64,000 nt of DNA from Pseudomonas shahriarae. Lineage in GTDB: Bacteria > Pseudomonadota > Gammaproteobacteria > Pseudomonadales > Pseudomonadaceae. The stretch spans positions 5,869,001 to 5,933,000 of the forward strand of contig NZ_CP077085.1 of assembly GCF_014268455.2 (NCBI RefSeq), given 5' to 3'. The notes below the pieces were generated by a model. It was given only the letters and a program-made list of their open reading frames with translations. It made no database searches and was not told the origin of the DNA. Position numbers and translations under genes: made by a program. Shown in pieces: positions 1-64,000 of this stretch (the first letter of the stretch is position 1; each line of letters starts with the position of its first letter).

Positions 1-367
1 GCCAGTTGCGCAGGATGAACTCGTGGATTTCCGCCTTGATCCAGTGCACAGCGAACGACACCAGGCGCACACCCATTTCCGGGTTGAAGCGTTTTACAGC
101 CTTCATCAGGCCGACGTTGCCTTCCTGGATCAGGTCAGCCTGGGCCAGGCCGTAGCCGCTATAGCTACGGGCGATATGTACGACAAAACGCAGGTGGGCG
201 AGCACCATCTGCCGAGCCGCCCCCAAATCCTGCTCATAGTAGAGACTCTCGGCCAGTTCACGCTCCTGCTCAGGCGTCAGCAATGGAATGCTGTTGACCG
301 TGTGCACATAAGCCTCCAGGTTCGCACCCGGGACCAGAGCATAAGCAGGTTGCAAAGAAGTGGTCAT
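1..367 (-). CDS. rpoH: RNA polymerase sigma-32 factor RpoH (partial, 3' end outside window)
   Basis: This is the N-terminal 122 codons of the heat-shock sigma factor, which directs RNA polymerase to chaperone and protease promoters. The protein starts [20 protein letters not shown] and carries sigma region 1.2 and region 2, including the core-binding stretch [17 protein letters not shown] and the region 2.3/2.4 segment [19 protein letters not shown], which distinguishes RpoH from RpoD and RpoS. The gene runs off the left edge of the window, so regions 3 and 4 are not seen. The ATG at 367 is preceded by GGAGG about nine bases upstream. It lies downstream of ftsYEX on the same strand, a conserved gamma-proteobacterial arrangement, but has its own promoter region (see 417-444). 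Confidence 0.97.
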
Positions 368-416
368 ACGAAAAAACCTCCGACTCACATAACTCGTGCA
401 GTTCAGCACTGCGAAA

Positions 417-444
417 ATTGACCGGGAACCGTAGGACAAGTTCC
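417..444 (-). promoter_or_regulatory. Candidate AlgU (sigma-22/sigma-E type) promoter of rpoH
   Basis: Read on the minus strand there is GGAACTT (444-438), a 16-base spacer, then TCAAT (421-417). This fits the extracytoplasmic sigma-E/AlgU pattern GAACTT-N16-TCNNA. It lies 50 bases upstream of the rpoH start codon. RpoH is a known sigma-E/AlgU target in enterics and P. aeruginosa. A possible housekeeping -35 (TTGACC) lies further upstream, near position 460, so there may be more than one start site. Confidence 0.55.
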
Positions 445-496
445 CTAAACCACTGATACGGTCAATACAAACGAAACCACATTAATCTGACATTAA

Positions 497-1519
497 CTAC
501 TTCGGCGCCAGCTCACGTAGATGCCGTGCGACCGCAATCCAAGCACCGATATACCCCAACAACACCGCGCCAAGCAAGAGTGATAGACCATCGGCCGCAG
601 GTACGCCAGCCAGGGCAAAGTCACTGCCATACAATCCGGCCAGGCCGACTACCGCGTCGTTCAGCCAATCCAGGCCAAACGCCAGGACGCCCCAGGACAG
701 AATCCCCGCACCGAAGCCATAAAGCGCGCCCATATATAGAAAAGGACGACGCACATAGCTGTCTGTGCCGCCGACCAGTTTAATCACTTCTATCTCGGTG
801 CGGCGGTTTTCAATATGAAGACGAATGGTATTGCCTATCACCAAAAGTAATGCAGAAACCAGCAACACCGTCAGGCCGAAGACAAACCGGTCGCCCAGCT
901 TGAGAATCGCCGCCAGACGCTCGACCCACACTAAATCAAGCTGCGCCTGTTGCACCTTGGGCAGTTCAGCCAATTTTTGTCTTAATGCTTCAAGGGCCGT
1001 CTTGTCGATTTCATTGGGCGTGACCAGCACAACCCCCGGCAGCGGGTTCTGCGGCAGCTCCTTGAGCGCCTCACCCAAGCCGGACTGTTGCTGGAACTCT
1101 TCCAGCGCCTGGTCGCGGCTGATGTACTCGGCATCCGCCACACCCGGCAGGTTCTTGATCTGCTCGCGCAAGGCCTCGCCTTCAGTGGCGCTGGCATCCA
1201 GTTGCAGGTACAGGGAAATCTGCGCCGCGCGCTGCCAGGAACCGCCCAGGCGCTCGACATTATTCAGCAGCAACGACAAACCCATCGGCAGGCTCAACGC
1301 CACGGCCATCACCAGGCAGGTGAAGAAGCTGCCAATCGGCTGCTTGCCCAGGCGGCGCAGGCTGTCCACCAGGCTGGCGCGATGGCTTTCGATCCAGGCG
1401 TGCAGCAAGGTGCTGAAGTCAGGACCGTCATCATCGTCGCGTTTCTTTTTCTGCGGTTGCGGGTCGGCGGCTTTCGGCGCCACGCGCTCGGAAACTTTAG
1501 GGCTGCGTGTGGCACTCAT
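497..1519 (-). CDS. ftsX: Cell division protein FtsX (permease-like subunit)
   Basis: FtsX is the membrane partner of the FtsE ATPase. The FtsEX complex sits at the septal ring and transmits ATP hydrolysis to peptidoglycan hydrolase activation. The 340-residue protein has a charged cytoplasmic N-terminus with an acidic run (DDDDG near residue 30), a first membrane segment around residues 64-86, a large periplasmic loop of about 120 residues, and three C-terminal membrane segments (about 210-235, 265-285, 305-330). That is the standard FtsX topology. Its ATG overlaps the stop of ftsE by four bases (ATGA), so the two are translationally coupled. Length and sequence are normal for Pseudomonas. 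Confidence 0.96.
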   Translation of the reverse strand: MSATRSPKVSERVAPKAADPQPQKKKRDDDDGPDFSTLLHAWIESHRASLVDSLRRLGKQPIGSFFTCLVMAVALSLPMGLSLLLNNVERLGGSWQRAAQISLYLQLDASATEGEALREQIKNLPGVADAEYISRDQALEEFQQQSGLGEALKELPQNPLPGVVLVTPNEIDKTALEALRQKLAELPKVQQAQLDLVWVERLAAILKLGDRFVFGLTVLLVSALLLVIGNTIRLHIENRRTEIEVIKLVGGTDSYVRRPFLYMGALYGFGAGILSWGVLAFGLDWLNDAVVGLAGLYGSDFALAGVPAADGLSLLLGAVLLGYIGAWIAVARHLRELAPK

Positions 1520-2187
1520 ACGCCAGCCTCCCCGTCACCGATCAGGCGCCCGCGCTGCAGGGTCAACATGCGATGGCGCATACGCGCGATCAATGCCAGG
1601 TCGTGACTGGCAATCAGCACACTGGTGCCCAGGCGGTTGATGTCTTCAAAGACCCCCATGATCTCCGCCGCCAGGCGCGGGTCGAGGTTACCGGTGGGTT
1701 CGTCCGCCAGCAGCAAGGCCGGGCGATGGACGATGGCGCGGGCAATGCCGACGCGCTGTTGCTGGCCGGTGGACAGGTCGCCGGGATACAGGTCGGTCTT
1801 GTCCGACAGCGCCACGCGCTCCAGGGCCGAATCCACACGCTTGACGATCTCGGCCTTGGACAGCCCGAGGATCTGCAATGGCAGGGCGATGTTATTGAAC
1901 ACCGTGCGATCGAACAGCAACTGGTGGTTCTGGAACACCACGCCGATCTGCCGGCGCAGGAACGGGATCTGCGCATTGCTGATGGTGGCCAGGTCCTGGC
2001 CTGCCAGCAGCAGTTTGCCGGTGGTCGGGCGCTCCATGGCCAGCAGCAGGCGCAGCAACGTACTTTTGCCGGCCCCGGAATGACCGGTGACAAACAAGAA
2101 CTCGCCACGGCGCACCCGGAAACTCAGCTCATGCAAGCCGACATGCCCGTTGGCGTAGCGCTTGCCCACCTGTTCAAAACGAATCAT
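1516..2187 (-). CDS. ftsE: Cell division ATP-binding protein FtsE
   Basis: This is the ABC-type ATPase of the FtsEX divisome complex. The 223-residue protein contains Walker A GHSGAGKSTLL near residue 35, the ABC signature LSTGQQQRVGIARA, Walker B LLLADEPTGNLD and the switch histidine in IASHDLALI. It overlaps ftsY upstream (ftsY stop at 2184) and ftsX downstream by four bases each. The three genes therefore form a tight ftsY-ftsE-ftsX operon. All catalytic motifs are intact. Confidence 0.97.
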   Translation of the reverse strand: MIRFEQVGKRYANGHVGLHELSFRVRRGEFLFVTGHSGAGKSTLLRLLLAMERPTTGKLLLAGQDLATISNAQIPFLRRQIGVVFQNHQLLFDRTVFNNIALPLQILGLSKAEIVKRVDSALERVALSDKTDLYPGDLSTGQQQRVGIARAIVHRPALLLADEPTGNLDPRLAAEIMGVFEDINRLGTSVLIASHDLALIARMRHRMLTLQRGRLIGDGEAGV

Positions 2188-3611
2188 GAACGCTCCCGCT
2201 CGGCAAACAGTGCCTGGACAAAGGGTTCGGCCTCAAACGTGCGCAGGTCATCAATACCTTCGCCTACACCGATATAACGAATCGGCAGCCCGAATTGTTT
2301 AGCCAGGGCGAAAATCACCCCACCCTTGGCCGTGCCATCGAGCTTAGTCAACGCCAGGCCAGTCAGTTGGACTGTCTGGTTGAATTGCTTGGCCTGGCTG
2401 ATGGCGTTCTGCCCAGTACCGGCGTCCAGCACCAACAGCACCTCGTGCGGCGCGTCGGCGTCGAGCTTGCCCATCACCCGGCGGACTTTCTTCAACTCTT
2501 CCATCAAGTTGTCTTTGGTATGCAGGCGACCAGCGGTATCGGCAATCAGTACGTCGATGTTGCGGGCCTTGGCGGCCTGCACTGCGTCGAAGATCACCGA
2601 GGCGGAATCGGCACCGGTGTGCTGGGCGATCACCGGGATCTTGTTGCGCTCGCCCCACACCTGCAATTGCTCTACGGCGGCGGCGCGGAAGGTGTCACCG
2701 GCGGCGAGCATGACTTTCTTGCCTTCCAGTTGCAGCTTCTTCGCCAGCTTGCCGATGGTGGTGGTCTTGCCGGCGCCGTTGACGCCGACCACCAGGATCA
2801 CAAAGGGTTTTTTCTCGGTAATCACCAGCGGCGCTTCCACCGGCTTGAGCATGGCAGCCAGTTCGGCCTGCAATGACTTGTAAAGCGCGTCGGCGTCGGT
2901 GAGCTGCTTGCGCGCCACCTTCTGGGTCAGGCTCTGGATGATCACGGCAGTGGCTTCGACGCCCACGTCAGCGGTCAGCAGGCGGGTCTCGATATCTTCG
3001 AGCAACTCGTCATCAATGATCTTCTTGCCCAGGAACAGGCTGGCCATGCCTTCGCCGATGCTCGCGCTGGTCTTGCTCAGGCCTTGCTTGAGGCGGGCGA
3101 AGAAGCCGGTCTTACTGGTTTCAGCAGGTACAGCGACGGGTTCGGCGACCACCGCAACGGGCTCGGCAACCACTGGCTCGACCACCAACGGCGCCGGCTC
3201 AACGACAACGGGCTGGGACTCGACGGCGACCTGGACCGGCTCCACCACCACAGGGATCGGCGGCGTCACATGTTCGGCCTGCACATCCTCGACCAACGCA
3301 ACAGGTTCTTCAGCCACCGGCAATGGCGGCCACGGCTTATGCTCTGGCTCTGGCTCTGGCGCAGCCTCCACCTCCGGCTGCAAGACCGGCTCGGCGATAG
3401 GCAGCACCACCGGCGCTGGCGTCTCGACGACAGGCTCGGCCACGGGCTCAATCGCCGGTTCCGCTTGCAGAACAGGCTCAGGCACCGGCTCGGGTTGGAC
3501 TTGCGGCTGTTCGACGACGGTTTCCTGCGGCTTTTTGCGCAGCCATCCGAACAGGCCTTTTTTCTCGCCAGCCGCAGCTGGGCTCTTCTTGTCGTCGTTG
3601 GAACCAAACAT
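2184..3611 (-). CDS. ftsY: Signal recognition particle receptor FtsY
   Basis: FtsY is the SRP receptor GTPase that docks ribosome-nascent chain-SRP complexes to the Sec translocon. The C-terminal NG domain (about residues 170-475) shows the G1 loop GVNGAGKTTTIGKL, G3 DTAGR and G4 TKLDGTAKGG. The first 165 residues are a low-complexity acidic region rich in Pro, Glu and Val, the membrane/translocon-targeting A domain, which is long and repetitive here. The 475-residue length is typical for Pseudomonas. It is the first gene of the ftsYEX operon and is divergent from the M16 peptidase genes. Confidence 0.97.
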   Translation of the reverse strand: MFGSNDDKKSPAAAGEKKGLFGWLRKKPQETVVEQPQVQPEPVPEPVLQAEPAIEPVAEPVVETPAPVVLPIAEPVLQPEVEAAPEPEPEHKPWPPLPVAEEPVALVEDVQAEHVTPPIPVVVEPVQVAVESQPVVVEPAPLVVEPVVAEPVAVVAEPVAVPAETSKTGFFARLKQGLSKTSASIGEGMASLFLGKKIIDDELLEDIETRLLTADVGVEATAVIIQSLTQKVARKQLTDADALYKSLQAELAAMLKPVEAPLVITEKKPFVILVVGVNGAGKTTTIGKLAKKLQLEGKKVMLAAGDTFRAAAVEQLQVWGERNKIPVIAQHTGADSASVIFDAVQAAKARNIDVLIADTAGRLHTKDNLMEELKKVRRVMGKLDADAPHEVLLVLDAGTGQNAISQAKQFNQTVQLTGLALTKLDGTAKGGVIFALAKQFGLPIRYIGVGEGIDDLRTFEAEPFVQALFAERERS

Positions 3612-3952
3612 GGAGGACGGCTATCTCACGGTAGCGACGCGCCAAGGAGGCGCCTCGGTAAATAATATTCGATGCGCAACAGACTGTTTTTTAGCCAGCT
3701 TGTTCATGCGCAGCATTTTGTGAGGCGTGAATACAGCCTCAACAAATCGATTCAATATAGGACTGAAGCGATAAAATCGGCGAAAAGCGAATTAAAACCG
3801 GGGAAACCCACGGATAACTCCATCTTTACGACGACTGGATCCGAAACGATATGACAGCCGCAGTGGCCGCCGCTAATACGGATCAGTATCCTAGCACCTC
3901 CTCGCCCGCCGACGCTAAGACCAAGCGGGCAGCCCAACAGGTTTAAAAACGA
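3612..3952. other. 341-base intergenic region between ftsY and the M16 peptidase genes
   Basis: This divergent spacer must hold promoters for ftsY (minus) and for the peptidase pair (plus). Part of it, about 3720-3860, is more AT-rich than the neighbouring genes. I see no convincing -35/-10 pair, RNA gene or long inverted repeat. Short open frames inside it lack a ribosome-binding site and any recognisable protein sequence. Confidence 0.5.
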
Positions 3953-5308
3953 ATGAATGCTCTAGCCCGCCGCGCCGCAGGCCTGCTGCTCAGCACAGTT
4001 TGTCTGCCCCTTTCAGCCTTGGCTGCCGACCCACAACCCACCCATGAATTCACCCTGGACAACGGCCTCAAGGTCGTCGTGCGCGAAGACCATCGCGCCC
4101 CGGTGGTGGTCTCGCAGGTCTGGTACAAGGTCGGCTCCAGCTATGAAACCCCTGGCCAGACCGGTTTGTCCCACGCCCTGGAACACATGATGTTCAAGGG
4201 CAGCTCCAAGACCGGCCCCGGCGAAGCCTCGTTGATCCTGCGCGACCTGGGCGCCGAAGAGAACGCCTTCACCAGCGACGACTACACCGCCTACTACCAA
4301 GTGCTGGCCCGCGACCGCCTGGGCGTGGCCCTGGAGCTGGAAGCCGACCGCATGGCCACCCTGCGCCTGCCGGCCGACGAATTCAGCCGCGAGATCGAAG
4401 TCATCAAGGAGGAGCGCCGCCTGCGCACCGATGACAATCCGATGTCCAAGGCCTTCGAACGCTTCAAGGCCATGGCCTACCCGGCCAGCGGCTATCACAC
4501 GCCGACCATCGGCTGGATGGCCGACCTGGACCGCATGAAGGTCGAGGAACTGCGCCACTGGTACCAATCCTGGTATGTGCCGAACAACGCCACCCTGGTG
4601 GTGGTCGGCGACGTGACCCCGGACGAGGTGAAAACCCTGGCCCAACGTTACTTCGGCCCGATCCCCAAGCGTGACGTGCCACCGGCGAAAAAGCCCCTGG
4701 AACTGGCCGAGCCGGGCGAACGCCTGCTGACCATGCATGTGCAGACGCAGCTACCGAGCGTCATCCTCGGCTTCAACGTACCGGGCCTGGCCACCGCCGA
4801 AGACAAGCGCTCGGTCAACGCCCTGCGCCTGATCTCGGCACTGCTCGATGGCGGCTACAGCGCGCGCATCCCGAGCCAGCTGGAACGCGGTGAAGAATTG
4901 GTGTCGGCTGCCTCGACCAGCTACGACGCCTACACCCGCGGCGACAGCCTGTTCACCTTGAGCGCCACCCCCAACCAGCAGAAGAAGAAAACCGTGGCCC
5001 AGGCCGAAGCCGGGCTCTGGCGCCTGCTGGATGAACTCAAGGCCAAGCCACCGACCGCCGAGGAACTGGAGCGTATTCGCGCCCAGGTCATTGCCGGGTT
5101 GGTCTACGAGCGTGACTCCATCACCAGCCAGGCCACAGCCATTGGCTCCCTGGAAACGGTCGGCCTGTCGTGGAAACTCATGGACACCGAGCTTGCCGAA
5201 CTGCAAAGCGTGACGCCCGAAGACATCCAGAAGGCCGCGCGCACGTATTTCACCCGCGAACGCCTGAGTGTCGCCCATGTCATGCCACAGGAGAGCACTC
5301 ATGAGTGA
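3953..5308 (+). CDS. M16 family zinc metallopeptidase, catalytic subunit
   Basis: This is an insulinase/pitrilysin-family protease, probably periplasmic. Residues 1 to about 24 form a Sec signal peptide (hydrophobic LLLSTVCLPLSALA, then AADPQPT). The zinc site is present: the inverted motif HALEH in SHALEHMMFKG near residue 76, with the distal glutamate in EIEVIKEERR about 75 residues later. The 451-residue length fits the M16B type. It overlaps the next gene, which encodes the non-catalytic M16 partner, so the two probably form a heterodimer. The ATG at 3953 is not preceded by a strong Shine-Dalgarno sequence. The substrate is unknown. Confidence 0.9.
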   Translation: MNALARRAAGLLLSTVCLPLSALAADPQPTHEFTLDNGLKVVVREDHRAPVVVSQVWYKVGSSYETPGQTGLSHALEHMMFKGSSKTGPGEASLILRDLGAEENAFTSDDYTAYYQVLARDRLGVALELEADRMATLRLPADEFSREIEVIKEERRLRTDDNPMSKAFERFKAMAYPASGYHTPTIGWMADLDRMKVEELRHWYQSWYVPNNATLVVVGDVTPDEVKTLAQRYFGPIPKRDVPPAKKPLELAEPGERLLTMHVQTQLPSVILGFNVPGLATAEDKRSVNALRLISALLDGGYSARIPSQLERGEELVSAASTSYDAYTRGDSLFTLSATPNQQKKKTVAQAEAGLWRLLDELKAKPPTAEELERIRAQVIAGLVYERDSITSQATAIGSLETVGLSWKLMDTELAELQSVTPEDIQKAARTYFTRERLSVAHVMPQESTHE

Positions 5309-6791
5309 TCGCAAAAACAACCGCCTGGTGCTGCCTGGCCTGATCGTCGTGACTCTGGTGGCGGCAGTCGCGGTGTATATCGGTCGCCCGGACGACTCCG
5401 TTGCCAGCCCGGCGCTGGAGCAGGCCAAGTCCAGCAAGACCCTGCAATCCCTGGCAGAACTGGACGGCAAGAACCCGACCAACCGCCAGCTCAACGTGCA
5501 GACCTGGAACACCGCCGAAGGCGCCAAGGTGCTGTTCGTCGAAGCCCACGAACTGCCGATGTTCGACATGCGCATCCTGTTCGCTGCCGGTAGCAGCCAG
5601 GACGGCAACACGCCGGGCCTGGCCCTGCTGACCAACGCCATGCTCAACGAAGGCGTGCCGGGCAAGGATGTGGGGCAGATTGCCGCCGGTTTTGAAGGCC
5701 TGGGGGCGGATTTCAGCAACGGCGCCTACCGCGATATGGCGCTGGTGTCGCTGCGCAGCCTCAGTGCCGCCGACAAGCGCGAGGCCGCCCTCACGCTGTT
5801 TGACCAGGTGATCGGCCAGCCGACCTTCCCGGCCGACTCCCTGGCGCGGATCAAGAACCAGTTGCTGGCCAGCTTCGAGTACCAGAAGCAGAACCCGGGC
5901 AAGCTGGCGAGCATCGAGCTGTTCAAGCGCCTGTACGGCGATCATCCCTATGCGCACCCGAGCGAAGGCACGCCCGAGAGCGTTCCGGCCATTACCCAGG
6001 CACAGCTGAAGGCATTCCACGCCAAGGCCTACGCCGCCGGTAACGCGGTGATCGCGATGGTCGGCGACCTGTCCCGTGCCGACGCCGAAGCCATGGCAGC
6101 CAAGGTGTCCGCATCCCTGCCCAAGGGCCCGGCACTGGCGAAGATCGCCGAGCCGACCGAGCCCAAGGCCGGCCTGGGGCATATCGAGTTTCCCTCCAAG
6201 CAGACGCACCTGTTGTTCGCACAACTGGGCATCAACCGTGCCGATCCGGACTACGCGGCCCTGTCCCTGGGCAACCAGATCCTTGGCGGCGGTGGCTTTG
6301 GCACCCGTTTGATGAGCGAAGTGCGCGAGAAGCGCGGCCTGACCTATGGCGTGTACTCGGGCTTCTCGCCGATGCAGGTGCGTGGCCCGTTTATGATCAA
6401 CCTGCAGACCCGCGCCGAGATGAGCGGCGGCACCTTGCGCCTGGTGGAGCAAGTACTGGCCGACTACCTCAAGACCGGGCCGACGCAAAAAGAACTGGAT
6501 GACGCCAAGCGCGAACTGGCCGGCAGCTTCCCGCTGTCCACTGCAAGCAACGCCGATATCGTCGGGCAACTGGGCGCCATGGGTTTCTACAACCTGCCGC
6601 TCAACTACCTGGAAGATTTCATGAAGCAATCCCAGGCCCTGACTACCGAACAGGTCAAGGCTGCACTGAACAAGCACTTGAGCAGCGATAAAATGGTGAT
6701 CGTGACCGCTGGTCCCACCACCGCGCAAAAGCCACTACCGCCCCCCACTGATAAACCTGCCGAGCAGCCGCTCGGGGTTCCGGAGCATTAA
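5301..6791 (+). CDS. M16 family peptidase-like protein, non-catalytic subunit
   Basis: This is the second half of an M16B peptidase pair. The HxxEH zinc motif is absent: the equivalent stretch reads ALLTNAMLNEG. The C-terminal substrate-binding signature is kept, with a glycine loop (LGGGGFGTRL) and the Arg/Tyr stretch REKRGLTYGVYSGF. This split of functions is known for M16B heterodimers. The N-terminus has a single membrane segment (LPGLIVVTLVAAVAVYI), so it may be tethered to the inner membrane facing the periplasm. The start at 5301 is chosen because GGAG lies just upstream and the ATG overlaps the previous stop by eight bases. The C-terminus is Pro-rich. Confidence 0.88.
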   Translation: MSDRKNNRLVLPGLIVVTLVAAVAVYIGRPDDSVASPALEQAKSSKTLQSLAELDGKNPTNRQLNVQTWNTAEGAKVLFVEAHELPMFDMRILFAAGSSQDGNTPGLALLTNAMLNEGVPGKDVGQIAAGFEGLGADFSNGAYRDMALVSLRSLSAADKREAALTLFDQVIGQPTFPADSLARIKNQLLASFEYQKQNPGKLASIELFKRLYGDHPYAHPSEGTPESVPAITQAQLKAFHAKAYAAGNAVIAMVGDLSRADAEAMAAKVSASLPKGPALAKIAEPTEPKAGLGHIEFPSKQTHLLFAQLGINRADPDYAALSLGNQILGGGGFGTRLMSEVREKRGLTYGVYSGFSPMQVRGPFMINLQTRAEMSGGTLRLVEQVLADYLKTGPTQKELDDAKRELAGSFPLSTASNADIVGQLGAMGFYNLPLNYLEDFMKQSQALTTEQVKAALNKHLSSDKMVIVTAGPTTAQKPLPPPTDKPAEQPLGVPEH

Positions 6792-7408
6792 TGGCTAGTC
6801 CATCCCGCCCTAAAAAACCTGTCCATAACGTGCATAACGGTGTGGGCCAGCTGCGCATCATTGGCGGCCAATGGCGCAGCCGCAAGCTGAGCTTCCCCGA
6901 TGTCGTGGGCCTGCGCCCGACCCCGGACCGGGTCCGCGAAACCCTGTTCAACTGGCTCGCGCCGTACATCGAAGGGGCCAAGGTGCTTGACCCGTTCGCC
7001 GGCAGCGGCGCGCTGTTCCTCGAGTCCCTGTCCCGTGGCGCCGCCCTGGGCCAGGCGCTGGACGCGAGCAACGTGGCGGTTTCCAGCCTGCGCGAACACC
7101 TGGGCACCCTGCGTTGCACCACCGGTCACGTCCAAACCGCCGATGCCCTGCGCTACCTGGAAACCCAGCCAGCCAGTGCATTCGACGTGGTGTTCCTCGA
7201 CCCGCCGTTCAACCAGAACCTGTTGCCAACCGTCTGCGCGCTGCTGGAAGAGCGCCAGTGGCTGGCCGATGACGCCTGGGTCTACACCGAAAGCGAAACC
7301 GCGCCGTCGACCCTGGGCCTGCCGGGCAACTGGCGCCTGCACCGCGAACAAAAATCCGGGCGGGTGTATTACGCGTTGTGGCAACGTACGGTCCAGACCG
7401 CTGACTAA
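6791..7408 (+). CDS. rsmD: 16S rRNA (guanine(966)-N2)-methyltransferase RsmD
   Basis: RsmD methylates G966 of 16S rRNA in assembled 30S particles. The protein has 205 residues. It contains the SAM-binding motif DPFAGSGALFLESLSRGA and the catalytic N6/N2-methyltransferase tetrad DPPF in VVFLDPPFN. The N-terminal stretch LRIIGGQWRSRKLSFPD is characteristic of RsmD. Its ATG shares a base with the stop of the upstream peptidase gene (TAATG), so it is translated with the peptidase pair. The same arrangement exists in other pseudomonads. Confidence 0.95.
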   Translation: MASPSRPKKPVHNVHNGVGQLRIIGGQWRSRKLSFPDVVGLRPTPDRVRETLFNWLAPYIEGAKVLDPFAGSGALFLESLSRGAALGQALDASNVAVSSLREHLGTLRCTTGHVQTADALRYLETQPASAFDVVFLDPPFNQNLLPTVCALLEERQWLADDAWVYTESETAPSTLGLPGNWRLHREQKSGRVYYALWQRTVQTAD

Positions 7409-7430
7409 ATAACGTGGCAAGCCACTTTAC

Positions 7431-7523
7431 TGTGGCGAGCGGGCTTGCCCGCGTTGGGTTGCGCAGCGACCCTAGAAAATGGGACTGCTGCGCAGTCCAA
7501 CGCGGGCAAGCCCGCTCGCCACA
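7431..7523. repeat. REPIN with perfect 27-bp arms
   Basis: The left arm (7431-7457) begins TGTGGCGAGCGGGCTTGC. The right arm (7497-7523) is its exact reverse complement across 27 bases. The central spacer also contains a smaller dyad around CTGCGCAG. It lies between rsmD and the hydrolase gene. The GTGGCGAGC head is a sequence variant not used by the other copies in this window. Confidence 0.93.
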
Positions 7524-7601
7524 GCCACCCCCATAGCCACAGCCACCGCCGCAGCCACAAAATACGCAGCCAACATTAAAGCAGTGTCGAGACCACCCAT
7601 C

Positions 7602-8600
7602 GTGCCGCAACCCTCCCACCGCTTCACCCCCGCCTTCGGCCTCGGCAACCCTCACCTGCAAACGTTGTGGGGCCCGCTCTGGCGCCCCACCACCCACCTC
7701 GAACGCCAACGCGAGCGCCTATGGCTGGAGGATGGCGACTTCCTCGACCTCGACTGGCACGGCCCCCACGACCCGCATGCGCCCCTGGTACTGGTGCTGC
7801 ATGGGCTGACCGGCTCGTCCAATTCGCCCTACGTCGCCGGCCTGCAAAAAGCCCTGGCCAGTCAGGGCTGGGCCAGTGTCGCGTTGAATTGGCGTGGTTG
7901 TTCCGGCGAACCCAACCTGCTGGCCCGCAGTTATCACTCCGGGGCCAGTGAAGACCTGGCGGCCGCCATCGCGCACCTGCGGGCCAAGCGCCCATTGGCG
8001 CCGCTGTATGCCGTGGGTTACTCCCTGGGCGGCAATGTGTTGCTCAAGCACTTGGGCGAAACCGGCGACAACTCCGGCCTGCAAGGCGCGGCCGCGGTGT
8101 CGGTACCATTTCGCCTGGACCAGTGCGCCGACCGTATCGGCCTGGGCTTTTCACGGGTCTATCAGAAGCACTTCATGCGCGAGATGCTCGGCTATATCCG
8201 GGTCAAGCAGCGCCAATTCCTACAGGATGGTCGCGAAGAAGCACTGAAAACCCTGGCCGAGCTGGGCTCCCTGGAAAAGATGCGCACGTTCTGGGATTTC
8301 GATGGGCGCGTCACTGCGCCACTGCATGGCTACCTGAGTGCCGAGGACTATTACCGGCGGGCGTCGAGCCGTTACTTCCTCGGGGCGATTCGCACACCGA
8401 CGCTGATCATCCAGGCGGCAGATGATCCTTTTGTGTTTGCCCACAGCCTGCCCCAGGCCAGTGAACTGTCGGACTGCATCGAGTTTGAATTGCAGGCCAA
8501 GGGCGGTCACGTGGGGTTTGTCGATGGTTCGCTGAAACAGCCCGGGTACTACCTGGAGCGGCGGATCCCGCAATGGCTGCTGTCTCAACTCGATAAATAA
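7602..8600 (+). CDS. YheT-type alpha/beta hydrolase
   Basis: This is a member of the YheT/ABHD1-3 family of alpha/beta hydrolases; the physiological substrate is not established. The nucleophile elbow is GYSLGGNVLLKHLGE, the acid is in AADDPF and the histidine in KGGHVGFVDG. The oxyanion region LVLHGLTGSSNSPY matches the family. A far-upstream ATG at 7479 would start translation inside the REPIN and encode an Ala/Thr-rich artefact. The conserved sequence begins at PQPSHRFTPAFGLGNPHLQT, so the GTG at 7602 (or GTG at 7584) is preferred, giving about 332 residues. Neither start has a strong Shine-Dalgarno sequence. Confidence 0.87.
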   Translation: MPQPSHRFTPAFGLGNPHLQTLWGPLWRPTTHLERQRERLWLEDGDFLDLDWHGPHDPHAPLVLVLHGLTGSSNSPYVAGLQKALASQGWASVALNWRGCSGEPNLLARSYHSGASEDLAAAIAHLRAKRPLAPLYAVGYSLGGNVLLKHLGETGDNSGLQGAAAVSVPFRLDQCADRIGLGFSRVYQKHFMREMLGYIRVKQRQFLQDGREEALKTLAELGSLEKMRTFWDFDGRVTAPLHGYLSAEDYYRRASSRYFLGAIRTPTLIIQAADDPFVFAHSLPQASELSDCIEFELQAKGGHVGFVDGSLKQPGYYLERRIPQWLLSQLDK

Positions 8601-8623
8601 TGTGGCTGGCTTGCCTGGTGAAA

Positions 8624-9478
8624 TCAGTCGCCAGTAGCAATTGCCCGCTGCGGATCATTGATCCACTCACTCCACGACCCCGCATACAACTTGCCCAACG
8701 GATACCCCGCCAGGCTCAGGGCAAACAGGTTGTGACACGCCGTCACGCCCGAGCCGCAATACGCCACCAACTCATTCGGCGAACGACCTTGCAGCTTGTC
8801 GGCAAACCGCTGCTTGAGCTGCTCCACCGGCAAGAAGCGCCCGTCACTGCCCAGGTTCTCGCTGAACGCCGCACATTGCGCGCCGGGAATATGCCCGGCA
8901 ATCGGGTCGATGGGTTCCACCTCACCGCGAAAGCGCGGCAAGGCCCGGGCGTCGATCAGTGTCAGGCCCGGCTGGCCCAGGCGTTTTTGCAGGTGCTCTG
9001 CGTCCAGTAGCAGGTCGTAGTCGGCAGTGCCAGCAAAGGTCCCCGGCTCGGTGCCCGGCGCATCCAGGCTCAAAGGGAAACCGGCGCTGTGCCAGGCCTT
9101 CAGGCCACCATCGAGGATCGACACCCCGTCGCGCTTGCCCAACCAGGCCAGCAGCCACCAGGCACGGGCGGCATATGCGCCAGGACCATCGTCATACAGC
9201 ACGATTTCGCTGTCGGCATGGATGCCCCAGGCCCGCAACTGCTGGACCAGCGCCTCGGGTGCCGGCAGCGGATGGCGTCCAGTCACGCCTTTAGTCACCG
9301 GCCCGCTGAGGTGGCGTTCCAGATCGGCATACTGTGCCCCCTCGATATGCCCTTCGGCATAGCTGCAACGCCCGTAATCCGGGTCTTCCAGGACAAACCG
9401 GCAATCGAGGATGACTAAGCCTGCGTGCTGCTGGCGCTCGGCCAGTTGTTGCGGGCTGATCAGTTGTGCAAGCGGCAT
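8624..9478 (-). CDS. sseA: Sulfurtransferase, 3-mercaptopyruvate type (SseA-like)
   Basis: This is a tandem-rhodanese sulfurtransferase of 284 residues. The catalytic loop in the second domain is CGSGVTACHN. The CG(S/T)GVT pattern marks 3-mercaptopyruvate sulfurtransferases, whereas thiosulfate rhodaneses have CRxGxx. The first rhodanese domain has Asp in place of the catalytic cysteine (VLYDDGPGAYAAR), as expected for the inactive domain. It is convergent with the YheT-type hydrolase and lies 33 bases downstream of laoR on the same strand. It may be cotranscribed with laoR, but no functional link is obvious. Confidence 0.86.
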   Translation of the reverse strand: MPLAQLISPQQLAERQQHAGLVILDCRFVLEDPDYGRCSYAEGHIEGAQYADLERHLSGPVTKGVTGRHPLPAPEALVQQLRAWGIHADSEIVLYDDGPGAYAARAWWLLAWLGKRDGVSILDGGLKAWHSAGFPLSLDAPGTEPGTFAGTADYDLLLDAEHLQKRLGQPGLTLIDARALPRFRGEVEPIDPIAGHIPGAQCAAFSENLGSDGRFLPVEQLKQRFADKLQGRSPNELVAYCGSGVTACHNLFALSLAGYPLGKLYAGSWSEWINDPQRAIATGD

Positions 9479-9511
9479 AAAGGACTCCTGGAAATACGTT
9501 CGGGAAAGGGC

Positions 9512-10183
9512 CTACTTCACTTCTTCCAGTGCCTGACTTAACGGCACGTAAAATTCCTTGAACAACGCGTCCACGGCTTCTTTGGCCTGTGGCGTGATAA
9601 ACCCCGCCTCCAGCACCAGCACCTGGTAGACCCCGCGCTTGATCGCCTCGGCGCTCAGGTGTGCGGAGTTCTCGTTGGTGGTGCACAAAAAGCGCACCCA
9701 GGAGGTGAGGATAATCCAGGCATTGAGGGTCAGGGCTTCGGTCTGCACCGGGTCCATGTTCAGGATCCCGGCCTCGACAAACCCCCGGTAAATCGCGCCG
9801 CCCTGAATCAGGCAGCGCTGGGAGAAACGCCGGTAGCCGGTGGCCAGCTCCGGGTCGCTCTCCAGCAGATGCTCAAGGTCACGGTGCAAAAAACGGTAGC
9901 GCCACATGCCGGCCAGTACCGCCTGCAGGTAGAAACGCTTGTCTTCGACCACCATGGCGCGCCCCTGGGGCGGGCGCAGGAAGCTGTCCACCAGGGCTTC
10001 ATACTCGCGAAACAGCACCGCGATAATCGCCTGCTTGTTCGGGAAGTGGTAGTACAGGTTGCCCGGGGATATTTCCATATGGGCGGCAATATGGTTGGTG
10101 CTGATGCTGCGCTCGCCCTGCTGGTTGAACAACTCCAGGCTGGTTTGCACGATGCGTTCGCTGGTCTTTACTCGTGGTGCCAT
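9512..10183 (-). CDS. laoR: TetR-family regulator LaoR of long-chain alcohol oxidation
   Basis: The N-terminal TetR helix-turn-helix includes ISTNHIAAHMEISPGNLYYHFPNKQAII. The C-terminal ligand domain is typical of TetR proteins that sense fatty-acid-like molecules. It is divergent from laoC-laoB-laoA, as in P. aeruginosa, where LaoR (PA0367) represses that operon. The ATG at 10183 (MAPRVKTSERIV) is chosen over one 30 bases upstream because the TetR fold begins right after it. The 223-residue length is normal. A dyad at 10276-10293 is its likely binding site. The function is assigned by synteny plus family. Confidence 0.82.
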   Translation of the reverse strand: MAPRVKTSERIVQTSLELFNQQGERSISTNHIAAHMEISPGNLYYHFPNKQAIIAVLFREYEALVDSFLRPPQGRAMVVEDKRFYLQAVLAGMWRYRFLHRDLEHLLESDPELATGYRRFSQRCLIQGGAIYRGFVEAGILNMDPVQTEALTLNAWIILTSWVRFLCTTNENSAHLSAEAIKRGVYQVLVLEAGFITPQAKEAVDALFKEFYVPLSQALEEVK

Positions 10184-10267
10184 GGGGTATCGGCTTCTTG
10201 AATCCTGATGCAAACATCTTACGGTCTATCCTTGCCAGGATAAAACTGCATGTTACTGCGAAGGCAT

Positions 10268-10296
10268 TTGACAAATTAGAGCAATGACTCTAAAAA
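10268..10296 (+). promoter_or_regulatory. laoC promoter with embedded dyad operator (probable LaoR site)
   Basis: A -35 TTGACA (10268-10273) and a -10-like TAAAAA (10291-10296) are separated by 17 bases. A perfect inverted repeat fills the spacer: TTAGAG (10276-10281), six bases, CTCTAA (10288-10293). A TetR repressor bound there would block RNA polymerase. The laoC start codon is 35 bases downstream. The -10 match is modest. Confidence 0.65.
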
Positions 10297-10330
10297 CCCA
10301 GGTACTCCAATAATATTCGGGAACTGCGCC

Positions 10331-11758
10331 ATGTCTGCCAATGTTGCCTACCTGCAAGATTCCCAGGCGCTGGACCAGCTCCAGGACCTGTTCGCTGCCC
10401 AGCGCCGCGCCTACGCGGCCAACCCGATGCCGCCAGCGGCGCAGCGCCAGCAGTGGCTCAAGGCATTGCGTGACCTGCTCAGCGATGAGCGCCAGGCGCT
10501 GATCGAGGCCATCAGCAACGATTTCAGCCATCGCAGCGCCGATGAAACCCTATTCGCCGAACTGATGCCCAGCCTGCACGGCATTCACTACGCCAGCAAA
10601 CACCTCAAAGGCTGGATGAAACCATCGCGCCGCGCTGTAGGTATAGCCTTCCAGCCGGCATCTGCCAAAGTGATCTATCAGCCCCTGGGCGTTATCGGGG
10701 TGATCGTGCCCTGGAACTACCCGCTGTACCTGGCCATAGGGCCGTTGGTCGGCGCGCTGGCGGCGGGTAACCGGGTGATGCTCAAGCTCAGCGAATCCAC
10801 CCCCGCCACCGGCCAACTGCTCAAGACCCTGCTGGCGCAAATTTTCCCCGACGACCTGGTGTGCGTGGTGCTCGGCGAAGCCGAAGTGGGCATGGCGTTC
10901 TCCAAGCTGCCGTTCGATCACCTGCTGTTCACCGGGGCCACCAGCATCGGCAAGCATGTGATGCGCGCCGCCGCCGAGCACCTGACCCCAGTCACCCTGG
11001 AGCTGGGCGGCAAATCCCCAGCCATTGTCTCGGCCGATGTACCACTCAAAGACGCCGCCGAACGGATCGCATTCGGCAAGGCGCTGAATGCCGGGCAAAC
11101 CTGTGTGGCGCCGGACTACGTGCTGGTTCCCGAAGACCGGGTGGACGGTTTCGTCGAGGCCTACACCCAGGCGGTACGCGGGTTTTATCCGACCCTGGCC
11201 GACAACCCGGACTACACCGCAATCATCAACGAGCGACAACTCGCCCGGCTCAATGCCTACATCAAGGACGCCACCGACAAGGGCGCGACCCTGTTGCCGC
11301 TCTACGACCAGGGCCAGGCCCGGCGCATGGCCCATAGCCTGCTGCTGAATGTCAGCGATGAGATGACCGTGATGCAGGACGAGATTTTCGGCCCGGTGCT
11401 GCCCATCGTGCCCTATCGCGGCATCGACCAGGCCTTTGCCTACATCAACCAGCGCCCGCGCCCGCTGGCGTTGTATTACTTCGGCTACAACAAGGCCGAA
11501 CAGAATCGCGTACTCCACGAAACCCATTCCGGCGGCGTGTGCCTGAACGACACCCTGCTGCATGTGGCCCAGGACGATATGCCGTTTGGCGGCATCGGCC
11601 CGTCGGGTATGGGCCACTACCATGGCCATGAGGGTTTTCTCACCTTCAGCAAGGCCAAGGGGGTGCTGATCAAGCAGCGCCTGAATGCGGCCAAGCTGAT
11701 TTACCCGCCGTATGGCAAAGCCATCCAGAAACTGATCCAGAAGCTGTTCGTGCGCTAA
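10331..11758 (+). CDS. laoC: Long-chain aldehyde dehydrogenase LaoC
   Basis: This NAD(P)-dependent aldehyde dehydrogenase is of the coniferyl-aldehyde-dehydrogenase-like class, with 475 residues. The catalytic Cys lies in AGQTCVAPDYVL and the catalytic Glu in LELGGKSPAIV. The cofactor-binding glycine motif is FTGATSIGKHV. Proteins of this class lack the usual N-terminal extension of ALDHs. In P. aeruginosa LaoC oxidises long-chain aldehydes produced by LaoA. It is the first gene of laoC-laoB-laoA, and the genes are separated by only 28 and 57 bases. Confidence 0.88.
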   Translation: MSANVAYLQDSQALDQLQDLFAAQRRAYAANPMPPAAQRQQWLKALRDLLSDERQALIEAISNDFSHRSADETLFAELMPSLHGIHYASKHLKGWMKPSRRAVGIAFQPASAKVIYQPLGVIGVIVPWNYPLYLAIGPLVGALAAGNRVMLKLSESTPATGQLLKTLLAQIFPDDLVCVVLGEAEVGMAFSKLPFDHLLFTGATSIGKHVMRAAAEHLTPVTLELGGKSPAIVSADVPLKDAAERIAFGKALNAGQTCVAPDYVLVPEDRVDGFVEAYTQAVRGFYPTLADNPDYTAIINERQLARLNAYIKDATDKGATLLPLYDQGQARRMAHSLLLNVSDEMTVMQDEIFGPVLPIVPYRGIDQAFAYINQRPRPLALYYFGYNKAEQNRVLHETHSGGVCLNDTLLHVAQDDMPFGGIGPSGMGHYHGHEGFLTFSKAKGVLIKQRLNAAKLIYPPYGKAIQKLIQKLFVR

Positions 11759-11786
11759 AACCGTTACCACCGGGACAACAATAAAA

Positions 11787-12332
11787 ATGAACCCTAGCCT
11801 GACTGAATCACCCGCGCTGTCGCGGCGCGGCGTCTTGAAAATCGGCCTGTGCGCCAGCGCCTTCCTGGCCACCGCCGGCCTTGGCGCCAGCCTCAGCGGC
11901 TGCTCCAGCAGTACCCCCGCCAGCGGCTTTGCCATGTTGCGCAACAGCGACCTGCCGTTTTTGCGCGCAGTGATCCCGGTGTTGCTCGAAGGCGCGGCCA
12001 GCGCCGAGGTGGTGGCGGCAGGCATTGAAGACACCCTGAAAAAACTCGATTACAGCCTGCAGCACCTGTCACCGGAGATGTTCAAGCTGACCCAGCAGTT
12101 GTTCGACGTACTGGGCATGGCCGTCACCCGTGGCCCGCTGACCGGCATCTGGGGCAGTTGGGAAAACGCCAGCAGCGAGCAGATCCGCAACTTCCTGCAT
12201 CGCTGGGAAAACAGCTTCCTCAACCTGCTGCGCATGGGCCAGGGCTCGCTGCTCAAGCTGGTGATCATGGCCTGGTACTTCCGGCCCGAGTCCTGGGCCC
12301 ATTGCGGGTACCCCGGGCCACCGAGGATCTAG
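11787..12332 (+). CDS. laoB: LaoB, Tat-exported lipoprotein-like partner of the alcohol dehydrogenase
   Basis: This is a 181-residue protein with a twin-arginine signal (SRRGVLKIGLCASAFL) followed by a lipobox-like LSGC at about residue 38. It has no cofactor motif that I recognise. In position and signal type it resembles small accessory subunits of GMC dehydrogenases. It lies between laoC and laoA. In P. aeruginosa LaoB is required with LaoA for long-chain alcohol oxidation, probably through export or maturation of LaoA. The Tat signal suggests that it carries a partner across the membrane, since laoA itself has no obvious signal. Confidence 0.78.
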   Translation: MNPSLTESPALSRRGVLKIGLCASAFLATAGLGASLSGCSSSTPASGFAMLRNSDLPFLRAVIPVLLEGAASAEVVAAGIEDTLKKLDYSLQHLSPEMFKLTQQLFDVLGMAVTRGPLTGIWGSWENASSEQIRNFLHRWENSFLNLLRMGQGSLLKLVIMAWYFRPESWAHCGYPGPPRI

Positions 12333-12389
12333 CCTGGGTAACCCACGTTGATAGCCACTCCGTAGCCATAACAATAAGAGAACAAGCTG

Positions 12390-13985
12390 ATGCCCGTACC
12401 TGATGTGTTCCGCGATGGCATGGCCCGCGGCTGGAAGACCCATAACGGCGCCGCCCTCGACCAGGACCTGGTGCTGGAGGCCGATGTCGCGATCATCGGC
12501 AGCGGCGCAGGCGGTGGCACCACCGCAGAAATCCTCAGCGCCGCTGGCTACAAAGTGCTGTTGATCGAAGAAGGCCCGCTCAAGACCAGCAGCGATTTCA
12601 AGCTGCTGGAAGACGAGGCCTACGCCAGCCTGTATCAGGAAGGCATCGGGCGCATGAGCAAGGACGGCGCCATCACCATCCTGCAGGGCCGCGCCGTGGG
12701 CGGCACCACGCTGATCAACTGGACCTCGAGCTTTCGCACGCCCGACCCGACCCTGGCTCACTGGGCCAGCGAGTACGCGGTCAAGGGCCACAGCAGCGCC
12801 GAGATGGCGCCGTGGTTTGAAAAGATGGAGCAGCGCCTGGGCATCGCACCCTGGGCCCTGCCGCCCAACCCCAACAACGATGTGATCCGCAAAGGCTGCG
12901 AAAAGCTCGGCTACAGCTGGCATGTGATCCCGCGCAACGTGCGCGGCTGCTTCAACCTGGGCTATTGCGGCATGGGCTGCCCGGTCAACGCCAAGCAATC
13001 AATGCTGGTGACCACCATTCCCTCGACCCTGGAGCAAGGCGGCGAGTTGCTCTACCTGGCCCGCGCCGAGCGCTTGAAGTTCAGTGGCGATACCATCACC
13101 AGCCTCGAATGCGTGGCCATGGACTCCCGTTGCGTCGCGCCCACCGGCCGCAAGATCACGGTCAAAGCCAAGCATTACGTGCTGGCCGGCGGCGGCATCA
13201 ACAGCCCGGCGCTGTTGATGCGCTCGGACGCACCCGACCCGCATTCGCGCCTGGGCAAGCGCACCTTCCTGCATCTGGTGAATTTTTCCGCGGGGCTGTT
13301 CGATGAGGTGATCAACCCGTTCTACGGCGCGCCGCAGTCGATCTACTCCGACCACTTCCAATGGCAGGACGGCACCACCGGTAAAATGTCCTACAAGCTC
13401 GAAGCGCCACCCTTGCACCCGGCGCTGGCCAGCACGTTGTTCGGGGGGTATGGCACGCAAAACGCCCTGGACATGAGCCAGTTGCCCAAGACCCACGCGA
13501 TGCTGGCGCTGCTGCGGGACGGCTTCCACCCCGACAGCCAGGGCGGCAGCGTCGGCCTGCGCGGCGATGGCACGCCGGTGCTCGACTATGAGGTCTCGCC
13601 CTACGCCTGGGACGGCCTGCGCCGGGCGTTTCATAGCATGGCCGAGATCCAGTTCGCCGCCGGCGCCAAGTCGGTCAAGCCACTGCACCACGATGCGCGC
13701 TACGTCAGCACACTGGCCGAGGCCCGCAGCCTGATCGACGGCCTGAACCTGGAGCTGCATCGCACCTGCCTGGGCAGCGCCCATGTGATGGGCGGTTGCG
13801 CCATGGGCGAAGAGCCGAAAAATGCCGTGGCCGACAGCCTTGGCCGGCATCACCAACTGCGCAACCTGTCGATCCACGATGGCTCGCTGTTCCCCACCAG
13901 TATCGGCGCCAACCCCCAGCTTTCGGTGTACGGCCTGACCGCGCAACTGGCGACGGCGCTGGCCGAACGTCTGAAAACAGCATGA
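12390..13985 (+). CDS. laoA: GMC-family long-chain alcohol dehydrogenase LaoA
   Basis: This FAD-dependent GMC oxidoreductase oxidises primary alcohols to aldehydes. The FAD Rossmann motif is VAIIGSGAGGGTTAEIL at residues 29-45. The GMC signature region contains GRAVGGTTLINWTSSFR. The C-terminal GMC domain has the active-site segment HRTCLGSAHVMGGCAMG and ends with SIGANPQLSVYGL. A Cys-rich stretch (CFNLGYCGMGC) resembles those in membrane-associated GMC dehydrogenases. No signal peptide is visible, so export may depend on LaoB. The 531-residue length matches LaoA of P. aeruginosa (PA0364). Confidence 0.87.
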   Translation: MPVPDVFRDGMARGWKTHNGAALDQDLVLEADVAIIGSGAGGGTTAEILSAAGYKVLLIEEGPLKTSSDFKLLEDEAYASLYQEGIGRMSKDGAITILQGRAVGGTTLINWTSSFRTPDPTLAHWASEYAVKGHSSAEMAPWFEKMEQRLGIAPWALPPNPNNDVIRKGCEKLGYSWHVIPRNVRGCFNLGYCGMGCPVNAKQSMLVTTIPSTLEQGGELLYLARAERLKFSGDTITSLECVAMDSRCVAPTGRKITVKAKHYVLAGGGINSPALLMRSDAPDPHSRLGKRTFLHLVNFSAGLFDEVINPFYGAPQSIYSDHFQWQDGTTGKMSYKLEAPPLHPALASTLFGGYGTQNALDMSQLPKTHAMLALLRDGFHPDSQGGSVGLRGDGTPVLDYEVSPYAWDGLRRAFHSMAEIQFAAGAKSVKPLHHDARYVSTLAEARSLIDGLNLELHRTCLGSAHVMGGCAMGEEPKNAVADSLGRHHQLRNLSIHDGSLFPTSIGANPQLSVYGLTAQLATALAERLKTA

Positions 13986-14030
13986 AAAAACCAGGTATTC
14001 GCGGTGTCTATAGTGCTTTCTTCTGAATAA

Positions 14031-14934
<904 letters not shown>

Positions 14935-14958
14935 GACCTTGTGGTGGCTGGGCGGGCC

Positions 14959-15034
14959 TCATCGCAGGCAAGCCAGCTCCCACACTTGAAGGTATTCACA
15001 AAGCAAAATGTGGGAGCGGGCTTGCCCGCGATGA
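14959..15034. repeat. REPIN (mixed arms) between the ferredoxin gene and mutM
   Basis: The right arm (15009-15034) begins TGTGGGAGCGGGCTTGCCCG and the left arm (14959-14984) is the inverted form of TGTGGGAGCTGGCTTGCCTG. The two arms differ at compensating positions, so each belongs to a different REP subtype. The pair can fold into a cruciform or hairpin between convergent genes. Confidence 0.9.
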
Positions 15035-15056
15035 CGGCAACCGCCGTCACACACAA

Positions 15057-15869
15057 TCAGCTCTGGCACTTGGGGCAAAACACACTCGCCCGCTGCCCCA
15101 ACATCACATTGCGCAATTCGCTCCCGCAGACCTTGCACGCCTCGCCACCCCGGCCGTAGACGAACAGTTCCTGCTGGAAATACCCCGGCTGCCCATCGCC
15201 ACCGATAAAGTCGCGCAATGTCGTACCGCCGCGCTCGATGGCGGCCGCGAGGATGCGTTTGATCTCGATCGCCAGCTTCAGGTAACGCCCACGGGAAATG
15301 CCCTTGGCCTCCCGGCGCGGGTCGATCCCGGCGGCAAACAGCGCCTCGGTCGCGTAGATATTGCCCACTCCCACCACCACCGCGTTGTCCATGATGAACG
15401 GCTTGACCGCCATCGAGCGCCCACGGGACAGCTGGAACAGGCGCTCGCCATCAAACAGGTCGGTCAACGGCTCCGGTCCCAGGCGCAGCAGCAGTTCGTG
15501 GTTGTGCGGGTCCTGGCTCCAGAGCATCGCGCCAAAGCGCCGGGGGTCGGTGTAGCGCAGGGCCAGGCCCGACTCCAGTTCGATGTCCACATGCTCATGC
15601 TTGGCTGCCGGTAGACCGACTTCCACCAGGCGCAAATTGCCCGACATGCCCAAGTGGCTGATCAAGGTGCCGACTTCGGCGTTGATCAGCAGGTACTTGG
15701 CCCGCCGCTCCACCAGCACGATGCGCTGCCCGGACAGGCGCACATCCAGGTCTTCGGGGATCGGCCAGCGCAGGCGCCGTTCACGCACCACCACGCGGCT
15801 GACCCGCTGGCCTTCCAGGTGCGGCGCAATTCCGCGCCGGGTGGTTTCGACTTCTGGCAGCTCAGGCAT
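15057..15869 (-). CDS. mutM: Formamidopyrimidine-DNA glycosylase MutM (Fpg)
   Basis: MutM is a base-excision repair enzyme that removes 8-oxoguanine and formamidopyrimidines and nicks the abasic site. The protein begins [14 protein letters not shown], giving the catalytic N-terminal Pro and Glu after Met removal. It contains the H2TH region ([19 protein letters not shown]) and ends with a four-Cys zinc finger (CKVCGSEL...CPKCQS). The 270-residue length is standard. It lies 21 bases downstream of the HDOD gene and may be cotranscribed with it. Confidence 0.97.
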
Positions 15870-15890
15870 ATTCGTCTCGCGATAGAAAGG

Positions 15891-16757
15891 TTAGTGCGCG
15901 CCCAACTCGCGGATCGACAACTTCAGGTTCTCGAAGTCGTAGTCCGACAGGCCCACGTAATCCAGCACCAGGTGGCCGATGCTGTCCCATTCATGGTCCA
16001 CCGTCTGGTTGCCCAGTACCCGATAGGACGCGCAGATATGCTCGGCCATCTTCAGGATCGCCAGCAGGTTTTTCAGCGGGCTGTTACGCGCCGACTCATC
16101 GCTGAAAATCGCCAGGGCATTGTGGTGGTTGGCGATGGCGTTGGTCACATGCTCCGGCAGGCGCCAGGACTTGGCGGTGTAATAGCCCACCACCGCATGG
16201 TTGGTGTGGAACGCGCTGTTCTCGGTGTCGACCACCCGACAATCGGGCCCCGCCTTGGCGTAGGAATCTTCCAGCACGCTCATGTAGTCCGGGAAACGCT
16301 TGAGCATCAGCGGCACGCCACAATCGTGGAACAGCCCCAGGGCATAGGCTTCGTCTACCGCCTGGGAGCCGGTGCGCTTGGCCAGGGTCAGGCAGGTCAT
16401 CGCCACGTCCTGGGCGGTGTCCCAGAACCGGTTGAGGGTGACGATGGTGTCATCGCTCATCTCGCCCTTGATCGACTGGGCGTTGATCAGGTTGACGATC
16501 GAGCGGCTGCCCAACAGGTTCACCGCGCGCTGGATCGAGGCAATTTTGTTGCTCAGGCCGTAATACGGCGAGTTGACGATTTTCAGCAACGAGCCGGAGA
16601 GGCCCGGGTCCTGGGAGATCAGCCGCGCAATCACCTCCAGGTCCGGATCGGGCATGTACTGCTCCATCTGCAAATCCACCATGATTTGCGGTTGGGGCGG
16701 CACGCTGATGCCTTGCAGGGCCTGTTGGATCTGTTCGGCGGAAAGCTCTTGGGACAT
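15891..16757 (-). CDS. HDOD domain-containing protein
   Basis: This 288-residue protein consists largely of an HDOD domain, a relative of HD phosphohydrolases that usually lacks the catalytic metal site and acts in signalling. Characteristic segments are LLKIVNSPYYGLSNKIASIQRAVNLLG and the HD-like remnants YALGLFHDCG and AIANHHNALAI. No receiver, GGDEF or other output domain is attached. It sits upstream of mutM, 225 bases from the divergent rlmI gene. The biological role is unknown. Confidence 0.88.
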   Translation of the reverse strand: MSQELSAEQIQQALQGISVPPQPQIMVDLQMEQYMPDPDLEVIARLISQDPGLSGSLLKIVNSPYYGLSNKIASIQRAVNLLGSRSIVNLINAQSIKGEMSDDTIVTLNRFWDTAQDVAMTCLTLAKRTGSQAVDEAYALGLFHDCGVPLMLKRFPDYMSVLEDSYAKAGPDCRVVDTENSAFHTNHAVVGYYTAKSWRLPEHVTNAIANHHNALAIFSDESARNSPLKNLLAILKMAEHICASYRVLGNQTVDHEWDSIGHLVLDYVGLSDYDFENLKLSIRELGAH

Positions 16758-16844
16758 AGGTACATACTCTGGACTAGGCGCGAATTCTAACCTCTAAGCA
16801 AAGCTGACCGACACCTCAAAAACCCGAACCGAACCCCGATCCAA

Positions 16845-16932
16845 TATGGGAGCTGGCTCGCCTGCGATTGCATCGCCGCCGTACGTCAGATACACCGCGC
16901 CGTCTGCATCGCAGGCAAGCCAGCTCCCACAT
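16845..16932. repeat. REPIN upstream of rlmI
   Basis: The left arm starts at 16845 (TATGGGAGCTGGCTCGCCTG, slightly degenerate). The right arm ends near 16932 (GCAGGCAAGCCAGCTCCCAC). The right arm ends only 18 bases before the -10 element of the rlmI promoter, so the expected -35 position falls within or at its end. Confidence 0.9.
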
Positions 16933-16956
16933 GAACGGGCGCGCAAAGGGTATACT
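16928..16956 (+). promoter_or_regulatory. Candidate rlmI promoter overlapping the REPIN arm
   Basis: A good -10 hexamer TATACT lies at 16951-16956, 26 bases before the rlmI ATG. The -35 position at 17-base spacing (16928-16933, CACATG) is a poor match and falls at the end of the REPIN right arm. The Shine-Dalgarno GGAG is at 16972-16975. Confidence 0.4.
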
Positions 16957-16982
16957 CCCGCTCTTTTTTCCGGAGCGACGTC

Positions 16983-18179
16983 ATGTCCCTGCCAAGCCTG
17001 CGTCTCAAAGCCAACGCCGATCGTCGTTTGCGCAACGGCCACCTGTGGGTCTACAGCAACGAAATCGACGTGGCCGCCACCCCACTCCACGGCTTCCAGG
17101 CAGGCGACCAGGCCATCCTCGAAGCGGCCGGCGGCAAGACCCTGGGCATTGTGGCCATGAGCCCGAACAACCTGATCTGCGCGCGCCTGCTGTCGCGCGA
17201 CATCAAGTTGCCGCTGGACAAGTCGCTGCTGGTGCACCGCCTGAATGTCGCCCTGTCCCTGCGCGACCGCCTGTTCGACAAGCCGTTCTACCGCCTGGTC
17301 TACGGCGACTCCGACCTGCTGCCGGGCCTGGTGGTCGACCGTTTCGGCGATATCCTGGTGGTGCAGATCGCTTCGGCGACCATGGAAGCCCATAAAGAAG
17401 ACGTGATCGCCGCGCTGACCCAAGTGCTCAAGCCCAGCGGCATCCTGTTCAAGAACGATTCCGCCGCGCGCGACGCCGAAGGCCTCAACCGCTACGTCGA
17501 AACCGTGTTCGGCCTGGTCCCTGAATGGGTTGCCCTGGAAGAAAACGGCGTGCAATTCGAAGCCCCGGTGATCCAGGGCCAGAAGACCGGTTGGTTCTAC
17601 GACCACCGCATGAACCGTGCACGCCTGGCCCCGTATGCCAAAGGCAAGCGCGTTCTCGATCTGTACAGCTACATCGGCGGCTGGGGCGTGCAAGCTGCCG
17701 CGTTTGGCGCCAGTGAAGTGTTCTGCGTCGATGCCTCGGCCTTTGCTCTGGATGGCGTAGAGCGCAACGCCGCGCTGAACGGCGTTGCCGAGAAGATGAC
17801 CTGCATCGAAGGCGACGTGTTTGAAGCGTTGAAAGAATTGAAAGCCAGCGAAGAGCGCTTCGACGTGATCGTCGCCGACCCACCCGCCTTCATCAAACGC
17901 AAAAAAGACATGAAAAACGGCGAAGGCGCTTACCGCCGCCTCAATGAGCAAGCCATGCGCCTGCTCAGCAAGGACGGCATCCTGGTCAGCGCCTCGTGCT
18001 CCATGCACCTGCCGGAAGACGACCTGCAAAACATCCTGCTGACCAGCGCCCGCCACCTGGACCGCAATATCCAGATGCTGGAGCGTGGTGGCCAGGGCCC
18101 GGACCACCCGGTGCACCCGGCGATTGCCGAGACGCGCTACATCAAGAGCATTACGTGCCGGTTGTTGCCCAATAGCTAA
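16983..18179 (+). CDS. rlmI: 23S rRNA (cytosine(1962)-C5)-methyltransferase RlmI
   Basis: RlmI is a SAM-dependent rRNA m5C methyltransferase of the YccW class. The N-terminal PUA domain (about residues 1-75, starting LRLKANADRRLRNGHLWVYS) binds RNA. The C-terminal Rossmann domain has motif I VLDLYSYIGGWGVQAA and the catalytic stretch VIVADPPAFIKRKKDM. SASCSMH near residue 338 is also a family feature. The protein has 398 residues, a normal length. It stands alone, followed by a terminator built from a half-REP sequence. Confidence 0.93.
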   Translation: MSLPSLRLKANADRRLRNGHLWVYSNEIDVAATPLHGFQAGDQAILEAAGGKTLGIVAMSPNNLICARLLSRDIKLPLDKSLLVHRLNVALSLRDRLFDKPFYRLVYGDSDLLPGLVVDRFGDILVVQIASATMEAHKEDVIAALTQVLKPSGILFKNDSAARDAEGLNRYVETVFGLVPEWVALEENGVQFEAPVIQGQKTGWFYDHRMNRARLAPYAKGKRVLDLYSYIGGWGVQAAAFGASEVFCVDASAFALDGVERNAALNGVAEKMTCIEGDVFEALKELKASEERFDVIVADPPAFIKRKKDMKNGEGAYRRLNEQAMRLLSKDGILVSASCSMHLPEDDLQNILLTSARHLDRNIQMLERGGQGPDHPVHPAIAETRYIKSITCRLLPNS

Positions 18180-18193
18180 GTAACATGCAGATC

Positions 18194-18230
18194 AAAGGTG
18201 GGAGTGGGCTTGCCAGCTCCCACCTTTTTT
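18194..18230 (+). terminator. Rho-independent terminator after rlmI, derived from a REP half
   Basis: AAAGGTGGGAG (18194-18204) pairs with CTCCCACCTTT (18217-18227) and runs directly into a T tract. The loop TGGGCTTGCCAG is the core of the local REP sequence. A REP half-element therefore appears to serve as the rlmI terminator. Confidence 0.85.
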
Positions 18231-18365
18231 GTGCAGTGTCAGAAAGATTTTTCCTACCGTCGCAAGCCGCGCGCTCCCCAGGAAATTTCCTTCAAAGGTT
18301 TTGATTGAATTCCACTTTTTGCAGACTAGTATCGGTTTCTGGCTTCACTGCGGAAAACAAAAACA

Positions 18366-19565
18366 ATGTCTGACTCCACCTGCTCGCCCGTCCTCGATGG
18401 CCCAGCCAAACGCCAGTATCTTTCCCGCTTCATCCTCATCACCTGCATTGCCCTGATCAGCTTCTTCCCGATCAATATCCTGCTGCCTTCATTTCCGGCC
18501 CTCGCCGCCAGGTTCGACACGCCCAGCGCCAATGTCGCGCTGTCCATCAGCCTGTTTACCCTGGTTTTTTCGGTCTCCCAACTGATCGCCGGCCCACTCT
18601 CGGATAAATGGGGGCGCAAGGAAGTCCTGCTTGGCTGCATCACACTGTCGATCCTCGGGGCGATAGGCTGCACGCTGGCATCGGACTACCTGACCTTCCT
18701 GCTGTTTCGCAGCGTGCAGGCCATGGGCTGTGGCTTCTTCGTGCTGGGCCACGCCCTGGTGGAAGACCTGTTCGAGGAGCAGGACCGGGCTCGCGTGCGC
18801 CTGTATTACATGACCCTGAGCGGCTCGTTCGTCGCCCTTTCGCCGCTGATCGGCTCCTGGCTGCAAACCACCTTTGACTGGCAAGGCAGCTTCTACGGGT
18901 TCGCAGTGATGGCATTGGCCATGTTGATCCATGCGCTGTGCATCCTGCCGTCCAAGTCCGCCAGCCCCCATCGCGCACCGGTGTCGATCATCGCCACCTT
19001 GAAAGCCGTGGCCGGCAACCGGGACTTCCTGCGCTACTGGTGGATCGCCGCACTGGTGTTCGCCTGCTACTTCGCCTTGATCAGTGTCACCCCCCTGATG
19101 TTCATGGATGGGCTGAAACTCTCCGAATACCAGTACGCCCTGGTGCTGATGGTCTACGGCGTGGCCTATCTGCTGGGCGGCGTGGCGGCCTCGTTTCTGC
19201 AAAAACGCATCTCGCTGTCCCGGCAAATCAATATCGGCCTGGGGTTACTGCTGGTGGCCGGTGTGCTACTGATGCTGATCGTCAGCCTTGACGCCATCAC
19301 CACCATAACCCTGCTGATCCCGATGCTGATCAGCGCCCTGGCCGTGACCCTGGTGCGCCCGGCGGCGATTTCGGCGGCGATGCTGTTGTTCTCAAGCAGC
19401 GCGGGCACGGCCGCCTCGGCGGGCAACAGCATCATGTTCCTCACGGCCGCGATCAGCAGCGCCGCCCTTGCGCAAACCGGAACGCATTTGCTGATGACCA
19501 TTGCCGCAAGCTTCATCGCCTTCAGCCTCTGGGGCTGGCTGACAAATACGAGGGTCGGGCGATAA
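18366..19565 (+). CDS. Bcr/CflA-type multidrug efflux MFS transporter
   Basis: This is a 12-helix proton-driven exporter of the DHA1 Bcr/CflA class, with 399 residues. The MFS motif A between helices 2 and 3 is present (LIAGPLSDKWGRKEVLLG), and motif C-like glycine-rich helices follow. The N-terminal extension of about 18 residues is polar, followed by the first helix (FILITCIALISFFPINILL). Substrates of this class include chloramphenicol, bicyclomycin and sulfonamides, but the substrate here cannot be read from sequence. It is flanked by terminator-separated genes and appears monocistronic. Confidence 0.85.
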   Translation: MSDSTCSPVLDGPAKRQYLSRFILITCIALISFFPINILLPSFPALAARFDTPSANVALSISLFTLVFSVSQLIAGPLSDKWGRKEVLLGCITLSILGAIGCTLASDYLTFLLFRSVQAMGCGFFVLGHALVEDLFEEQDRARVRLYYMTLSGSFVALSPLIGSWLQTTFDWQGSFYGFAVMALAMLIHALCILPSKSASPHRAPVSIIATLKAVAGNRDFLRYWWIAALVFACYFALISVTPLMFMDGLKLSEYQYALVLMVYGVAYLLGGVAASFLQKRISLSRQINIGLGLLLVAGVLLMLIVSLDAITTITLLIPMLISALAVTLVRPAAISAAMLLFSSSAGTAASAGNSIMFLTAAISSAALAQTGTHLLMTIAASFIAFSLWGWLTNTRVGR

Positions 19566-19794
19566 AGCCCCGGGACATGCTTCTCGCCATTCCCTCCCGA
19601 CGCCAGCGGTGTAGAATCGACCCTATTCATCGCCAGTCATCCCCCGGCGGGTTTATGAGCTCGAGGCCCAAGCAAGCGGCGATCCCGCGACGCGAGTGGC
19701 AACTTCCGGACACACGGCCATTTTTCGGGTGTTCCAGTCGTCAATTAGAAGCTCACTCCCCTTTAGTACTTGATTAGCCGCCCGGAGTGCTCCA

Positions 19795-21636
19795 ATGCCA
19801 GATTACCGCTCGAAAACATCCACCCATGGCCGCAACATGGCCGGCGCCCGCGCACTGTGGCGTGCCACGGGGATGAAAGATGACGACTTCAAGAAGCCGA
19901 TCATCGCGATTGCCAACTCGTTCACCCAATTCGTACCGGGCCACGTCCACCTCAAGGACCTGGGCCAACTGGTCGCCCGCGAGATCGAACGTGCTGGCGG
20001 CGTAGCAAAAGAATTCAACACCATCGCCGTGGATGACGGCATCGCCATGGGCCATGACGGCATGCTGTATTCCCTGCCGAGCCGCGAGATCATCGCCGAC
20101 TCCGTGGAATACATGGTCAACGCCCACTGCGCCGACGCCATCGTCTGCATCTCCAACTGCGACAAGATCACCCCTGGCATGCTGATGGCCGCCCTGCGCC
20201 TGAACATCCCGGTGATTTTCGTCTCTGGCGGCCCGATGGAAGCCGGCAAGACCAAGCTCGCCTCCCACGGCCTGGACCTGGTTGACGCCATGGTCATCGC
20301 CGCCGATTCCAGCGCTTCTGACGAGAAGGTCGCGGAATACGAGCGCAGCGCCTGCCCGACCTGCGGTTCGTGCTCCGGCATGTTCACCGCCAACTCGATG
20401 AACTGCCTGGTGGAAGCCCTGGGCCTGGCCTTGCCGGGCAACGGTTCGACCCTGGCCACCCACAGCGACCGCGAGCAGTTGTTCTTGCAGGCCGGCCGTA
20501 CCATCGTCGAGCTGTGCAAGCGTTACTACACCGAGAACGATGAGTCGGTATTGCCGCGCAATATCGCCAACTTCAAGGCGTTCGAAAACGCCATGACCCT
20601 GGATATCGCCATGGGCGGTTCCACCAACACCATCCTGCACTTGCTGGCCGCAGCGCAAGAAGCCGAGATCGACTTCGACCTGCGCGACATCGACCGCCTG
20701 TCCCGCCACGTGCCGCAGTTGTGCAAGGTCGCGCCGAACATCCAGAAGTACCACATGGAAGACGTGCACCGCGCCGGCGGGATCTTCTCGATCTTAGGCT
20801 CCCTGGCCCGTGGCGGCCTGTTGCACACCGACCTGCCGACCGTGCACAGCAAATCCCTGGCCGAGGGCATCGCCAAGTGGGACATCACCCTGACTGACGA
20901 CGAAGCCGTGCACACCTTCTTCAAGGCAGGCCCGGCTGGCATCCCGACGCAAACTGCTTTCAGCCAGTCGACCCGTTGGGACACCCTGGACGACGACCGT
21001 GAAAATGGCTGCATCCGCAGTGTCGAACACGCCTACTCCAAAGAAGGCGGCCTGGCTGTGCTGTACGGCAACATCGCCCTCGACGGCTGCGTGGTGAAGA
21101 CCGCTGGCGTGGATGAGTCGATCCATGTGTTCGAAGGTCGCGCCAAGATCTACGAAAGTCAGGACAGCTCGGTACGCGGCATCCTCGCCGACGAAGTGAA
21201 AGAAGGCGACATCGTAATCATCCGCTACGAAGGCCCGAAAGGCGGCCCGGGTATGCAGGAAATGCTCTACCCGACCTCGTACCTGAAGTCCAAGGGCCTG
21301 GGCAAAGCCTGTGCGCTGCTGACCGACGGGCGCTTCTCCGGCGGTACTTCGGGCCTGTCCATCGGCCACGCTTCGCCAGAAGCCGCTGCCGGTGGCGCGA
21401 TTGGCCTGGTGCAGGATGGCGACAAGGTGCTGATCGACATTCCGAACCGCTCGATCAACCTGTTGATCAGCGATGAAGAACTGGCGGCACGCCGGGTCGA
21501 GCAGGACAAGAAAGGCTGGAAGCCGGTGGAGAAGCGTCCGCGCAAAGTCACCACCGCCCTGAAGGCTTACGCCCTGCTGGCCACCAGTGCCGACAAGGGT
21601 GCAGTGCGTAACAAGGCCATGCTCGACGGCCTGTAA
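19795..21636 (+). CDS. ilvD: Dihydroxy-acid dehydratase IlvD
   Basis: IlvD converts 2,3-dihydroxy-isovalerate and 2,3-dihydroxy-3-methylvalerate to the 2-oxo acids of valine and isoleucine synthesis. The 613-residue protein has the Fe-S cluster Cys residues in [13 protein letters not shown] and [18 protein letters not shown], plus the family signature [20 protein letters not shown] near the C-terminus. Its length is close to E. coli IlvD. It is followed at once by a strong terminator. The 229 bases upstream show no clear leader-peptide attenuator. Confidence 0.97.
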
Positions 21637-21647
21637 GCCCCGCCCAT

Positions 21648-21680
21648 AAAAATGCCCCGCCAAGTGCGGGGCATTTTTTT
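21648..21680 (+). terminator. Rho-independent terminator after ilvD
   Basis: AATGCCCCGC and GCGGGGCATT form a 10-bp GC-rich stem with a five-base loop, flanked by A and T tracts (seven T). The hairpin can also terminate transcription coming from hipA on the other strand. Confidence 0.92.
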
Positions 21681-21701
21681 GCGCCGAAGAAATCGCGCAA
21701 A

Positions 21702-22937
21702 TTACCCCGGGGCGATACTCCTGGCCAAACCTGCCGACCATGCAGCAACCATCTTGTCTGCCACCCCTTCAAACGCGGGATGAGTACTTCGATAGGCCAA
21801 AAGCTCCGTCATTGCGCGGCTCATGCCATCCTGCACCCTGGCGAGCAACTCATTGCAGCGCGCCTCTGTCAGATTGCACGAACGGCGACCGAACTGGACC
21901 AGCATCTTGCGTTTGGGCCAGGCCTTAGAACCGTCCAGCAAGAGGGCCATGATGTCGCTGCCCTGGTAGACCGTGGTGGTCACCAGGTCGTAGGCCGGCG
22001 CGAGCCAGATGTCAGCCTCTTCGGCACAGTTCTCATAAAGCACACCGAAGTTTTTCAGGTGCCCGTCACCATTCTGGATACCGGCAGAGAGCGCCACCAT
22101 CATGAAAAAATCTTCCAGCGCCTTGGTTACCCGGCTTGGCGTGACATAAGACTTGATCAGCCTGGCGCATCCCTGGTAAGTCCCGTCGTACTTCCTGCGC
22201 GTCGCCAACCCTGACAGAACGCACATATCCTCAAACCCGAGGTAGGCGCCATCACTGACGTCGAACCGTTGCACAACAAGGAATTTCGCGTTTTTGCTCA
22301 GTTGAAAAACCGGCACTTCAAGGCCGCAGTGCAATGCCGCCCGCATGCAAAAAAACTCGTTGGCCGCCAACTGAGGGAAGTCTTGTTCATTGAACGCCTT
22401 CACCAGGTGCGTGACACCCCGGTGGGTAAACCGCGCCATATCAGGCGCCATCTCGTCAATATCGCGCACCAGCACTTTCGGCTGAACGCCCGAAACCCCG
22501 GAGTAGGCGGCGTAGGTTCGCAATAGGTCACTGAAGAGATCGTTTGCCCCGTCATGGACCAACAGTTCAGACAGGTTGATCTGCGGCAGCGATGCCTCAC
22601 CGCCAGCGTGGACAATGCTGATTCGGCCAAGCTGGTGTGGCCCAACGATACCCAGCAATGCCAGGTCGTCGAAGCCGCGTACTGACTTGCTGAAACGCCG
22701 CACGAGCTCGTCTTTGAGATACCCCTCGGGAAGGTGCATCTCGAACAGCGGATGGATGCCGTACTCCCAGTTGTAACTCTCCAGGCGCACCGGCATCGTC
22801 AAGGAGACGGCATTCTCTTCGGCCACCGCATCGTTATACGAGAAAACCGAATCGTGCCTGTTTTCTTCGCTCCGGCCGAGTGTTCCTGCCACCACACCAC
22901 CAGTGCCGATGGACAGTCGGTCATTGTGCCTGGTCAT
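21702..22937 (-). CDS. hipA: HipA-family serine/threonine kinase toxin
   Basis: This is a type II toxin kinase. In E. coli, HipA phosphorylates glutamyl-tRNA synthetase and induces persistence. The 411-residue protein has an N-subdomain, the Gly-rich autophosphorylation loop YSGVSGVQPKVLV near residue 147 (the Ser is the usual autophosphorylated residue), a lysine in HLVKAF, the catalytic loop NGDGHLKNFGVL and the metal-binding APAYDLV. All kinase residues appear intact. It is about 30 residues shorter than E. coli HipA. The ATG overlaps the end of the antitoxin gene by 17 bases. The target protein is unknown. Confidence 0.9.
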   Translation of the reverse strand: MTRHNDRLSIGTGGVVAGTLGRSEENRHDSVFSYNDAVAEENAVSLTMPVRLESYNWEYGIHPLFEMHLPEGYLKDELVRRFSKSVRGFDDLALLGIVGPHQLGRISIVHAGGEASLPQINLSELLVHDGANDLFSDLLRTYAAYSGVSGVQPKVLVRDIDEMAPDMARFTHRGVTHLVKAFNEQDFPQLAANEFFCMRAALHCGLEVPVFQLSKNAKFLVVQRFDVSDGAYLGFEDMCVLSGLATRRKYDGTYQGCARLIKSYVTPSRVTKALEDFFMMVALSAGIQNGDGHLKNFGVLYENCAEEADIWLAPAYDLVTTTVYQGSDIMALLLDGSKAWPKRKMLVQFGRRSCNLTEARCNELLARVQDGMSRAMTELLAYRSTHPAFEGVADKMVAAWSAGLARSIAPG

Positions 22938-23187
22938 GGATGCGTCCTGATTTCAGCTCATCGAGCGTCATGCGCCGACGCCTGGGAGTCGCGGTCAATT
23001 CGTATCCCAAGCCCTCAAGGATCGCGGCAACCTTGCGAATCCCCACTTCCGGGATGCTGTTGTTCTCGATCCCAGAGATGGTTGCACGACTCATCCCGTG
23101 CCGTTGCGCAAGCTGGGTCTGTGAGAGGCCAGCGGCTTTACGCAATTGTTTGATTAAAAGACCTAATTCATCCACGCTAAATTGCAT
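22921..23187 (-). CDS. hipB: HipB-type antitoxin, XRE-family helix-turn-helix
   Basis: This is a small DNA-binding antitoxin of 88 residues. The XRE/Cro helix-turn-helix reads LGLLIKQLRKAAGLSQTQLAQ then HGMSRATISGIENN. A basic stretch TPRRRRMT precedes the tail, which would bind HipA. The ATG at 23187 (MQFSVDELG) is preferred: the ATG 48 bases upstream would encode a non-conserved extension and place the start inside the operator region. It is expressed with hipA through overlapping coding regions. The upstream region is AT-rich compared with its surroundings. Confidence 0.86.
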   Translation of the reverse strand: MQFSVDELGLLIKQLRKAAGLSQTQLAQRHGMSRATISGIENNSIPEVGIRKVAAILEGLGYELTATPRRRRMTLDELKSGRIHDQAQ

Positions 23188-23240
23188 CCTATACAATGCA
23201 AAACATGAAAAATCACTCAAATGCACCGCATACAATGCAT
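23187..23240. promoter_or_regulatory. hipBA promoter/operator region with repeated boxes
   Basis: The sequence ATACAATGCA occurs twice, at 23191-23200 and 23230-23239, exactly 39 bases apart. The distal copy forms a short dyad, GCAT-ACA-ATGC (23228-23238). The proximal copy touches the hipB start codon. Paired sites of this kind fit autoregulation by a HipB dimer. The sequence differs from the E. coli HipB box. Confidence 0.55.
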
Positions 23241-23300
23241 TAAAGCGTGATGGTCCTTTCTACACCCAACGGTAAAGCCTGGCAACTCTGTGGCGGGGCC

Positions 23301-24359
23301 TTATTGAATCGCCTCCGGCTTGACGATCACCCAGTTCTTATCCGCCGTCACCGGTAACCCTTCCTTGGCCTGGGCCGCCGCATGCTTGGCCATCATGCCG
23401 TTAATCTGGGTCATGTACTTGTCCTTGCGGTTGATCCACAAGTGGATGCCACCCTTGGCCACGTCCACATCGTGAAACAGCATGTAGCCGTCGCTAGTGG
23501 GGGTGTCGCCGCCGACCAGCACCGGTTTTTTCCACTCGTCGATGTAGGTGAGGATCGCCGCATGCTTGCCGGCCATCCAGGTTGCCGGGGTCCACAGGTA
23601 GGGGGTCAGTTCCAGGCCGAGGTTGGCCTTTTCGTCGTATTTGCCGGCGCTGATCTGCTTGCGGGCGGTGGTCAGCTCGCCAGTCTTGCGGTCCTTGAGC
23701 AACAGGCTGACGCCAATGACGTTCTGCGGCTTGACGTTGTAGCCGTACTTCGGATCCGAGGCGACCATGCGCACCAGCTCTTCAGAGGCAGCGGTCATCA
23801 CGTACACGTCGATGCCGTTTTCCATCAGCTTGTTGTACAGCTCGGTCTGGCCGGTGAAGATTTTCGGCGGCTGCACCTCCATGTTCTTCACCACGTCGCC
23901 TTCGAAGTAGGTGACCGGCACCGGTTTACCGGAGGCCATCAGCTCATCGACGTAGCCCTTGAGTTCCTTGAGGGTAAAGCCTGAAAACACCTGGGCGACC
24001 CACGGGTAGCAGACCATGTCGTCCACTTCGCACAGGCGATAGTAGTAACTGAACAGACTTTCCTTATGGTCAGCAGTGTCTTTGAACGGCATAAGTTTGA
24101 GCGACGGATCGAGACTGTCGCGGGTGATCAGGCCCTTGTTTTCCATGTACGGCAACAGTGACTCTTCGAGGTCGAAGCGGTAGCTGGTGTTGTCCATGTC
24201 GAACACCGCGTAATTGCCCTTGTTGGCGTTGGCGGCAATCATTTCGTTGAGTTGCTTGGCGGCGGGTGCCGGCCAGTGTTTCAACTCGGTGGCGGCCATG
24301 ACCTGGCTGACAAGCCCCAGGCATAGCGCGGCGGCAAACAGTCTCGGCGCGAGCTTCAT
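23301..24359 (-). CDS. pchP: Phosphorylcholine phosphatase PchP
   Basis: This is a periplasmic HAD-superfamily phosphatase that releases choline from phosphorylcholine, the product of phospholipase C. A signal peptide covers residues 1 to about 22 (ends LVSQVMA), and the mature protein begins ATELKHWPAPAA. The HAD nucleophile motif is FDMDNTSYRFD near residue 52 (DxDNT), motif II is in YVMTAASEE, and the acidic motif is VGGDTPTSDG. The 352 residues match P. aeruginosa PchP (PA5292) along the full length. It is divergent from the cystine symporter gene. In P. aeruginosa pchP is elsewhere in the genome. Confidence 0.92.
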   Translation of the reverse strand: MKLAPRLFAAALCLGLVSQVMAATELKHWPAPAAKQLNEMIAANANKGNYAVFDMDNTSYRFDLEESLLPYMENKGLITRDSLDPSLKLMPFKDTADHKESLFSYYYRLCEVDDMVCYPWVAQVFSGFTLKELKGYVDELMASGKPVPVTYFEGDVVKNMEVQPPKIFTGQTELYNKLMENGIDVYVMTAASEELVRMVASDPKYGYNVKPQNVIGVSLLLKDRKTGELTTARKQISAGKYDEKANLGLELTPYLWTPATWMAGKHAAILTYIDEWKKPVLVGGDTPTSDGYMLFHDVDVAKGGIHLWINRKDKYMTQINGMMAKHAAAQAKEGLPVTADKNWVIVKPEAIQ

Positions 24360-24601
24360 GTGCGTTTTCTCCCTGAGTGAAAGGCATAAACGCTAACAAA
24401 TCCTTATGACCGTTCCCGGCACCAGCACGACCGTCTGCGTCCTGATACCGCCACCGGCATACGTCTGGGCGCCAAAGCCTTATTCCAAAAACGACAGTAG
24501 TCATTCCATAAAGGTATTAAATCAATATATTTCAAGCTGTTAGGCTTTCCGGTTCGCAGTCGCACGCTCAGGCGACTGGCAGCCATTTAATTGGAGCTTC
24601 A

Positions 24602-25993
24602 ATGAATCTGCCGCTGATTCTCAATTTGCTGGTGTTCCTGGCGTTACTGCTAGGCCTGGCCCAAACCCGTCACAGCCACTGGAGCCTGGCCAAGAAGGTC
24701 CTGCTGGCACTGGTGCTCGGGGTGGTTTTTGGTGTGATCCTGCACACCATTTATGGTGCTGGTCACCCGGTACTCAAGGCCTCGATCAGTTGGTTCGACC
24801 TGGTGGGCAATGGTTATGTGCAACTGTTGCAGATGATCGTGATCCCGCTGGTGTTCGCCTCGATCCTCAGCGCCGTGGCCCGCCTGCATAACGCCGCGTC
24901 CCTGGGCAAGATCAGCTTCCTGACCATTGGCACGCTGCTGTTCACCACCGCCATTGCGGCGCTGATCGGTATCGGCCTGACCAACCTGTTCGGCCTCACC
25001 GCCGAAGGCCTGGTGGCCGGCACCCAGGAGTTGGCGCGCCTGCAGGTGATCCAGAGTGACTACGCAGGCAAGGTCGCCGACCTGAATATCCCGCAGTTGC
25101 TGCTGTCGTTTATCCCGCAAAACCCGTTCGCCGACCTGGCCCGGGCCAAGCCGACGTCGATTATCAGTGTGGTGATCTTCGCCGCGTTCCTGGGGGTTGC
25201 CGCGCTGCAACTGCTCAAGGACGACGTGGAAAAAGGTCAGAAAGTGGTCAACGCCATCGACACCCTGCAAGCCTGGGTGATGCGCCTGGTGCGCCTGGTG
25301 ATGAAGCTGACCCCTTACGGCGTACTGGCGCTGATGACCAAAGTGGTCGCCAGTTCCAACCTGCAAGACATCATCAAGCTCGGCAGTTTCGTGCTGGTGT
25401 CCTACCTGGCGCTGGGGCTGATGTTCGTGGTCCACGGCCTGCTGCTGTCCCTGGCCGGGATCAACCCGCTGCGCTTCTTCCGCAAGGTATGGCCGGTGCT
25501 GACCTTTGCCTTCACCAGCCGCTCCAGCGCGGCGAGCATCCCGCTGAGCATCGAAGCGCAGACCCGCCGCCTGGGCATCCCGCAGTCCATCGCCAGCTTC
25601 GCCGCCTCGTTCGGTGCGACGATTGGCCAGAACGGCTGTGCCGGCCTGTACCCGGCGATGCTGGCCGTGATGGTGGCGCCGACTGTGGGCATCAACCCCC
25701 TGGACCCGCTGTGGATCGCCACCCTGGTGGCGATTGTGACCCTGAGCTCGGCCGGTGTAGCGGGCGTGGGCGGCGGTGCGACGTTTGCCGCGCTGATCGT
25801 GCTGCCGGCCATGGGCTTGCCGGTGGCGTTGGTGGCGCTGCTGATTTCCGTGGAGCCGCTGATCGACATGGGCCGTACGGCGTTGAACGTGAATGGTTCG
25901 ATGACGGCGGGGGCGATTACCAGCCAGATCATGCAGCAGACGGATAAAGAGCTGCTCAATGCCGATGAGCATGCTGAGTTGGCGCAGGCCTGA
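24602..25993 (+). CDS. tcyP: L-cystine symporter, TcyP/YdjN type
   Basis: This 463-residue dicarboxylate/amino acid:cation symporter (DAACS) protein is close to E. coli YdjN (TcyP) across its whole length. Eight membrane helices and two re-entrant hairpins are expected. The family signature [22 protein letters not shown] and the second hairpin segment [21 protein letters not shown] are present. E. coli TcyP imports cystine and is under CysB control. The 242 bases upstream contain a strongly AT-rich stretch (24500-24540), as at CysB-activated promoters, but no site can be assigned with confidence. It is monocistronic and convergent with folA. Confidence 0.9.
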
Positions 25994-26002
25994 TAGACCG
26001 CT

Positions 26003-26084
26003 ATCGCGGGCAAGCCCACTCCCACAGTTGAACCGGTTTCTTCAGTAAAAATCGGTCAACTGTGGGAGTGGGCTTGCCCGCGAT
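26003..26084. repeat. REPIN between tcyP and folA
   Basis: The arms are TGTGGGAGTGGGCTTGCCCG (26061 onward) and its inverted form from 26003. The pairing extends inward beyond the REP core (CAGTTGA with TCAACTG), making a long stem between two convergent genes, where it may act as a bidirectional transcription barrier. Confidence 0.92.
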
Positions 26085-26088
26085 GCTT

Positions 26089-26601
26089 TTAGGCTTTTTC
26101 CCAAACTTCGAAGTTATAGGCCGGCTTGTCACCTTCAGCCGGATTCTGCACATTCGACACCAGCTTCCATTGGCGGGTATCAAACTGCGGAAACCACGCA
26201 TCCCCTTGCGGGCTCAACTCCACCCGCGTCAAATACAGGCGATCCGCCTGCTCCAGCCCCTGCGTATACAGCTGCGCGCCGCCGATCAGCATCAGCTCAT
26301 CCACGCCCTGCTCCAACGCCCAGGCCTCGGCCCGCGCCACGGCTGCATCGAGGGACGGAAAAACTTCCGCACCTTCGAGCACCAAATCGGTCTGACGGCT
26401 GACCACAATGTTCAAGCGACCCGGCAACGGTCGACCCAGGGAATCCCAGGTCTTGCGCCCCATGATGATCGGCTTGCCCAGGGTGGTGGCCTTGAAATAT
26501 TTGAAATCCCCCGGCAAATGCCAGGGCATGCTGTTGTCGACGCCGATCACGCGGTTTTCACCGAGGGCTGCGATCAGGCTTAAAGGGAGAGTTTTTTTCA
26601 T
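26089..26601 (-). CDS. folA: Dihydrofolate reductase FolA
   Basis: FolA reduces dihydrofolate to tetrahydrofolate with NADPH, regenerating the folate oxidised by ThyA (gene at 39145). It has 170 residues. The protein begins with SLIAALGENRVIGVDNSMPWHLPGD, which carries the substrate-binding Asp/Trp region, followed by IIMGRKTWDSLGRPLPGR and IGGAQLYTQGLEQADRLYLT, all standard DHFR segments. The stop lies only five bases from the REPIN. It is divergent from the DUF2868 gene. Confidence 0.96.
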   Translation of the reverse strand: MKKTLPLSLIAALGENRVIGVDNSMPWHLPGDFKYFKATTLGKPIIMGRKTWDSLGRPLPGRLNIVVSRQTDLVLEGAEVFPSLDAAVARAEAWALEQGVDELMLIGGAQLYTQGLEQADRLYLTRVELSPQGDAWFPQFDTRQWKLVSNVQNPAEGDKPAYNFEVWEKA

Positions 26602-26670
26602 GGCGACGAGAATACCAGAGGCGCGGGCCAGCGGTTATGCTCCAGGCTCACTGACACAACAGGATGGCGC

Positions 26671-28050
26671 GTGACTGCACTTACACCTCTGCAAACACTC
26701 TGGCTGACGGAAACCGTGCGCCTGCGTGAAGAACACGCTGGCCCCCTGGAAGACCAGGAAGCCAATCGCCTGGCCCGCAGCCACGGCGGCGATCTGCCGA
26801 CGCGCATTCAAAACCGCGCACTGTGGCTGGCCGAACGTGACGGCCTGCGCGCCGCCCTGCTCCACTGGCTGCAAGGCGCACGCCTGGCGCTGATGGTGCT
26901 GATGGTGCTGGCCATCGTCAGCGGCGCCGGCCTGGCCTTCGCCGCCCTGGGCAACGGCCAGGCCCCGGTCAATGTGTTCTGGGCCCTGGGCAGCCTGCTG
27001 GGCTTGAACCTGATCCTGCTGCTGAGCTGGGCCCTGGGCCTGTTGTTTGCCGGCGAACACAGCGCCAGCCTCGGCCGTCTGTGGTTGTGGCTCAGCGAAA
27101 AACTTGCCCGCGATGCCAAGGCCGCACAACTGGCGCCGGCGCTGTTGTTGCTGCTGCAACGCCAGAAGCTCAACCGCTGGGCGGTCGGCGTGCTGGTCAA
27201 TGGCCTGTGGCTGCTGGCGCTGTGCAGCACGCTGGTGATCCTGCTGACCTTGATGGCCACCCGGCGCTACGGGTTTGTCTGGGAAACCACCATTCTCGGG
27301 GCCGACACCTTTGTCAGCGTGACCCAGGCCCTGGGCAGCCTGCCCGCACTGCTCGGCTTCAGCGTGCCCAGCGTGGAGATGATTCGCACCAGCGGCGATT
27401 CGGCGCTGACTATCGAAAGCGCCCGCCAGGCCTGGGCTGCGTGGCTGGTGGGGGTGTTGCTGGTCTATGGCCTGCTGCCCCGGTTGATTCTCGCCCTGTT
27501 GTGCCTATGGCGCTGGAAACGCGGGCGCGCGGCCTTGGGCCTGGACCTCAACCTGCCCGGCTACAGCCACTTGCGCGATGCCTTGATGCCCAGCAGCGAA
27601 CGCCTTGGCGTCAGCGATGCCGCGCCTGAGCAGTTGCACCACGTCAGCGGCGGTGCCAGCGAACTGCACAGCGATGGCGCCCTGCTGGTGGCCATCGAAC
27701 TCGACGACCAGCACCCCTGGCCGCCCAAACTTCCGGCCATGGTCAAGGACGCCGGCATCCTCGACAGCCGTGAGTCTCGCCACAAACTACTGGAGCAACT
27801 GACCCGCTTCCCACCCGCACGCCTGGTGATCGCCTGCGACCCGCGCCGCTCGCCGGATCGCGGCAGCCTCGCGCTGATTGGCGAGCTGGCCCGCAGCGCC
27901 AGCGCCACCCGGGTCTGGCTGTTGCAAGCGCCACCGGGCCAGGCGCTGGATGCCGAGCGCCTTGGCGATTGGCACACGGCCTTGCAGCAACTGGACCTCC
28001 CCTTCGCCGACTGCGCGCCGCTCACCTGGCTGGAGACGGGCCATGACTAA
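26671..28050 (+). CDS. DUF2868 membrane protein
   Basis: This is a 459-residue protein of unknown function with several hydrophobic segments (about residues 69-93, 100-130, 171-200 and 250-275). A soluble C-terminal half contains LLVAIELDDQHPWPP and a Rossmann-like stretch (RLVIACDPRRSPDRG). The start is a GTG at 26671 preceded by AGGA. It overlaps the next gene, a GTPase, by eight bases, and as far as I recall this pairing is conserved in pseudomonads. The pair is probably a membrane complex in which the GTPase acts on or with this protein. I cannot name its activity. Confidence 0.8.
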   Translation: MTALTPLQTLWLTETVRLREEHAGPLEDQEANRLARSHGGDLPTRIQNRALWLAERDGLRAALLHWLQGARLALMVLMVLAIVSGAGLAFAALGNGQAPVNVFWALGSLLGLNLILLLSWALGLLFAGEHSASLGRLWLWLSEKLARDAKAAQLAPALLLLLQRQKLNRWAVGVLVNGLWLLALCSTLVILLTLMATRRYGFVWETTILGADTFVSVTQALGSLPALLGFSVPSVEMIRTSGDSALTIESARQAWAAWLVGVLLVYGLLPRLILALLCLWRWKRGRAALGLDLNLPGYSHLRDALMPSSERLGVSDAAPEQLHHVSGGASELHSDGALLVAIELDDQHPWPPKLPAMVKDAGILDSRESRHKLLEQLTRFPPARLVIACDPRRSPDRGSLALIGELARSASATRVWLLQAPPGQALDAERLGDWHTALQQLDLPFADCAPLTWLETGHD

Positions 28051-29410
28051 ACCCCTGAAACTGGCCGTGGTCGGCCACACCAACGTCGGCAAGACCTCGC
28101 TGCTGCGCACCCTGACCCGGGACGTGGGCTTTGGCGAAGTGTCCCACCGCCCCAGCACCACCCGGCATGTCGAAGGCGCACGCCTGTCGGTGGACGGTGA
28201 AGCCTTGCTGGAGCTGTACGACACGCCGGGCCTGGAAGATGCCATCGCCCTGCTCGATTACCTGGAGCGCCTCGACCGCCCCGGCGAACGCCTGGATGGC
28301 CCGGCCCGCCTGGCGCGCTTCCTCGAAGGCAGCGAAGCCCGCCAGCGCTTTGAGCAGGAGGCCAAGGTGCTGCGCCAGTTATTGGCGTCCGACGCCGGCC
28401 TGTACGTGATCGACGCCCGGGAACCGGTGCTGGCCAAGTACCGCGACGAGCTGCAAGTGCTGGCCAGTTGCGGCAAACCGCTGCTGCCGGTGCTCAACTT
28501 TGTCAGCAGCGCCGAACACCGCGAGCCGGACTGGCGCGAAGCCCTGGCCCGCCTGGGCCTGCATGCGTTGGTGCGCTTTGACAGCGTGGCGCCCCCAGAA
28601 GATGGCGAGCGGCGGCTGTATGAAAGCCTGGCCCTGTTGCTGGAAAGCTCACGGCCACAGTTGGAGCGGCTGATTCTCGACCAGGAGGCCCAACGCCAGG
28701 CGCGCCAGCAAAGCGCCGCACGCCTGATCGCCGAGCTGCTGATCGACTGCGCCGCGTGCCGGCGCAGCGTGGTCATCGAGGATGAACAGCAGGCCGTCAG
28801 CGATCTGCGCAAGGCCGTGCGCCAGCGCGAACAACGTTGCGTCGAGGCCCTGCTCAAACTCTACGGCTTCCGTGCGCAAGACGCCGCTGCCAGCGACTTG
28901 CCGCTGCTGGACGGACGTTGGGGCGATGATTTGTTCAACCCCGAAACCCTCAAGCAACTGGGGGTGCGGGTCGGCGGCGGGATTGCCGCGGGAGCTGCGG
29001 CCGGTGCCGGTGTGGACTTGCTGGTCGGCGGCCTGACCCTGGGCGCCGCCGCCCTGGCCGGGGCGATTGCCGGGGGCGCCCTGCAAACTGCGCGCAGCTA
29101 CGGCAGCCGTTTGCTGGGCAAGATCAAGGGCCAGCGCGAGCTGACCGTGGATGACAGCGTGTTGCGCCTGCTGGCCCTGCGCCAGCGCCAGTTGCTCAAG
29201 GCCCTGAACCTGCGGGGGCATGCCGCGATGCACAGCATCAAGGTCGACACCCCGCAGGACAAGAGCTGGCGCGAAGGCAAACTGCCTGAGGCCCTGCACA
29301 AGGCGCGTGCCCATCCGCAATGGTCATCGCTCAACCCCCATGCACGGTTGAGCCAGGCCGAGCGCCAGGAACAGATCGAAGCCCTGGCCCAGCGCCTGGA
29401 CGAGGCTTAA
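28043..29410 (+). CDS. Membrane-associated GTPase with DUF3482 domain
   Basis: This is a 455-residue P-loop GTPase. G1 is GHTNVGKTSLL (residues 11-21), the switch region includes RPSTTRHVEG, and G3 is DTPG (60-63). The usual G4 NKxD is not present: the equivalent strand reads LPVLNFVSS, so guanine recognition is atypical. The C-terminal half contains a Gly/Ala-rich hydrophobic hairpin (GGGIAAGAAAGAGVDLLVGG, then GAAALAGAIAGGALQTA) resembling glycine-zipper membrane inserts. It overlaps the DUF2868 gene and ends convergent with the HD oxygenase gene, their stop codons overlapping. The function is unknown. Confidence 0.82.
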   Translation: MTKPLKLAVVGHTNVGKTSLLRTLTRDVGFGEVSHRPSTTRHVEGARLSVDGEALLELYDTPGLEDAIALLDYLERLDRPGERLDGPARLARFLEGSEARQRFEQEAKVLRQLLASDAGLYVIDAREPVLAKYRDELQVLASCGKPLLPVLNFVSSAEHREPDWREALARLGLHALVRFDSVAPPEDGERRLYESLALLLESSRPQLERLILDQEAQRQARQQSAARLIAELLIDCAACRRSVVIEDEQQAVSDLRKAVRQREQRCVEALLKLYGFRAQDAAASDLPLLDGRWGDDLFNPETLKQLGVRVGGGIAAGAAAGAGVDLLVGGLTLGAAALAGAIAGGALQTARSYGSRLLGKIKGQRELTVDDSVLRLLALRQRQLLKALNLRGHAAMHSIKVDTPQDKSWREGKLPEALHKARAHPQWSSLNPHARLSQAERQEQIEALAQRLDEA

Positions 29411-29961
29411 GCCGCCAGCAGGTGCCGGGCCTTGGCCTTCAACACCTCAAGGTCGAGCACCGGCACGTGCATTGCCTTGGCCTGCTCATCCCAGTGGCGC
29501 ATGCGCAGGCTCACCGCACACAGCGGGTCCTGCTCAAACACACGGGCCTCGTCGGCCGTCATCACCCCGCCCTGGTAACCCAGGGTGCGGCGGCTGGCCT
29601 CGCTCAAGCGCGCATAGTAGTCCGGCTGGCTGAAGGTCAGGTAACGCTTGGCCTGCACGTGATACTCCACCAGTTTCGCCAGGCGCTCGCTGAACCCGGC
29701 ACGCCGCAAGTAATCGGCACCCAGGCGTTCGTGGCTGACCACGCCGTAGCCACCCATATTCTCCCCACCCTGGCCGCAGATGTGCCCGATATCGTGGAAG
29801 AACGCCGCCAGCACCACTTCATCGTCAAAGCCTTCAGCCATGGCCAGTTGCGCGGCCTGGGACATATGCTCGATCTGCGACACCGGCTCGCCAATGTAAT
29901 CGGCAGCGCCATGCTGCTCGTACAGGCCAAAGACTTCAGCGACCACCTGTTCAGCGTTCAT
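29407..29961 (-). CDS. PhnZ-type HD-domain mixed-valent diiron oxygenase
   Basis: This is an HD-domain protein of phosphonate operons (184 residues). Compared with PhnZ as I remember it, the whole active site is present with a constant two- to three-residue offset: Tyr22, Glu25, His32, His56-Asp57, His60, His77, His101, Lys105 and Asp158, with the motifs YIGEPVSQIEHM and FFHDIGH. PhnZ cleaves the C-P bond of 1-hydroxy-2-aminoethylphosphonate with O2. The ATG at 29961 shares a base with the stop of the upstream oxidoreductase (TGATG). No PhnY hydroxylase is present in the window, so the true substrate may differ. Confidence 0.86.
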   Translation of the reverse strand: MNAEQVVAEVFGLYEQHGAADYIGEPVSQIEHMSQAAQLAMAEGFDDEVVLAAFFHDIGHICGQGGENMGGYGVVSHERLGADYLRRAGFSERLAKLVEYHVQAKRYLTFSQPDYYARLSEASRRTLGYQGGVMTADEARVFEQDPLCAVSLRMRHWDEQAKAMHVPVLDLEVLKAKARHLLAA

Positions 29962-31094
29962 CACGCCTGCCCCCACAGTTCAGTGATATTGCGCTCGGCC
30001 AGCGCCGGCCCCACGCTCATGCCCACGCCGGTGTGCATCAACGCCACGCTGACCCCCTCGGCGGCGCGCAGGAACGAAAACGGCCCCGGCCCACGGGAGC
30101 CATAAACGCCTTGCCAGCGCTCGACGACCTGAATCTGACAGCCCAGGGTCTGCTCGGCCAGTTCGATCATCCAGTTGTCCACCTGTTCGGCGTTGAATGG
30201 CGAAGGATCACTGCCGTAATGGTGGGAATCCCCGATGATCAACTCGCCATGGGGCGTCGGGCTGATCAGCAGGTGGATGCCATGTTCATGCAGGTGCGGT
30301 GTGTCACGCAGGATCTGCGCCTGCACCGGCGCCGCTTCCGGCAAGTCGGCAAAGGCGCCGTAGTGCACGCAGCTCAGGCCGGTCAGCAGCGCGTGTTGCA
30401 GGTTCAGCTCCTCCTTGGGCCGGGCGCGCAGCATTTGCAGTTGGCAGATTTGCGGCTGGAGTGCGGCGATCTGTTCGGCCAGCAGGGTTTGGTAGTCGTG
30501 GCCGGAGCACACGATGATCTGCTTGCCACGAAAGCTGCCGGCGGTGCTGTGCACCTGGCCCGGTTCGATGTCACGTACCAGGGTGGAGAAGTGGAACTCC
30601 ACCTTGAGGTCGCAGCGCAGGTACTCGATCAGTGCCGGCAGCGCCTCACGGGAATACAGTTGCTGATCGTCCAGGCCGTGCAGCGCGGCGCGGTGATGGC
30701 GGAACTGGCCGCCATACAAGTCGTTCAGCGCTGCGCCTTGCAACAGGTTGACGCGGTAGCCATGCGCCTTGGCGCGCCCGGCGCAAAAAGCCTCCAGCAG
30801 GTGCTCTTCGGCTTCGGTGCGGGCAAACAGGTAAGAGCCATTGCGCTTGAGTTGCAGGTTCGCCTGTTGCGCCCACTGGCCCCAGATCTCGCGGCTTTGC
30901 CGGGCCAGGTCGAGCATCTGCCCCGGCGGTTGGCCGGTGACCAAGGCCTGGCCGAAGTTGCGCACCGAGGCGCCCAGGGGCGTGGCCGTGCGCTCGAACA
31001 CCGTGACCTTGAGGCCGCGTTTGGCGGCGGCGTAGGCATGGGACAGGCCGAGGATGCCGGCGCCGATGATCAGCAGATCGCTGTGGTGTGTCAT
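29961..31094 (-). CDS. FAD-dependent amine oxidoreductase of phosphonate operons (TIGR03364 type)
   Basis: This is a DAO/DadA-type flavoprotein of 377 residues. The N-terminal FAD motif is LLIIGAGILGLSHAYAAAKRG, and the C-terminal segment GVYGSRGPGPFSFLRAA precedes VALMHTGVGMSVGPALAE, the usual flavin-contacting end. Relatives in phosphonate clusters have been reported to oxidise aminoethylphosphonate or its N-methyl derivatives to phosphonoacetaldehyde; that is from memory, and the exact substrate here is unproven. It lies between the binding-protein gene and the PhnZ-type oxygenase on the same strand, and is coupled to the latter. A REPIN separates it from the binding-protein gene. Confidence 0.82.
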   Translation of the reverse strand: MTHHSDLLIIGAGILGLSHAYAAAKRGLKVTVFERTATPLGASVRNFGQALVTGQPPGQMLDLARQSREIWGQWAQQANLQLKRNGSYLFARTEAEEHLLEAFCAGRAKAHGYRVNLLQGAALNDLYGGQFRHHRAALHGLDDQQLYSREALPALIEYLRCDLKVEFHFSTLVRDIEPGQVHSTAGSFRGKQIIVCSGHDYQTLLAEQIAALQPQICQLQMLRARPKEELNLQHALLTGLSCVHYGAFADLPEAAPVQAQILRDTPHLHEHGIHLLISPTPHGELIIGDSHHYGSDPSPFNAEQVDNWMIELAEQTLGCQIQVVERWQGVYGSRGPGPFSFLRAAEGVSVALMHTGVGMSVGPALAERNITELWGQA

Positions 31095-31116
31095 TAAGTG
31101 ATGTCCTGAATTTGAG

Positions 31117-31199
31117 GCCTCATCGCCGGCAAGCCAGCTCCCACAGGGTGAATTGTGAACACCTTCAAATGTGGGAGCTGGCTTGCCGGCGACGAGGCC
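31117..31199. repeat. REPIN inside the phosphonate cluster
   Basis: Inverted arms (GGCCTCATCGCCGGCAAGCC at the left; TGTGGGAGCTGGCTTGCCGG at the right, from 31170) lie between the binding-protein and oxidoreductase genes. This copy belongs to the GCCGGCGA subtype and could reduce or modulate read-through into the two enzyme genes. Confidence 0.92.
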
Positions 31200-31216
31200 A
31201 TCAGCCCCAACGAATA

Positions 31217-32242
31217 TTATTGACCTGCCACTTTCTCCGACTTGCCGTCATAGCGCTTACGCCATTCAGCCAGGATGTTATCGCGGTTTTTCGAGGCCCA
31301 GGCAAAGTCATTCTTGATCAGGCGCTGCTCATAGTCCGCCGGCAATTCTGTCTGCGGCTTGGCAATGCCCGGCTGGGCCAGCACGGCGAAGTTTTCCTTG
31401 TACAGCTCCATCGCTGCGGGGCTTGCAGAGAAATCGGCGAGCTTCTGTGCCGCTTCCGGGTGGGCCGTGCCCTTGATCACCGCAGTGGCTTCGATGTCCC
31501 AGCCCAGGCCTTCCTTGGGCAATACGATATCCAGCGGCGCGCCCTGGCGCTTGAGCTGCACCGCTGGGTATTCGAAGGAAATGCCGATTGGGAACTCACC
31601 GGAAGCCGCCAACTTGCACGGCTTGGAACCGGAGTGCACGTACTGGCCGATGTTCTGGTGCAGGTCATCCATGTACTGCCAGCCCTGCTTCTCGCCGAAG
31701 GTCTGCAACCAGGCGCTGACGTCGAGAAAACCGGTGCCGGACGACGCCGGGTTAGGCATGACGATCTTGCCCTTGTACTCAGGCTTGGTCAGGTCTTGCC
31801 AGCTGATCGGTTTGCTCAGGCCCTGTTTCTCGGCTTCGACAGTGTTGAAGCAAATGGTCGCAGCCCACACGTCCATGCCGACCCAGGCCGGTGGGTTGGC
31901 GGCGTCGCGGTAGTTCTTGCCAATTTTGTCCAGATCTTTCGGCGCGTAGCTTTGCAGCATGCCTTGCTGATCGAGGATCGCCAGGCTGGAGGCCGCCAGG
32001 CCCCACACTGCATCGGCTTGTGGGCGGGCTTTTTCTGCCAGCAGCTTGGCGGTGATGATGCCGGTGGAGTCGCGCACCCACTTGATCTCGACGTCCGGGT
32101 TGGCCGCTTCGAAGGCTTTCTTGTAGGTCTTCAACTGCTCGGCTTCAAGGGCCGTGTACACGGTCAACTCGGTCTTGGCAGCAAAGGCATTCAGGCTGAA
32201 CGCGGTGAGCACAGCAGCGGCGAGGGCCAGGGGCTTGAACAT
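31217..32242 (-). CDS. Phosphonate ABC transporter, substrate-binding protein
   Basis: This is a periplasmic Fe(III)/thiamine-type binding protein (341 residues) of the putative 2-aminoethylphosphonate transporter class. The signal peptide MFKPLALAAAVLTAFSLNAF is cleaved before AKTELTVYTALEAEQ. The core contains DAVWGLAASSLAILDQQGML and the ligand-region segment VMPNPASSGTGFLDVSAWLQ. The ATG at 32242 is chosen since the signal peptide begins there; longer frames have no conserved sequence. It lies 26 bases after the permease gene. Confidence 0.88.
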   Translation of the reverse strand: MFKPLALAAAVLTAFSLNAFAAKTELTVYTALEAEQLKTYKKAFEAANPDVEIKWVRDSTGIITAKLLAEKARPQADAVWGLAASSLAILDQQGMLQSYAPKDLDKIGKNYRDAANPPAWVGMDVWAATICFNTVEAEKQGLSKPISWQDLTKPEYKGKIVMPNPASSGTGFLDVSAWLQTFGEKQGWQYMDDLHQNIGQYVHSGSKPCKLAASGEFPIGISFEYPAVQLKRQGAPLDIVLPKEGLGWDIEATAVIKGTAHPEAAQKLADFSASPAAMELYKENFAVLAQPGIAKPQTELPADYEQRLIKNDFAWASKNRDNILAEWRKRYDGKSEKVAGQ

Positions 32243-32268
32243 GGTGCGTTTCCTTGTGTGGGGCAGAG

Positions 32269-33993
32269 TTATTGACCGGGCGCGGTTTGGCGCCAGGCCT
32301 GGGAGCGGCGCAACAAGCCGCGTGAGGCCCACGCCAGCAGCAGCGAGACGCCGGCTGAAGTGAACAGAATCAAGGTCGACATGGCCGCCGCGCCGCCCAC
32401 GTTGCCGGCGTCGTCCATGTTCAGCACCGCCACCGCCGCAAGGATGGTGTCGGGGCTGTAGAGAAAGATCGCGGCCGATACGGTGGTCATCGCCGAGACA
32501 AACAGGTAGCGCAGGATGTCCAACAGCGCCGGCAGGCAGATCGGCACGGTGACCCGCAAAAAGTGGCGGTACAGCGGCGCCTTGAGCGACAGCGCGGCGG
32601 CTTCGAACTCGGCGTCGAGTTGGCGCAGGGCGGTGGTGGCGGTCATTTGCGCGGTGGTCAAATAGTGAGCAATGGTGCACACCACCAGCAGCGTCATGGT
32701 CCCGTAGAGCACATGCAGCGGGTTGCCGTTGAGGTTGAAAAAGAACACGTAGCCCAGGCCCAGCACCAGGCCAGGCACCGCCATCGGCACAAAGCTGAGC
32801 ATGCGCAGCGCCAGGTTCAAGCCCTTTTGCCCCTTGGTCTTTTCCATCAGGTAAGCGCCGGTGAAGATCAGCACGCTGCCAATCAGTGCGGTGCAGATCG
32901 CCATGGTCAGGCTGTTGCGATAGGCCAGCCAGCCGCCGCCAGCGGTGTCGTTGAACTGGTAGTGGTTGAGCGACAGCGACAGGTTGTACGGCCAGAACTT
33001 CACCAGCGACGAGTACACCGCCATGCCGAACACCAACAGCAGCACCGCGCAGATCAGCAGCACAATCGCCAGGTAGCAGCCATCACGCAGACGCGATGGC
33101 GCCGGCTGGAACACCTGGGCGCGGCCGCTCATGGAGTCGCCGTGGCGCCGGCGCAGCCAGGTATCCACCGCGAAACTGAGCAACGCCGGCAGCAGCAGCA
33201 CCATGCCGATCAAGGCGCCGCGACCGAACTGCTGTTGGCCAACCACGGCCTTGTAGGCCTCCAGCGCCAGCACTTGATAGTCACCACCCACCACCACCGG
33301 TACGCCGAAGTCCGTGATGGTCAGGGTGAACACCAGGCAGAACGCGGCGAACACGGCCTGGCGCGTCGCCGGCCAGGTGATGCTGCGAAACGCCCGGGCC
33401 GGGCTGGCGCCCATGCTCGAGGCGGCATCGAACAACCGCGCATCCGCCAGGGACAGCGCCGACAGCAGGATCATCAGCGCATGGGGAAAGGTGTAGATCA
33501 CTTCACCGAGGACAATCCCCCAGAAGCCGTAGATGTTGTCGGACAGCAGGCCGCGCAACATGCCCTGGTTGCCGAACAGGTACACCAGGGCGATGCCCGG
33601 CAGCATCGACGGCGCCATCAGCGGCAGCAACGACAGGCCGCGCCAGAGGGTCTTGCCGGGGATCAGCGTGCGTTGCAAGGCGTAGGCAAACAGGTAGGCC
33701 AGGGGTACGACAATGATCGCGACGCTCAGGGAAACCTTCAGGCTGTTGCCCAGCAGCCAGTGGAAGTTGGCGCTGGTCAGCAGCTCACGCGCCGCCACCA
33801 GGCCGCCGCCCTGGCCGTCTTCGGCGCTGAAACCGCGCCAGAAGATCGCCAGCAACGGCAGCAGTACGGCGAGGCCCAACAGGCACAGCAGCAGTAGCTT
33901 GCCGCCCAGTACGAAGATACGGTCGCCGATTTGCGCACGGGAAGCCTGACGCGCCACACGGCCGGGTACTGGCAGGGTCATATCAGTGGCCAT
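32269..33993 (-). CDS. Phosphonate ABC transporter, fused double permease
   Basis: This inner-membrane permease of 574 residues carries two binding-protein-dependent transport domains in one chain, each with about six helices. The first has the EAA-like loop DAASSMGASPARAFRSITWP and the second AAALSLKAPLYRHFLRVTVP. Such fused permeases are typical of the Fe3+/2-aminoethylphosphonate group. The ATG at 33993 (MATDMTLPVPG) is one base after the stop of the ATPase gene. It works with the neighbouring ATPase and binding protein. Confidence 0.9.
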   Translation of the reverse strand: MATDMTLPVPGRVARQASRAQIGDRIFVLGGKLLLLCLLGLAVLLPLLAIFWRGFSAEDGQGGGLVAARELLTSANFHWLLGNSLKVSLSVAIIVVPLAYLFAYALQRTLIPGKTLWRGLSLLPLMAPSMLPGIALVYLFGNQGMLRGLLSDNIYGFWGIVLGEVIYTFPHALMILLSALSLADARLFDAASSMGASPARAFRSITWPATRQAVFAAFCLVFTLTITDFGVPVVVGGDYQVLALEAYKAVVGQQQFGRGALIGMVLLLPALLSFAVDTWLRRRHGDSMSGRAQVFQPAPSRLRDGCYLAIVLLICAVLLLVFGMAVYSSLVKFWPYNLSLSLNHYQFNDTAGGGWLAYRNSLTMAICTALIGSVLIFTGAYLMEKTKGQKGLNLALRMLSFVPMAVPGLVLGLGYVFFFNLNGNPLHVLYGTMTLLVVCTIAHYLTTAQMTATTALRQLDAEFEAAALSLKAPLYRHFLRVTVPICLPALLDILRYLFVSAMTTVSAAIFLYSPDTILAAVAVLNMDDAGNVGGAAAMSTLILFTSAGVSLLLAWASRGLLRRSQAWRQTAPGQ

Positions 33994-33994
33994 C

Positions 33995-35059
33995 TCAGGC
34001 AAACACCTGCAGGCTGCGCGGCGGCAGCGCCACCCAGATATCCTGGGCGCCCAGGCGTGGCATGGCTTCCGGCGCCAGTTCGGCCAGCAGCGGATGGCCG
34101 GGCAACTGGTCCAGTTCAAAGCTCATGCGGCAACGGTTGCCGAGGAAGGTGATCTCGCGGACCTTGGCCGGGAACAGGTTTTCTTCGTGTACGGGCGGGT
34201 TGACGCTGATCGCTTCCGGCCTGCAGAACAGGCGGCCCGACGCGGCCTTGCCGCTGTCTTCGGCCAGGCGCACATTCATCCCGCCAACCTGGGCGTGGCT
34301 GGCGCTGTTGCGGCTGAAGGGCAGCCAGTTGCCCTGGCCGACAAACTCGGCCACGAACGGGGTGGCCGGGCGGTCGTAGATCTCTTGAGGGGTGGCGTAC
34401 TGCTCGACCTTGCCGTTGTTCATCACGGCGATACGGTCGGCCATCAGCATGGCCTCGTCTTGGTTGTGGGTGACCATCAGGGTGGTGATGCCCAGGCGGC
34501 GTTGCAGCTGGCGCAACTCGGTGCACAGGTGCTCGCGCACCCGGGCATCGAGGGCCGACATCGGCTCATCCAGCAGCAACAGCGACGGGGCCGGCGCCAG
34601 GGCACGGGCCAGGGCGACCCGTTGCTGCTGGCCGCCGGACAGTTGGCCGGGGTATTTCTTTTCGCTGCCGGTCAGGCCCACCAGTTCCAGCATCTGCGCC
34701 ACGCGTTTGCGCACTTCATCGCGCCCGCTGCCGGCCAAGCCGTAGCCGATATTGGCCTCGACGCTGAGGTTGGGGAACAGCGCGTAGGACTGGAACAGAA
34801 TGCCGTAGTCCCGCGCCTGGGGTGCCAGTAGGGAAACGTCACGATCACCCAGGTACAACTCGCCGCTGTCCTGGCGCTCCAGGCCGGCGATGCAGCGCAG
34901 CAAGGTGGTCTTGCCGCAGCCCGAGGGGCCGAGCAGGCACACCAGTTCACCGGCGGCGACGTCCAGGGACACATGGTCCAGGGCAGTAAAGGCGCCAAAG
35001 CGCTTCTGGATACCACGCACCGTCATCGGCGCGCCGGGGTTGAGCTGGGCTGTGTTCAT
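33995..35059 (-). CDS. Phosphonate ABC transporter, ATP-binding protein
   Basis: This is a 354-residue ABC ATPase of the PotA/FbpC type. Walker A is GPSGCGKTTLL, the signature LSGGQQQRVALARA, Walker B LLLLDEPMSALD and the switch His in VTHNQDEAML. A C-terminal TOBE domain follows (about residues 270-354). It is the first transporter gene downstream of the LysR gene, and the whole set is read from the minus strand. The substrate class is inferred from the two phosphonate-operon enzymes downstream. Confidence 0.9.
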   Translation of the reverse strand: MNTAQLNPGAPMTVRGIQKRFGAFTALDHVSLDVAAGELVCLLGPSGCGKTTLLRCIAGLERQDSGELYLGDRDVSLLAPQARDYGILFQSYALFPNLSVEANIGYGLAGSGRDEVRKRVAQMLELVGLTGSEKKYPGQLSGGQQQRVALARALAPAPSLLLLDEPMSALDARVREHLCTELRQLQRRLGITTLMVTHNQDEAMLMADRIAVMNNGKVEQYATPQEIYDRPATPFVAEFVGQGNWLPFSRNSASHAQVGGMNVRLAEDSGKAASGRLFCRPEAISVNPPVHEENLFPAKVREITFLGNRCRMSFELDQLPGHPLLAELAPEAMPRLGAQDIWVALPPRSLQVFA

Positions 35060-35197
35060 GGTGGCACCTCATCAAACTGATGAAGGCCATGCTAGGCAGC
35101 AAATGCGTCCCTGGTGTGGCAGGAAGGCAAAAGCGGGTGATAGTGGTATTGGTGGATTTGGGTAGGGGCAGAGCCATGGGGTGTTGGGTCTACCGCT

Positions 35198-35269
35198 ATC
35201 GCAGGCAAGCCGGCTCCCACATTTGGAGCTGTGAATACCTTCACATGTGGGAGCTGGCTTGCCTGCGAT
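35198..35269. repeat. REPIN between the LysR and ATPase genes
   Basis: Arms at 35198 onward (ATCGCAGGCAAGCCGGCTCC) and 35246-35269 (TGTGGGAGCTGGCTTGCCTG) form an imperfect inverted pair. It lies upstream of the transporter genes, in the spacer that should contain the phosphonate operon promoter. Confidence 0.9.
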
Positions 35270-35296
35270 GGCGATTTCAAAACCACCCAAAATCTT

Positions 35297-36160
35297 TCAG
35301 AGCGGCGACATTTCCTGCGCCAACCCCAGAAACGCCGCCGGCAACCGCGCACCTTTACGCTCCTTGAGGCAGTACAGGTATTCAGGAATCTGCGGCGCAT
35401 TCTCGATGGTCAGCACCCGCAGTTGCGGGTCATGGGGCACTTCCTGGCGGGCGATGATGCTGATGCCGATATTGCGCAGCACCGCCTCGCGGATCGACTC
35501 ACGGCTACCGATTTCCAGCAGCGGCCCATAACCCACGCCAGCGCCTTTGAGCATCTCTTCGGTCAAGCGCCGGGTGGTCGAGCCTGCCTCGCGCATCAAC
35601 AGGGTATGCCCCGCCAGCGCACTGAGCGGCACATGCTCCAGCACGGCCAGCGGATGATTGCGATGCACCGCCAGCACCAGCGGGTCGGTGCCCAACACCC
35701 GGCGGATCAGGCGCGGGTCTTCCAGCAATTGCGAGGAGGCGGCGACGTCCACCCGGTAATCATCCAGCGCTTCGAGGACCTGCTGGGAGTTGCCGATTTC
35801 CACTGCCACTTCCACGTGGGGCAAGCGTTCGCGGAAGGTTTTCACCAGATCAAGGATGTAATAGGGCGCGGTCGCGGCGATGCGCAACGTGCCCTGGACC
35901 TGGCCGCTGTTGCGCAGGAAAAACTCGATATCCGCCTCCTGCTGCAACAGCGCCTTGACCATCGGCAACAGCCGCGCCCCTTCGTCGCTGACGGTGAGGC
36001 GGCGGCCACCGCGATAGAACAGCTCAACCGAGTACTGGCTTTCCAGATGGCGGATCTGGGTGGTCACCGTGGGTTGGCTCAGGCCGAGTTTTTTCGCCGC
36101 CTGGGTAATGCTGCCCAGGCGGGCGACCATGTAAAACGCCTTCAACTCGGCACTCAGCAC
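35297..36160 (-). CDS. LysR-family regulator, phosphonate-catabolism type
   Basis: This LysR protein has 287 residues. The helix-turn-helix is SITQAAKKLGLSQPTVTTQI, followed by the linker helix and a substrate-binding domain (GTLRIAATAPYYILDLVKTF). It resembles the LysR regulators associated with aminoethylphosphonate operons. It is on the same strand as the phosphonate cluster, 237 bases upstream, and starts only 16 bases after the end of cadA. It may therefore receive read-through from the metal-induced cadA promoter, since no terminator is visible between them. Confidence 0.82.
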   Translation of the reverse strand: MLSAELKAFYMVARLGSITQAAKKLGLSQPTVTTQIRHLESQYSVELFYRGGRRLTVSDEGARLLPMVKALLQQEADIEFFLRNSGQVQGTLRIAATAPYYILDLVKTFRERLPHVEVAVEIGNSQQVLEALDDYRVDVAASSQLLEDPRLIRRVLGTDPLVLAVHRNHPLAVLEHVPLSALAGHTLLMREAGSTTRRLTEEMLKGAGVGYGPLLEIGSRESIREAVLRNIGISIIARQEVPHDPQLRVLTIENAPQIPEYLYCLKERKGARLPAAFLGLAQEMSPL

Positions 36161-36176
36161 ACCACCCTCTCATCGA

Positions 36177-38495
36177 CTATTTGCGCAACAGGCGCAGACC
36201 ATTGAATACCACCAGCAGGCTCACGCCCATGTCAGCAAACACCGCCATCCACATGGTGGCCATGCCCATGAAGGTGACGGCCAGGAAGATCGCCTTGATC
36301 ACCAGCGCCAGGGCGATGTTCTGCTTGAGGATACTCGACGTTTGTCGCGACAAGCGTATGAATGCCGGAATCTTGCGCAAATCATCGTCCATCAGCGCCA
36401 CGTCGGCGGTCTCGATGGCCGTGTCGGTGCCTGCTGCCGCCATGGCAAAGCCAATCTCGGCGCGGGCCAGGGCCGGGGCGTCGTTGATGCCGTCGCCGAC
36501 CATGCCGACCCGGTGGTTTTTCCCGTACAGGTCCTCGATAGCCTTGAGCTTGTCGGTGGGCAACAGATCGCCCTGGGCCTGGTCGATGCCCACCTGGGCG
36601 GCAATTGCCTGGGCGGTGTGGGTGTTGTCGCCGGTGAGCATCAGGGTCTTGATGCCCAGGTCGTGCAACTGCTGGATGGCTTCGCGACTGCTGTCCTTGA
36701 CCGTATCGGCCACGGCGAACAGCGCCAGCGGGCCGGATTTGTCGAGCAGCAGCACCACGGACTTGCCTTGTTTTTCCAGGGCGAAGAGTTTTTCTTCAAG
36801 GGCCGGCGAGCACAGGCCCAGCTCTTCCACCAGGCGGTGGTTGCCCAGGTGATAGACCTCACCGTTGATCTCGCCACGGACCCCGCGCCCGGCCAGGGCC
36901 TCGAAGTTATCCACAACCTGCAGCGGGAGTTTTTTATCCACAGCGGCATTGGCGATCGCCAGCGACACTGGGTGGTCGGAACGCGCGGCCAGGCTGGCGG
37001 CCAGGGCCGGCGCGTTGTCTTCTACATTGGGGAACAACGCCAGGTAGTCGGTCTGCACCGGCTTGCCGTGGGTGATAGTGCCGGTCTTGTCCAGGGCCAG
37101 GTAGTCGAGCTTGTAGCCGGCCTCCAGGTACACGCCGCCCTTGATCAGGATGCCTTTGCGCGCCGCCGCCGCCAGGCCGCTGACGATGGTCACCGGGGTG
37201 GAAATCACCAGGGCACAAGGGCACGCGACCACCAACAGCACCAGGGCGCGATAGATCCAGTCGAACCACACCGCGCCCATGAACAGCGGCGGGATCACGG
37301 CCACGCCTAGGGCAAACAGGAACACCGCCGGGGTGTAGATTTTCGAGAAGCTGTCCACAAAGCGCTGGGTCGGCGCCCGCGAGCCCTGGGCCTGTTCCAC
37401 TGCGTGGATGATGCGCGCCAGGGTCGAGTTATTGGCGGCAGCGGTCACCCGGTATTCCAGGGAACCGGCCTGGTTGATGGTGCCGGCGAAGACTTTATCG
37501 CCCACGGTTTTCTCGATCGGCAGGCTTTCGCCGGTGATCGGCGCCTGGTCGATGGTGGACTGGCCGGCGGTGACTTCACCATCCAGACCAATGCGCTCGC
37601 CGGGGCGTACCCGCACGATGGCACCCAGTTCAATGGTCTTGACCTCTTGTTCGACCCAGCTACCGTCAGCCTGGCGCACCGTGGCCTGCTCCGGGGTCAT
37701 CTGCATCAAGCCACTGATGGCATTGCGCGCACGGTCCAGGGACTTGGCCTCGATCAACTCGGCCACGGTAAACAGGAACATCACCATCGCCGCTTCCGGC
37801 CACTGGCCGATCAGGATCGCACCGGTCACGGCGATGCTCATCAGCGCGTTGATGTTCAGGTTGAGGTTTTTCAGGGCAATCCAGCCCTTTTTGTAGGTGG
37901 TGAGGCCGCCACTGAGGATCGACACCAGCGCCACCAGTGCCACCACCCAGGTCGGAGCCGCGTCGGTGAAATGGATCACCTCCGCCGCCAGGGCGCAAAA
38001 GCCGGACAGGGCCAGCGGCCACCAGTGCTTCTTGGCCGGTGGTGCGGCGGCCGGCACGCCCTCCTCGATCGGATCGGCCTGCATGCCCAGGGACTTGATG
38101 GCCTCGACGATCGGCGCGGTGCTCGGCAGGTCGTGGGTGACACCGAGGATGCGGTTGATCAGGTTGAATTCCAACTGCTGCACACCGGCCATCTTGCCCA
38201 GTTTGTTCTGGATCAGCGTTTGCTCGGTGGGGCAGTCCATGGCCTCGATGCGGAAAGTGCTCAGGCGCGCGTTGGCGCTGGTTGTTTGCGTCAACGTCAC
38301 CAACGAGGGGGCTGCCGCGCCGGAACAGCAGGAGCCGCCGCCATGATCATGCTCTTTCACAGGGGCAAGCTTTTGCGCGTGATCATGATGGCTGTGGTCA
38401 TGATCATGGCCGTGGTCGTGATGGCTATGATCATGGTCGTGATCATGATCGTGGCTGTGGTCGTGCTTGTGCGGGGTGCGCAGGGATTCGCTCAT
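36177..38495 (-). CDS. cadA: Cd/Zn/Pb-exporting P1B-type ATPase CadA
   Basis: This is a heavy-metal efflux ATPase of 772 residues. A long His/Asp-rich head (residues 8 to about 39, with repeated HDHDH and SHHDH) precedes a CCSG motif and one heavy-metal-associated domain with MDCPTEQTL. Core motifs are TGESLP, the transmembrane metal site CPC in VACPCALVIS, the phosphorylation site DKTGTITHG and GDGINDAPALA. The CPC and the C-terminal helix are typical of Zn/Cd/Pb pumps. The start at 38495 is chosen because upstream codons overlap the CadR operator. It is divergent from cadR. Confidence 0.94.
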   Translation of the reverse strand: MSESLRTPHKHDHSHDHDHDHDHSHHDHGHDHDHSHHDHAQKLAPVKEHDHGGGSCCSGAAAPSLVTLTQTTSANARLSTFRIEAMDCPTEQTLIQNKLGKMAGVQQLEFNLINRILGVTHDLPSTAPIVEAIKSLGMQADPIEEGVPAAAPPAKKHWWPLALSGFCALAAEVIHFTDAAPTWVVALVALVSILSGGLTTYKKGWIALKNLNLNINALMSIAVTGAILIGQWPEAAMVMFLFTVAELIEAKSLDRARNAISGLMQMTPEQATVRQADGSWVEQEVKTIELGAIVRVRPGERIGLDGEVTAGQSTIDQAPITGESLPIEKTVGDKVFAGTINQAGSLEYRVTAAANNSTLARIIHAVEQAQGSRAPTQRFVDSFSKIYTPAVFLFALGVAVIPPLFMGAVWFDWIYRALVLLVVACPCALVISTPVTIVSGLAAAARKGILIKGGVYLEAGYKLDYLALDKTGTITHGKPVQTDYLALFPNVEDNAPALAASLAARSDHPVSLAIANAAVDKKLPLQVVDNFEALAGRGVRGEINGEVYHLGNHRLVEELGLCSPALEEKLFALEKQGKSVVLLLDKSGPLALFAVADTVKDSSREAIQQLHDLGIKTLMLTGDNTHTAQAIAAQVGIDQAQGDLLPTDKLKAIEDLYGKNHRVGMVGDGINDAPALARAEIGFAMAAAGTDTAIETADVALMDDDLRKIPAFIRLSRQTSSILKQNIALALVIKAIFLAVTFMGMATMWMAVFADMGVSLLVVFNGLRLLRK

Positions 38496-38532
38496 TGTGT
38501 CGCGTCCATGAAGGTGCCTGTTGCCAAGTAAA

Positions 38533-38555
38533 GACCCTGTAGCCACTATAGGGTC
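38533..38555. promoter_or_regulatory. CadR operator in the cadA/cadR divergent promoter
   Basis: A near-perfect dyad: GACCCTGTAG (38533-38542), three bases, CTATAGGGTC (38546-38555). One base pair of ten mismatches. On the minus strand a -35 TTGACC overlaps its outer end, followed by a long 19-20-base spacer, as expected for MerR-type activation of cadA. Confidence 0.88.
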
Positions 38556-38580
38556 AAGCACCCTTTTGGAGATTGCTGCG

Positions 38581-39030
38581 ATGAAGATCGGTGAATTGGC
38601 CAAACTGACCGACTGCCCGGTGGAGACCATCCGTTATTACGAGAAGGAAGGCCTGCTGCCGCCACCGGCGCGCAGCGAGGGCAACTACCGCCTGTACACC
38701 CAGGCCCACACCGAGCGCCTGACGTTTATCCGCAACTGCCGCAGCCTGGACATGACCCTGGAGGAAATCCGCAGCCTGCTGGGCCTGCGCGACAGTCCCC
38801 AGGACCAGTGTGAAAATGTAAATGCGCTGATCGACGAGCATATCCATCACGTCAAGGCGCGGATTGATGGGTTGCTGGCCTTGCAGAAACAGTTGATCGA
38901 CCTGCGCCAGCGCTGTGGCGAAGGGCCGGAGATCGACCAGTGTGGGATTTTGCAGCGGCTGGAGGTCAGTGGGAGTGTGGCGGCCAGTGAGGCGGAGCAT
39001 TCACATGTGGGTCGTAGTCACGGGCATTAG
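38581..39030 (+). CDS. cadR: MerR-family cadmium-responsive regulator CadR
   Basis: This is a metal-responsive transcription activator of 149 residues. The MerR helix-turn-helix is IGELAKLTDCPVETIRYYEKEGLL. Metal-binding residues are Cys77 (DQCENVN), Cys112 and Cys121 in the C-terminal loop (RCGEGPEIDQCGIL), with His87/His90 nearby. The tail is His-rich (AEHSHVGRSHGH), as in P. putida CadR. The ATG at 38581 is used because the MerR fold starts there and the operator lies just upstream. It is divergent from its target cadA, 85 bases apart. Confidence 0.92.
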   Translation: MKIGELAKLTDCPVETIRYYEKEGLLPPPARSEGNYRLYTQAHTERLTFIRNCRSLDMTLEEIRSLLGLRDSPQDQCENVNALIDEHIHHVKARIDGLLALQKQLIDLRQRCGEGPEIDQCGILQRLEVSGSVAASEAEHSHVGRSHGH

Positions 39031-39054
39031 ATAATGGGGTGACTGAGTTGACGC

Positions 39055-39126
39055 CATCGCAGGCAAGCCAACTCCCACATGTGCCTAAGTACTCGGTCAC
39101 ATGTGGGAACTGGCTTGCCTGCGATG
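39055..39126. repeat. REPIN between cadR and thyA
   Basis: The left arm begins CATCGCAGGCAAGCCAACTC (39055). The right arm, ATGTGGGAACTGGCTTGCCT (39101 onward), ends at 39126. Both arms carry the same unusual base (AACT instead of AGCT), kept complementary. It sits between convergent genes. Confidence 0.92.
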
Positions 39127-39144
39127 CAGACGATACGGTCTCGA

Positions 39145-40116
39145 CTAGACCGCCATCGGCGCCGTCATCGGCGCATGGTGCTCATAGCCTTCCAGCGAGA
39201 AATCGCTCGGCTCGATCAGCTCCAGCCACTCTGGCTGGTACACCCCGGTCTTGGCAAACTCCGGCACGCGCTCGCTGATCACCAGTTTCGGCGCGGCGAA
39301 AGGCTCGCGCTTGAGCTGTTCGTTGAGCATGTCCAGGTGGTTTTCGTAGACGTGCGCGTCACCGATGAAATAGGTGAACCAGCGCGGCGTGTAGCCAGTC
39401 AGGCGGCCGATCAGGCTCAGCAGTGCGGCGCCTTCGGTGAGGTTGAACGGCGTGCCCAGGCCCAGGTCGTTGGAGCGGATGTAGAGGGTCAGGGAAATCT
39501 CCCTGGTCTCGACATTCGGGTGGAACTGGTACAGCAGGTGGCACGGCGGCAAGGCCATTTCATCGAGCTGGGCGCAGTTCCAGCCGTGGAACAGGATGCG
39601 CCGGCTGCCCGGGTCCTTGATGATGGTGTCGACGCACTGGCGAATCTGGTCAATGGCCTTGTACAGCACCACGTAGGCCTGACCGTCTTCCTCGCCTTCG
39701 GCGATCTGGCGATAGCCCTGGGCCAGGGTCTGCTCGATAGCGGCCTGGTTGCTCAACGGGATCTGTTTGTACGCCGGCCATTTGCGCCATTGCACACCGT
39801 AGATCTCGCCCAGGTCGTCCTCGCCCTGGCGGAACGGGTTGGCCAGCCACTGCGCGTTTTCGTTAGCGTTCTGGTCCCACACCTTGCAGCCCAGGGCGCG
39901 GAATTCGGCGGCGTTATTCACCCCGCGCAAAAAGCCACACATCTCGCCAATCGCCGACTTGAAGGCCATTTTGCGGGTGGTGATGGCTGGGAAACCTTCC
40001 TGCAGATCAAAGCGCAACATCGCACCGGGGAAGCTGATGGTGTTCACGCCAGTGCGGTTGGCCTGCTTGGTGCCGTTGTTGATGACGTGGGAAACCAGCT
40101 CGAGATATTGCTTCAT
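39145..40116 (-). CDS. thyA: Thymidylate synthase ThyA
   Basis: ThyA methylates dUMP to dTMP using methylene-tetrahydrofolate. The catalytic Cys lies in [10 protein letters not shown], preceded by [18 protein letters not shown] with the phosphate-binding Arg residues. The folate-contacting stretch near the C-terminus is [15 protein letters not shown]. With 323 residues it is longer than the 264-residue E. coli enzyme, the extra length lying in the middle (about residues 70-140), a form seen in some Pseudomonas. It is 51 bases downstream of lgt and probably cotranscribed. Confidence 0.95.
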
Positions 40117-40167
40117 GACATTACCTGTATCGGTGAAGCCGAGGCCCTCAGGCCCCGGCGTTCGAAT

Positions 40168-40980
40168 TTATAGCGCGCTGGTCTTGATCGCCTGCGGGCG
40201 GTTGTAAGCCCACCAGAGCAGGCCCAGGCCAGCAAGAATCATCGGAATGCTGAGAACCTGACCCATGGTCAGCCAGCCGAACGCCAGGTAGCCCAACTGC
40301 GCATCCGGCACCCGCACGAACTCGACGATGAAACGGAAAATCCCGTAGAACAGGGCGAACATCCCCGAAACCGCCATGGTTGGGCGGGGTTTGCGCGAGT
40401 AGATGTAGAGGATCAGGAACAGCGCCACGCCTTCCAGGGCGAACTGGTACAACTGCGACGGATGGCGCGCCAACTGCGCCGGGTCGCTGAACGGCGGGAA
40501 CACCATGGCCCACGGCACGTCGGTCGGCTTGCCCCACAATTCGGCGTTGATGAAGTTACCGATACGCCCGGCACCCAGGCCAATCGGCACCATCGGCGCG
40601 ATAAAGTCCATCAGTTGGAAGAATGACTTGCCATTGCGTCGGCCAAACCACCAGGCCGCGAGCATCACGCCGATAAAACCGCCGTGGAACGCCATGCCGC
40701 CCTTCCACACCTCGAAAATCAGGGTCGGGTTGGCCAGGTACGCGCTCAGGTCGTAGAACAACACATAACCCAGGCGCCCGCCGACAATCACGCCCATCGA
40801 CATCCAGAACACCATGTCGGAGAGCTTCTCCTTGGTCCAGGTCGGGTCAAAGCGGTTCAGGCGTCGGGAAGCCAACAGCCAGGCGCCGCCGATGCCGATC
40901 AGGTACATCAACCCGTACCAGTGGATTTTCAGCGGACCGATGGCCAAGGCCACCGGGTCGATCTGCGGGTAAGGCAGCAT
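40168..40980 (-). CDS. lgt: Prolipoprotein diacylglyceryl transferase Lgt
   Basis: Lgt is an inner-membrane enzyme that attaches diacylglycerol to the lipobox Cys of prolipoproteins. It has 270 residues and about seven helices. It contains the conserved [15 protein letters not shown] segment and the Lgt signature [19 protein letters not shown] with the essential Arg and Asn. The protein begins [23 protein letters not shown], which is standard. It lies upstream of thyA, as in most gamma-proteobacteria. Confidence 0.96.
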
Positions 40981-41193
40981 TGCGACTCCTCGTTAAATCA
41001 TTCGTTATTGCGCACGGACCTTGCCGGTGGACGATTAAGCCTGCGTTACAGCGGCTCGATCAAATGAAGAAGTTCGCACCCGCGCCAAGCAGCCTGGCAT
41101 GTTAACGGATGGGAGGCATCTGGCCCAACTTGGATACGATGGATAGCCGGCGGATCTATGGGTAGAGTGAGCAAAACACAAAAGGATCGCCTT

Positions 41194-41940
41194 ATGTGCC
41201 TGATTGTTTTCGCCTGGCGGCCGGGCCATGCCCAGCCCCTGATCGTCGCGGCCAACCGTGACGAATTCTACGCCCGGCCCAGCCTGCCCTTGGCCCAGTG
41301 GCCCGATACACCGCAGGTGTATGCCGGTCGCGACCAGGAAGCCGGGGGCACCTGGCTGGGGATCGGCGCCGACGGACGGTTTGCCGCGCTGACCAATATC
41401 CGCGACCCGCACCAGCCACCGGCGCGCAAGTCCCGGGGCGAGTTGGTGGCGCGCTTTCTCCACGGTTCCCTGCCGATTGACCACTATTTAGCCGATGTTA
41501 ACGGCAGATCAATTGAATATGCCGGCTTCAACCTGCTGATTGGCACGCCGCAAGAGCTGTGGCACTACAACGCCAATGAGTCGACGCCTACCCAACTGAC
41601 GGCCGGGATCTATGGCTTATCCAATGCCGGGCTGGATACGCCCTGGCCAAAGCTGCTCAAGGCCAAGGCAGCACTGGCCCAAGTGCTGGATGATCCGCAG
41701 CCTGAAGCCTTGCTGGGGATTTTGAGCGACCCGCAGACCGCACCCTTTGCCGAACTGCCGGATACCGGGGTCGGGTTGGCCACGGAGAGTCTGTTATCGA
41801 GTGTGTTTATCGCCAGCCCCAGTTACGGGACGCGGGCGAGTACCGCGCTGATTGTGCATGCCGATGGGCTGCGGCACATGGTTGAGCGCAGCTTTGGGCC
41901 CCATGGCGGGCGGCTGGGCGAGGTGGAACTGAGGATTTAG
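41194..41940 (+). CDS. NRDE/TANGO2 family protein
   Basis: This 248-residue protein begins MCLIVFAWRPG with the motif VAANRDEFYARP near residue 24, which names the NRDE family. The N-terminal Cys after Met suggests an Ntn-like fold. Eukaryotic TANGO2 has been linked to lipid and haem handling, but the bacterial function is not settled. The start at 41194 is chosen for the conserved MCLI start and the AAAGGA just upstream. It is divergent from lgt. Confidence 0.85.
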   Translation: MCLIVFAWRPGHAQPLIVAANRDEFYARPSLPLAQWPDTPQVYAGRDQEAGGTWLGIGADGRFAALTNIRDPHQPPARKSRGELVARFLHGSLPIDHYLADVNGRSIEYAGFNLLIGTPQELWHYNANESTPTQLTAGIYGLSNAGLDTPWPKLLKAKAALAQVLDDPQPEALLGILSDPQTAPFAELPDTGVGLATESLLSSVFIASPSYGTRASTALIVHADGLRHMVERSFGPHGGRLGEVELRI

Positions 41941-41957
41941 TGGAGACTGGGCCACCG

Positions 41958-42028
41958 TCATCGCAGGCAAGCCAGCTCCCACAGTTTGAAATGCATTCCA
42001 AGTGTGGGAGCTGGCTTGCCTGCGATGG
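41958..42028. repeat. REPIN between the NRDE gene and ptsP
   Basis: The left arm CATCGCAGGCAAGCCAGCTC (41959 on) and the right arm TGTGGGAGCTGGCTTGCCTG (42003 on) are perfect complements across the core. They lie between convergent genes, only about ten bases from the ptsP stop. Confidence 0.93.
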
Positions 42029-42039
42029 CCCCCCGCGGT

Positions 42040-44319
42040 CTAGAGGGTTTTTGTCGCAGACGGATTGATCATCCGCGCCAACCCCAGGCTTTTCAGGGCC
42101 AGCTGCAGCGAGCTGTGGATAACTTGCGGGTTGTCGATGGTCATCAATTCCGCCAGCAGATCCTTGGCCTTGCTCAGGTTGATCTGGCGCAGCATCCACT
42201 TGACCTTCGGCAGGTTGGTGGCGTTCATCGACAGGCTGTCAAAGCCCATGGCCATCAACAGCACCGCCGCCGCCGGATCACCGGCCATTTCCCCACAGAT
42301 ACTCACCGGCTTGCCTTCGGCATGGGCGTCGCGCACCACGTTCTGCAAGGCTTGCAGCACCGCCGGGTGCAGGTAGTCGTAGAGGTCGGCCACCCGTGGG
42401 TTGTTGCGGTCCACGGCCAGCAGGTATTGGGTCAGGTCGTTGGAGCCCACCGACAGGAAGTCCACCTGCCGTGCCAATTCCTTGGCCTGGTACACCGCTG
42501 CCGGGATTTCGATCATCACGCCAACCGGCGGCATCGGCACGTCGGCGCCTTCGTCGCGCACCTCACCCCAGGCCCGGTGGATCAGGTGCAGGGCTTCTTC
42601 CAACTCGTGGGTGCCGGAGATCATCGGAAGGAGGATGCGCAGGTTGTTCAGGCCTTCGCTGGCCTTGAGCATGGCGCGGGTCTGGACGAGGAAGATTTCG
42701 GGGTGGTCGAGGGTAACGCGGATACCGCGCCAGCCAAGGAAGGGGTTGTCTTCCTTGATGGGGAAATAAGACAGTGACTTGTCGCCGCCGATATCCAGGC
42801 TGCGCATCGTCACCGGTAACGGATGGAAGGCGGACAGTTGCTCGCGATAAATCGCCAGCTGCTCCTTCTCGCTCGGGAAACGTTGGTTGATCATGAACGG
42901 CACTTCGGTGCGGTACAGGCCCACCCCTTCAGCGCCACGTTGTTGCGCACGCGCCACGTCCGCCAGCAGGCCAGTATTGACCAGCAGCGGTACACGGTGG
43001 CCGTCGAGGGTCACGCAGGGCAGTTCGCGCAGGGCATCGAGCCCCTGGGACAGCTGGCGCTCCTCCTCGACGATTTCGGCGTATTGCTTGCGCAGCACTT
43101 CGCTGGGGTTGGTATACACCTCACCACGGTGCCCGTCGACGATCATCGAGATGCCGTCGACCTTGGAATACGGCAGGTCCACCAGGCCCATCACCGTCGG
43201 GATGCCCATGGCCCGGGCCAGGATCGCCACGTGGGAGTTGCCCGAGCCCAACACCGAGACCAGGCCCACCAGTTTGCCTTCCGGCACTTCGCCGAGCATG
43301 GTGGCAGTCAGCTCTTCACTGATCAGGATGGTGTTGTCGGGGTAGACCAGGTTGGTGGTGCGGTCTTCCTGCAGGTAGGCCAGCAGGCGCCGACCGAGGT
43401 CGCGCACATCCGAGGCGCGCTCGCGCAGGTAGGCGTCGTCCATCAGTTCAAAGCGGTTGACGTGATCGGTGACCACCTGGCGCAGCGCGCCCTGGGCCCA
43501 CTGGCCGGTCTTGATCACGGTCTTGACTTCGTTACCCAGGGACGCGTCGTCGAGCATCATCTGGTACACGTCGAACAGCGCCCGTTCCTCGGGGCGCAGC
43601 TGGGTGGCCAGCTTGGTCGACAGGTTGCGCATGTCGGCGCGCACGCCTTCCAGGGCGGTCTTGAACAGTTTGATTTCTGCGTCGATGTCGTCGACGGACT
43701 TGTCCGGCACCACGTCCAGGTCGGCCGGGGGCAGCATGACCACCGCAGTACCGACCGCCGCGCCCGGTGAACCCGGCACGCCGACGAACTTGGCTTCCTG
43801 GATCCCCTTGCCCTGGCGCCCCAGGCCGCGAATCGAGCCGGTGGCTTCGGCATGGGCGATCACCCCGGCCAACTGCGCACTCATGGTCACGAGGAAGGCT
43901 TCTTCACCTTCATCGAACTGGCGGCGCTCTTTCTGCTGGATGACCAATACGCCGACAACGCGGCGGTGGTGGATGATCGGTGCGCCGAGGAATGAGGCGT
44001 AGCGCTCTTCACCGGTTTCGGCAAAGTAGCGATAACGCGGGTGATCGGCCGCGTTTTCAAGGTTCAGGGGTTCTTCACGCGTCCCCACCAGGCCCACCAG
44101 ACCTTCATTGGGCGCCATGCTGACCTTGCCGATGGAGCGCTTGTTCAAGCCCTCCGTGGCCATCAGCACAAAACGGTTGGTCTCGGGGTCCAGCAGGTAA
44201 ACCGAGCAGACCTGGCTGCCCATGGCTTCCTTGACGCGCAACACAATAATCCCCAACGCCGCCTTGAGATCCTTGGCGGAGTTAACTTCCTGGACGATCT
44301 TGCGCAGCGTATTGAGCAT
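42040..44319 (-). CDS. ptsP: PEP-protein phosphotransferase PtsP (EI-Ntr)
   Basis: PtsP is the first enzyme of the nitrogen-related PTS and passes phosphate from PEP to NPr. It has 759 residues. An N-terminal GAF domain (about 1-160) is followed by the PEP-utiliser domain with the phospho-His loop GNSHVAILARAMGIPTVMG and the TIM-barrel PEP-binding domain (GVGLYRTEVPFM, SVGSNDLTQYLLAVDR). The ATG at 44319 (MLNTLRKIVQEVN) gives the length known for Pseudomonas PtsP. It lies 22 bases downstream of rppH; the rppH-ptsP pairing is conserved. Confidence 0.96.
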   Translation of the reverse strand: MLNTLRKIVQEVNSAKDLKAALGIIVLRVKEAMGSQVCSVYLLDPETNRFVLMATEGLNKRSIGKVSMAPNEGLVGLVGTREEPLNLENAADHPRYRYFAETGEERYASFLGAPIIHHRRVVGVLVIQQKERRQFDEGEEAFLVTMSAQLAGVIAHAEATGSIRGLGRQGKGIQEAKFVGVPGSPGAAVGTAVVMLPPADLDVVPDKSVDDIDAEIKLFKTALEGVRADMRNLSTKLATQLRPEERALFDVYQMMLDDASLGNEVKTVIKTGQWAQGALRQVVTDHVNRFELMDDAYLRERASDVRDLGRRLLAYLQEDRTTNLVYPDNTILISEELTATMLGEVPEGKLVGLVSVLGSGNSHVAILARAMGIPTVMGLVDLPYSKVDGISMIVDGHRGEVYTNPSEVLRKQYAEIVEEERQLSQGLDALRELPCVTLDGHRVPLLVNTGLLADVARAQQRGAEGVGLYRTEVPFMINQRFPSEKEQLAIYREQLSAFHPLPVTMRSLDIGGDKSLSYFPIKEDNPFLGWRGIRVTLDHPEIFLVQTRAMLKASEGLNNLRILLPMISGTHELEEALHLIHRAWGEVRDEGADVPMPPVGVMIEIPAAVYQAKELARQVDFLSVGSNDLTQYLLAVDRNNPRVADLYDYLHPAVLQALQNVVRDAHAEGKPVSICGEMAGDPAAAVLLMAMGFDSLSMNATNLPKVKWMLRQINLSKAKDLLAELMTIDNPQVIHSSLQLALKSLGLARMINPSATKTL

Positions 44320-44341
44320 GGCTCGGGGTCGAACTCCGTCG

Positions 44342-44821
44342 TCAGTCGCGCGATAAAAGGCGCGGGGCAAGCTCTTTGAGAGCGCGACGATAAACCTCGC
44401 GCTTGAATGTCACCACCTGGCCCAACGGATACCAATAACTGACCCAGCGCCAGCCATCGAACTCCGGTTTACCGGTCAAATCCATCCGCACCCGCTGCTC
44501 GTTGGAGATCAGGCGCAGGAGAAACCACTTTTGCTTCTGGCCGATGCACAGCGGTTGGCTGTGGGTACGCACCAGGCGTTGCGGCAAACGATAGCGCAAC
44601 CAGCCTCGGGTACAGGCCAGAATTTGCACATCTTCGCGCTCCAGGCCGACTTCTTCGTTCAACTCACGGTACAGGGCGTCTTCAGGGGTTTCGTCGGGGT
44701 TGATCCCACCCTGGGGAAACTGCCAGGCATCTTGGTTGATTCGGCGAGCCCATAGCACCTGTCCGGCATCATTCGTAAGAATAATCCCGACATTTGGACG
44801 GAAACCATCGGGGTCGATCAC
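44342..44821 (-). CDS. rppH: RNA pyrophosphohydrolase RppH
   Basis: RppH removes pyrophosphate from mRNA 5' ends and so triggers decay. The Nudix box is [20 protein letters not shown] with the following VGLE, complete for metal binding. The start is taken as GTG at 44821 (protein begins with [14 protein letters not shown] after Met), since a GAGG lies seven bases upstream and other RppH proteins begin there; a longer frame from 44881 adds 20 unconserved residues. It has 159 residues. Its downstream neighbour is ptsP. Confidence 0.95.
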
Positions 44822-44964
44822 GGCAACAACCTCGCAAACGCATGTCGCCGCATTGTTCCACAAAGCTTGTTGCAGCGGCAACGAGGCTGCTTACCTTATG
44901 TGCACTCTTGTGAAAAGACCGTATTCTGGACGCCTTTTTACAGACTTTTCAGCGAGTAACCGCA

Positions 44965-45621
44965 ATGCGCCTGGCTTTATTCGACTTGGACAACACGCTT
45001 TTGGGCGGCGACAGTGACCACGCCTGGGGTGATTACCTGTGTGAACGCGGCATCCTCGATGCCGTTGCCTACAAGACCCGCAACGACGAGTTCTACCAGG
45101 ATTACCTGGCCGGCAAGCTGGATAACGCCGCGTACCTGAACTTCAGCCTGGAAATCCTCGGCAGCACCGAGATGGCCCAGCTCGACGAATGGCACCGCGA
45201 CTTCATGCGCGACTGCATCGAGCCGATCATCCTGCCCCAGGCCGTGGAACTGCTGGCCAAACACCGCGCCGCCGGTGACACGCTGGTGATCATCACCGCC
45301 ACCAACCGCTTTGTCACCGCGCCGATTGCCGCACGTTTGGGGGTTGAAACCCTGATCGCCACCGAATGCGAGATGGCCGATGGCCGCTACACCGGGCGCA
45401 GCACCGATGTACCGTGCTTCCGTGAGGGCAAGGTGACGCGCTTGAATCGGTGGCTGGAAGAAACCGGCTCTAGCCTGCAAGACAGCTATTTTTACAGCGA
45501 TTCGATGAATGACCTGCCGCTGCTGGAGCAGGTGACTCACCCGGTGGCAGTGGATCCGGATGCAAATCTGCGGGCCGAGGCCCAGAAGCGTGGTTGGCCG
45601 GTGATTAGCCTACGCGGCTGA
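44965..45621 (+). CDS. HAD-IB family phosphatase (SerB-like)
   Basis: This is a 218-residue HAD hydrolase. The nucleophile motif is [14 protein letters not shown] at residues 4-17, motif II is [10 protein letters not shown], and motifs III/IV are the Lys region and [13 protein letters not shown]. The HAD-IB type includes phosphoserine phosphatases and phospholipid-derived phosphatases. The real SerB of Pseudomonas lies elsewhere and is longer, so the substrate here is uncertain. It is divergent from rppH and stands alone. Confidence 0.86.
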
Positions 45622-45628
45622 TAAAGCT

Positions 45629-45710
45629 TTCGCGAGCAAGCCCGCTCCCACATTTGATCGGGTTCCACCTTTGGAATGCAGTCGAATGTGGGAGCGGGCT
45701 TGCTCGCGAA
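45629..45710. repeat. REPIN (TTCGCGAGC subtype) after the HAD gene
   Basis: The left arm begins TTCGCGAGCAAGCCCGCTCC (45629). The right arm, TGTGGGAGCGGGCTTGCTCG, ends at 45710. It matches the subtype also found after rpiA. It lies between convergent genes. Confidence 0.93.
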
Positions 45711-45733
45711 TGAAGGCGACCCGGTTTCCAGCC

Positions 45734-46147
45734 TTAAACGGGTTTGGCGCCCATCAACCCGGCAATCGCCACAAACCCCACCAGGCTGACAATCGCCAGG
45801 GCCAGGGTGAACTTCGCACTGCCCGTACCGCCCAGCCGCAGGCGATTGAGGCGCACCACCAGCCAGAACCAGGCCAGCGCCGCGACGCTGTAGATCACGC
45901 TGGAACCCAGGATCCACGTCTGCCCCAACGGCCAGCCGACCAGGTGCACCAGCCACCAGCCGGTAAACGGCATGCTCACCAGGCTTACGCCCATCAACAA
46001 CCAGACAAACAGCCATGGCCGATGCAACGTAACCGCCGGGCCAGCGGCGCGCTTGCGCCAGCTCAGCACGGCCAGGGCCAGGCCACTGGCCAACAGCAGC
46101 ACCGTTGCCACCATGTGGATCGTCTTGAGGGTTGTCAGATATTCCAT
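45734..46147 (-). CDS. DUF2269-family small membrane protein
   Basis: This 137-residue protein has four predicted membrane helices (about residues 6-27, 45-62, 80-102 and 113-132) and a short basic loop (SWRKRAAG). It begins MEYLTTLKTIHMVATVLLL, with a His in the first helix that is conserved in DUF2269 proteins, suggesting possible haem or metal contact. The function is unknown. It is 40 bases downstream of ilvA on the same strand. Confidence 0.78.
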   Translation of the reverse strand: MEYLTTLKTIHMVATVLLLASGLALAVLSWRKRAAGPAVTLHRPWLFVWLLMGVSLVSMPFTGWWLVHLVGWPLGQTWILGSSVIYSVAALAWFWLVVRLNRLRLGGTGSAKFTLALAIVSLVGFVAIAGLMGAKPV

Positions 46148-46187
46148 GCTCTCGATTCCTTAAAGGCCGCCCAATCAGCGTAGTCGC

Positions 46188-47702
46188 TCAACCGAGGAAC
46201 AGCTGATAGGCCGGGTTGTCGCTTTCATCCCAATACGGGTAACCAATCGCTGCCAACGCCGCCGGCACCAGATGGCGCTCGTTGGCCGGCACTTGCAGCC
46301 CGGCGACCACACGGCCGTCGGCCGCGCCGTGGTTGCGATAGTGGAACATCGAGATGTTCCAGCGCCCGCCCAATTTGTTAAGAAAGTTGAACAAGGCCCC
46401 CGGACGCTCCGGGAACTCGAAGCGGAACACCAGTTCATTGCTGACGTGCGCCGCGTGGCCGCCGACCATATGGCGAATGTGCAACTTGGCCAGTTCGTTC
46501 TCGGTCAGGTCCAGCACCGGGAAACCCTGCTCGCTCAGGCTGGCAATCAGCGCGCTGCGCGGGTCGGTTTCCGGGTGGGTCTGCACCCCGACAAAAATGT
46601 GCGCTTCGCTGCCGGAATGGTAGCGGTAGTTGAATTCGGTGATCTGGCGCTTGCCCACAGCCTCGCAGAAGGCCTTGAAGCTGCCCGGGCGCTCGGGAAT
46701 GGTCACGGCAATGATCGCCTCGCGACCTTCACCCAACTCGGCGCGCTCGGCCACATGGCGCAGGCGGTCGAAGTTGACGTTGGCCCCGGAATCAATGGCG
46801 ACAAAGGTCTGGCCGCTGACACCACGGGTTTCTACATACTTCTTGATCCCCGCCACGCCCAATGCCCCTGCAGGCTCGGTGATGGAGCGGGTGTCGTCGT
46901 AGATATCCTTGATCGCCGCGCAGATTTCATCGGTGCTGACGGTGATCACTTCATCCACGTAGTCCTTGCAGATATCGAAGGTGTGCTGGCCGATCTGCGC
47001 CACCGCCACGCCATCGGCAAAGATCCCCACGGCCGGCAGCACCACGCGCTCGCCCGCGGCCATGGCAGCCTGCAGGCAATTGGAGTCGTCCGGCTCGACA
47101 CCGATGATCTTGATCTCCGGGCGCAGGTACTTCACATACGCCGCGATACCGGCAATCAGGCCACCACCGCCCACCGGGACGAAAATCGCGTCCAGCGGCC
47201 CCGGGTGCTGGCGCAGGATCTCCATCGCCACGGTGCCCTGCCCGGCAATGGTGTGCGGATCATCGTAAGGGTGAATGTAGACGTAGCCTTTTTCGTCGAC
47301 CAGCTTCAGCGAATACGCCAGCGCTTCCGGAAAGGAGTCGCCATGCAGCACCACTTTGCCGCCACGGGAGCGTACGCCTTCGACTTTGATTTCCGGGGTG
47401 GTCTTGGGCATCACGATCGTGGCCTTGACCCCCAGCACCTTGGCCGCCAGGGCCAGGCCCTGGGCATGGTTACCCGCCGAGGCGGTGACCACGCCACGGG
47501 CGCGTTCTTCGGCCGTCAGTTGGGTCAACTTGTTGTAGGCGCCGCGAATCTTGAAGGAAAACACCGGCTGCAAGTCTTCGCGCTTGAGCCAGACCTTGTT
47601 GCCCAGGCGCTCGGAGAGCTGGCGGGCGGTCTGCAACGGGGTTTCCACGGCAACGTCGTAAACGCGCGAGGTGAGGATCTTTTTGACGTACTGTTCGAGC
47701 AT
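46188..47702 (-). CDS. ilvA: Threonine ammonia-lyase, biosynthetic (IlvA)
   Basis: IlvA is a PLP enzyme that converts threonine to 2-oxobutyrate, the first step of isoleucine synthesis, and supplies the pathway that uses IlvD (19795). It has 504 residues. The PLP lysine lies in [12 protein letters not shown] near residue 58, and the phosphate-binding loop is [13 protein letters not shown]. The C-terminal 180 residues hold two ACT-like regulatory subdomains ([13 protein letters not shown] and [21 protein letters not shown]), typical of the isoleucine-inhibited biosynthetic form. It is divergent from rpiA. Confidence 0.95.
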
Positions 47703-47794
47703 CGGAAAGCATCACTGGGCGGGTTGGGCAGGGCCGAGGAGTCTAACCCGCCTTTTGGCCGGACGACCACACGAATCCAGAGGTTTTGTTGGGT

Positions 47795-47800
47795 TATACT
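47795..47800 (+). promoter_or_regulatory. Candidate -10 element of rpiA
   Basis: TATACT sits 39 bases before the rpiA ATG. No good -35 is seen at the right distance, so the promoter is either weak or activator-dependent. The same hexamer and flank (TATACTC) occur before rlmI. Confidence 0.35.
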
Positions 47801-47838
47801 CGCGCCCCTCTTTACTCCCCGCCCGTTCCGGAGCCCGC

Positions 47839-48510
47839 ATGACCCAGGATCAACTCAAACAGGCAGTGGCCCAGGCCGCCGTCGATTTAATCCTTCCTAA
47901 ACTCGACGATAAAAGCATCGTCGGCGTCGGCACCGGCTCCACCGCCAATTGCTTCATTGACGCGCTGGCCTTGCACAAGGGCGCATTCGACGGCGCCGTG
48001 GCCAGCTCCGAAGCCACCGCCGCGCGCCTCAAGGGCCATGGCATTCCGGTGTACGAGCTCAATACCGTGAGCGACCTGGAGTTCTACGTCGACGGCGCCG
48101 ATGAAAGCGACGAGCACCTGAACCTGATCAAGGGCGGCGGCGCAGCCCTGACCCGCGAGAAGATCGTCGCGGCCGTGGCCAAGACCTTTATCTGCATCGC
48201 CGACGCCAGCAAGCTGGTCCCGGTCCTGGGCAACTTCCCGCTGCCCGTCGAAGTGATCCCCATGGCCCGCAGCCACGTGGCTCGCGAGCTGGTGAAACTG
48301 GGCGGCGACCCGGTGTACCGCGAAGGTGTGCTGACCGATAACGGCAACATCATCCTCGACGTGTTCAACATGCAGATCACCAACCCGGTGGAGCTGGAGA
48401 CCCAGATCAATGCCATCGTCGGTGTGGTGACCAATGGCTTGTTTGCGGCACGGCCTGCTGATGTGCTGCTGCTGGGGACCCGTGAAGGCGTGAAGACCCT
48501 CAAGGCCTAA
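47839..48510 (+). CDS. rpiA: Ribose-5-phosphate isomerase A
   Basis: RpiA interconverts ribose-5-phosphate and ribulose-5-phosphate in the pentose phosphate pathway. It has 223 residues. Conserved segments are [14 protein letters not shown] (phosphate-binding), [20 protein letters not shown] (catalytic region) and [17 protein letters not shown]. The ATG at 47839 ([16 protein letters not shown]) is preferred: a CCGGAG sits just upstream and upstream codons overlap the promoter region. It is divergent from ilvA and followed by a REPIN. Confidence 0.96.
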
Positions 48511-48872
48511 GTACACACAGAACCCCTGTGGGAGCGGGCTTGCTCGCGAATACGGTGTGCCAGTCACCGATTTTGCTAGCTGACACACCGCATTCGCGAG
48601 CAAGCCCGCTCCCACATTTTTGACCGCGCTCCATCCGATGGACATGTAACAAAACCGCTACTTTTCGCAGCATCCCCTCCCCCGCCTGCCCCAATCTGTG
48701 CGCCAGGTCACGGCAGCCCCCGCCGCATCTGGTATCAAATCCGTTACAACTTATAGCCAGGCGACCCCCACTTCCAACAACGCGCCAATTCGCGCTTGCC
48801 CCATGGAATGAGGCGCGCATTGTGCAGTCGGTCCCGCCGAGCCACTCCCTCAACCACCTCAAGGAAGACCTT
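48511..48872. other. 362-base intergenic region between rpiA and the autotransporter gene
   Basis: The first part (48527-48615) is a REPIN. The remaining 250 bases precede the aaaA-like gene and should contain its promoter. The stretch around 48650-48800 is C-rich and has no clear -35/-10 pair. A short frame from the GTG at 48822 merges with the autotransporter gene but is better explained as leader. Confidence 0.6.
48527..48615. repeat. REPIN with long arms after rpiA
   Basis: Arms of about 32 bases with one mismatch: TGTGGGAGCGGGCTTGCTCG onward from 48527, and the inverted copy ending at 48615. Pairing continues past the REP core into CGGTGTG/CACACCG. This is one of the longest stems in the window. 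Confidence 0.94.
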
Positions 48873-50819
48873 GTGATCAAGCCCCTAGCCCTCGCTGTCA
48901 GCGTTGCCTGTGCCCTGCTGTCGACTCAATCCCATGCCTACGACTATGGCGAGCACGCCAATGTCACCCTGGAAAAGCTGATCACCGACTACCCCGGCCG
49001 CTATCGCGGCACGGCCAACTTCGCCGGGGCCGCCGACTGGATGCAGAGCCAGATGGGCAGCGCCTATGACATCAGCCGCCAGGATTTCACCTGGAATGGC
49101 GGCAGCCGCGCCTCGCAGAACGTGGTGGCCTACGCCGCCGGCACCAAACCGCAGTACGTGGTGATTGGCGCGCACTTCGATACCTACTTCGGCCGCCCGG
49201 CCCTGCAAGGCCTGGACGACAACGGTTCAGGCGCCAGCGTGCTGACCGAAGTGGCGAAGAACCTCGGCGGCCTGCAACTGGAAAACGGCTTGCAGATCGT
49301 CGGCTTCGGCGCCGAAGAGGAAGGCTTGCGTGGCTCCAGGGCCTTTGTCGATTCGTTGAGCGCCAGCCAGCGCGCCAATATGCTGGCCATGATCAACCTC
49401 GACAGCCTGATCACCGGCGACATGATGTACGCCCACGCCGGCCAGAACAGCACCGCCAACCCGGCCCTCGCCTCATTGCGCGAGCACACCTTCCAGATCG
49501 CCAAGGAGCTGAACATCAACCTGTTCACCAACCCCGGCCTGGACGCGCAATACCCCGCCGGCACCGGCTGTTGCAGTGACGGCGAAGCCTTCGAGGGGCT
49601 CAATATCCCAATCCTGTATGTGGAAGCCACCAACTGGGAACTGGGTGCCCTGGACGGCTACACCCAGACCGACAACCCGGCGATCCCCGGCGGCTCGACC
49701 TGGCACGACCCCGATGAAGACAACAAGACGGTCCTGACCAACGCCTTCGGCCAGGAACGCATCGACCAGCGCCTGCGCGACTATTCGCGCCTGCTCAGCC
49801 GCCTGGTGCTGGAGCTGACCAATGCCGACTTGATGGCTTCCACCACCTCGGGCGGCGCAGTTGCGCGCAATATGCAGGACAACCTGCAGCGCCAGCACCA
49901 GGCCATGGTGCGCCTGCATGACCGGCGCTGGCTGACCCTGCAATCGGCCAGCCGTGAAGTGGGCAGTTTCGATGGCGAGATCGGCGTGGACGGCGAATAC
50001 AACCCGGACAGCGGCTTCGACACCGCCCCCAACCCCGAGGCCCGGCGCCTGGGCCTGCATGCCCTGGGCGACTATCAACTGAGCAGCAGCCTGAACATCG
50101 GCGCCAGCCTCAGCTACCTCAACGGCCGCGACAAGCTGGAACACCGTGGCAAGCTGCAAAGCGACACCTGGCAAGCTGCGGTCTACGCCCTGTTGAACGA
50201 TGGCGGCCCGACCTGGCTGGCCGGTGACCTGAGCGTGGGCCACAGCAGCTTCGACTCAAAACGCAACCTGCTGATCCAGGCCAATGGTGGCCCCGTGCTG
50301 CTTAACCAGCAACTGACTGGCGAGACCGACGCCCTGTCCCTGGGTGCCCGAGTGCTCGGCGGTTATGACTTCGATCTGGGCGCGATCAAGACCGGGCCGT
50401 TTGCCGGGCTCGATTACAGCCACTCGCGCATCGACAAGTTCCACGAGAAGCAGAACCTGCGCACCGCCCTCGAATATGAAGAGCAATCCTTCGACTCCCT
50501 TGAAGCCAGCCTCGGCTGGCGTGTGCGCGGTGCCGTGGCCCTGCCTTACGGCCTGAGCCTGATGCCCTACGGCGACATCGCCTGGGTCAAGGAATTGGCC
50601 GACGGCCGCCTCGACGACCTCGACCTGACCGCCCGCGCCGACGGCCAGGCCCGCACCGCACGCCTGGGTTCAGTGGACAAGAGTTTCGGCCGCGCGCAGG
50701 TCGGCAGCCAATTGGCGATCACCCCACAGCTTGGGGTGTACGCCGAAGTGAACGGCCGCCTGGGCCATGCCGAAGGCAGCCAGACCGGCTATTCGCTGGG
50801 TGTGCAGTGGATGTTCTGA
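48873..50819 (+). CDS. aaaA: Autotransporter aminopeptidase, AaaA-like (M28 passenger)
   Basis: This surface-exposed autotransporter has 648 residues. The GTG start at 48873 (AAGGA upstream) gives a signal peptide ending LLSTQSHA. The passenger is an M28 zinc peptidase with IGAHFDTYFGR, LDDNGSGASVL and GFGAEEEGLRGSRAF as metal and catalytic segments. From about residue 370 an autotransporter beta-barrel follows, ending in the terminal aromatic WMF. In P. aeruginosa the syntenic AaaA (PA0328) removes N-terminal arginine from peptides. The arginine specificity is inferred from orthology only. Confidence 0.85.
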   Translation: MIKPLALAVSVACALLSTQSHAYDYGEHANVTLEKLITDYPGRYRGTANFAGAADWMQSQMGSAYDISRQDFTWNGGSRASQNVVAYAAGTKPQYVVIGAHFDTYFGRPALQGLDDNGSGASVLTEVAKNLGGLQLENGLQIVGFGAEEEGLRGSRAFVDSLSASQRANMLAMINLDSLITGDMMYAHAGQNSTANPALASLREHTFQIAKELNINLFTNPGLDAQYPAGTGCCSDGEAFEGLNIPILYVEATNWELGALDGYTQTDNPAIPGGSTWHDPDEDNKTVLTNAFGQERIDQRLRDYSRLLSRLVLELTNADLMASTTSGGAVARNMQDNLQRQHQAMVRLHDRRWLTLQSASREVGSFDGEIGVDGEYNPDSGFDTAPNPEARRLGLHALGDYQLSSSLNIGASLSYLNGRDKLEHRGKLQSDTWQAAVYALLNDGGPTWLAGDLSVGHSSFDSKRNLLIQANGGPVLLNQQLTGETDALSLGARVLGGYDFDLGAIKTGPFAGLDYSHSRIDKFHEKQNLRTALEYEEQSFDSLEASLGWRVRGAVALPYGLSLMPYGDIAWVKELADGRLDDLDLTARADGQARTARLGSVDKSFGRAQVGSQLAITPQLGVYAEVNGRLGHAEGSQTGYSLGVQWMF

Positions 50820-50826
50820 CCCGCGC

Positions 50827-51747
50827 CTACCGCTGCTCGGGCTTTTTCTTGAAGACATAGAACAGGTTCGGCTCACTCACCAGGTACAACGTGCCATCGT
50901 CATCCATGGCGATACCCTCGGCTTGGGGCACGCGTTTTTTCAAGCCATTGCGCCCCTTGAGCAGCGACAAGCTGCTCAAGGGGCGACCGTCGATATCCAG
51001 TTCCAGCACCAGGTACGACTCATCGGACAGCGCCAGTAAATGGCCGCTGCGCTCATCGTATTGCAGGCTGGACAGGTCGCGTACAAACAGCCCGGCATCG
51101 CGTCGGGGGTTGTTGACTACGTGGACCGAGTAGGTTTTTTCCGGTTTGAAATGGGGAAAGCCGTGCACTTCGTAGATCAGCATCGGGTCCCGCTCCTTGG
51201 CGACAAACAGGCGCTTGCCCACCGAGTCATAGGCCAGCCCTTCAAAGCCTTTATTGCCCTTCAGGTGCACACCCAGGGTCATCTGCTCGGCCTCGGCCGC
51301 GTCGAGAAACTGCGTGTCGTCCTCCAGGTGAATCTTGATCAGCCGCTGCTGGCGCTCATCGCTGACCACATAGGTGTTCTCGCTGATGAACTCCACCGCT
51401 TCGGCATCGCCAAACCCCACCAGGTTGATACGCCGCAGGATCTTGCCGTCCAGGGACAGTTCAACCAGTTCGGCGTTTTGATTGGTCACGGTAAACAGGC
51501 TCTTGCGCACCGGGTCGTAGGTCAACGCCGAGACATCATCATCCAGGCCCTCAATCACCTGGGCTTCCAGCACCACCTCATAGTCCGCCAGGCCAATGGA
51601 GCGTTCATCCAGCGGCTGGCGCCAGGTCTGCCAGTTGAACCAGGCGCGCTCGAATAAACGAAACTGCTGGGCAACCACGCCCACGGCAACCAGGGCGATC
51701 AACAGTAGGATAAGAAGGGCAGGTTTGGGGCGGGCAAATCGGCGCAT
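50827..51747 (-). CDS. SdiA-regulated (YjiK-like) protein, copy 1
   Basis: This 306-residue protein has an N-terminal membrane anchor (LLILLLIALVAVGVVA) followed by a beta-propeller-like domain of the SdiA-regulated family. Repeated blades include VSALTYDPVRKSLFTVTNQ, FEGLAYDSVGKRLFVAKE and AEGIAMDDDGTLYLVSEPN. The function is unknown; related YjiK proteins are exported. It is convergent with the autotransporter gene (seven bases apart) and 121 bases from a paralogue on the same strand. Confidence 0.83.
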   Translation of the reverse strand: MRRFARPKPALLILLLIALVAVGVVAQQFRLFERAWFNWQTWRQPLDERSIGLADYEVVLEAQVIEGLDDDVSALTYDPVRKSLFTVTNQNAELVELSLDGKILRRINLVGFGDAEAVEFISENTYVVSDERQQRLIKIHLEDDTQFLDAAEAEQMTLGVHLKGNKGFEGLAYDSVGKRLFVAKERDPMLIYEVHGFPHFKPEKTYSVHVVNNPRRDAGLFVRDLSSLQYDERSGHLLALSDESYLVLELDIDGRPLSSLSLLKGRNGLKKRVPQAEGIAMDDDGTLYLVSEPNLFYVFKKKPEQR

Positions 51748-51868
51748 GGAGGCTGGCTCAAAGTCAAAACTGGCAAATGAATATCACAGCCGTCTGAATT
51801 TAAACTTAAACGCAGCTCAATGTCTGGGGAATGCCGCGCATAGAGAAGAGTCCGACGTAATCAATCAG

Positions 51869-52795
51869 CTATTTCTGCTTATCGAACCGATAAAACAGAT
51901 TGGGCTCGCTGACCATGTACAGCGTGCCGTTTTCGTCCATGGTTACGCCTTCGGCGCGGGGGATCGTGCTTTTCAGGCCATTGAAGCCGCCCAGCACGGT
52001 CATGAAGCTGACCTGCTGACCCTTTTCGTCCAGCTCCAGCAGCAGATGAGAGTCGGCGGACAGCACCAACAGGTGGCCGGTACGCGGATCGACACTCAAG
52101 GCCGAGAGGTTGCGGATATCCAGTTCGGAGCTGGGCAACTTCCGCTTGTCGCCCGCCAGGACCTGGCCGCCATCGCTGGCCCAGGTAAACAACTGCGCCG
52201 GGCGCTCGATACCCAGCACCAGCTGTTGATTGCGTTTGTCCCAGGTGATGGCCTCGAATGCCTTGTTCTGGTTCTCGGAGGGGCCCAGGTCGTAGCTTGG
52301 GAAGTCGGCGAAAGCCAGTTCGTGGGTGTCGGCATCCACCTTGACCAGCGTCACGTTGTGCCTGCGCTCATCCACGATGCCTATCACGCCGTTTTCCATG
52401 ACCGTCACGCCTTCCGGGTTGCTCCAGCCCACCAGGGGAATCTTGCGCAGCACATCGCCCTGCAGGCTGAGTTCCACCAGGAACGGGTTGCGGCCCATCA
52501 CTGCGAATAAGGTTTTGGTCTGCGGGTTGTAGGCCAGGTCCGACGCTTCGTCCTTTTCCATGCCGGGCAATGGCTTGGCGTCGATCACCGTCTGGTAGTC
52601 CGGAAGCCAGACGCTTTCTCGGCGTTCGACCGGGCTTTCAAAGCGCTCCAACACCCATAACGCGCCCCGGTCATCCCAGTGCATCAACCAGGAAACCCCG
52701 TACATGATCACCCCGGCCAGCAACAGCCAGGAGTACCAGCGCATATTCAGGCGCGGGCGCGGGGTGGGATTCGCAGAAGAAAGGGGTACGGCCAT
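51869..52795 (-). CDS. SdiA-regulated (YjiK-like) protein, copy 2
   Basis: This is a 308-residue paralogue of the previous gene, with the same layout: membrane anchor (WYSWLLLAGVIMYGVSWLM), then blades such as ASDLAYNPQTKTLFAVMGR and AEGVTMDENGTLYMVSEPN. Sequence identity between the copies is clear in the blades and in the ending (VSEPNLFY) but low in the N-terminus, so the duplication is not recent. The start at 52795 (MAVPLSSANP) is reasonable. Function unknown. Confidence 0.82.
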   Translation of the reverse strand: MAVPLSSANPTPRPRLNMRWYSWLLLAGVIMYGVSWLMHWDDRGALWVLERFESPVERRESVWLPDYQTVIDAKPLPGMEKDEASDLAYNPQTKTLFAVMGRNPFLVELSLQGDVLRKIPLVGWSNPEGVTVMENGVIGIVDERRHNVTLVKVDADTHELAFADFPSYDLGPSENQNKAFEAITWDKRNQQLVLGIERPAQLFTWASDGGQVLAGDKRKLPSSELDIRNLSALSVDPRTGHLLVLSADSHLLLELDEKGQQVSFMTVLGGFNGLKSTIPRAEGVTMDENGTLYMVSEPNLFYRFDKQK

Positions 52796-52939
52796 GGAGG
52801 CATTCCAGATAATCGGCTGTCGGTGATGGCCCAGGGCTCAGAGCGCCTGGGTGCCATATGGCCGAGGATTATCCGGATGGCGTGTGAAAAAAATGCAAAG
52901 CCCTGATGTGCGCAGCACGCACAAATAATCTGTGTACGA

Positions 52940-53050
52940 GCTTGTGTGGGAGCCGGGCTCGCCCGCGATGCAAGCACCGTGGTGTATCAGGCACACCGCG
53001 GGGATGCTATCGCAGGCAAGCCAGTTCCCACACAAGCCGGCTCCTACAGA
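52940..53050. repeat. Compound REPIN with an extra half element
   Basis: Outer arms GCTTGTGTGGG (52940 on) and CCCACACAAGC (to 53037) enclose REP cores that are not fully complementary (GCCGGGCTCGCC versus GCAGGCAAGCCAG). A further partial REP (CCGGCTCCTACAG, 53037-53049) follows. It looks like an eroded or composite copy between two genes on the same strand. Confidence 0.82.
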
Positions 53051-53059
53051 GAGATGGGG

Positions 53060-53725
53060 TTAGCGTACGGCGCTTTCGAAGCGACTGACACCCGGCAATT
53101 CCAGCACCAGTTCGTCACCCACTTGCAGCGGGCCCACGCCCACAGGGGTGCCGGTCAGGATCACATCCCCGGCCTGCAGCGAGAAGCAACCGGCCATGTG
53201 CTGGATCATCGGCACGATCGGGTTGAGCATCTGCGCGCTGTTACCGTCCTGGCGCACCTGGCCATTGATGGTCAGGCGAATGCCGATATCGGTAAAGTCC
53301 GGGAAGGTGCTGCCCACCACGAACGGGGCAATGACCGCCGCGCCGTCGAAGGACTTGGCGATTTCCCACGGCAGGCCCTTGGCCTTGAGTTCGGCCTGCT
53401 TGTCGCGCAAGGTCAGGTCCAGGGCCGGGGCGAAGCCGGAGATGGCGTCCAGCACTTCTTCACGGCTCGGGGTTTTCGACAGGGGTTTGCCGATCAGCAC
53501 CGCGATTTCCGCTTCGTAATGCACCGAACCGCGCTCGGCTGGAATGGCAAAGCCGCCTTCCAACGGCACCACGCAACTGCCCGGCTTGATAAACAGCAGA
53601 GGCTCGGTCGGCACCGGGTTATCCAGTTCCTTCGCGTGTTCGGCGTAGTTGCGCCCGATGCAGACCACTTTACCCAGTGGAAAGTGGATGTTGGTGCCGT
53701 CGACGTACTTGTGCTGATAGCTCAT
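53060..53725 (-). CDS. Fumarylacetoacetate hydrolase family protein
   Basis: This is a 221-residue FAH-superfamily enzyme, usually a metal-dependent acylpyruvate hydrolase or oxaloacetate decarboxylase. The segments KVVCIGRNYAEHAKEL, HYEAEIAVLIGKPLSKT and GDVILTGTPVGVGPLQVGD cover the metal and substrate sites, with the acidic triad from EAE and a downstream Asp. It lies 24 bases downstream of the 2-hydroxyglutarate dehydrogenase gene on the same strand and is probably cotranscribed. A shared role in removing 2-oxo acid by-products is possible but not shown. Confidence 0.86.
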   Translation of the reverse strand: MSYQHKYVDGTNIHFPLGKVVCIGRNYAEHAKELDNPVPTEPLLFIKPGSCVVPLEGGFAIPAERGSVHYEAEIAVLIGKPLSKTPSREEVLDAISGFAPALDLTLRDKQAELKAKGLPWEIAKSFDGAAVIAPFVVGSTFPDFTDIGIRLTINGQVRQDGNSAQMLNPIVPMIQHMAGCFSLQAGDVILTGTPVGVGPLQVGDELVLELPGVSRFESAVR

Positions 53726-53749
53726 GGCCCGCTTCCTCTTTCGTGATGG

Positions 53750-55144
53750 TTAAACAGCGAAGATCTTGCCCGGGTTCATGATCCCGTTCGGGTCGAACAC
53801 CGCTTTCACTGCCTTCATGTATTCGATTTCAACCGGAGAACGGCTGTACGTCAGGTAGTCGCGCTTGGTCATGCCCACGCCATGCTCGGCGGAGATCGAG
53901 CCGTTGTACTTCTCGACGGTCTCGAACACCCACTTGTTGACGGTGGCGCACTTGGCGAAGAACTCGTCCTTGGACAGGTTTTGCGGCTTGAGGATGTTCA
54001 AGTGCAAGTTGCCATCACCGATATGGCCGAACCAGACAATTTCGAAGTCTGGGTAGTGTTCGCCGACGATCGCGTCGATTTCCTTGAGAAATGCCGGCAC
54101 TTTCGACACGGTGACCGAGATGTCGTTCTTGTACGGCGTCCAGTGGGAGATGGTCTCGGAGATGTACTCGCGCAGCTTCCACAGGTTGTGCAACTGGGTT
54201 TCGCTCTGGCTCATCACGCCATCCAGCACCCAGCCCTGCTCGACGCAGTGTTCGAAGGTTTCCAGGGCGTGGTTGGCCACTTCTTCGGTAGTGGCTTCGA
54301 ATTCCAGCAGGGCGTAGAAAGGGCACTCGGTGTCGAACGGCGCCGGCACATCGCCACGGCCGAGGACTTTGGCCAATGCCTTGTCGGAAAAGAACTCAAA
54401 GGCGGTCAGGTCCAGCTTGCTCTGGAACGCGTGCAGTACCGGCATGATCGAGTCGAAGTCAGCAGTGCCCAACACCATGGCGGTGAGGTTTTTCGGCGCC
54501 CGGTCCAGGCGCATGGTGGCTTCGACCACAAAGCCCAGGGTGCCTTCGGCGCCGATAAACAGCTGGCGCATGTCGTAGCCGGTGGCGTTCTTGATCAAGT
54601 CGCGGTTCAGTTCCAGCACATCGCCCTTGCCGGTGACGACCTTCATGCCCGCCACCCAGTTACGGGTCATGCCGTAGCGAATGACCTTGATCCCGCCGGC
54701 ATTGGTGCCGATATTGCCGCCAATCTGGCTGGAACCGGACGAGGCGAAGTCCACCGGGTAGTACAGGCCGTTTTCTTCGGCGACGTTCTGCAACTGCTTG
54801 GTGACCACACCCGGCTGGCACACGGCGGTGCGATCGGTGAGGTTCACGTCGAGGATCTGGTTCATATAGTCGAACGACACCACCACTTCGCCATTGGCCG
54901 CCACGGCGGCCGCCGACAGACCGGTACGCCCACCGGATGGCACCAGCGCCACCTTGTGCGTGTTGGCCCAGCGGACAATGGCCTGCACCTGTTCAATGGT
55001 CTTGGGGAAGACGATAGCGGTCGGCGCGGGGGCGAAGTGCTTGGTCCAATCCTTGCCGTAAGCCTCCAGGGAGTCGGCATCGGTCAGCACTTTGCCGGGC
55101 TCAACCAGGGTCTTTAGCTCATCAATCAGGGCAGGATGGGTCAT
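53750..55144 (-). CDS. D-2-hydroxyglutarate dehydrogenase (FAD)
   Basis: This FAD-linked oxidoreductase has 464 residues. The PCMH-type FAD domain (about 40-220) includes VPSGGRTGLSAAAVA and SSGSSQIGGNIGTNAGG. The C-terminal domain has the metal-binding His residues in WFGHIGDGNLHLN and ends HGVGMTKRDYLTYSRSPVE. In P. aeruginosa the orthologue (PA0317) oxidises D-2-hydroxyglutarate made by SerA. The ATG at 55144 is chosen because the family sequence begins MTHPALIDEL. It is divergent from serA, a functional pairing that supports the assignment. Confidence 0.9.
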   Translation of the reverse strand: MTHPALIDELKTLVEPGKVLTDADSLEAYGKDWTKHFAPAPTAIVFPKTIEQVQAIVRWANTHKVALVPSGGRTGLSAAAVAANGEVVVSFDYMNQILDVNLTDRTAVCQPGVVTKQLQNVAEENGLYYPVDFASSGSSQIGGNIGTNAGGIKVIRYGMTRNWVAGMKVVTGKGDVLELNRDLIKNATGYDMRQLFIGAEGTLGFVVEATMRLDRAPKNLTAMVLGTADFDSIMPVLHAFQSKLDLTAFEFFSDKALAKVLGRGDVPAPFDTECPFYALLEFEATTEEVANHALETFEHCVEQGWVLDGVMSQSETQLHNLWKLREYISETISHWTPYKNDISVTVSKVPAFLKEIDAIVGEHYPDFEIVWFGHIGDGNLHLNILKPQNLSKDEFFAKCATVNKWVFETVEKYNGSISAEHGVGMTKRDYLTYSRSPVEIEYMKAVKAVFDPNGIMNPGKIFAV

Positions 55145-55349
55145 CGACAGAACTCTCGAACAATTCATGGTCATCCTGAGAACGCTTCACGTCGCAGGAA
55201 TGAGTGTTTAGCGGGGCGCGTATGCTAGCATACCGCCCCCGCAGGACAGAGCCCAAGGGCGTTTCTGCGGTGACGGCTTTCCTGCCGTCCGGGTCAGCTT
55301 AAGCGATCCGATTCCCTGCCATTTTTCTCCGGGATACAGGTTTACGCAG

Positions 55350-56579
55350 ATGAGCAAGACTTCTCTCGATAAGAGCAAGATCAAGTTCCTTCTTCTGGAA
55401 GGCGTCCACCCATCGGCCGTCGACGTCCTAAAGGCCGCCGGGTACACCAGCATTGAGTACATCACCAGTTCTCTGCCGGAATCCCAGCTCAAGGAAAAGA
55501 TCGCCGACGCGCACTTTATCGGCATTCGCTCCCGCACCCAGTTGACCGAAGAGATCTTCGACCACGCCAAGAAGTTGGTGGCGGTCGGCTGTTTCTGCAT
55601 CGGCACCAACCAGGTCGACCTCAATGCAGCGCGCGAGCGCGGTATCGCGGTGTTCAACGCCCCGTACTCCAACACCCGTTCCGTGGCGGAGCTGGTGTTG
55701 GCGGAAGCCATCCTGCTGTTGCGCGGTATCCCTGAGAAGAACGCTTCCTGCCACCGTGGCGGCTGGATCAAGAGCGCGGCCAACTCCTTCGAAATCCGCG
55801 GCAAGAAGCTGGGTATCGTCGGTTACGGCTCCATTGGTACCCAACTGTCGGTATTGGCTGAAGGCCTGGGCATGCAGGTGTTCTTCTACGACACCCTGAC
55901 CAAGCTGCCGTTGGGCAACGCCACCCAGGTGTCGAGCCTGACCGAACTGCTGGGCATGTCCGACATCGTTACCCTGCATGTGCCGGAAACCGCTGAGACC
56001 CAGTGGATGATCGGCGAGAAAGAAATCCGCGCCATCAAGAAGGGCGGGATCCTGATCAACGCCGCACGCGGCACCGTGGTCGAGCTGGATGCCCTGGCCG
56101 ACGCGATCAAGGACAAGCACCTGATCGGCGCCGCCATCGATGTGTTCCCGGTGGAGCCGCGCTCCAACGACGACATCTTCGAAAGCCCGCTGCGCGGCCT
56201 GGACAACGTCATCCTGACCCCGCACATCGGCGGTTCCACCGCTGAAGCCCAGGCCAACATCGGCCTGGAAGTGGCAGAGAAGCTGGTCAAGTACAGCGAC
56301 AACGGTACGTCGGTGTCCTCGGTCAACTTTCCGGAAGTGGCCCTGCCGGCTCACCCTGGCAAGCACCGCCTGCTGCACATCCACCAGAACATCCCGGGTG
56401 TGATGATGGAGATCAACAAGGTTTTCGCGGAAAACGGCATCAACATCTCCGGTCAGTTCCTGCAGACCAACGAGAAGGTCGGCTACGTGGTGATCGACGT
56501 CGACGCCGAGTACTCGGACCTGGCGCAAGAGAAGCTGCAGCACATCAGCGGCACTATTCGTAGCCGCGTGTTGTTCTAA
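55350..56579 (+). CDS. serA: D-3-phosphoglycerate dehydrogenase SerA
   Basis: SerA catalyses the first step of serine synthesis. In Pseudomonas it also reduces 2-oxoglutarate to D-2-hydroxyglutarate, which the divergent dehydrogenase recycles. It has 409 residues. The NAD motif is LGIVGYGSIGTQLSVLAE, the substrate Arg is in NAARGTVVELDAL, and the catalytic His lies in TPHIGGSTAEAQ. A C-terminal ACT domain (about 335-409) suggests serine feedback, as in E. coli. It is followed by a strong terminator. Confidence 0.97.
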   Translation: MSKTSLDKSKIKFLLLEGVHPSAVDVLKAAGYTSIEYITSSLPESQLKEKIADAHFIGIRSRTQLTEEIFDHAKKLVAVGCFCIGTNQVDLNAARERGIAVFNAPYSNTRSVAELVLAEAILLLRGIPEKNASCHRGGWIKSAANSFEIRGKKLGIVGYGSIGTQLSVLAEGLGMQVFFYDTLTKLPLGNATQVSSLTELLGMSDIVTLHVPETAETQWMIGEKEIRAIKKGGILINAARGTVVELDALADAIKDKHLIGAAIDVFPVEPRSNDDIFESPLRGLDNVILTPHIGGSTAEAQANIGLEVAEKLVKYSDNGTSVSSVNFPEVALPAHPGKHRLLHIHQNIPGVMMEINKVFAENGINISGQFLQTNEKVGYVVIDVDAEYSDLAQEKLQHISGTIRSRVLF

Positions 56580-56596
56580 GGTTTCAAGCGTGTACG

Positions 56597-56628
56597 AAAA
56601 AGGGAGCCCCTCGGGGCTCCCTTTTTTT
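56597..56628. terminator. Bidirectional Rho-independent terminator after serA
   Basis: A perfect stem AGGGAGCCCC / GGGGCTCCCT with a two-base loop is flanked by A and T tracts on both sides. It serves serA (plus) and the DUF4399 gene (minus), which converge here. Confidence 0.94.
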
Positions 56629-56642
56629 CGTCTGAACAAATC

Positions 56643-57080
56643 TTACTTGACGGTAACGGTGATCACTTTTGAGGCTACAGTAGGCTCGAACTGACGATGC
56701 AGGTTATCGCCCGCCACCAGTTGCAGGGTGTGCTTGCCTGGGGCCAGGGTCAGCTCGGTCTTGGTTTGCGCCTTGCCGAAGTGGATCACGGTATCGGTGG
56801 CCGGAATCGGCTGGCTTGGGTCAGGCAATTGGGTCTGGTCGACCAGCAGGTGGTGATGGCCTGCGCCTGGCACCTGTTTGTCGATGGGTTCCAGGTCCAT
56901 GCCTTTGATGCCGAACTCGACGGTGAAGGTCTTATCGACCGTAGCACCATCCTTGGGTGAAACAATGAACACTTCAGCACCCTTTGGCGCCGGTGTACGT
57001 GGGATATCTGCGGCAGACGCCAGCATTGAAGCCCCCAGCAGCAGGCTGGCCAGGGTTGCACGAGACAAAATGGCTTTCAT
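56643..57080 (-). CDS. DUF4399 exported protein
   Basis: This is a 145-residue protein with a signal peptide (MKAILSRATLASLLLGASML, cleaved near ASA). The mature part contains VFIVSPKDGATVDKTFTVEFG and GAGHHHLLVDQTQLPDPS, the latter a His-rich loop conserved in DUF4399. A small immunoglobulin-like periplasmic fold is likely. The ATG at 57080 with GAGAAG upstream is preferred over longer frames. The function is unknown; the HHH may bind metal. Confidence 0.83.
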   Translation of the reverse strand: MKAILSRATLASLLLGASMLASAADIPRTPAPKGAEVFIVSPKDGATVDKTFTVEFGIKGMDLEPIDKQVPGAGHHHLLVDQTQLPDPSQPIPATDTVIHFGKAQTKTELTLAPGKHTLQLVAGDNLHRQFEPTVASKVITVTVK

Positions 57081-57214
57081 TAACTTCTCCAGTTTTTCTG
57101 TGAAATCTGTAGGGTTATGACAACTTAGTGACGAAACGTTGTCCAAGGCACTCGACACCATAGCAAAGCGAGCCTTAACCGCGTCTCGCACCTTCGAATT
57201 CTTTAGGAGTGACC

Positions 57215-57844
57215 ATGCGTTTTCTGCCTGGCCTGTTACTTGTGCTGCCTTTGCTGAGCCCCCTGGCTCACGCCGAACTGTTCGACGACGTGTTTGACCG
57301 TGGGGAGCTGCGCATTGCCCTGGAAGCGGACACGCCGCCCTTCAACTTCAAGGAAGGCGACAAACTCACCGGTTTTGAAGTGGAACTGGGTGAGTTACTG
57401 GCTCGGGAAATGGACGTACGCGCCTCCTTTATCACCACCGACGACAGCGACTTGCTGCCCGGCGTGGAAAGCGGCAAGTACGACGTGGCGATCAACCACA
57501 TCGCTGTGACTCCTGAACTGCAGGATCGTTTCGATTTCAGCGCGCCGTATAGCTATTCCAGCGCAAGCTTGATTGCACACAAGCAGCAAAAGCCCCTGCT
57601 GGGCAGCCTCGATGCGCTCAAGAGCAGCCAGTTCATAGCCAAGGCGCAGCCCGCTGAAGGTGTGGACCTGCGCCGCCCGGTGAATGCCAACGCGACGTTG
57701 ACCCTGGCGATCCCCTTCCAGAAGGGCAACCCGGCGTTCAAATCGAGCCTGGACAAAGCACTGGAGCGGATCAAGGCCGATGGGCGGCTGACGGCGCTGT
57801 CGGAAAAGTGGTTTGAGGCTGACACCAGCAAACCCACCCAATAA
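57215..57844 (+). CDS. Amino-acid-type ABC transporter substrate-binding protein
   Basis: This is a periplasmic binding protein of family 3, 209 residues, with a signal peptide MRFLPGLLLVLPLLSPLAHA. The ligand domain includes LRIALEADTPPFNFKEGDKLTGFEVELGELLA and YDVAINHIAVTPELQDRFDFS, with the conserved Arg and acidic contacts. It is shorter than the usual 250-260 residues, apparently through shortened loops in the second lobe. No permease or ATPase gene lies beside it, so it is an orphan binding protein. The ATG at 57215 has AGGAG five bases upstream. Confidence 0.86.
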   Translation: MRFLPGLLLVLPLLSPLAHAELFDDVFDRGELRIALEADTPPFNFKEGDKLTGFEVELGELLAREMDVRASFITTDDSDLLPGVESGKYDVAINHIAVTPELQDRFDFSAPYSYSSASLIAHKQQKPLLGSLDALKSSQFIAKAQPAEGVDLRRPVNANATLTLAIPFQKGNPAFKSSLDKALERIKADGRLTALSEKWFEADTSKPTQ

Positions 57845-57845
57845 G

Positions 57846-57875
57846 CAATGTGGGCACAAGCCTAACCTCACATTG
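57846..57875. terminator. Weak hairpin between convergent genes, possibly a decayed REP
   Basis: CAATGTG and CACATTG (seven base pairs) enclose a 16-base loop containing ACAAGCCT. The layout recalls a degraded REP. There is no T tract, so terminator activity is uncertain. Confidence 0.35.
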
Positions 57876-57878
57876 GAT

Positions 57879-58373
57879 CTAGGTCGGGTTTGAGAGCTGG
57901 GCCAGGGCGGCAGCCGCCTCAACCAGCTCCAGCTCGCTGAACACCAGTACCCCATGGCGCTTGAGCAACGCGGCCGTCACGCCTTCGCCCGTGACTTTCA
58001 CCCCACTGAAGGTGCCGTCATACGTCAGCAGGTTGCCGCATGACGGGCTGTTGGCCTTGAGTACGGCGATGCGGATGCCATGAAGCTGCACCAAAGCCAG
58101 GGCCTGGCGCGCGCCGTCAAGGAAGGCTTCGCTGAAGTCCTCGCCATTGGCGGTCAACACTTGGGCGCGGCCTTCCCACACATCCATGCCCTGCCCGCCC
58201 GGAATCTCGGCAGATGGCCGTGGGGTAGGCAGGCCACCGGCCACTTCCGGACACACCGCGACCACTCGGCCCTCGGCTTGCCAGGTCGCAAGTTGGTCAA
58301 ACGGCCCGCTGGCCCCACCGTCGTAACGTACGCGATGCCCCAGCAGGCAGCGGCTGACCAGAATCTTTTGCAT
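57879..58373 (-). CDS. DUF523 family protein
   Basis: This 164-residue protein has the family motifs CLLGHRVRYDGGAS near the N-terminus (Cys), VAVCPEVAGGLPTPRPSAE and KANSPSCGN. These conserved Cys residues (positions about 9, 42 and 107) suggest a metal or Fe-S site. The function is not established; some relatives are fused to DUF1722. The ATG at 58373 is two bases after the stop of the upstream 2OG oxygenase, so the two genes are coupled. Confidence 0.84.
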   Translation of the reverse strand: MQKILVSRCLLGHRVRYDGGASGPFDQLATWQAEGRVVAVCPEVAGGLPTPRPSAEIPGGQGMDVWEGRAQVLTANGEDFSEAFLDGARQALALVQLHGIRIAVLKANSPSCGNLLTYDGTFSGVKVTGEGVTAALLKRHGVLVFSELELVEAAAALAQLSNPT

Positions 58374-58375
58374 GC

Positions 58376-58999
58376 TCAAAACGGCTCGTTGCCCCGCCGG
58401 CGAAACCAGCCGGTCAGGGACAAGCGTTCGCGGTGGGCAGGCAGGACTTCATGGGGCACTTCCCCCGACAGGAACACCACCAGGCAACCGCCGGCGGGGT
58501 CCACATCGTGCTCAACGCCGTCCTTGAGGTACATGCGTAACTGGCCGCCGTGCTCGGGCAGCCAGTCCTGGTTCAGGTAGACCACCGCCGAGACCATGCG
58601 CCGGTCATCGTCGCGAAAACGGTCGAGGTGCTTGAGGTAAAACGCCCCCGGCGGGTACATGGCGAAGTGGCATTCGAACTCTTCCAGGCCGAGGAACAGC
58701 CCACGGTTCATCGCCAGCCGCAGGCTGTCCATCAACGCCAGATAGCGGTCGCAGATAGCTGCCTGGCCGGGCTCCAGCCACTGGATATGGTCGCCACGGA
58801 TCCCCTCGCGAATCTCCTGGGCCGGGCCGCGTCCGACAGCGGCCGGTGCCAATTCACCTTCAGCGGCACGTTTATGGCACTCAGCCGCCAGTTCCAGGGT
58901 CAGAGCCTCTGGCAGGAAGATGTTCTGCTGCGACCAGCCCTTCACGGCCAGGTCGTCGACAATGCGTAGCAGCAGCGGGTCATCAGGGGATATTTGCAT
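58376..58999 (-). CDS. 2OG-Fe(II) oxygenase (prolyl 4-hydroxylase type)
   Basis: This is a 207-residue double-stranded beta-helix oxygenase. The iron ligands are His and Asp in YLKHLDRFRDDDRRMV (HxD) and the distal His in GEVPHEVLPAHRERLSLTGW, with the 2-oxoglutarate-binding Arg in the same segment. The start is taken as 58999 (MQISPDDPLLLRIV). An ATG nine bases upstream is equally possible, and neither has a good Shine-Dalgarno sequence. It is coupled to the DUF523 gene. Substrates of this class in bacteria include proteins and small molecules, so the target is unknown. Confidence 0.85.
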   Translation of the reverse strand: MQISPDDPLLLRIVDDLAVKGWSQQNIFLPEALTLELAAECHKRAAEGELAPAAVGRGPAQEIREGIRGDHIQWLEPGQAAICDRYLALMDSLRLAMNRGLFLGLEEFECHFAMYPPGAFYLKHLDRFRDDDRRMVSAVVYLNQDWLPEHGGQLRMYLKDGVEHDVDPAGGCLVVFLSGEVPHEVLPAHRERLSLTGWFRRRGNEPF

Positions 59000-59139
59000 G
59001 GCGCGCATAGTATCCATACGCCTGGCAAACCGACAGCGCCGCCTAGCGCCTAAACACACTTTAGTCAGGTGACTGATAGGACTTCTCGACAAATCCTACG
59101 CCCGACACGGACAATAGTGGCCGACTGACAGGAGTCCCT

Positions 59140-59892
59140 ATGCGTCGTTTGTTTTTATCCTTGCTGATGTTCTGCGTATTGCCCGCCTGGGCAGACAGCC
59201 ATGACCAGTTGTATGCGGTCGCCGGCTGGCCGGAACAACGCGCGCATTTTAATGACGCCTTGAGTGCTGCCCAGCAGCGCTACCGCAACAGCTTGCCGCC
59301 GGCGGTGTACCAGGCGCTGGTGGACAACAGCAATAAACGCTTCGCCCCCAAGGCCATGGATCAGCGCGCCGAAGCCCAGTTGCGCCAGAACCTGGCGGAC
59401 CCCAAACCGGCGCTGGCGTTTTTCCAATCGCCGCTGGGGCGCAAGATTGTCGCCGCCGAGTTGCTGGCGACCCGCCGTGACCAGCTGGCCAAGAACGCCC
59501 AGGGTTTGCCGCAGATCCAGGCCGACGCCACCCGCAGCCTGATCATCGGCCACCTGGCCCAGGCCCTGCCCGCCCGCGAAGCCGGGGCCGAGGTCAGCCT
59601 GGCGATTGCCGGCGTGGCCGCAGATAGCCTGAGCCAGATGATCCCCGGCCTGTTGGGCGGCGGTCAGGCGCAAAGCATGCTCAACGGCCAGCGCGAGCGC
59701 TTGATGCAGCAGATCGGCAATGACCTGAACAACACTTTGCTGTACGTCTATCGGGATCTGTCGGACCCGGAGCTGGAAGAGTTCGCCACCTTTGCCGAAT
59801 CGCCAGAAGGCAAGGCTTACTACCAGGCGGCACTGGCGGCGATCCGCGCCGGGCTGGCGGTGGGGCAAAGCACTTCAAGCCTGGCCCCGTAA
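59140..59892 (+). CDS. DUF2059 exported protein
   Basis: This 250-residue protein has a signal peptide MRRLFLSLLMFCVLPAWA followed by a helical DUF2059-like domain: LRQNLADPKPALAFFQSPLGRKI and DPELEEFATFAESPEGKAYYQA are typical of the domain, occurring twice in altered form. No enzyme motif is seen. It is probably periplasmic and of unknown role. AGGAG lies a few bases before the ATG. It is divergent from the 2OG oxygenase gene. Confidence 0.8.
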   Translation: MRRLFLSLLMFCVLPAWADSHDQLYAVAGWPEQRAHFNDALSAAQQRYRNSLPPAVYQALVDNSNKRFAPKAMDQRAEAQLRQNLADPKPALAFFQSPLGRKIVAAELLATRRDQLAKNAQGLPQIQADATRSLIIGHLAQALPAREAGAEVSLAIAGVAADSLSQMIPGLLGGGQAQSMLNGQRERLMQQIGNDLNNTLLYVYRDLSDPELEEFATFAESPEGKAYYQAALAAIRAGLAVGQSTSSLAP

Positions 59893-59893
59893 C

Positions 59894-59925
59894 AATCTGC
59901 GAGCGGGTTTGCCTGCTCCCAGATT
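59894..59925. terminator. Hairpin between DUF2059 and hydrolase genes (REP-like)
   Basis: AATCTGCGAGCGGG and CCTGCTCCCAGATT pair in 12 of 14 positions with a short loop. The core GGGAGC/GCGGG resembles the local REP sequence. It lies between convergent genes and may terminate both. Confidence 0.5.
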
Positions 59926-59933
59926 TGATTGCG

Positions 59934-60875
59934 TCAGGTCAGATGGTCGCTGAGGAACTTGAAGTATTCCTCGCGAATTTGCGGCAGTTCATTGGCCAGA
60001 TGATGCCGGCCCTTGGGCAACATCAGGATCTGCGGCTGATCAAACTTGCCGCGCAGCACCTGCAGGTTGTGCTGCCAATCCACCGTCATATCCTCCTCGC
60101 CCTGCACGATCAGGGGCCGCCGCGTGCTGCGCGGCGCGGCCTCGATGCGTTTGATCCAGCGCGCCAGCGCGCCCACCCAGGCGGTCGGCAACTGCCGGGG
60201 CTGTAGCGGATCGGCTTCGAGGAACGGACGGAACGCCGGGTCATTGCTGTTATCGCTGAAACGTCGGGCGATGCCTTTGACGAACGGCTTGAGCAGGTAA
60301 TAGCTCAGTTGCGACCAACCCCAGGCACGCGGCCGCACCAGTGGCGACAACAGGAAGGTCTGGCCTTGCGCCGGGCTGCTGGCGCCCTGGTTGAGCAGAT
60401 GGTCCACTACAATCGCCCCGCCAGTGCTTTGCCCGAACAGATGCCAGGGCTTGGGCAGCTGCAGCGCGTCGGCCTGTGCGAACAAGCCCTGCACCACATG
60501 CTGGTACACCGCGAAGTCGTCGATACTGGCGCGCTCACCGCTGGACAGGCCATGGCCCGGCAAATCGCAGGCAATCACCACGAAGCTCTGGTCCAGACCC
60601 CATTCCACCACGCTGCGGTACAACCCCATGTGGTCGTAGAAACCGTGGAACATAAACAGTGTTGCCACAGGTTGCGCCGGCCACCAGACCTGGCTGACTA
60701 CCTCGAACCCATCCACTTCGAAGCGCCCCAGGCGGCTGGCCACCAGGGTTTTGCGCGCGGCCAGGTCCAGCCCGTAGAAGCGCTGGTAGACCCTGGCCTC
60801 AGCCGAAAGCGGCTGCGCGTCCACCAGGGGCCGCAAGCTTTCGCGCAGATGATCGGGGTCAAAGGTAACGGGCAT
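59934..60875 (-). CDS. Alpha/beta hydrolase (monoacylglycerol lipase-like)
   Basis: This is a 313-residue serine hydrolase of the S33/Hydrolase_4 type. The oxyanion segment is LFMFHGFYDHMGLYRSVVEWG, the nucleophile elbow FGQSTGGAIVVDHLL, the acid is in QGEEDMTVDWQ and the His in KGRHHLANE. The HGF...G(x)STGG pattern resembles lysophospholipase and monoacylglycerol lipases. No signal peptide is present, so it is cytoplasmic. The substrate is not determined. Confidence 0.85.
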   Translation of the reverse strand: MPVTFDPDHLRESLRPLVDAQPLSAEARVYQRFYGLDLAARKTLVASRLGRFEVDGFEVVSQVWWPAQPVATLFMFHGFYDHMGLYRSVVEWGLDQSFVVIACDLPGHGLSSGERASIDDFAVYQHVVQGLFAQADALQLPKPWHLFGQSTGGAIVVDHLLNQGASSPAQGQTFLLSPLVRPRAWGWSQLSYYLLKPFVKGIARRFSDNSNDPAFRPFLEADPLQPRQLPTAWVGALARWIKRIEAAPRSTRRPLIVQGEEDMTVDWQHNLQVLRGKFDQPQILMLPKGRHHLANELPQIREEYFKFLSDHLT

Positions 60876-60986
60876 AAGTACTTCCAGACTAGGGCTTCAC
60901 AGCAGTGAACAGATGAATATCGAGTCGCGATATTCATCTGTCAGGGCAAGCATGGCAAGCTACGCCACCGTCGAGGATTGTTCTGA

Positions 60987-61562
60987 ATGCGAAAACCCTA
61001 CCGCTCTGCCCTGCTCGCCAGCCTGATCCTGCTGATCTGCGCCGCCGTGCTGTGGGCCGCGTATGACTGGTTCCAGGGCCGCTACCTGCGGGCATTCAGC
61101 GAGCATACGGCGGTGTTCTCCGGCGACCTGCTGCGCCTGCCCGACGACCTCGCCGGGCCCGGCCCGATCCGCCTGGTGCACTTCTGGGACCCGGCCTGCC
61201 CGTGCAATGTCGGCAACCAGCAGCACCTGAGCGAACTGATCGAGCAATACGCGCCCCAGGGCGTGGAGTTCTATGCCCTGCAAAAAACCGGCAGCCACGG
61301 CCAACTGCCCGAGAACCTCGGCGCGATGAAAATCATCACCGCCCTGCCCGGCGCCGACCAGGTGCCCGCCAGCCCAGCGGTGGGCATCTGGGACCGCAAC
61401 GGCAAACTGGCGTATTTCGGCCCGTACAGCGAGGGCCTGACCTGTAATTCGAGCAACAGCTTTATCGAACCGATCCTGCAGGCGCTCAACGGCGGCCGGG
61501 CGGTGAATGCGACCCACACCCTGGCGGTGGGCTGCTATTGTTCCTGGCCAAAAGGCTCCTAG
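60987..61562 (+). CDS. DUF6436 thioredoxin-like membrane-anchored protein
   Basis: This is a 191-residue protein with one N-terminal membrane anchor (LLASLILLICAAVLWAAYDW) and a thioredoxin-like periplasmic domain. The redox-like motif is HFWDPACPCNVGNQQ, i.e. a CxC in place of the usual CxxC. Near the C-terminus NSSNSF and GCYCSWP provide further Cys residues. The gene lies 27 bases before the acylase gene and is probably cotranscribed with it. It may assist disulfide or redox chemistry in the periplasm. Confidence 0.8.
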   Translation: MRKPYRSALLASLILLICAAVLWAAYDWFQGRYLRAFSEHTAVFSGDLLRLPDDLAGPGPIRLVHFWDPACPCNVGNQQHLSELIEQYAPQGVEFYALQKTGSHGQLPENLGAMKIITALPGADQVPASPAVGIWDRNGKLAYFGPYSEGLTCNSSNSFIEPILQALNGGRAVNATHTLAVGCYCSWPKGS

Positions 61563-61589
61563 CCCAACTTCTAATAATAAGGATCGTTC

Positions 61590-63959
61590 ATGAAGCGCGT
61601 CTTGTCGGGTCTCGCGGCCCTGCTGGTGTTGATCGCCCTCGGGGCTGGCTGGTACGTCTACAGCAAGCAACCGACCCGCCAGGGCACGGTGGAGCTGGCC
61701 AACCTGCAAGGCTCGGTGACGGTGCGCTACGACGACCGTGGGGTGCCGCATATCCGCGCCGAGAACGAGGCCGACCTGTATCGTGCCCTGGGGTATGTGC
61801 ATGCCCAGGACCGCCTGTTCCAGATGGAAATCATGCGCCGCCTGGCGCGCGGTGAGCTGGCCGAGGTGCTCGGCGCCAAGTTGCTCGACACCGACAAGCT
61901 ATTCCGCAGCCTGCGCATCCGCGAGCGCGCCACCACCTACGCGGCGCAAATGGACCGCCAGTCACCGCACTGGAAGGCCCTGCAAGCCTATCTGGACGGG
62001 ATCAACCAATATCAGGACCGCCACGCCAGCCCCATGGAGTTTGACGTGCTGGGCATCCCCAAGCGTCCGTTCACCGCCGAAGACACCATCAGCATCGCCG
62101 GCTACCTGGCCTACAGCTTTGCCGCGGCTTTTCGCACAGAGCCCTTGCTGACCTACGTGCGCGACCAACTGGGCAGCGACTACCTGAAGGTGTTTGACCT
62201 CGACTGGAAACCCAAGGGCGACCTGAGCCTGGCCGCCGCCGACTGGCAGGGCTTGAGTGCCATCGCCCGCCTCAGCGAGCAGACCCTGGCCGACAATGGC
62301 CTGCCGCAGTTCGAAGGCAGCAACGCCTGGGCCATCAGCGGCAACCGCACCAAGAGCGGCAAGCCGCTGCTGGCGGGCGACCCGCATATCCGCTTCTCGG
62401 TGCCGTCGGTGTGGTACGAGGCGCACCTGTCGGCGCCCGGCTTTGAACTCTACGGCTATCACAACGCCCTGGTGCCGGTGGCGTTCCTGGGCCACAACAA
62501 AGCGTTCGGCTGGAGCCTGACGATGTTCCAGAACGATGACCTCGACCTGATCGCCGAGCAGGTCAACCCGGACAACCCCAACCAGGTGCGCTACCACGAC
62601 CAGTGGGTCGACATGACGACCAGCGAGCAACAGATCGCGGTCAAGGGCCAGGCCCCGGTGACGCTGACCCTGCGCCAGTCGCCCCACGGCCCGATCATCA
62701 ACGACGTGCTCGGCGCCAATGCCGGCACCACGCCGATTGCCATGTGGTGGGCGTTCCTCGATACCGAAAACCCGATCCTCGATGGTTTCTACCAGCTCAA
62801 CCGCGCCGACACCCTGGCCAAGGCCCGCATGGCAGTGGCCAAGGTGCATGCGCCGGGGCTGAATATCGTGTGGGCCAATGCCAAGGGCGATATTGGCTGG
62901 TGGGCTGCAGCGCAGTTGCCGATCCGCCCGGCCGGGGCCAACGCCGGATTCATCCTCGATGGCAGCACGGCCCAGGCCGACAAGCTGGGCTTCTACCCTT
63001 TCAGCGCCAACCCCCAGGAAGAAAACCCGGCCCGTGGCTACGTGGTCTCGGCCAATGCCCAGCCGGTGTCGCCTACTGGCGTGCAGATCCCCGGCTACTA
63101 CAACCTGGCGGACCGTGGCCAACAGTTGAACGCGCAATTGAGCGACAGCCAGGTCAAATGGGACCTGGACAACAGCCAGGCCCTGCAACTGGGCACCACC
63201 ACCGCCTACGGGCCACGCCTGCTGGCGCCGCTGTTGCCGGTGCTGCGCGAGATGGTCAAGGATCCCGCCGAACTCAAGTTGCTGGAACAGTTGGCCGCGT
63301 GGAAAGGTGATTACCCGGTGGAGTCGATCCCGGCCACGCTGTTCAACCAACTGTTATACGACCTGACCGACGCGGCCTTTCGTCCCAAGCTGGGTGACGA
63401 GATGTTCAAGACCCTGATCACCACCCGTGTGGTCGACGCCGCCTTGCCGCGCCTGGCCGCCGCTGCCGATTCGCCGTGGTGGAACGGGCAGCGCGCCGCG
63501 ACCGTCAAGCGCGCCTGGGACAACAGCCTGGCCCATCTGAAAAGCACCTTCGGCGACGACCCTGCACAATGGCAGTGGGGCAAGGCCCATACCCTGACCC
63601 ACGGCCATCCGCTGGGCATCAAGCAGCCGCTGGACCAGATCGTCAATGTCGGGCCGTTTGCCGCACCGGGCAGCCACGAAGTGCCGAACAACCTGTCGGC
63701 AATCATTGGCCCGGCGCCGTGGCCGGTGACTTACGGCCCGTCCACCCGGCGCCTGGTGGACTTCGCCGACGCCGCTCACGCCCTGACCATCAACCCGGTG
63801 GGCCAAAGCGGCGTGCCATTCGACAAGCACTATGCCGATCAGGCCGAGACCTATATCGAAGGCGGGTACGAACAGGCGCATTTTGATGAAGAAGAGGTCC
63901 AGGCCAATACCCGTGGCACCCTCAAACTGTTGCCCTCCCGCCCCCCACAACAGCCCTGA
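61590..63959 (+). CDS. hacB: Penicillin/acyl-homoserine-lactone acylase family protein, HacB-like
   Basis: This is an Ntn-hydrolase of the penicillin G acylase family, 789 residues, exported by an N-terminal hydrophobic signal or anchor (LSGLAALLVLIALGAGWYVY). The alpha-chain contains VHAQDRLFQMEIMRRLARGELAE. The autocleavage site is EGSNAWAISGNRT near residue 242, where Ser becomes the N-terminal nucleophile of the beta-chain. Downstream KPLLAGDPHI and an Asn-containing catalytic region follow. In P. aeruginosa the orthologous PA0305 (HacB) hydrolyses long-chain AHLs. Quorum-quenching activity here is inferred. GGATC upstream of the ATG is a moderate Shine-Dalgarno sequence. Confidence 0.87.
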   Translation: MKRVLSGLAALLVLIALGAGWYVYSKQPTRQGTVELANLQGSVTVRYDDRGVPHIRAENEADLYRALGYVHAQDRLFQMEIMRRLARGELAEVLGAKLLDTDKLFRSLRIRERATTYAAQMDRQSPHWKALQAYLDGINQYQDRHASPMEFDVLGIPKRPFTAEDTISIAGYLAYSFAAAFRTEPLLTYVRDQLGSDYLKVFDLDWKPKGDLSLAAADWQGLSAIARLSEQTLADNGLPQFEGSNAWAISGNRTKSGKPLLAGDPHIRFSVPSVWYEAHLSAPGFELYGYHNALVPVAFLGHNKAFGWSLTMFQNDDLDLIAEQVNPDNPNQVRYHDQWVDMTTSEQQIAVKGQAPVTLTLRQSPHGPIINDVLGANAGTTPIAMWWAFLDTENPILDGFYQLNRADTLAKARMAVAKVHAPGLNIVWANAKGDIGWWAAAQLPIRPAGANAGFILDGSTAQADKLGFYPFSANPQEENPARGYVVSANAQPVSPTGVQIPGYYNLADRGQQLNAQLSDSQVKWDLDNSQALQLGTTTAYGPRLLAPLLPVLREMVKDPAELKLLEQLAAWKGDYPVESIPATLFNQLLYDLTDAAFRPKLGDEMFKTLITTRVVDAALPRLAAAADSPWWNGQRAATVKRAWDNSLAHLKSTFGDDPAQWQWGKAHTLTHGHPLGIKQPLDQIVNVGPFAAPGSHEVPNNLSAIIGPAPWPVTYGPSTRRLVDFADAAHALTINPVGQSGVPFDKHYADQAETYIEGGYEQAHFDEEEVQANTRGTLKLLPSRPPQQP

Positions 63960-64000
63960 AGAAACACACTAAACATGTGGGAGCTCAAACCAGCGCCGCA

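Follow-up and report, generated by a model that had tools for sequence, protein, structure and literature searches.

Organization of the phosphonate operon

The DNA analyzed here, referred to as the window, is a stretch of 64,000 nucleotides from the chromosome of Pseudomonas shahriarae (contig NZ_CP077085.1, positions 5,869,001 to 5,933,000), and six genes for phosphonate use occupy positions 29407-36160 on its minus strand. The first encodes a LysR regulator of the phn_lysR/AepR family (TIGR03339; 35297..36160; 420 bits against a cut-off of 341). It is followed by the genes of an ABC importer, namely the ATPase (TIGR03265, PhnT2, AepXVW type; 33995..35059; 514 against 458 bits), the permease (TIGR03262, PhnU2; 32269..34002; 757 against 593 bits), whose start codon is uncertain and as chosen gives an 8-base overlap with the ATPase gene, and the periplasmic binding protein (TIGR03261, phnS2, AepX type, exact start uncertain; 31217..32245; 535 against 393 bits). 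The last two genes encode an FAD amine oxidase (TIGR03364/HpnW; 29961..31094; 462 against 285 bits) and a PhnZ-like HD oxygenase with an ATG start (TIGR03276; 29407..29961; 226.4 against 214.6 bits). In the profile search every one of the six genes scored above its curated NCBIfam cut-off, which bears out the first-pass annotation in its naming of a TIGR03364 flavoprotein, a dedicated LysR and a full ABC importer. The AepXVW-type assignment is based on the phnS2/PhnU2/PhnT2 set together with phn_lysR, all four above cut-off. In the 48 of 82 loci that keep exactly the gene order of the window, the LysR gene comes first. The environmental strain Pseudomonas gessardii DSM 17152 (L218) also shows this order.

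A putative promoter/operator block, recognized by the conservation of a core motif, lies upstream of the importer genes (35074..35145, minus strand). Of the 89 upstream regions that served to derive the motif, 88 contain it with no more than 4 mismatches, and the exact match at 35116-35133 is the sole window match at two mismatches or fewer (shuffled sequences give 0.35). An operator common to the operon and phnW was considered and rejected, as the best match upstream of the strain's own phnW has 5 mismatches; at least 5 are likewise found upstream of the regulator of a second phnX. A Pho box in the gap between the LysR and ATPase genes was likewise rejected, as the best match within the window is no better than those in shuffled sequences (50/100 as good). 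A few of 25 other listed loci have a Pho box score above the best of the window.

Related importers have been studied in other bacteria. AepX of Stappia is described as very specific for 2AEP among four ligands tried, M1AEP and HAEP not being among them (PMC8316502). P. putida BIRD-1 carries AepXVW as a 2AEP importer with its own LysR and phnWX in the genome (PMC8316502; PMC9311074), a likeness drawn here by description, and its aepXVW and phnWX promoters are reported to respond together to 2AEP and PhoBR (PMC9311074). A similar induction shared with phnWX may hold in P. shahriarae, and the window importer may take up both M1AEP and HAEP.

The PhnZ-like HD oxygenase

The stop codon of the FAD gene and the start codon of the HD gene overlap as TGATG, and hence the HD protein likely begins at the ATG at 29961 (184 aa), rather than at the GTG at 29976, which this overlap disfavors. 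A length of 184 aa is also the commonest among the 120 HD homologues listed. The enzyme shares 50% identity with PhnZ over 162 aligned residues, and 12 of 12 checked site positions are identical. All ten residues that had earlier been named as a complete PhnZ active-site set do match: Tyr22, Glu25, His32, His56, and Asp57 correspond to PhnZ Y24, E27, H34, H58, and D59, and His60, His77, His101, Lys105, and Asp158 to H62, H80, H104, K108, and D161. We take K108 to be a site residue, and the roles of PhnZ residues beyond Y24/E27 and the metal motif are likewise presumed. The diiron ligands (H...HD...H...H...D) are the same as in PhnZ and invariant across 66 aligned HD proteins, and would be expected to carry the mixed-valent Fe(II)/Fe(III) cofactor of PhnZ-type enzymes. 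The predicted structure superposes on substrate-bound PhnZ with a TM score of 0.92. The YxxE loop (Y22, E25) and the conserved lysine (K105) are present; in PhnZ-type enzymes this loop is reported to gate the substrate (PMC8177086). By these likenesses the HD enzyme probably converts (R)-1-hydroxy-AEP into glycine and phosphate.

Nearly all of these site residues are common to all subfamilies, and hence they do not settle the substrate. PhnZ homologues do vary in this respect: TmpB acts on trimethyl-HAEP, and GmPhnZ on hydroxymethylphosphonate and HAEP, as described in PMC10574752. It is therefore conceivable, though unlikely, that the FAD enzyme acts as proposed below and the HD enzyme uses another alpha-hydroxyphosphonate, such as N-methyl-HAEP or hydroxymethylphosphonate, in place of HAEP. 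Against this, the enzyme falls far short of the cut-offs of the TmpB family (NF049941; 130 against 300 bits) and of hydroxymethylphosphonate dioxygenase (NF052439; 112 against 300 bits), and in the HD tree it lies on the side of PhnZ, with moderate support, away from TmpB, whose relatives form a separate clade. The HD fold and the diiron motif are shared with TmpB at 38% identity. The relatives of TmpB adjoin a TauD-type dioxygenase, whereas the window's genome gave no match to such a TmpA-like enzyme. The single control for this negative result is that the query and one relative found TauD neighbors by tblastn at 14 loci beyond their own two.

The FAD amine oxidase

The FAD enzyme belongs to the same curated family as the PbfD/HpnW oxidases. 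PbfD1 of Acinetobacter baumannii, annotated as TIGR03364, is reported to form PAA and methylamine from M1AEP, phosphate appearing only in the presence of PhnX (PMC10590968). By analogy, the window enzyme probably converts M1AEP and/or AEP into phosphonoacetaldehyde. A homology search from the Proteus enzyme returned no Acinetobacter or Mariniblastus among the names in the 120 matches listed, many of which bear none.

Among solved structures, those closest to the FAD enzyme are of monomeric sarcosine oxidases, and its next NCBIfam match is the glycine oxidase ThiO. These matches would suit an order in which the HD oxygenase acts first, releasing sarcosine from N-methyl-1-hydroxy-AEP or glycine from HAEP, and the FAD enzyme then oxidizes the amino acid. 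Each match scores low, however (36 bits across residues 1-206 for the sarcosine oxidases, and for ThiO 70 bits where the cut-off is 251), none of the Pbf enzymes assayed in PMC10590968 oxidized non-phosphonate analogues such as sarcosine, and the link between the FAD enzyme and PhnX described below would be left unexplained, which makes this order very improbable.

Phosphonate enzymes elsewhere in the genome

The first-pass annotation had noted the lack of a PhnY in the operon, and this holds genome-wide as searched: there is no match in the genome to PF05721, the family to which we assign PhnY*, and none to a TmpA-like dioxygenase. The accompanying suggestion to look for phnW, phnX, and phnY elsewhere had a divided outcome, as the same genome holds phnWX together with a second copy of phnX and genes for C-P lyase, and phnY was not found. 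The missing hydroxylase and the coupling of the FAD and HD genes might suggest that the FAD enzyme stands in for PhnY*, making the 1-hydroxy substrate of the HD enzyme from AEP. This would require C-H hydroxylation by an amine-oxidase fold, HD genes also occur without the FAD gene, and the family members assayed in PMC10590968 deaminate to PAA; a flavoprotein replacing the hydroxylase, as earlier proposed, is hence unsupported and extremely unlikely.

The position of phnX varies among relatives. In Ralstonia, Cupriavidus, and several pseudomonads it is one of the genes of this operon, and in Proteus it follows directly downstream, on the opposite strand. A distance of 10 kb or less separates the FAD gene from phnX in 5 of 57 genus genomes. 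In the phylum sample 21 genomes carry both, and in 10 of these the distance is 6 kb or less. The two are not clustered within the window.

Co-occurrence, gain and loss of the two enzymes

Among 99 Pseudomonas genomes, PhnX is found in all 57 that carry the FAD enzyme as against 9 of the 42 that lack it. The phylum sample shows the same tendency (21 of 28 against 18 of 370). The FAD-PhnX co-occurrence is in part a matter of shared ancestry. By this search, seven of the 28 FAD-bearing genomes of the phylum sample have no PhnX. One of them has PhnW and PhnA nearby, one PhnW, two C-P lyase genes, and one the Aep importer alone; the remaining two have nothing recognizable among the ORFs scanned, and in one of these the FAD enzyme is below the family cut-off. 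Matches were accepted at E 1e-20 for HD and E 1e-40 for FAD and PhnX. The genus FAD count is a lower bound (at most 17 candidates scored), and so are the phylum counts (at most 4 FAD, 8 HD, and 6 PhnX candidates scored per genome). The HD gene is present in 62 of the 99 Pseudomonas genomes, at least 2 of these genes coming from another HD clade.

Of the 55 genus genomes with both enzymes, 54 have the FAD and HD genes side by side, so that the pairing is not due to chance, and the TGATG overlap amounts to translational coupling. Such coupling would suit a serial pathway that starts with deamination of (R)-1-hydroxy-AEP or its N-methyl form by the FAD enzyme; the product, 1-hydroxy-phosphonoacetaldehyde, would then be split by the HD enzyme into glyoxylate and phosphate. 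The intermediate has the C1 hydroxyl that the HD enzyme needs, the TIGR03364 description quoted in PMC10590968 guessed at HAEP, and PMC10574752 describes PhnZ as tolerant of some other (R)-alpha-hydroxyphosphonates. In addition, M1HAEP was synthesized in PMC10590968, whose consulted parts do not describe the behavior of PbfD with HAEP or M1HAEP. On the other side, the PAA formed by PbfD has no C1 hydroxyl (PMC10590968), the FAD enzyme tracks PhnX, and each of the two enzymes survives without the other; the serial pathway is thus improbable. A self-contained FAD and HD route on N-methyl-1-hydroxy-AEP or HAEP that bypasses PhnX, with the lone HD enzymes acting directly on HAEP, is likewise improbable.

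The independent survival is seen directly in the operons. HD was retained after FAD loss in four (G399, G422, G453, and G483), and FAD persists without HD in some others. Two further genomes (G433 and G464) hold HD with intact site residues and have no importer, FAD enzyme, or genomic PhnX. HD relatives without FAD are located in C-P lyase operons. On a tree of 103 operons at least 7 changes in HD and at least 2 in FAD were counted, and across 200 random pairings on this tree HD and FAD never changed the same way; with so few changes, significance was unreachable in sign tests. The 80 named loci had been fetched by an FAD query and the phylum loci by an HD query, so that operons with neither gene cannot appear. 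Loose ORF picks at some loci include antisense frames and were used solely for choosing proteins and reading neighbors.

A published table of phosphonate clusters offers a further comparison, which bears on HAEP as the substrate of the HD enzyme. In its favor, phnZ and pbfA were never found together in one phnWAY cluster (0 of 75, with 5.4 expected; p = 0.0005), and in phnWX clusters their absent overlap is not significant (p = 0.11). pbfA is the other R-HAEP enzyme.

Two parallel branches as the likely arrangement

The locus is likely an accessory operon for scavenging aminophosphonates, whose two enzymes work in parallel on different substrates. Aminophosphonates would be imported by AepXVW-type transport. 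In one branch, the FAD enzyme, being of the PbfD type, would form phosphonoacetaldehyde by oxidative deamination of N-methyl-AEP and/or AEP. Hydrolysis of this aldehyde to acetaldehyde and phosphate would fall to PhnX, whose genes are located elsewhere in the genome (phnWX and the second phnX). In the other branch, (R)-1-hydroxy-AEP would arrive from outside already hydroxylated, and the HD oxygenase would use O2 to cleave its C-P bond, giving glycine and phosphate. A substrate imported ready-hydroxylated would make PhnY* unnecessary. The tight FAD-HD coupling is a point against parallel branches and could mean one pathway.

The first-pass annotation had instead proposed a two-enzyme oxidative route of C-P cleavage. 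The tie of FAD to PhnX, the phnX genes inside some related operons, and the separate losses of FAD and HD speak against it. Of the substrates then suggested, N-methylated and already 1-hydroxylated phosphonates are still the most likely, now as two separate substrates and not a single shared one. A coregulated phnWX set had been named as evidence against the route; phnWX is indeed in the genome, and with the joint promoter response in BIRD-1 this objection holds in part.

Comparison with known systems

The HD enzyme is alike in sequence, site, and predicted fold to PhnZ, the (R)-2-amino-1-hydroxyethylphosphonate dioxygenase (PDB 4MLM/4MLN/4N6W/4N71). It differs in having no PhnY* partner found in its genome, where the 2-oxoglutarate hydroxylase step of the PhnY*/PhnZ oxidative pathway is thus missing, and in its place behind an AepXVW-type importer and an FAD oxidase. 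With PbfD/HpnW the FAD enzyme shares a genomic tie to phnX, the gene being located elsewhere in the window's genome. A similar arrangement is that of Achromobacter, where hpnW-phnSXUT and phnHD bring together a LysR, an importer, a TIGR03364 enzyme, and a TIGR03276 enzyme, with phnW elsewhere (PMC11203657). That cluster contains phnX, unlike the window, and its PhnHD is reported to be about 30% identical to PhnZ, as compared with 50% over the aligned part for the window enzyme. The roles of HpnW and PhnHD were declared an open question in the same 2024 paper (PMC11203657).

Implications for phosphonate use in Pseudomonas

The pairing of HpnW with PhnHD is already published, and the window operon is another case of it, with evolutionary evidence towards an answer. 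The pattern of gain and loss argues that the FAD and HD enzymes form separate branches, which translates into a sharp prediction for any phnX-null strain. The gene set is common Pseudomonas equipment for drawing phosphorus from unusual natural phosphonates. There is a hint that many Pseudomonas species hold an oxygenase for 1-hydroxy-AEP-like compounds of possibly foreign origin, the search for PhnY* behind it having covered the genome of the window alone. If so, soils may offer more of these 1-hydroxy-AEP-like compounds than has been recorded.

Operon and host

The minus-strand operon (29407..36160 of the window) encodes a phn_lysR regulator, the PhnT2/PhnU2/phnS2 importer, a TIGR03364 FAD amine oxidase (FAD; 29961..31094) and a PhnZ-like TIGR03276 HD oxygenase (HD; 29407..29961), all of which score above their curated cut-offs. 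The last two genes are coupled, as the first-pass annotation had described, by a TGATG that is common to the FAD stop and the HD start. The host genome is a single contig of 6.05 Mb in which the window occupies positions 5869001-5933000. The operon proteins of Pseudomonas gessardii DSM 17152 (L218) are 94-99% identical to those of the window and, judged from this identity, the host is a close relative of that strain; we take these relatives to belong to the P. fluorescens group.

Between the LysR and importer genes lies an inverted repeat (35194-35273) of two 35-base arms, 89% complementary and 10 bases apart, which presumably resembles the REP-type palindromes of Pseudomonas. A promoter block of about 70 bases (35074-35145) has a core motif that recurs in 88 of 89 operon relatives if up to 4 mismatches are allowed. 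The motif is not present upstream of the strain's own phnW, and no Pho box stood out in a search of the window. The importer is probably the counterpart of AepXVW, given that such a set of genes occurs here in a pseudomonad; 2-aminoethylphosphonate (2AEP) uptake by AepXVW was demonstrated in P. putida BIRD-1 (PMC8316502).

The HD oxygenase

An alignment of 162 residues gives HD 50% identity to PhnZ, and one of 164 residues gives 38% to TmpB; every active-site residue listed in the first-pass annotation matches PhnZ (12 of the 12 positions checked are identical). In the structural comparison proposed as a check, the predicted AlphaFold model (mean pLDDT 92.6) gives a TM score of 0.92 to substrate-bound PhnZ and 0.86 to TmpB. 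Phylogenetic analysis of 66 HD proteins places that of the window inside a 23-row clade (support 99/91). PhnZ groups on the side of this clade and is separated from 41 further rows (split support only 87/67, to be read with the very long branch of row L117), and TmpB sits in a clade with 15 others, all of which adjoin a TauD-type dioxygenase. All HD subfamilies in the alignment keep the metal motif and almost every site residue, so these features show this kind of oxygenase and do not fix its substrate. The YxxE residues are absent from the aligned HD of one genus member (G416, L133), and the HD gene of Pseudomonas sp. FEN (L220:9089-9603) matches in two pieces and two frames, apparently through a frame break or an assembly error; both copies may be decaying genes or sequence errors.

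Phosphonate genes elsewhere in the genome

The lack of PhnY noted for the operon extends, as far as searched, to the whole genome, which has neither a PF05721 match nor a match to a TmpA-like protein; the genome search suggested for phnY, phnW and phnX found no PhnY-type hydroxylase, and it did find phnW and two phnX. The phnW and one phnX are adjacent (C1:3789623-3791573) and accompanied by two phn_lysR-type regulators. The second phnX (L012:6569-11000; about 1.33 Mb on C1) lies with genes for a GlpT/PgtP-like MFS carrier, a Phn_Fe-ADH (TIGR03405) and a LysR regulator that is phn_lysR-like but scores under the family cut-off. The C-P lyase gene phnJ is also present.

Co-occurrence of FAD and PhnX

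One set of 99 genomes of the genus was searched for all three proteins, with at least 62 carrying HD, 57 FAD and 66 PhnX. HD scores above the family cut-off in 58 of the 62, and those of G437 and G438 belong to another clade. FAD and HD occur together in 55 genomes and are adjacent in 54; the exception is G437, whose HD of a different clade lies 2.6 Mb away. PhnX was found in all 57 FAD genomes and in 9 of the 42 without FAD (Fisher p = 2e-18, shared ancestry uncorrected); it was also found in 59 of the 62 HD genomes.

Across the phylum (398 genomes), at least 28 carry FAD, 38 HD and 39 PhnX; FAD and PhnX are found together in 21, within 6 kb of each other in 10 of these. Outside the genus, PhnX accompanies FAD in 14 of 21 genomes versus 18 of 366 others. 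It is also enriched with HD overall (19 of 38 versus 20 of 360), and among FAD-less genomes the link between HD and PhnX is not clear (3 of 20 versus 15 of 350, p = 0.07). Twenty ORFs were scanned across the seven loci of the phylum FAD genomes in which PhnX was not found. PhnW lies close by in G194, with the phosphonoacetate hydrolase PhnA, and in G249, with a 2AEP importer; in G393 (L258) and G090 (L257) the FAD gene is near the C-P lyase genes phnF and phnM, and G197 has an Aep importer. Nothing relevant was seen among the ORFs scanned in G095 and G154, the FAD of the latter being below the cut-off.

Natural gene gains and losses

The operon order in G054, G387, G410 and G424 is LysR-ATPase-permease-phnX-binding protein-FAD-HD. 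The operons of G437 and G439 have phnX and FAD without HD, and that of G404 has FAD without either. In G399, G422, G453 and G483 the importer is followed directly by HD, without FAD. The stretch read in G433 and G464 contains HD but none of the importer, LysR and FAD genes, and no PhnX was found in either genome. The lone HD of G464 adjoins the same GTPase gene as in the window; that of G433 follows a metal-ATPase gene similar to that which precedes LysR in the window, and there the GTPase gene is about 5.7 kb distant.

Among 82 FAD loci (80 named loci and two plasmid-collection records), HD is found in 55 and phnX in 15, the latter including Ralstonia, Cupriavidus and Proteus, whose loci are without HD. 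On a permease tree of 103 operons, the minimum number of changes is 2 for FAD, 7 for HD and 5 for phnX, and FAD and HD changed the same way in none of the independent pairs. The Ralstonia, Cupriavidus and Proteus operons, which carry phnX and lack HD, stand at the far end of this tree; if its midpoint rooting is right, this suggests that HD joined the operon later and that phnX left it in the lineage of the window.

HD oxygenases in other contexts

HD with no hydroxylase or FAD found beside it recurs in the phylum and on plasmids. Of 38 phylum loci outside the host genome, 8 have FAD in the neighbourhood, 14 a TauD dioxygenase, 2 PhnJ and 6 PhnW with neither FAD nor TauD. The other 8 show none of these genes, and in three of them HD adjoins a weak PhnX-like match. 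At L084, L085 and L086 (G062, G058 and G146) and L125 (G437), an HD of a distinct clade lies next to a PhnX-like HAD protein (26-29% identity).

The plasmid collection holds 28 HD records, of which 8 were read. FAD and phnX are beside HD in Comamonas and Asticcacaulis, a TauD dioxygenase accompanies it in Aliiroseovarius and Labrenzia, and the Caballeronia record, which is unannotated, gave tblastn matches to FAD and PhnW. HD lies inside C-P lyase operons, with no hydroxylase annotated alongside, in Variovorax and Nostoc (L173:5992-6540 and L174:5992-6552); the Nostoc operon also has a predicted fosfomycin thiol transferase gene. In the Hymenobacter (Bacteroidota) record a Sus-type set is by HD and FAD is about 9 kb away. 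This HD, 61% identical to that of the window, is flanked by an MFS carrier on one side and SusC/SusD genes on the other (L167:11986-22768) and may reflect transfer between phyla.

Probable parallel branches

The first-pass annotation had suggested that the two enzymes form a single C-P cleavage route. PbfD1, a member of the FAD family, converts N-methyl-AEP to methylamine and phosphonoacetaldehyde, with phosphate released only once PhnX is added, and also takes AEP and M2AEP, not sarcosine (PMC10590968), and PhnZ converts (R)-1-hydroxy-AEP (R-HAEP) to glycine and phosphate (PMC10574752, PMC8177086). Among the 75 phnWAY clusters of a published survey (PMC8154272 Table 1), phnZ is found in 24, pbfA in 17 and both in 0, versus 5.4 expected by chance (p = 0.0005, our calculation), a pattern that would follow if R-HAEP is removed by either enzyme. 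For phnWX clusters, the lack of overlap is not significant by our calculation (p = 0.11). These reactions and this exclusion, together with the gene patterns, favour two parallel branches over the single route. The literature search, which covered part of the open-access full text, found neither an assay of the Pseudomonas FAD-HD pair nor a gain-and-loss test of the parallel and serial readings. In BIRD-1, the aepXVW and phnWX promoters both require 2AEP and PhoBR (PMC9311074), and this joint response is consistent with PhnX being supplied in trans. With parallel branches, the coupling of FAD to HD would reflect the joint supply of related amines by import rather than channelling.
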